Shown here: one piece after another, positions 1 through 14,524 of the stretch | Layout: each line of letters begins with the position of its first letter | How positions within the stretch are numbered: the stretch's first letter is position 1 | Translations under genes and position numbers: made by a program | Source of the DNA: a bacterium | Lineage (GTDB): Bacteria; CAIJMQ01; JAADFP01 | Assembly: GCA_027021085.1 (NCBI GenBank) | Contig: JALUVB010000022.1 | Span: 1 to 14,524 of the forward strand | Length of the DNA: 14,524 nucleotides | Direction: 5' to 3' | The notes under the pieces: model-generated | The model's database searches: none | The model's input: only the letters and a program-made list of their open reading frames with translations | What the model was told of the DNA's origin: nothing

Positions 1-1
1 C

Positions 2-433
2 AGGTTTGATACTGCCTATATTTTTAAATATTCGCCCCGACCTCATACCGCGGCCGCAAAACTTCCCGATGATGTGCCGCGGGAAGAGAAAGAGAAAAGG
101 TTGGGAGAATTACTGGCTCTGCAGAAAAAAATAAGCCAGGAAAGGGGAGCGGAGTTAGTGGGTAAAGTAATGGAAGTACTGATAGAAAAAAGGGAAAAGG
201 ATAAATGGCTGGGTAAGACCAGAACCCATCGCACTGTGCTGGTAAAATCGGGGGAGAACCTTGCGGGGAAAATATTGCTGGTAAAGATTTGTGGGAATAC
301 TAAGGGAATTCTGGAAGGTTCCTGGGGCAGGGCCCAGGATTTTTCCCGTTTTCAAATGCTGCATGCACGGTCAGATAACCCTGCCCATTCTCCGGGAGCA
401 GGCGGGCAGGCTCCCGGAATGCCAGGCAGCTAA
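2..433 (+). CDS. miaB: tRNA-2-methylthio-N6-dimethylallyladenosine37 synthase, C-terminal part (5' end outside window)
   Basis: This is the last 143 residues of a radical-SAM methylthiotransferase, which puts the methylthio group on i6A37 of tRNAs. The N-terminal UPF0004 domain and the CxxxCxxC radical-SAM cluster lie outside the window. Visible are the end of the radical-SAM domain (FDTAYIFKYSPRPHTAAAK, residues 2-20), the linker helices (about 25-45) and a TRAM RNA-binding domain (about 47-107, with GKTRTHRTVLV). The YSPRPxTxAAK and GKTRT signatures favour MiaB over RimO or MtaB. The protein then runs about 35 residues past the usual end (after LEGSW) in a low-complexity Gly/Pro/Ala-rich tail whose DNA folds into a strong hairpin. 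That tail may be recent read-through. Reading continues from the left edge without a stop. Confidence 0.88.
   Translation, partial: RFDTAYIFKYSPRPHTAAAKLPDDVPREEKEKRLGELLALQKKISQERGAELVGKVMEVLIEKREKDKWLGKTRTHRTVLVKSGENLAGKILLVKICGNTKGILEGSWGRAQDFSRFQMLHARSDNPAHSPGAGGQAPGMPGS
391..418 (+). repeat. 9-bp stem hairpin at the 3' end of miaB
   Basis: TCCGGGAGC (391-399) pairs exactly with GCTCCCGGA (410-418) across a 10-nt loop. It lies inside the last codons of miaB and is not followed by a T-run. It is therefore not a canonical intrinsic terminator, but it could act as a 3' mRNA-stabilising or processing structure. Confidence 0.5.
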
Positions 434-521
434 ACGCATCGCCCTCACCTATATTCCATATCCTGTATCCTCCGGTTTTCTCCCGATTTTTCCCGTTTTT
501 TGCCCGAAGCACCTCGATTTG

Positions 522-550
522 TTTACATTATCTCTTTTTTGCATTATAAT
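522..550 (+). promoter_or_regulatory. Sigma70-type promoter of the MC1-family gene
   Basis: The -35 TTTACA (522-527) and the consensus -10 TATAAT (545-550) are separated by exactly 17 bp in the gap between miaB and the MC1 gene. Transcription should start near 557, giving a leader of about 30 nt that carries a strong SD. This is the closest match to the bacterial consensus in the window, and it implies a well-expressed, separately transcribed gene. Confidence 0.75.
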
Positions 551-586
551 AACTCAAAAGACAGGCAAGAAAGGAGGTGAGAAAAG

Positions 587-883
587 GTGAGAGAAGTCAA
601 AGTGTACTCCTTAAGGATAAATGGGAAGGAAGAGCATACCTTCCGGAGCAAGGGAGCACGAGGTGCTGCTCTGAAAGCTGCTACCCGCGGGTTGAAAGAC
701 AGTGACGGCCTGATCAAACTAAGAGAACATGGCAAAAAGAAAGATGGTTACTATCGCGTCCATGTATTTGAGGGAACCGTAGAAAAAGTTAAAAAACCCG
801 CCAATGCACCTGCCTGGTTGCCAGACACCATCAACAAGCCCAAGGTGAAGAAACTCCGGGTTGAGAAGCTTAAAGAGATCTGA
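587..883 (+). CDS. MC1-family (archaeal-type) chromatin/DNA-bending protein
   Basis: This 98-residue basic protein resembles MC1, the monomeric DNA-bending chromosomal protein of Methanosarcina and relatives. The match runs along the whole length: AALKAATRG (27-35, MC1 has AALKAANRG), IKLREHGKKK (43-52, MC1 has IRLRERGTKK), VHVFEG (58-63) and PAWLP (75-79) followed by KPKVKKLRVEKL (84-95, MC1 has KPFVKKERIEKLE). Length fits the family (about 90-95 residues). The Trp of the PAWMP-type loop, implicated in DNA binding, is kept as Trp77. The Trp expected in the FKxWKEIV segment is replaced by Thr. The GTG start is fixed by AAGGAGGTGA at 571-580. A near-consensus promoter and no co-directional partner suggest it is expressed alone. 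The expected role is non-specific DNA bending and compaction, or recognition of distorted DNA. The family is known mainly from euryarchaea, so acquisition from an archaeon is a likely inference. Confidence 0.85.
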   Translation: MREVKVYSLRINGKEEHTFRSKGARGAALKAATRGLKDSDGLIKLREHGKKKDGYYRVHVFEGTVEKVKKPANAPAWLPDTINKPKVKKLRVEKLKEI

Positions 884-893
884 GATCGTATTA

Positions 894-973
894 CCCAGGG
901 GAGAAAGGGTAAAGATACGAAGGCTCTTCTAAAAAAGTTGTATACCGGGAAGTTCGATGATTTCTCCCCTGGG
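894..973 (+). ncRNA. Possible structured RNA bounded by a 13-bp exact inverted repeat
   Basis: CCCAGGGGAGAAA (894-906) is the exact reverse complement of TTTCTCCCCTGGG (961-973). The 54 nt between them contain smaller complementary pairs: GGTA/TACC (908-911/943-946), ATAC/GTAT (915-918/940-943, which overlaps and so competes with the former) and GAAG/CTTC (919-922/926-929). It begins 11 nt after the MC1 gene, so it could be a 3' UTR structure, a small RNA processed from that transcript or an unusual long terminator. There is no clean T-run after it. I do not recognise a known RNA family. The rest of the gap to 1066 shows nothing further I can support. Confidence 0.35.
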
Positions 974-1066
974 GTCCCTTTTCAGGACAATTGCTCCCTG
1001 CCGTAGGGGAAGGAGGCTGAAATCTGGCCTTCTTTGGAAGCATAGCTAAAACAAGAAGAAAGGGAG

Positions 1067-1504
1067 TTACTCGTTCCTGTTATTATTCCTGCACTTGTTC
1101 AGGGCAGAGTTAAAGGCCTGGGCAAGAAAATGGAGAAAGTCTGAATTCCTGAACTTTATTTCCTTCAGAGGCTTCTTTCCGTCCCATTCCCGAAAATATT
1201 TTTCCATTCGGTAAAGGGGACCCAGAAAAGCATGCGAAAAAATTATCCCGCTGCCTATCCCTATTAGAAGAGCGGCAAAAATCAGTAAAGTAAATTCCCA
1301 TTTTGCCATCTCCACAATTTTCTCCTTGAGGGGATAAAGAATATGAATGTTCTGGGGAGAGATGGATTCTTCCAGCAGGGAAACAGTGTAGTAGAAAAAT
1401 GACCAGAGAAGGGCAGAAGAGATAAAAAGGATGAGCACAAAAATAAAAATTCCCACTCTCACCTGTTCTCGTGGCCTAACCAGTATTTGCCTTCTCCATC
1501 TCAT
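1067..1504 (-). CDS. Small membrane protein with two transmembrane helices and a HAMP-like C-terminus
   Basis: This 145-residue protein has a basic N-terminus (1-15), a first membrane segment (about 17-40), a short outer loop of about 30 residues, a second membrane segment (about 71-93) and a cytoplasmic tail. The tail (from GPLYRMEKYF at 95 through DFLHFLAQAFN at 122-132) resembles the HAMP linker of sensor kinases and chemoreceptors, with Pro96 and the acidic-Leu-Ala-x-x-Phe-Asn end. There is no kinase, cyclase or methyl-accepting domain after it, so no output is visible. Its start overlaps the pseudopilin stop (ATGA), so the two are co-translated. A role in pseudopilus assembly or membrane signalling linked to secretion is inference from context only. 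Confidence 0.7.
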   Translation of the reverse strand: MRWRRQILVRPREQVRVGIFIFVLILFISSALLWSFFYYTVSLLEESISPQNIHILYPLKEKIVEMAKWEFTLLIFAALLIGIGSGIIFSHAFLGPLYRMEKYFREWDGKKPLKEIKFRNSDFLHFLAQAFNSALNKCRNNNRNE

Positions 1505-2283
1505 TCTTCCACCTTACCATATATTATATCTTTGTTAAAACCCTCTCCTCCGGGTTTCCCGTCCCTTCCATAACTTCCCAGGATAAATCCCGGATAGTAA
1601 GCCTTTCCATAAACAGAAGACCAGTTGTAGCCCTTTTCTGCATATTCTGCGGGAGGCAGACAGGAGGAGGAAAAGTCTCCCTCGGGCAGGGGATATACTA
1701 TCTCAATCTGCATGGTGGCACTCGGGTCAGAGGTGATTCTGACTTCTATCGTATTTGAAGAGGTAAGATTGACTTTCTGGGTAATTGTTTGGGTATGCCT
1801 GTTAAAACAGCAGGGGCGAAAAACTGACCTTCCGTTTAATATCACCCGGGCAGAACTTACCTTATTCAGGTGAAGAATCATGCTGTATTCTCCCGGCTCA
1901 GCGGAGAAGCGAAGAGTTTCCCAGCGGGGAGGAGTGTATCTTCTTAAGAGGGGAGAAGTATAGATAGTTCCCCCGTACTCCCAAGCATCGTAGAAGTAAG
2001 TATTGCCCCAGGGGTCTTTCAAAGGAAGCTGGGTAAAGTACTTTTTCACTCCGTAAGGGTCTTCCTTGTTCAGCTCATTTAACGCGATGGGGTATTCTCC
2101 CTCCTGGTTGCGAAAGCTCTCCAGGGCTTCTGCAATGTTATGCAGCTGTAACTTTACTTTGGCAATCCTGGCTCTTTCCCTCATCTTCAAGCCCTGAGGA
2201 AGGATTATCCCCATAAGCATGGATATGAGGGCAATCACCACGACTAATTCTATCAGCGTCAGTCCTTTTACTCTTTTTCTCAT
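1501..2283 (-). CDS. GspG-like type II secretion/type IV pilin-like protein with an inserted domain
   Basis: This 260-residue protein starts with a class III prepilin leader: MRKRVKG, cleavage expected after Gly7, Leu8 at +1 and Glu12 at +5, followed by a hydrophobic helix (8-30). Residues 31-101 follow the GspG pattern (KVKLQLHNIAEALESFRNQ, then LPLKDPWGNTYFYD). The closing GspG segment, SYGRDGKPGGEGFNKDI (237-253), fits the family's calcium-binding loop. Between them, about 104-226, is an extra region not found in ordinary GspG (about 140 residues). Its core is beta-rich (EYSMILHLN, SARVILNGRSVF, NTIEVRIT, MQIEIVYPLP) and resembles an Ig-like sandwich. After peptidase processing the product should sit in a pseudopilus. 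No other gsp genes are in the window. The ATG lies 7 nt after an extended -10 element and has no SD. Confidence 0.82.
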   Translation of the reverse strand: MRKRVKGLTLIELVVVIALISMLMGIILPQGLKMRERARIAKVKLQLHNIAEALESFRNQEGEYPIALNELNKEDPYGVKKYFTQLPLKDPWGNTYFYDAWEYGGTIYTSPLLRRYTPPRWETLRFSAEPGEYSMILHLNKVSSARVILNGRSVFRPCCFNRHTQTITQKVNLTSSNTIEVRITSDPSATMQIEIVYPLPEGDFSSSCLPPAEYAEKGYNWSSVYGKAYYPGFILGSYGRDGKPGGEGFNKDIIYGKVEE

Positions 2284-2290
2284 ACCATAA

Positions 2291-2299
2291 AGTATACCA
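2291..2299 (-). promoter_or_regulatory. Extended -10 promoter giving a leaderless pseudopilin mRNA
   Basis: Reading the minus strand, TGGTATACT (2299 to 2291) is a TGn-extended -10, and the pseudopilin ATG begins after 7 nt (TTATGGT). Transcription would then start at or next to the ATG. No SD is present. A -35 is not convincing (TAAAAT, about 17 bp upstream). Confidence 0.55.
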
Positions 2300-2423
2300 G
2301 CAAATTCCGTGCCATTTTAACGCAGGGTTTGCCGGGGGTTTTAACGCGATGGTTGTGGCAAAACAACCCAAAAGGAGGGGCAATCCAGCTTTGTGAGGAA
2401 AGAGATTACTTTGTGATAGTTAT

Positions 2424-2460
2424 CCCGCCCTGACCCCGATATAATATCGGGGGAAGCGGG
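2424..2460. repeat. Two-tier hairpin in the divergent intergenic region
   Basis: CCCCGATA (2434-2441) pairs with TATCGGGG (2445-2452) around a 3-nt loop, and CCCGC (2424-2428) pairs with GCGGG (2456-2460) outside it. It lies between the divergent pseudopilin and rtcB promoters, upstream of both. It resembles a REP-like element or a protein-binding palindrome rather than a terminator. Its right arm carries GGGAAGCGGGCAGG (2451-2464), a 14-mer repeated in the opposite orientation before the hydrogenase genes. Confidence 0.5.
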
Positions 2461-2517
2461 CAGGCCTGCTGCAATCTCTCATATCCATGGCCTGAAGTCT
2501 CTTCGCCGTTTACATTA

Positions 2518-2526
2518 TGGTATAAT
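2518..2526 (+). promoter_or_regulatory. Extended -10 promoter giving a leaderless rtcB mRNA
   Basis: TGGTATAAT (2518-2526) combines the extended TGn with a perfect -10 hexamer. The rtcB ATG begins 7 nt later (2534), so the transcript should begin at or within a base or two of the start codon. There is no SD and no good -35. The architecture matches the divergent pseudopilin promoter exactly in spacing. Confidence 0.6.
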
Positions 2527-2533
2527 CAATCCT

Positions 2534-3979
2534 ATGAATTCTCTGAAAAAAATAGGTAATTATAAGTGGGAAATCCCCCCGGATTATAAGGCCGGGATGA
2601 GAGTGCCAGGAGTCATTTATGCTTCTTCCCTGCTGGCAGAGCATATTCTTAAGGAGAGAGTGGCAGAGCAGGTGGCAAACGTTGCCTGTCTTCCCGGGAT
2701 AGTCAGATATTCTCTGGCTATGCCCGATGCACACTGGGGGTATGGTTTTCCCATTGGCGGAGTAGCGGCTTTTGACCCGGAGCAAGGAGGAGTAATTTCC
2801 CCGGGAGGAGTAGGATATGACATCAATTGTGGCATCCGGCTGGTAAGAAGCGACCTTACTATCGCAGAGATAAAACCCCGCCTGAAAGAGCTGGTTGATA
2901 CACTCTTCCATACTGTTCCCTGCGGTGTGGGCGTGGGAGGACGCATAAAGCTTTCCTCCCGGGAGGAGAGAGAGATTCTGGTGAAGGGAGCCAGGTGGGC
3001 AGTGGAGCAGGGTATGGGAGTCAAGGATGACCTGGAGGCAACGGAAGAGGGAGGCGCACTGGCCGGGGCTGAGCCGGGTAAAGTTTCCCAGAGAGCATAC
3101 GAACGAGGAAAGAAGCAGGAAGGGACCCTGGGTTCGGGCAACCATTTTCTGGAAATCCAGGTAGTGGAAGAAGTTTATGATGAAAAACTTGCCAATACCA
3201 TGGGAATTTTTCCCGGCCAGATTACCCTCATGATTCATTCCGGTTCCCGGGGATTCGGGCATCAAGTATGTGATGATTTTATAAGAGTAATGATAAAAGC
3301 TGCCAATACCTACGGCATAGAACTTCCCGACCGGCAGTTAGCTTGTGCACCGGTAAATTCGCCGGAAGGCAAAGCATACTTTGCTGCCATGGCCTGCGCG
3401 GCAAACTATGCCTGGTGCAACAGGCAGATAATAATGCACCTGGTCAGAGAAGCTTTTGAGCGGGTGCTGGGAAAATCCTGGGTAGACCTGGGATTGTATC
3501 TTGTTTACGATGTAGCACATAATATAGCCAAGTTTGAGGAATACGAGTTAGAGGGGAAAAAGAAACTTTTATGCGTGCATCGCAAAGGAGCCACGCGTGC
3601 TTTCCCTGCCCACCATCCTCAGTTGCCGGAAAAGTATAAGGCTATCGGGCAACCGGTAATAATTCCCGGAGATATGGGCAGAGCTTCCTATCTTTTGCTG
3701 GGAACACAGAGAGCTTTTCAGGAAACCTGGGGATCCACCTGTCACGGGGCAGGCAGGATGATGAGCAGGCATCAGGCAATTCGCCAGGCCAAGGGGCGTT
3801 CCATAGCCAGGGAGATGGAAGAGAAGGGGATTATAGTGAGGGCACGCGGACGAGATACTCTCTCCGAGGAGATGCCGGAAGCATATAAGGACGTAGCCGA
3901 TGTAGTAGAAGTGGTAGAGAAAGCCGGGCTTTCTCGCAAAATTGCCCGCATGCGACCTTTAGGTGTAGTAAAAGGATAA
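2534..3979 (+). CDS. rtcB: RNA-splicing/repair ligase RtcB
   Basis: This 481-residue protein is a full-length RtcB, which joins 2',3'-cyclic phosphate (or 3'-phosphate) RNA ends to 5'-OH ends using GTP and Mn2+. It acts in tRNA or rRNA repair and splicing. The expected Mn ligands are present: Asp96 and Cys99 in GGVGYDINCG, His204 in GSGNHFLE, His235 in MIHSGSRG and His329 in VAHN. The guanylylated histidine is His404 in CHGAGRMMSR. No intein interrupts it. The N-terminus (LKKIGNYKWEIP, then MRVPGVIYAS) matches family starts, which supports the ATG at 2534 despite the missing SD. Only 12 nt separate it from the next gene, which has its own strong SD, so the two are probably co-transcribed. No archease or RtcA gene is nearby. 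Confidence 0.95.
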   Translation: MNSLKKIGNYKWEIPPDYKAGMRVPGVIYASSLLAEHILKERVAEQVANVACLPGIVRYSLAMPDAHWGYGFPIGGVAAFDPEQGGVISPGGVGYDINCGIRLVRSDLTIAEIKPRLKELVDTLFHTVPCGVGVGGRIKLSSREEREILVKGARWAVEQGMGVKDDLEATEEGGALAGAEPGKVSQRAYERGKKQEGTLGSGNHFLEIQVVEEVYDEKLANTMGIFPGQITLMIHSGSRGFGHQVCDDFIRVMIKAANTYGIELPDRQLACAPVNSPEGKAYFAAMACAANYAWCNRQIIMHLVREAFERVLGKSWVDLGLYLVYDVAHNIAKFEEYELEGKKKLLCVHRKGATRAFPAHHPQLPEKYKAIGQPVIIPGDMGRASYLLLGTQRAFQETWGSTCHGAGRMMSRHQAIRQAKGRSIAREMEEKGIIVRARGRDTLSEEMPEAYKDVADVVEVVEKAGLSRKIARMRPLGVVKG

Positions 3980-3991
3980 GGAGGAATAAAA

Positions 3992-4225
3992 ATGAAAGAA
4001 AAAGTAGAAAAGGTTATGGAAGAAGAGGTACGACCCGTACTGAGGATGCACGGGGGAGATGTTGAAGTAGTAGAGGTAACTGAGGATGGAGTGGTCAAGG
4101 TGAAATTAACCGGCGGGTGCGCTGGCTGTCCCTTCTCTATGATGACTACTGTAGGAGTAATAGAGAGTGCCTTGAAGGCAAAAATACCAGAGGTTAAGGG
4201 AGTAGAACTTATAGAAGGAGAGTAA
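3992..4225 (+). CDS. NifU C-terminal domain (Nfu-type) iron-sulfur scaffold protein
   Basis: This 77-residue stand-alone Nfu domain holds or delivers a [4Fe-4S] cluster to client proteins in the cytoplasm, usually as a dimer bridged by the CxxC pair. The pattern is clear: VRPVLRMHGGDVEVV (13-27), then GGCAGCPFSMMT with Cys43 and Cys46, then a C-terminal helix and VELIEGE. Length is typical for single-domain Nfu. AAGGAGGAATAAAA precedes the ATG, an excellent SD. It lies between rtcB and the hydrogenase operon. The hydrogenase small subunit and the MetV-like protein are iron-sulfur proteins, so it could supply them, but co-transcription with them is uncertain because a 148-nt gap follows. Confidence 0.92.
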   Translation: MKEKVEKVMEEEVRPVLRMHGGDVEVVEVTEDGVVKVKLTGGCAGCPFSMMTTVGVIESALKAKIPEVKGVELIEGE

Positions 4226-4244
4226 GCAGTGAACAGTAGGGTTC

Positions 4245-4258
4245 CCTGCCCGCTTCCC
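4245..4258 (-). repeat. 14-nt intergenic repeat copy
   Basis: Read on the minus strand this is GGGAAGCGGGCAGG, identical to 2451-2464 on the plus strand. Both copies are intergenic. A shorter related word, GCGGGCAGGC, occurs at 402-411 in the hairpin loop and arm at the end of miaB. This may be a trace of a small dispersed repeat. Confidence 0.35.
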
Positions 4259-4296
4259 GGAAGAGATTTTAAGTTTGTGATTTTGGCTTTAAAAAG

Positions 4297-4305
4297 TGGG
4301 ATAAT
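4297..4305 (+). promoter_or_regulatory. Possible promoter of the hydrogenase operon
   Basis: TGGGATAAT (4297-4305) is a TGn-extended -10-like element in the 148-nt gap before the small-subunit gene. A weak -35 candidate is TTGTGA (4275-4280), with 19-bp spacing. Transcription near 4312 would give a leader of about 60 nt ending in the AAGGAGG SD. I see no distinct operator or FNR/NtrC-type box. Confidence 0.35.
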
Positions 4306-4373
4306 GGGTGGTAAGTTTCCATTTCCAATTCAGTGTTTATGGTGCAGGAGGAAATTAACAGAAGGAGGTGCTG

Positions 4374-5222
4374 ATGAGCGAGGAGTACCCGGTAGTATGG
4401 TTTCAGGGGGCAGGCTGTACAGGCTGTTCTGTCTCTCTCCTGAACAGTGCGAGTCTTAAGTTTAAGGATATTCTGCTGGATGAAATAGTGCCCGGGAAAA
4501 AACTTAACCTGAGATTTCATCCTACGGTAATGGCAGGCCAGGGAGAGATGATAATTAATGTTCTGCGGGACACCGAGAAAGAAAAAAAGGGAGAGTATAT
4601 TCTCATTGTAGAGGGAGCTGTCCCCACATTAAATAACGGAATCTTTGGCGCGGTGGGAGAAAAAACCATCCTGGAAAGAGTCCTGGAACTGGGGAAAAAT
4701 GCTCTTCTTACTGTGGCAGTGGGAAATTGTGCAGCTTATGGTGGCATACCCGCAGCAAAGCCGAATCCTACTGGATGTAAAAGTGTGAAGAGGGTTTTTG
4801 CGGAGAACGGAGTTGATACTTTAACCGTCAACCTTCCCGGTTGCCCCCCCCATCCGGATTGGATGGTGGGTACATTATCCGTAGCACTGCGGGGCTTACC
4901 GTTAGACCTGGATGAAATAGGCAGGCCCAGGCTTTTCTACGGGAAAACCATCCACGAAAATTGTGAGAGAAGGGCTTACTTTGATAAGGGTAAATTTGCC
5001 CAGAAATTCGGCGAAGAAGGCTGCCTTTACGAACTGGGTTGTAAAGGCCCCTACACATCCGCGGACTGTCCGCTGCGAGAATGGAACAACGGGGTTAACT
5101 GGGTCATAGGGGCCGGCTCTCCCTGCCTGGGATGCGTGGAGCCGGAGTTCCCCGACAGCACCTCGCCGTTTTATCGGAAGCTTTCTTGGGAGGAAATGAA
5201 AAATGAAAAAAATTGTGATTGA
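4374..5222 (+). CDS. [NiFe]-hydrogenase small (electron-transfer) subunit, cytoplasmic type
   Basis: This 282-residue subunit carries three iron-sulfur clusters that pass electrons between the Ni-Fe site and an acceptor. Proximal cluster ligands are Cys15, Cys18 (GAGCTGCSVSLLN), Cys119 (GNCAAYGG) and Cys157 (PGCPPHPDW). Distal ligands are His194, Cys197, Cys217 and Cys223 (HENCERR, then GCLYELGCKGP). Medial ligands are Cys232, Cys251 and Cys254. Val244 stands where a fourth Cys (or the usual Pro) would be, which fits a [3Fe-4S] medial cluster. The pattern is that of group 1/2 uptake enzymes. An in-frame stop at 4356-4358 rules out a hidden Tat signal, and there is no C-terminal membrane anchor, so a cytoplasmic location is predicted. 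The ATG at 4374 is preferred over the GTG at 4368 because AAGGAGG ends at 4368. Its end overlaps the large-subunit gene by 20 nt. Confidence 0.94.
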   Translation: MSEEYPVVWFQGAGCTGCSVSLLNSASLKFKDILLDEIVPGKKLNLRFHPTVMAGQGEMIINVLRDTEKEKKGEYILIVEGAVPTLNNGIFGAVGEKTILERVLELGKNALLTVAVGNCAAYGGIPAAKPNPTGCKSVKRVFAENGVDTLTVNLPGCPPHPDWMVGTLSVALRGLPLDLDEIGRPRLFYGKTIHENCERRAYFDKGKFAQKFGEEGCLYELGCKGPYTSADCPLREWNNGVNWVIGAGSPCLGCVEPEFPDSTSPFYRKLSWEEMKNEKNCD

Positions 5223-6684
5223 TCCTATTACCCGGATAGAAGGGCATATGGCGGTGGAGACTCTTCTGGAGGGAGGGAAAGTGAGAGAGGCGAAGAGCTC
5301 GGGCACGCTTTTCCGCGGCTTTGAAATTATACTAAAAAACAGGGACCCCCGCGATGCTGCCCGCATAACCCAGAGAATATGCGGGGTTTGTCCTGCTATA
5401 CACGCATACACTTCGGCTCTTTGCCTGGATGATGCCTTTTCTATAAAAGATAAGATTCCCCACAATGGGCGTACAATAAGGAATCTTATACTCGGCTCTA
5501 ATTTTCTGCAGTCCCACATCCTCCATTTCTACCACCTGGCTATTCCCGATTATGTAGACCTGGGGAAAGTAGTGGGAAAGGTATCCCCTTTCATCCCTGC
5601 TTATGAGGGAGACTTTCGCCTCTCGGAGGAGGCAAATGCTAATCTTGCCACTCATTATCTGCAGGCTCTGGATATACGGCGTATATGCCAGGAGATGCTG
5701 GCAGTTTTTGGCGGTAAGATGCCCCACAATGTAGGTATTATAGCGGGTGGAGCAACACTTACGCCCGATATAGATAGAATCAACCATTTCAAGGGAAAAC
5801 TAAAGGAGATACAGGCTTTTGTGGAGAATGCAGTGCTGCCCGATGTATTAACCCTTGCCAGGGCTTACCGGGATTACTTTGAAGTAGGCAGGGGATGCGG
5901 AAGTTTTCTCTCCTACGGAGGGTTTGTCCTAGAGGAAGGCAGGTTCTTGCAAGCCGGGATAGTGAATAGTGACATGCAATTTGAAGAGCTTGACCCAGAG
6001 AATATTGCAGAGCAGGTCAAGCACTCCTGGTATGCTGACTCTGAATCAGGGAAAAATCCTTCCCGGGAGGAAACAATTCCCGCCCCGGAAAAAGAAGGCA
6101 GTTACTCGTTTATAAAATCTCCTCGTTACAAAGGGAAGGTCTATGAAGTAGGGCCTTTAGCCAGGCTCATGGTAAACTACTTCACTAAACAGGAAGAGAT
6201 TAACCGGGTGGCAGAGCCTCTTCTCAAAGAACTCTCCCTGCAAATAGAGGATGTCCCTTCTGTCATGGGACGACACCTGGCACGCGCGATAGAATGTAAG
6301 GTACTGGTAGAGGCAATGAGTGACTGGGTAGAGGAATTGATACCCGGCGAGGCTGTATATACAGAGGCTGAGATACCCGAGGAGGGAGAAGGTTATGGCC
6401 TGGCAGAAGCTCCCCGCGGTTCCTGCGGGCACTGGATAAAAATTTCTGACCGGAAAATTGCCCGCTATCAGGTAATCACTCCCACGGCCTGGAATGCTTC
6501 TCCTAAAGATGACCGGGGGATACCGGGGCCAATAGAGCAGGCACTTATAGGGACAGAGATAAAAGATGAGGAAAATCCCTTCGAGGTGGTGCGTATTGTG
6601 CGTGCCTTTGATCCCTGTCTTGCCTGTGCCGTACATTTAGTGGATATGCGGGGAAAAGACCTGGGGAAATACAGAATTGCGTAA
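5203..6684 (+). CDS. [NiFe]-hydrogenase large (catalytic) subunit
   Basis: This 493-residue subunit binds the Ni-Fe(CN)2CO centre that splits or forms H2. The N-terminal signature DPITRIEGH (7-15) is present. The L1 motif RICGVCPAIH provides Cys60 and Cys63, and the L2 motif DPCLACAVH provides Cys472 and Cys475. The last 15 residues (479-493, LVDMRGKDLGKYRIA) form a removable extension cleaved after His478, matching the protease gene that follows. The GTLFRGFEIILKNRDPRDA segment resembles group 1 respiratory uptake enzymes, although its partner lacks the Tat signal usual there. GGAGG at about 5189-5193 supports the ATG at 5203, inside the small-subunit gene, and suggests coupled translation. 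Confidence 0.95.
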   Translation: MKKIVIDPITRIEGHMAVETLLEGGKVREAKSSGTLFRGFEIILKNRDPRDAARITQRICGVCPAIHAYTSALCLDDAFSIKDKIPHNGRTIRNLILGSNFLQSHILHFYHLAIPDYVDLGKVVGKVSPFIPAYEGDFRLSEEANANLATHYLQALDIRRICQEMLAVFGGKMPHNVGIIAGGATLTPDIDRINHFKGKLKEIQAFVENAVLPDVLTLARAYRDYFEVGRGCGSFLSYGGFVLEEGRFLQAGIVNSDMQFEELDPENIAEQVKHSWYADSESGKNPSREETIPAPEKEGSYSFIKSPRYKGKVYEVGPLARLMVNYFTKQEEINRVAEPLLKELSLQIEDVPSVMGRHLARAIECKVLVEAMSDWVEELIPGEAVYTEAEIPEEGEGYGLAEAPRGSCGHWIKISDRKIARYQVITPTAWNASPKDDRGIPGPIEQALIGTEIKDEENPFEVVRIVRAFDPCLACAVHLVDMRGKDLGKYRIA

Positions 6685-7132
6685 GACAGTTATTATTGGG
6701 CTGGGCAACATTTTGTTGAGAGACGAGGGGGTTGGCTCCTGGATAGCGCAGGAATTGCAGAAGAGGAGGCTCCCATCCCAGGTAGAAGTTATTGATGCAG
6801 GCACCACCAGCCCCGATGCTTTGCTGGCGGAGGGTAATATCAAAAAAGTGGTGATTGTTGATGCATTGAAAGGGAACGGAGAACCCGGGGCGCTTTACAG
6901 GATACCCTTTAACCAGTTGTTATCCAGTCAGGACTTTCCCCTTTCTCTGCACCAGTTTGGGCTTCTCCACTCTCTCTGGTTTACTCCTGGTTGTGAAGAA
7001 ATTGTAGTAATGGGTGTGGAGCCGGAGGAAATAAGCTGGGGCTGGGGATTGAGCGAGAATATTAAGAAAAAACTTCCCGAGATTACAGACCTCATTTTAA
7101 AGGAGGTAAATTATGCTGGTAACGGAATCTAA
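6677..7132 (+). CDS. Hydrogenase maturation protease (HycI/HybD/HyaD family)
   Basis: This 151-residue endopeptidase removes the C-terminal extension of the large subunit once nickel is inserted. Family signatures are VIIGLGNILLRDEGVG (5-20, containing the Asp/Glu-Gly metal-binding motif), VVIVDALKG (about 58-66) and SLHQFGLLHSL (about 92-102, the nickel-sensing His), in the expected order. The start is TTG at 6677, overlapping the last codons of the large-subunit gene. No later ATG or GTG would keep the first beta strand, so the TTG start and translational coupling are likely. It also overlaps the next gene by 20 nt. Confidence 0.9.
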   Translation: MRKTVIIGLGNILLRDEGVGSWIAQELQKRRLPSQVEVIDAGTTSPDALLAEGNIKKVVIVDALKGNGEPGALYRIPFNQLLSSQDFPLSLHQFGLLHSLWFTPGCEEIVVMGVEPEEISWGWGLSENIKKKLPEITDLILKEVNYAGNGI

Positions 7133-7793
7133 ACCTATAGAGGAAATACTGGGTTTTCTGGAGGGCAGGGAAAAAGTGTTTCTGGCTGTTTGCAGCGGCT
7201 GCCCGGAAGCATGTAAAACAGGGGGAAAAGAGGGGATGGACATAATGCAGGAGAACCTGGAAAAGCAGGGTAAAAGCGTGGTGGGAACAACCGTGATAGA
7301 TATGATGTGCAATAAAGCACTGGATTGGATAAAGATTTCCCGCTCCATGCACCAGGTGGAGGAAGCTGATGCCATCTTAGTCCTCTCCTGTGGCGTGGGA
7401 GTGCAGGCAATAGGCAAGGTAGTGGATAAACCGGTGCATCCTGCTTTGAACACCATTTCCGTGGGTGGTCTGCCCGGCCTCTGGCCCTCGGAAGAAAGGT
7501 GTGCAGCCTGTGGAGAATGTGTGCTCTCCCACACGGGAGGCATATGCCCGATAACCAATTGTGCCAAGTCTCTGTTGAACGGACCCTGTGGAGGCACTAC
7601 TATGCAGGGCAAATGCGAAATAGATGCCGAAAAAGATTGCGGTTGGTATCTTATTTATGAAAGGCTGAAAAAAACTGGCAACCTGGAAAACCTGAAGAAA
7701 ATCGTGAGAACCAGGGACTTCAGCAAGATTATACCCTCTGCGGAACTGCGTAATACCGTTTTTTACAATGTAGAACAGAAGGTTAATTCTTAG
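7113..7793 (+). CDS. MetV-like protein (methylene-tetrahydrofolate reductase C-terminal-like iron-sulfur domain)
   Basis: This 226-residue Cys-rich protein resembles MetV, the partner of MetF in acetogenic methylene-tetrahydrofolate reductases (family MTHFR_C). Cys27, Cys30 and Cys34 lie in VCSGCPEAC. Cys66 and Cys93 (VLSCGVGVQ) follow. A C-terminal cluster region runs RCAACGEC (129-136), GGICPITNCAKSLLNGPCGG (143-161), then Cys168 and Cys176. In MetV the C-terminal half binds iron-sulfur clusters and docks on MetF. No metF lies in the window. AAAGGAGG and an ATG inside the protease gene tie it to the hydrogenase operon. It is probably an electron-transfer or docking partner of the hydrogenase, or links it to a MetF encoded elsewhere. 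That role is inference, but family membership is well supported. Confidence 0.83.
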   Translation: MLVTESKPIEEILGFLEGREKVFLAVCSGCPEACKTGGKEGMDIMQENLEKQGKSVVGTTVIDMMCNKALDWIKISRSMHQVEEADAILVLSCGVGVQAIGKVVDKPVHPALNTISVGGLPGLWPSEERCAACGECVLSHTGGICPITNCAKSLLNGPCGGTTMQGKCEIDAEKDCGWYLIYERLKKTGNLENLKKIVRTRDFSKIIPSAELRNTVFYNVEQKVNS

Positions 7794-7837
7794 TTTTCAA
7801 CTGAGAGTGGCTAATTTAGGGGCAAGACAGTTTATTC

Positions 7838-10180
7838 GTGGAAACTGAGCGACTCCAGATAAAAATCAAAGGCAAGGTGCAGGGAGTGGGCTTTCGCCCC
7901 ACTGTCTTCCGGTATGCTACAGAAAGAAATCTTTCCGGGTGGGTTACCAATACCTCCTGCGGTGTGCTTATAGAGGCAGAGGGAAACAGGGATAATCTGG
8001 AGGATTTTATCCTTGCCCTGGAAAAATCCCCCCCTCCCCGGGCAGAAATAACCAATATACTTACTAAGAAGATTCCGCCCAGGGGAGAGTGCATATTCCG
8101 GGTGCTCCCCAGTATAGCCGGGGACGAGGTAAAAACGCGCATCTCGCCTGAGATTGCCACCTGCCCGGATTGCTTAGAGGAACTTTTTGACCCCCAAAAC
8201 CGGCGCTATCTCTACCCTTTTATAAATTGCACCAATTGTGGCCCGCGTTTTACCCTCATAGAAAACATTCCTTATGACAGAAAAAATACCACCATGAAAA
8301 AATTTACCATGTGCTCACTCTGCCAGGAAGAGTATGAGAATCCTCGCAACAGGAGATTTCATGCTCAACCCAATGCCTGCCCTGTATGCGGGCCAGAGGT
8401 TACGTTGATGGAAGCTTCAGTAGCCAGAAGGGAGAAACTGGCTAAGGGAAACGAAGCAGTAGAAAAGACCGTACGATTACTGCAGGAAGGGAAAATAGTG
8501 GCAATAAAAGGCCTGGGCGGCTTTCACCTGGCCTGCGATGCCACAAATGATGCGGCAGTAAGAAGATTAAGGAAAAGAAAGTATCGGGAGGATAAGCCGT
8601 TTGCCCTGATGGCAGACAGCCTGGCCATTATCATGAGATACTGCGAAGTTTCTCCGGAAGAGATAGAACTGCTCACTTCTTTCCGGACTCCCATTGTTCT
8701 CCTGCGCAGGCGGAAAAGTTCTTCCTCGCCTCTTTCAGAAAATATTGCTCCCGGTAACCAGTATCTGGGGTTTATGCTTCCCTATACTCCGCTGCACCAT
8801 CTTTTGTTTTATAACAGTCCGCTTAAAATCCTGGTGATGACTTCGGGAAATATTTCCGATGAGCCCATTGCCTATGAGAATGAGGAAGCAGTAGAAAGGC
8901 TCTGCAATATTGCAGATTATTTCCTCCTGCATAACCGGGACATACACATTCGCCTGGACGATTCTGTGAGCAGGATTCTTCCTTTTACAGGAGAAGAGTA
9001 TATCATCCGGCGTTCCAGGGGATACGTCCCTGAGCCTGTAAAGATTGAAGGCTTGAGGGTTTCTGTGCCTATTCTGGCCTGCGGCGGGCATACAAAGAAT
9101 ACCTTTGCCATAGCTTCAGAAGATGAAATTATCCTGAGCCACCATATAGGGGATATGGAAAATATGGAAACATATATCTCTTTTACCCGGGGTATTGAGC
9201 ACTTCAAAAAGCTCTTAAAATGTGAACCAGGGGTTATTGCCCATGATTTGCACCCTGAGTATCTTTCCACTAAATATGCCCGGGAGCTTATTGCTTCTGA
9301 CCCGCAGCTTATTCCTGTGCCCATACAGCATCACCATGCTCATATAGCTTCAGTTATGGTGGAAAATGGATTGGGAAACGAGAAGATTATCGGAGTAGCA
9401 TTCGATGGGACAGGGTTTGGTTCCGAGGGAAATCTCTGGGGAGGAGAGTTCCTGGTTGCTGATTACTGTGGGTTTGAACGTGTGGCACACCTTGAGTATA
9501 TTCCGCTCCCGGGAGGGGAAGGAGCAATAAAGGAACCCTGGCGAGTGGGTGCCGCCTTGCTTCATGCTGCTTTTGGCGACAGTTTTCTGGATTTGGAGAT
9601 TGAATTTGTGAGAGGGTTAAACAGGAAGACCTGGAATATACTGGAGAAGATGATGGATAGAGGAATTAACACCCCCTTAAGTTCAAGCATGGGACGATTC
9701 TTTGACGGAGTCTCTTCCCTGCTCTGTATCAGGGAGCGGGTAAACTACGAGGGACAGGCAGCCATTGAGCTGGAGACGGCTTTGAGTAAGGGGAAGAGCA
9801 GGAAAAACCAGGCATATAAATACAGGATAGAAAAGAGGGAAAAGGCATATGTTATTGCTACAGAGGAGATTGTAAAGGGCATAGTGGAAGATTTGAAAAA
9901 GGCTTTACCGGTGGGGGATATTGCGCTGAAATTCCACTGCACAGTCACAGCACTGGTTGTGGATACGGTAAAAAGGATAAGAGAGGATACTGGCCTGGAA
10001 ACAGTAGCTTTGAGCGGAGGGGTATTCCAGAACATGTTTCTCCTCAGAGAGATTTATGGAAAACTCCGGGAAGAAGGCTTTAGTGTGCTTCTGCATAAAA
10101 ATATCCCTGCTAATGATGGGGGGATTTCTGCCGGGCAGGCGATCATCGCGGCCTATAAAACCGAAAAATATAAGTTGTAA
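7838..10180 (+). CDS. hypF: Carbamoyltransferase HypF, [NiFe]-hydrogenase cyanide-ligand synthesis
   Basis: This 780-residue enzyme uses carbamoyl phosphate and ATP to carbamoylate the C-terminal Cys of HypE, the source of the CN ligands. Domains in order: acylphosphatase (1-92, with GKVQGVGFRPTVFR), a zinc-finger pair with Cys109/112, 131/134, 159/162 and 181/184, a YrdC-like domain (about 200-390, with AIKGLGGFHLACDA) and a Kae1-like carbamoyltransferase domain (about 410-780, with HHHAHIASV near 497, FDGTGFG and LSGGVFQN near 724). All motifs are intact and the length is slightly above average. The GTG at 7838 is the only plausible start, because an in-frame TAG lies at 7817 and the acylphosphatase strand starts at once. 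It has no proper SD, unlike its neighbours, so coupling or weak initiation may limit it. Confidence 0.95.
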   Translation: METERLQIKIKGKVQGVGFRPTVFRYATERNLSGWVTNTSCGVLIEAEGNRDNLEDFILALEKSPPPRAEITNILTKKIPPRGECIFRVLPSIAGDEVKTRISPEIATCPDCLEELFDPQNRRYLYPFINCTNCGPRFTLIENIPYDRKNTTMKKFTMCSLCQEEYENPRNRRFHAQPNACPVCGPEVTLMEASVARREKLAKGNEAVEKTVRLLQEGKIVAIKGLGGFHLACDATNDAAVRRLRKRKYREDKPFALMADSLAIIMRYCEVSPEEIELLTSFRTPIVLLRRRKSSSSPLSENIAPGNQYLGFMLPYTPLHHLLFYNSPLKILVMTSGNISDEPIAYENEEAVERLCNIADYFLLHNRDIHIRLDDSVSRILPFTGEEYIIRRSRGYVPEPVKIEGLRVSVPILACGGHTKNTFAIASEDEIILSHHIGDMENMETYISFTRGIEHFKKLLKCEPGVIAHDLHPEYLSTKYARELIASDPQLIPVPIQHHHAHIASVMVENGLGNEKIIGVAFDGTGFGSEGNLWGGEFLVADYCGFERVAHLEYIPLPGGEGAIKEPWRVGAALLHAAFGDSFLDLEIEFVRGLNRKTWNILEKMMDRGINTPLSSSMGRFFDGVSSLLCIRERVNYEGQAAIELETALSKGKSRKNQAYKYRIEKREKAYVIATEEIVKGIVEDLKKALPVGDIALKFHCTVTALVVDTVKRIREDTGLETVALSGGVFQNMFLLREIYGKLREEGFSVLLHKNIPANDGGISAGQAIIAAYKTEKYKL

Positions 10181-10204
10181 TTGTTTACTGTTTTATGGTA
10201 TATA
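10175..10204 (+). promoter_or_regulatory. Possible internal promoter for hypC-hypD
   Basis: TTGTAA (10175-10180, overlapping the hypF stop) and TATATA (10199-10204) with an extended TGG (10196-10198) are spaced by 18 bp. They lie just before a 90-nt gap that is unusually long for this operon. This could allow hypCD expression apart from the structural genes. Confidence 0.4.
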
Positions 10205-10235
10205 GTTCCCGTAAAACAATTTTTGCATTTTAAAT

Positions 10236-10256
10236 CCTCCGGGAGTAATCCGGAGG
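10236..10256 (+). repeat. 7-bp stem hairpin just upstream of hypC
   Basis: CCTCCGG (10236-10242) pairs exactly with CCGGAGG (10250-10256) around a 7-nt loop, immediately before the purine-rich SD (GGGGGAG, about 10259-10265) of hypC. There is no T-run, so it is not an intrinsic terminator. The right arm lies 15-20 nt from the start codon, so it could protect or process the mRNA, or tune hypC translation. Confidence 0.45.
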
Positions 10257-10270
10257 CAGGGGGAGAGAAA

Positions 10271-10483
10271 ATGTGTCTGGCTGTTCCGATGAAAGTTATA
10301 AGGGTTGAGAAAGATGAAGGCCTGGTGGAACTGGGCGGGGTAAGAAGAAAAGTAAACATGGGCCTTTTAGATGATATAAAAGTGGGAGAATATGTAATAG
10401 TGCATGCAGGTTTCGCCATACAAAAAATGGAGGAAAAAGAGGCAGAAGAGACACTCTCCATATTCAGGGAAATGGAGGCATAG
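10271..10483 (+). CDS. hypC: Hydrogenase assembly chaperone HypC/HybG family
   Basis: This 70-residue chaperone carries the Fe(CN)2CO unit with HypD and delivers it to the large subunit. The hallmark N-terminus MCLAVPMKV is present. Cys2, exposed after Met removal, is the essential ligand. ELGGVRRKVNMGLLDDIKVGEYVIVHAGFAI follows the family pattern in residues 22-53 or so. The ATG at 10271 is chosen over any upstream start because Met-Cys must be at the extreme N-terminus, and GGGGGAG supports it. It sits between hypF and hypD, as in many hyp operons. Confidence 0.95.
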   Translation: MCLAVPMKVIRVEKDEGLVELGGVRRKVNMGLLDDIKVGEYVIVHAGFAIQKMEEKEAEETLSIFREMEA

Positions 10484-10573
10484 GCTTTGGGCTGTAGGAC
10501 TTAAGACTTCAGAGCGGGAGACAGGCGGGTATCCGAAAATGAAAGAAAGTAAGAGTGAGCACTGAGGGTTATT

Positions 10574-11665
10574 TTGAAGTATATTGAAGAATTCAGGAAT
10601 CCGGTTCTCATTAAAAAAATCATCAAAAAGACGAATAAAATGCTGGAGGATTACGGGAAGCCCATACAGCTTATGGAAGTCTGCGGAACTCACACCGTAG
10701 CCATTTCCCGCTCGGGCTTGAGGAAACTGTTTCATCCCCTGAAACTCTTATCCGGTCCCGGCTGTCCGGTTTGTGTAACTCCCAACCACTATATGGATAA
10801 AGCCATTGCCTATTCCCGCCGGAAAGAGGTAATAATAACCACGTTCGGAGACATGATGAGGGTGCCTGGCTCCACCTCTTCCCTGGAAAGGGAGAGAGCG
10901 GAAGGTAGAGATGTGCGGGTGGTTTACTCTGCCTTAGATGCGTTACAGGTGGCAAGAGATAACCCGGGGAAAAAGGTTATATTTCTGGGAGTGGGATTTG
11001 AGACTACCACACCTACTGTTGCTTTAACCATTAAGATAGCTAAAAGGGAGAACTTAAAAAATTTCTTCGTATATTCAGGCCATAAGCTTATTCCGCCGGC
11101 CATGGAGGCGCTTCTGGAAGACAGCGAAGTTTCCATTGACGGGTTTATCTGCCCCGGGCACGTAAGCACAATAATCGGCTCTCTTCCCTACGAATTCATC
11201 CCGCATAGATATAATATACCCTGCGTTATAACCGGCTTCGAGCCCCTGGACGTAGCAGAGGGCATTGCCATGCTGGTAGAGCAGATTGTAAATGGCAAGA
11301 AGCCGGCGGTGCAGATTCAATATGCCCGTTCTGTAAAAAGAGAAGGCAATAAAAAAGCAGTCTCAATCATGCAAGAAGTATTCAGCGTGGAGCAGTCCAA
11401 CTGGAGAGGGGTGGGAACTATTCCCCTCAGTGGTTTAAAAATAGGGGAAGAGTACAGCCGGTTTGATAGTGAGAGAAATATTCAGGTTGAGGTGGAGCCT
11501 ACTAAAGAGAACCAAGCCTGTATCTGCGGAGATATCCTGAGGGGGGTGAAGAGCCCCCCGGACTGTAAGCTGTTCAGGCGGGGATGTACCCCTGAACAGC
11601 CTGTGGGGGCTTGCATGGTCTCCTCAGAGGGCACATGTGCCGCGTATTTTAAGTACGAAGGGTAG
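10574..11665 (+). CDS. hypD: Hydrogenase maturation protein HypD
   Basis: This 363-residue [4Fe-4S] protein is the scaffold on which the Fe(CN)2CO group is built with HypC and HypE. The conserved motifs are [16 protein letters not shown] with Cys37 and [10 protein letters not shown] with Cys64 and Cys67. GVGFETTTP and PAMEALLE follow, and a C-terminal Cys set (CICGDILRG, then [26 protein letters not shown]) carries the cluster. Length is normal. The start is TTG at 10574, giving [10 protein letters not shown] as in relatives, with GAGGG a few bases upstream. The 90-nt gap after hypC holds no gene that I can see. The stop codon lies inside the 3' end of the convergent decarboxylase gene (17-nt overlap), and no hypE follows. 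Confidence 0.95.
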
Positions 11666-12596
11666 CCCTGCTTCTGAAATAAGCTATAGTTTCTTTTAAT
11701 CCCTTTTCCAGGGGAACTTCCGGTTCCCAGTGCAGAATACTGCGCGCCTTGCTTATATTCGGTCTTCTTACCTTGGGGTCATCCTCCGGGAGCGGTTTGA
11801 AAGTTATATCGCTTTTGCTTCCGGTAAGTTTTATGATTAGTTCAGCCAACTCCCTGACTTTCATCTCCTGAGAGTTTCCTATGTTTACCGGCAGGTGGTA
11901 ATCTGCTTCCATGAGCTTTAGTATGCCTCTTACCAGGTCAGAAATATAACAAAAACTGCGGGTCTGCTCGCCGTTTCCGAACACGGTGAGCGGTTCGTTT
12001 TTCAGCGCCTGCAGGATAAAGGTGGGTACAGCCCTCCCGTCGTTCTCTCTCATCCTGGGGCCGTAAGTGTTGAATATTCTCACTATGCGGGTATTCAGGT
12101 GGTAACGCCTCAGGTAAGCCATGGTCATGGCCTCGGAAAATCTTTTGGCTTCGTCATAAACACCCCGCGGCCCCACAGGATTCACATTCCCCCAGTATTC
12201 CTCTGGCTGGGGATTTACCAGGGGGTCACCGTAGACCTCGGAAGTGGAGGCAAGCATGAAGAGAGCATTTTTCTCCCTGGCCAGGTTAAGAATATTCCAG
12301 GTGCCCAGAGAACCGGTAAGCAATGTTTCCACCGGGAATTTCAGGTAATCTATGGGAGAAGCAGGAGAGGCAAAGTGCAGCACGGCAAATAGCGGTTCTT
12401 CTATGTGTAAGGGCTTAGTTATATCATGGGAGATAAAGGTGAAATCTTCTTTACCCGCAATTTCCTTTAAATTCTCTTCACAGCCGGTTATCAGATTATC
12501 CACGCAGATTACCCGATATCCTCGGTTAAAAAGTTCTTCACATAAATGTGAACCTACAAAACCTGCTCCGCCAGTTACCAAAACGCATTTCTTCAT
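11649..12596 (-). CDS. UDP-glucuronate decarboxylase-like NAD-dependent SDR (UDP-xylose synthase family)
   Basis: This 315-residue extended short-chain dehydrogenase has the Rossmann motif GGAGFVGSH (9-17), [10 protein letters not shown] (117-125), the active-site pair Tyr147 and Lys151 in [11 protein letters not shown], and [11 protein letters not shown] near 210-220. The run [20 protein letters not shown] followed by [16 protein letters not shown] is the hallmark of UDP-glucuronate decarboxylases (UXS), which oxidise, decarboxylate and re-reduce UDP-glucuronate to UDP-xylose. It is a soluble form without the membrane anchor of animal enzymes. Its ATG overlaps the GalU stop (ATGA) and AGGAG lies about 8 nt upstream. 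A related dTDP- or UDP-sugar epimerase is less likely given the motif match and the glucuronokinase in the same operon. Confidence 0.87.
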
Positions 12597-13456
12597 AATA
12601 ATTTACTCCTTAATATTTCCCTGAATTTATCACCAATATCTTTTCTTTTAAGGGCAAAGTCAACCACTGTCTCCAGATAATCCAGAATATTCCCGATGTC
12701 GTATCTCTTCCCTTCAAACTTGTATGCCAGGATTCTATGTCCATCCCTGCGCATGAGTTTTAATGCATCCGTTATCTGAATTTCTCTGCCTACACCAGGC
12801 GGAGTGCGCTCAATGTAGGAAAAAATCTCCGGCAGCAGGACGTATCTTCCCCCGATAGCCAGCCTGGAAGGGGCTTCTGCGGGAGAGGGCTTTTCAACCA
12901 AGTCTTCTACTTCAAAGATATTATCCCCTATCTTTTTCCCCTTTATTATCCCGTATCTCTTAACCTTGTGCTCTTCTACTTCTTCCACCCCGATGATGGT
13001 GCACTTGAATTTATCGTAAATATCCATCAATTGCCTGGAACAGGGAGGATTGGAGGCTATCAGGGTATCTCCCAGAAGCACTAAGAATGGCTCTCCTTCC
13101 ACATGGAACCTGCTTTCGTATATGGCATTACCCAGCCCTCTGAGTTCTTTCTGCCGCACGTAATGAAATGCTGCCAGGTTGCTTATTTTTTCAATGGTTT
13201 GCAATGTTTTTCTGGCGCCTTTTTTGGCCAGCTCTCTCTCCAATTCCGGGTGCCGGTCGAAATGGTCTTCAATAGCTCTTTTCCCCTTACCGGTGATAAT
13301 AAGGATATCCACTATGCCTGATTTCACTGCTTCTTCCACTACCATCTGGATGGCCGGGGTATCCACCACGGGCAGCATTTCTTTGGGCTGGGCCTTGGTG
13401 GCGGGCAGAAACCGCGTGCCGAATCCTGCAGCAGGGATAACAGCTTTTTCTATCAT
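12593..13456 (-). CDS. UTP--sugar-1-phosphate uridylyltransferase (GalU family)
   Basis: This 287-residue nucleotidyltransferase belongs to the bacterial GalU family, which makes UDP-glucose from UTP and glucose-1-phosphate. The signature [20 protein letters not shown] (9-28) holds the nucleotide loop and the catalytic Lys. LLGDTLI (128-133) holds the Mg-binding Asp, and VEKPSP and AIGGRYVL follow. Length is typical (about 290). Its ATG abuts the stop of the kinase gene (TAA then ATG, no gap), so the two are tightly coupled. Classical GalU prefers glucose-1-phosphate. Because it sits between a glucuronokinase and a UDP-glucuronate decarboxylase, it may instead accept glucuronate-1-phosphate, which is inference. 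Confidence 0.9.
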
Positions 13457-14446
13457 TTATTTTATCCTGGGTAGAATGACCTTGGCTCCCACTGCCCGGT
13501 AAGCTTCCCGGAGGGCATCCTCCCTGCCGGAAGGAACAAGGCCGATTACCGCTCCGCCGGAACCGCAGAATTTGACTGCACTGCCTAATTTTTTCCCTAC
13601 CTCTACCAGTTCTACATGCTGGAGAGAGAGAGGAAGAATACTCTTCCTTAAAGCAAAATTCCTATCCAGCCATTCTCCTATTTCTCTTCCCCTGTTTTCC
13701 TGTAAGAGTTTCCTTACTTCTTCCGTATAGCGGGCAAATTCCTTCATGGCTTCCACTACCCTTTTCTCGCCGCTTTCGAAGCGCTCGCGCAGATTGGAAT
13801 GAGGAATTTCTGACCTCTCTGCCGAATCTTCCCTGTAAGCAACAAACAAGGGAGGCAGCAGGGCTGGGTCGAGCCTCTCGTAGTGGCCATATCCCTGCCT
13901 TTCCATAAATTCGCGGGAAAAATCCATATATACCAGCCCTTCATACACCTGAATTACCCGGTCCTGAAGCCCGGCGGGTATGCCCAGTTCTTCTGTCTCT
14001 GCTTTCCAGATTAAATTTGCCTGAATAGGAAGAGGTATCTTTAGTTTGTAAAACCCCATCAGACAGCGCAGGGTGGCAGTAATTATGGCACTTGAGCCGG
14101 CTAATCCCACGCCCCTGGGTATATTTGTCTCATATTCCAGGGTGAAATTCTGTTCCGGTAGGCTTCCTCTCTTCTCTTTAAAGTATTCTATGAACCTCTT
14201 CAATACAGCTTTCACCAACCTTATTCCCCCGTAATATCCATAGAGATGCACACTCTGGAGGAAATCTTCTATATTTTCAAATTCACTTCTGTCTTTCAGA
14301 GAAGGTAAAATGTGCAGGCGAGGTGATTCGTAGAGGGTTACCCGGGCCCGAAAGTTTTTGATACTCAGGGAAATAGTTTTCCCGTAGTATCCGTCGGAAG
14401 GGTTGCCGATTAACCCGGCTCGTGCGTATGCTTCTTTAATAATCAT
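13457..14446 (-). CDS. Glucuronokinase-like GHMP sugar kinase
   Basis: This 329-residue GHMP-family kinase matches plant glucuronokinase closely, beyond the shared fold. Matching segments are ARAGLIGNPSDGYYGKTISL (8-27), GYYGGIRL (70-77), YETNIPRGVGLAGSSAI (105-121, the ATP-binding GLxGSSA loop), GLQDRVIQVYEGLVYMDFS (159-177, with Asp162 as candidate catalytic base) and KFCGSGGAVIGLV near the C-terminus. Glucuronokinase phosphorylates D-glucuronate at C1. First gene of a three-gene operon, followed without a gap by galU. No SD is visible before the ATG at 14446, but the N-terminus matches the family start. Heptose-7-phosphate 1-kinases are relatives but lack this motif set. The substrate could still be galacturonate. 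Confidence 0.87.
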   Translation of the reverse strand: MIIKEAYARAGLIGNPSDGYYGKTISLSIKNFRARVTLYESPRLHILPSLKDRSEFENIEDFLQSVHLYGYYGGIRLVKAVLKRFIEYFKEKRGSLPEQNFTLEYETNIPRGVGLAGSSAIITATLRCLMGFYKLKIPLPIQANLIWKAETEELGIPAGLQDRVIQVYEGLVYMDFSREFMERQGYGHYERLDPALLPPLFVAYREDSAERSEIPHSNLRERFESGEKRVVEAMKEFARYTEEVRKLLQENRGREIGEWLDRNFALRKSILPLSLQHVELVEVGKKLGSAVKFCGSGGAVIGLVPSGREDALREAYRAVGAKVILPRIK

Positions 14447-14496
14447 CTTACAAAAGAAAGGAAGATTGACAAATCAGACTTCCCTTTTCGCTTCCA

Positions 14497-14505
14497 ATTA
14501 TACCA
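14497..14505 (-). promoter_or_regulatory. Extended -10 promoter of the sugar operon
   Basis: On the minus strand TGGTATAAT (14505 to 14497) is an extended, perfect -10 element about 50 nt before the kinase ATG. A possible -35, TTCAAA (14523 to 14518), is 15 bp further at the window edge. The predicted leader of about 43 nt lacks an SD, unlike the two leaderless promoters, where start and transcription site coincide. Confidence 0.5.
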
Positions 14506-14524
14506 GAATTCGCCTGTTTTGAAT

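Follow-up and report, generated by a model that had tools for sequence, protein, structure and literature searches.

MC1-family nucleoid proteins in two HU-containing sister bacterial phyla and their probable archaeal origin

Inter-domain transfers of chromatin proteins are rare and informative, the textbook example being the passage of HU into Thermoplasma. A review lists MC1 for Methanomicrobia and Haloarchaea only (PMC8999374), and we found no report of MC1 in bacteria in the limited collection of papers searched. In the complex of MC1 with DNA, the main contacts are made by Arg25, Pro72, Trp74, Lys86 and Ile89 (DNA-binding residues are numbered here and below as in Methanosarcina thermophila MC1), and Trp74 intercalates (PMC6776556, PMC3928310). 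Mutants with R25A, W74F, P72A or I89A are defective in binding or bending (PMC6776556, PMC3928310). Mutation of Trp61 to Phe has no effect on binding (PMC3928310). Here we describe an MC1 gene in a bacterial genome and its relatives in other bacteria. The window, that is, the whole stretch of DNA analyzed, is an entire contig of 14,524 bases (G000:C22) from a 1.93-Mb genome bin, which is 93.9% complete and carries one MC1 gene.

The MC1 gene, its protein and its neighbors

The gene at 587-883 on the forward strand starts with GTG and encodes a protein of 98 amino acids. The initial annotation had taken this protein for a member of the MC1 family, and sequence searches against Pfam-A and PDB bear this out. 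PF05854 (MC1) is the sole Pfam-A family matched up to E=1; the match is strong (E=1.4e-19, 70.6 bits against a cut-off of 23 bits), and residues 7-95 of the protein align with positions 5-95 of the 96-position profile. The HU/IHF profile PF00216 was not matched. A phmmer search against PDB returned MC1 entries only (1t23, 2khl and 2nbj; E=1.6e-15). The protein is basic (pI 10.2, 11.2 kDa), and its size and charge fit MC1 (about 90-100 amino acids, pI near 10). It is a bacterial variant of the known MC1 family rather than a system of a new kind.

The window protein keeps Arg25, His56, Pro72, Trp74, Lys81, Lys85, Lys86 and Arg88, and Ile89 is replaced by Val, as in many archaeal MC1s. Trp74 is invariant among the sequences compared (18/18 bacterial and 61/61 archaeal). 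It had been proposed that the DNA-binding arm may have diverged because the second Trp is replaced by Thr. The replacement of Trp61 by Thr is indeed present, but Trp61 is located in strand beta-4, outside the DNA-binding arm, and only 12 of the 61 archaeal sequences have a Trp there. With Trp74, Pro72, Arg25, Lys81 and Lys86 in place and the lost Trp61 dispensable, divergence of the arm was not borne out. The protein also has Gly for Gln23 and Gln26, Ala for Arg71 and Leu for Met75; as Q23E and M75L weaken the M. thermophila protein, the affinity of the window protein could be lower. It is predicted from the solved MC1-DNA complexes that a monomer would bind the concave side of DNA without sequence specificity. 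Arg25 would neutralize the pinched major groove, and Lys86, Arg88 and Val89 would occupy a first minor-groove site. The arm residues Pro72 and Trp74 would wedge into a second minor-groove site, resulting in a sharp V-turn.

An AlphaFold2 model of the window protein was obtained with high confidence (pLDDT 93.3) and has the order strand-strand-helix-strand-strand-strand. Structural top matches of the model in a viral library include named MC1-domain proteins (probability 1.00, TM about 0.6; fair to good agreement), and Foldseek against PDB gave no significant match. The structure prediction that had been suggested at the outset gave a confident model whose best-named matches are MC1 domains, but this model superimposes only weakly on 1t23, the NMR structure of Methanosarcina MC1 (Z 3.1, rmsd 4.6 over 72 residues). 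The fold supports the assignment, although the sequence matches carry more weight. Pairs of close MC1 copies have dN/dS values of 0.02-0.19, mostly about 0.05, and 0.064 against the same-genus copy, indicating that the MC1 protein is under purifying selection. Judging from the sequence, the gene probably encodes a working bacterial member of MC1, with DNA bending as its likely activity.

A sigma-70-type promoter, TTTACA-17-TATAAT, lies at 522-550 on the forward strand and matches 11 of 12 consensus positions. It is the only promoter-like site within 400-1100, its score was reached by none of 200 shuffles, and both hexamers recur unchanged in G001, a genome of the same genus. A full Shine-Dalgarno sequence, AAGGAGGT, can be read directly at 571-578 on the same strand. 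Positions 1-433, also on the forward strand, encode the C-terminal fragment of a MiaB/RimO-type methylthiotransferase that is cut by the contig start; the ORF at 74-433 matches the end of the NCBIfam MiaB profile (positions 330-403 of 418, E=6.5e-12). Convergent to MC1 on the reverse strand are a gene for a protein without assigned family (1067-1504) and one for a GspG-like pseudopilin (1501-2283; TIGR01710, E=1.9e-18, which is below the model's own cut-off). The counterparts of this pair (1067-2283) in G001 are 88% and 85% identical, are adjacent there too and also adjoin MC1. The strong promoter, the Shine-Dalgarno sequence and the miaB and pseudopilin neighbors are all present as described in the initial annotation. 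The near-consensus promoter suggests that MC1 would be abundantly expressed.

The module of MC1 and pseudopilin (477-2328 in the window, 235-2282 in locus L096 of G001) sits elsewhere in G001, in the same orientation. It is flanked by miaB and rtcB in the window and follows a GHMP kinase gene in G001. The RtcB-family protein at 2534-3979 of the window best matches the C-terminal part of the NCBIfam model of an intein-containing RtcB relative and has no intein itself. In the G001 copy of MC1 (L096 1898-2155), a 1-base deletion replaces the last residues and truncates the C-terminus; this is either an assembly error or real recent decay.

Distribution of bacterial MC1 and coexistence with HU

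The phylum of the window (phylum A) is probably Candidatus Ratteibacteria. One of its genomes, G006, corresponds to JAQURI01, 'Candidatus Ratteibacteria bacterium STD1_7', and G001 corresponds to JAADFP01, which was deposited as 'Caldisericota'. An attempt at 16S identification found no bacterial SSU rRNA in the G000 bin. MC1 was found in six of the seven phylum A genomes, the one without it being 64% complete, and in all five genomes sampled from a second phylum (phylum B; three of the five match deposited 'CSMAG' MAGs), which have two to three copies each. Among 386 bacterial genomes surveyed, true MC1 was found in no other lineage. A second bacteria-wide survey took nearly the same genomes as the first and adds little. 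MC1 is a gene common to two sister bacterial phyla and not a one-off transfer. G193 was considered as a third bacterial lineage with MC1 and rejected as a false positive; its match of 22.7 bits lies within an ORF that, on inspection of its sequence, we take to encode an FtsJ/RlmE-type methyltransferase. In phylum B (L103-L114), at least two MC1 paralogues are maintained, each at a conserved site of its own: one adjoins accA and the other the leuA-like and anthranilate-synthase genes.

In an RpoB tree that also includes 16 further bacterial lineages, phyla A and B are sisters (SH-aLRT 98). Furthermore, rpoB and rpoC are fused in both phyla into one ORF of about 2,600-2,690 amino acids where contig extent permits, whereas in the other bacteria that gave a match the genes are separate, with frames of 1,122-1,486 amino acids. 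The fused protein of G000 has 2,601 amino acids (L169 2128-9933, contig C16), and fused loci in other genomes of both phyla are L148-L153, L155 and L156. The sister relation and the common fusion suggest that MC1 was probably present in the common ancestor of phyla A and B. Phylum A is not one clade in the MC1 tree (AU p=0.007). There are two MC1 types, one in family f2 and the other in the window's family, the second copy of G003 and phylum B. Either a duplication in the ancestor followed by losses or a later transfer from one phylum to the other would account for this split.

HU was found in five of the seven phylum A genomes, both genomes without it being incomplete, and in five of the five phylum B genomes. 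The initial annotation had raised the question of whether the genome lacks HU/IHF; G000 has two HU genes, on contigs C96 and C250, apart from MC1. The idea that MC1 replaces a lost HU was rejected, and since these genomes also encode HU, MC1 supplements HU. Acting together with HU, MC1 would make the nucleoid more compact and introduce local bends. It is possible, although we hold this reading only tentatively, that the role of MC1 is local: HU would be the main architectural protein, and MC1 would bend a few sites or serve repair, stress protection or mobile DNA. The presence of HU alongside MC1, with two HU genes in G000, is consistent with such a role, as is the persistence of two to three MC1 paralogues in phylum B, which is compatible with specialized roles. 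In addition, other candidate nucleoid proteins of Haloferax are more abundant than its MC1 (PMC7613761). The near-consensus promoter of G000 MC1 argues against it, however, and so do the binding of the MC1 family without sequence specificity and the absence of a fixed operon partner of MC1 across the two phyla. That MC1 is a main chromatin component in both phyla, which would have had mixed HU-MC1 chromatin, with a bacterial and an archaeal constituent, since their common ancestor, we regard as rather doubtful.

Origin of the bacterial MC1 clade

In an unrooted tree of 95 usable alignment columns, the 18 distinct bacterial MC1 sequences of this type form one group (94/68 without long branches, 100/73 with them, and 96% of bootstrap trees). 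All members of the bacterial clade have a 4-residue insertion between helix and strand. In the window protein it is SDGL at residues 39-42 (codons at 701-712, forward strand), the gap position inside KDSDGLIKL being arbitrary by one residue. The nearest relatives of the clade are two MC1 genes of the Altiarchaeales archaeon WOR_SM1_SCG (G391), which is represented by one single-cell genome; the joint clade is supported at 100/99, and the two G391 copies branch successively below the bacterial clade. The insertion is absent from G391 and from the other archaeal MC1s compared, Altiarchaeota-type included. Grouping of G391 MC1 with other nearby archaea was rejected (AU p=0.0007). The gene for aIF2-beta (PF01873) directly adjoins one of the G391 copies, showing that this contig is archaeal. 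All bacterial MC1 copies examined have a GGAGG core upstream, and neither of the G391 copies does.

Because the G391 copies lie below the bacterial clade and have no insertion, transfer from archaea to bacteria is favored. The archaeal origin proposed in the initial annotation is thus the best reading of the sequences, and this was most likely an ancient transfer of a DNA-bending nucleoid protein. Since the alignment is short and the tree is unrooted, the direction of transfer is what we infer from these features. The common ancestor of both phyla would have received MC1 from an archaeon in the G391 lineage or close to it, and duplication of MC1 and then partial loss would have followed. The reverse, in which this MC1 subtype arose or diversified in a bacterial ancestor and then passed to the G391 lineage, is improbable. 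The separation of G391 MC1 from those of its archaeal relatives and its identity of up to 66-72% with bacterial MC1 could be explained in this way, but the two G391 copies split off in succession beneath the bacterial clade, and they have neither the insertion nor a Shine-Dalgarno sequence. Moreover, many archaea carry the family (63 of 394 genomes around G391), which among the bacteria sampled is confined to two phyla. As for a vector of the archaea-to-bacteria transfer, phage and plasmid were considered and rejected; there was no phage match and no viral-contig relative, and plasmid matches were in Halococcus only.

In G004, the MC1 gene lies within a 593-kb contig, between genes for an NAD-dependent epimerase and a TPR protein, and HU is encoded on the same contig. 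Around it are genes presumably for RNase Y, a WecA-like transferase, a LolCD-like ABC system and lysyl-tRNA synthetase (LysS), judging by their sequences. This gene order is kept in G003, G005 and, across its short contig, G006. In phylum B, MC1 is beside lipid A acyltransferase/accA genes or beside leuA-like, anthranilate synthase and EPSP synthase genes. The bacterial neighbors and synteny confirm the bacterial host that had been assumed. Archaeal contamination of the bins is extremely improbable, and for the window's MC1 clade it is effectively refuted: the genomes are fragmented bins of uncultured organisms, and one MC1, on contig C2 of G006, shares its contig with genes that may belong to a foreign element, but examined clade contigs have bacterial neighbors, synteny is conserved across four genomes, one 593-kb contig carries both MC1 and HU, and bacterial Shine-Dalgarno sequences precede the MC1 copies. 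The MC1 on G006:C2 (L101 9686-10060, in a 60-kb contig) is the second one in this Ratteibacteria bin and is Methanosarcina-like. It adjoins genes for a SET-domain protein, Salactin (PF25229) and an RNA ligase of the T4 type amid many small ORFs, and this region is possibly an archaeal virus or mobile element binned in.

Comparison with known chromatin proteins

The finding is somewhat larger than the initial annotation supposed, as an archaeal chromatin family is stably kept by two sister bacterial phyla. An archaeal DNA-bender appears to be fixed in these phyla without displacing HU, and the co-occurrence of MC1 and HU opens the question of how a single nucleoid accommodates two DNA-bending proteins that are unrelated to each other. 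Compared with MC1 of M. thermophila CHTI55 (1t23, 2khl, 2nbj), the window protein belongs to the same Pfam family, has similar size and charge and aligns over nearly the full length. It differs in its bacterial host, which also has HU, in its helix-strand loop, which has its own SDGL residues, and in its longer beta-hairpin (KKKDGYYR versus TKK). G391 MC1 is closer, being 62-67% identical to the window protein, and both have the long KKDG hairpin and the REHG motif. Unlike the window protein, G391 MC1 has no 4-residue insertion, no Shine-Dalgarno sequence and an archaeal neighborhood with aIF2-beta. HU (PF00216) likewise bends DNA non-specifically by minor-groove wedging, by analogy (PMC6776556), but it has an unrelated fold, is a dimer and is encoded separately in the same genomes. 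HTa of Thermoplasma is a bacterial HU that was acquired by archaea and fixed at the root of the lineage (PMC7613761), and is likewise an inter-domain transfer of a chromatin protein. That transfer went in the opposite direction, and Thermoplasma has no histones, whereas in the two bacterial phyla described here HU was kept.

Follow-up and report, generated by a model that had tools for sequence, protein, structure and literature searches.

We found that a bacterium assigned to the Caldisericota, and several unrelated ones, keep a [NiFe]-hydrogenase in one operon with MetV, the electron-input subunit of methylene-THF reductase, which suggests a previously undescribed direct route from H2 to the methyl branch of carbon fixation. 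The stretch of DNA analysed (hereafter the window) spans 14,524 nucleotides, positions 1 to 14,524 of contig JALUVB010000022.1 in assembly GCA_027021085.1, and encodes on its plus strand a hydrogenase small subunit (4374-5222), large subunit (5203-6684), maturation protease (6677-7132) and full-length MetV (7113-7793), followed by hypF (7838-10180), hypC (10271-10483) and hypD (10574-11665). This gene order agrees with a first-pass annotation made from the sequence alone, which had described the fourth gene as MetV-like and the genes up to it as overlapping by 20 nt; the overlaps are in fact 20, 8 and 20 nt, such that this description holds for two of the three, and a 44-nt gap precedes hypF.

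To establish the identity of each gene product, we searched the translated open reading frames against protein family profiles. The small subunit matches PF01058 (Oxidored_q6) and PF14720 (NiFe_hyd_SSU_C), and although its listed open reading frame begins at a GTG at 4368, the ATG at 4374 is preceded by a ribosome-binding site (AGAAGGAGG). Its best relatives among solved structures are the [NiFeSe] hydrogenase small subunits 1cc1 and 4kl8 (E about 1e-84), and it keeps the cluster ligands C17, C20, C121, C159 / H196, C199, C219, C225 / C234, C253, C256, with V246 at the position of the fourth medial Cys. The large subunit, which is likewise closest to [NiFeSe] hydrogenases among solved structures, matches PF00374 with 484 bits and NF033181 above its cut-off, and it possesses both CxxC motifs (RICGVC and DPCLAC) with all four Cys, an ordinary Cys codon instead of Sec at the active site, and a C-terminal tail after the His for protease cleavage. 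The protease is of the HycI/HyaD type (PF01750, TIGR00072), and the maturation genes were recognized by TIGR00143 with 802 bits (hypF, a carbamoyltransferase), PF01455 matched from residue 31 of the open reading frame at 10181-10483 (hypC, a chaperone) and PF01924 and TIGR00075 (hypD). Together with the hyp genes, these features identify a catalytic [NiFe] hydrogenase. Scans for promoters and terminators gave no more sites than shuffled sequences.

The designation of the fourth gene as MetV can be made without qualification. The protein matches PF12225 (DUF5981) with 112 bits against a cut-off of 23, aligns over its whole length with MetV from standard MetVF operons, and retains Cys 27, 30, 93, 130, 133, 136, 145, 150, 159, 168 and 176. 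The 11 Cys that are invariant among the first five aligned MetVs are invariant or at least 98% conserved in 48 other MetVs. An AlphaFold model of the monomer is confident (pLDDT 90), but PDB searches with MetV alone and with a 51-row profile found no relative, and a Foldseek search with the model gave only weak matches to the alpha/beta N-terminal part (TM about 0.3) that were not informative.

We next asked if the linkage between hydrogenase and MetV is conserved. A search for the large subunit over 386 sampled genomes gave eight genomes in six genera at E below 1e-188, and five of these six genera carry the linkage. The order is small-large-protease-MetV in the window genome (G000) and in its nearest relative, a genome of the same genus (G001, deposited as Caldisericota bacterium isolate M_MaxBin.041) whose locus, on a contig of 17618 bases that corresponds to JAADFP010000159.1, has the same order throughout. 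Outside this genus, sampled genomes G073, G191 and G316 encode small-large-protease-MetV-MetF and G180 encodes small-large-MetV-MetF, whereas G204 alone has a Tat-type hydrogenase without MetV. G386, from the genus of G073, also has the cassette, and in G323, from the genus of G191, it is split over two contig ends. A Chloroflexota contig (L033) carries a rearranged form in the order HdrA/MvhD-MetV-small-large-kinase-MetF-regulators-MetV-MetF-Hdr. Spacing in these cassettes runs from a 20-nt overlap to a 21-nt gap. The phyla of G073 and G191, for which only 6 and 3 genomes were searched, contain neither G180 nor G316, and with Caldisericota and Chloroflexota this makes at least four phyla. Weaker homologs (loci L126-L140 apart from L131, and L153) are not MetV-linked. 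This conservation argues against MetV being a chance neighbor.

The linked hydrogenases share traits that set them apart. All eight MetV-linked small subunits with a readable N-terminus lack a Tat signal, the window protein having only 3 codons upstream of the aligned start, while all 14 readable relatives without MetV have one, with a TRREF/SRREF-type motif (Fisher p 3e-6, although only one change on the tree underlies this association). In a concatenated small and large subunit tree, the nine linked hydrogenases form one clade in the best tree (support 79/89) within a 10-row group supported at 99/98, the tenth member being a Tat-type enzyme (from G200), and a single change explains the linkage. 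In the MetV tree, the eight cassette MetVs group together (87/66) within a group at 98/91 that also holds the second MetV of L033 and the MetVs of RnfC-fusion operons. Twelve positions distinguish the linked MetVs, among them W124 (9/9 against 0/48 other MetVs) and K68 (9/9 against 2%). Clade supports are moderate, however, and shared descent alone could give this pattern, so it is not proof of an interface. A distance-matrix test of co-divergence appeared strong (r 0.92) but rests on same-genus pairs; without them r is -0.06, meaning that hydrogenase and MetV distances do not correlate among deep lineages, and we do not use this test as evidence.

The genomic background is compatible with a folate C1 pathway. 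The window genome (94% complete) has one MetV, one MetF on another contig, an FTHFS fragment at a contig end, and a CODH/ACS cluster comprising CooC-like, AcsD, an Fe-S protein, a flavoprotein, the CODH catalytic subunit, ACS alpha/beta and gamma. The tetranucleotide signature of these contigs matches the window, with a correlation of 0.96 for the CODH/ACS contig, which led us to reject the possibility that this contig is contamination. No FlpD/MvhD family protein (PF02662) was found in G000, G001, G073, G386 or G316, which argues against an HdrABC-MvhD relay there. In line with the first-pass annotation, which had described the hydrogenase as lacking its own membrane or diaphorase subunit, the window operon encodes no Tat signal, no C-terminal anchor and no further subunit. 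A second [NiFe]-type large subunit, encoded on another contig with Mrp-type membrane subunits, is a group-4-like candidate for ferredoxin/H2 conversion, identified only by family match and the CxxC motifs read from its sequence. Of note, no CODH/ACS beta subunit was found in G001, G191 or G316 (86-93% complete), although G323, of the same genus as G191, has it, so the module may serve methionine or other C1 needs there.

Based on these data, we favor, with moderate confidence, the hypothesis that the operon encodes a soluble, cytoplasmic H2:methylene-THF oxidoreductase, a fifth subunit layout of the MetVF reductase beside published types I-IV. The first-pass annotation, which had proposed that the complex may feed H2 electrons towards methylene-THF or another acceptor through the MetV clusters, is supported, although the physical complex, the electron route and its direction are inferred from gene content and conservation and not from an interface prediction or biochemistry. 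In this reading, the [NiFe] heterodimer oxidizes H2 and electrons pass along the Fe-S chain of the small subunit to its distal cluster and directly into the clusters of MetV, then to the flavin of MetF, which reduces methylene-THF to methyl-THF for CODH/ACS and perhaps for methionine, with no NAD(P)H, ferredoxin, quinone or bifurcating HdrA/MvhD module in between. With H2 at -414 mV and methylene-THF/methyl-THF at -200 mV, the step is exergonic by about 41 kJ/mol under standard conditions (PMC9430772) and would commit H2 electrons practically irreversibly to the methyl branch, though a non-bifurcating reaction wastes energy in an energy-limited organism. That MetV already serves as input adaptor for RnfC2 and HdrCBA-MvhD (PMC8760232, PMC9430772), and that MetV-RnfC fusions occur in the MetV group next to this one, are consistent with such a role. 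The weakest step concerns the window genus itself, in which MetF is unlinked and belongs to the clade that elsewhere goes with HdrA-MvhD-MetVF and not with the cassette MetFs, such that its pairing with this MetV is uncertain. It is about as likely as not that these genes represent a widespread, dedicated H2-dependent methylene-THF reductase in little-studied anaerobic phyla, having evolved once when a periplasmic-type hydrogenase without its export signal was joined to MetV.

Alternative explanations appear less likely. It is possible, though doubtful, that the hydrogenase works with a soluble carrier such as ferredoxin or an NfnAB-type flavoenzyme while MetV works with MetF elsewhere, the two sharing an operon because both belong to H2-dependent growth. 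Metal-enzyme genes are often co-transcribed, MetF is unlinked in the window genus, an NfnAB-type enzyme lies in the G073 operon and an NfnA homolog on the metF contig, and type II MetVF are reported to accept ferredoxin electrons in vitro (PMC8760232). Nonetheless, MetV immediately follows the protease or large subunit in every cassette except L033, where it directly precedes the small subunit, the linked MetVs have their own signature residues, and no Tat-type relative is linked to MetV.

We consider it unlikely that the same complex runs in reverse, oxidizing methyl-THF with proton reduction to H2 in syntrophic acetate or methyl-group oxidation or as a redox valve. Methyl-THF oxidation by a MetVF with artificial acceptors is documented (PMC6895022), the group-4-like membrane hydrogenase cluster could handle H2 and ferredoxin, and some lineages use the pathway in reverse, but this direction is uphill by about 41 kJ/mol and the cassette contains no energy-coupling subunit. 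Also improbable, in our view, is that MetV in this genome connects the hydrogenase to a different, unknown acceptor while MetF is paired with something else. Such a role could be suggested by a same-family genome in which MetV occurs without MetF among Mrp/NBP35-type ATPase genes, and by the differing clade of the window genome's MetF. However, the window MetV is the only one in its genome, the MetF is of the MetV-dependent kind, as its clade mates sit next to MetV, and in all other cassette genera MetF is present near the hydrogenase.

The physiological electron donor of MetVF-type methylene-THF reductases is an open question, treated as a hypothesis in PMC8760232, and here genomes of several phyla point to a definite donor in the form of an adjacent hydrogenase, which would also be a compact biocatalyst for H2-driven C1 reduction. 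Among the open-licence papers we were able to search, none describes a hydrogenase heterodimer contiguous with MetVF; a study of deep-sea Chloroflexi (PMC5736913) describes hdrABC-mvhD-metVF with two metVF sets and regulators, much like L033, but reports no supporting evidence for H2 as donor. In MetVF reductases of types II-IV, as in the cassettes, MetV is the Fe-S/zinc subunit beside MetF and the point at which the electron-donor module differs between types, the known modules being ferredoxin (II), RnfC2/NADH (III) and HdrCBA-MvhD (IV) (PMC8760232). The arrangement does not fit type II, since hydrogenase genes are contiguous with metV in all carriers; nor type III, since no RnfC-like gene lies in the window operon, although one is present in relatives of the same class; nor type IV, since MvhD is absent from five of eight carriers searched and HdrA/MvhD lies beside the hydrogenase only on L033. 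In Sporomusa ovata, the same overall reaction of H2 and methylene-THF to methyl-THF proceeds through a periplasmic, Tat-exported, cytochrome-b-linked hydrogenase, the membrane and HdrCBA-MvhD (PMC9430772), whereas here the hydrogenase is predicted to be cytoplasmic and sits in the MetV operon with no membrane part. Periplasmic [NiFe]/[NiFeSe] hydrogenases (e.g. 1cc1, 4kl8) share the large and small subunits, maturation protease and Ni and Fe-S ligands, but the enzyme described here differs in having no Tat signal, Cys instead of Sec at the active site, a Val at the position of the fourth medial-cluster Cys in the window genus, and a MetV partner. Finally, MvhAG-MvhD-HdrABC of methanogens and Mvh-like systems also use a cytoplasmic [NiFe] hydrogenase to deliver electrons to an Fe-S partner without a diaphorase, but in the window the large subunit is of the [NiFeSe]-like family and not MvhA, and the partner is MetV without MvhD/HdrA.

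In the genome under study, we found a group-4-like hydrogenase/complex-I-type large subunit that possesses both CxxC motifs, together with Mrp antiporter-like membrane subunits, on contig C128 (locus L088, 1-10389). On contig C99 of the same genome, an NfnA-like gene, ExbB/ExbD-like genes and an NfnB-like fragment lie a few kb from the only metF (locus L047, 9579-11779). In genome G316, the first proximal-cluster Cys of the hydrogenase small subunit is Asp (DxxC; locus L125, 509-1348), and the same change is seen in the Tat-type L126.

In G002, a genome of the same family as the genome under study, MetV stands without MetF among Mrp/NBP35-type ATPase genes and a small gene that looks NifX/dinitrogenase-cofactor-like (locus L073, 7312-8043). 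At three further loci (L081, 6157-8193; L070, 3017-5035; L049, 6297-8303), MetV is fused to an RnfC-like protein (DUF5981 + RnfC_N + Complex1_51K + 4Fe-4S) and is followed by MetV and MetF, an arrangement that represents a fused version of the NADH-type (III) reductase, and one of its carriers, G004, is of the same class as the genome under study. Lastly, in the Hdr-MetV-hydrogenase region of the Chloroflexota contig L033, a cNMP-binding histidine kinase and two response regulators are interspersed with metF (4232-7921), like the two-component genes reported around metF in PMC5736913.
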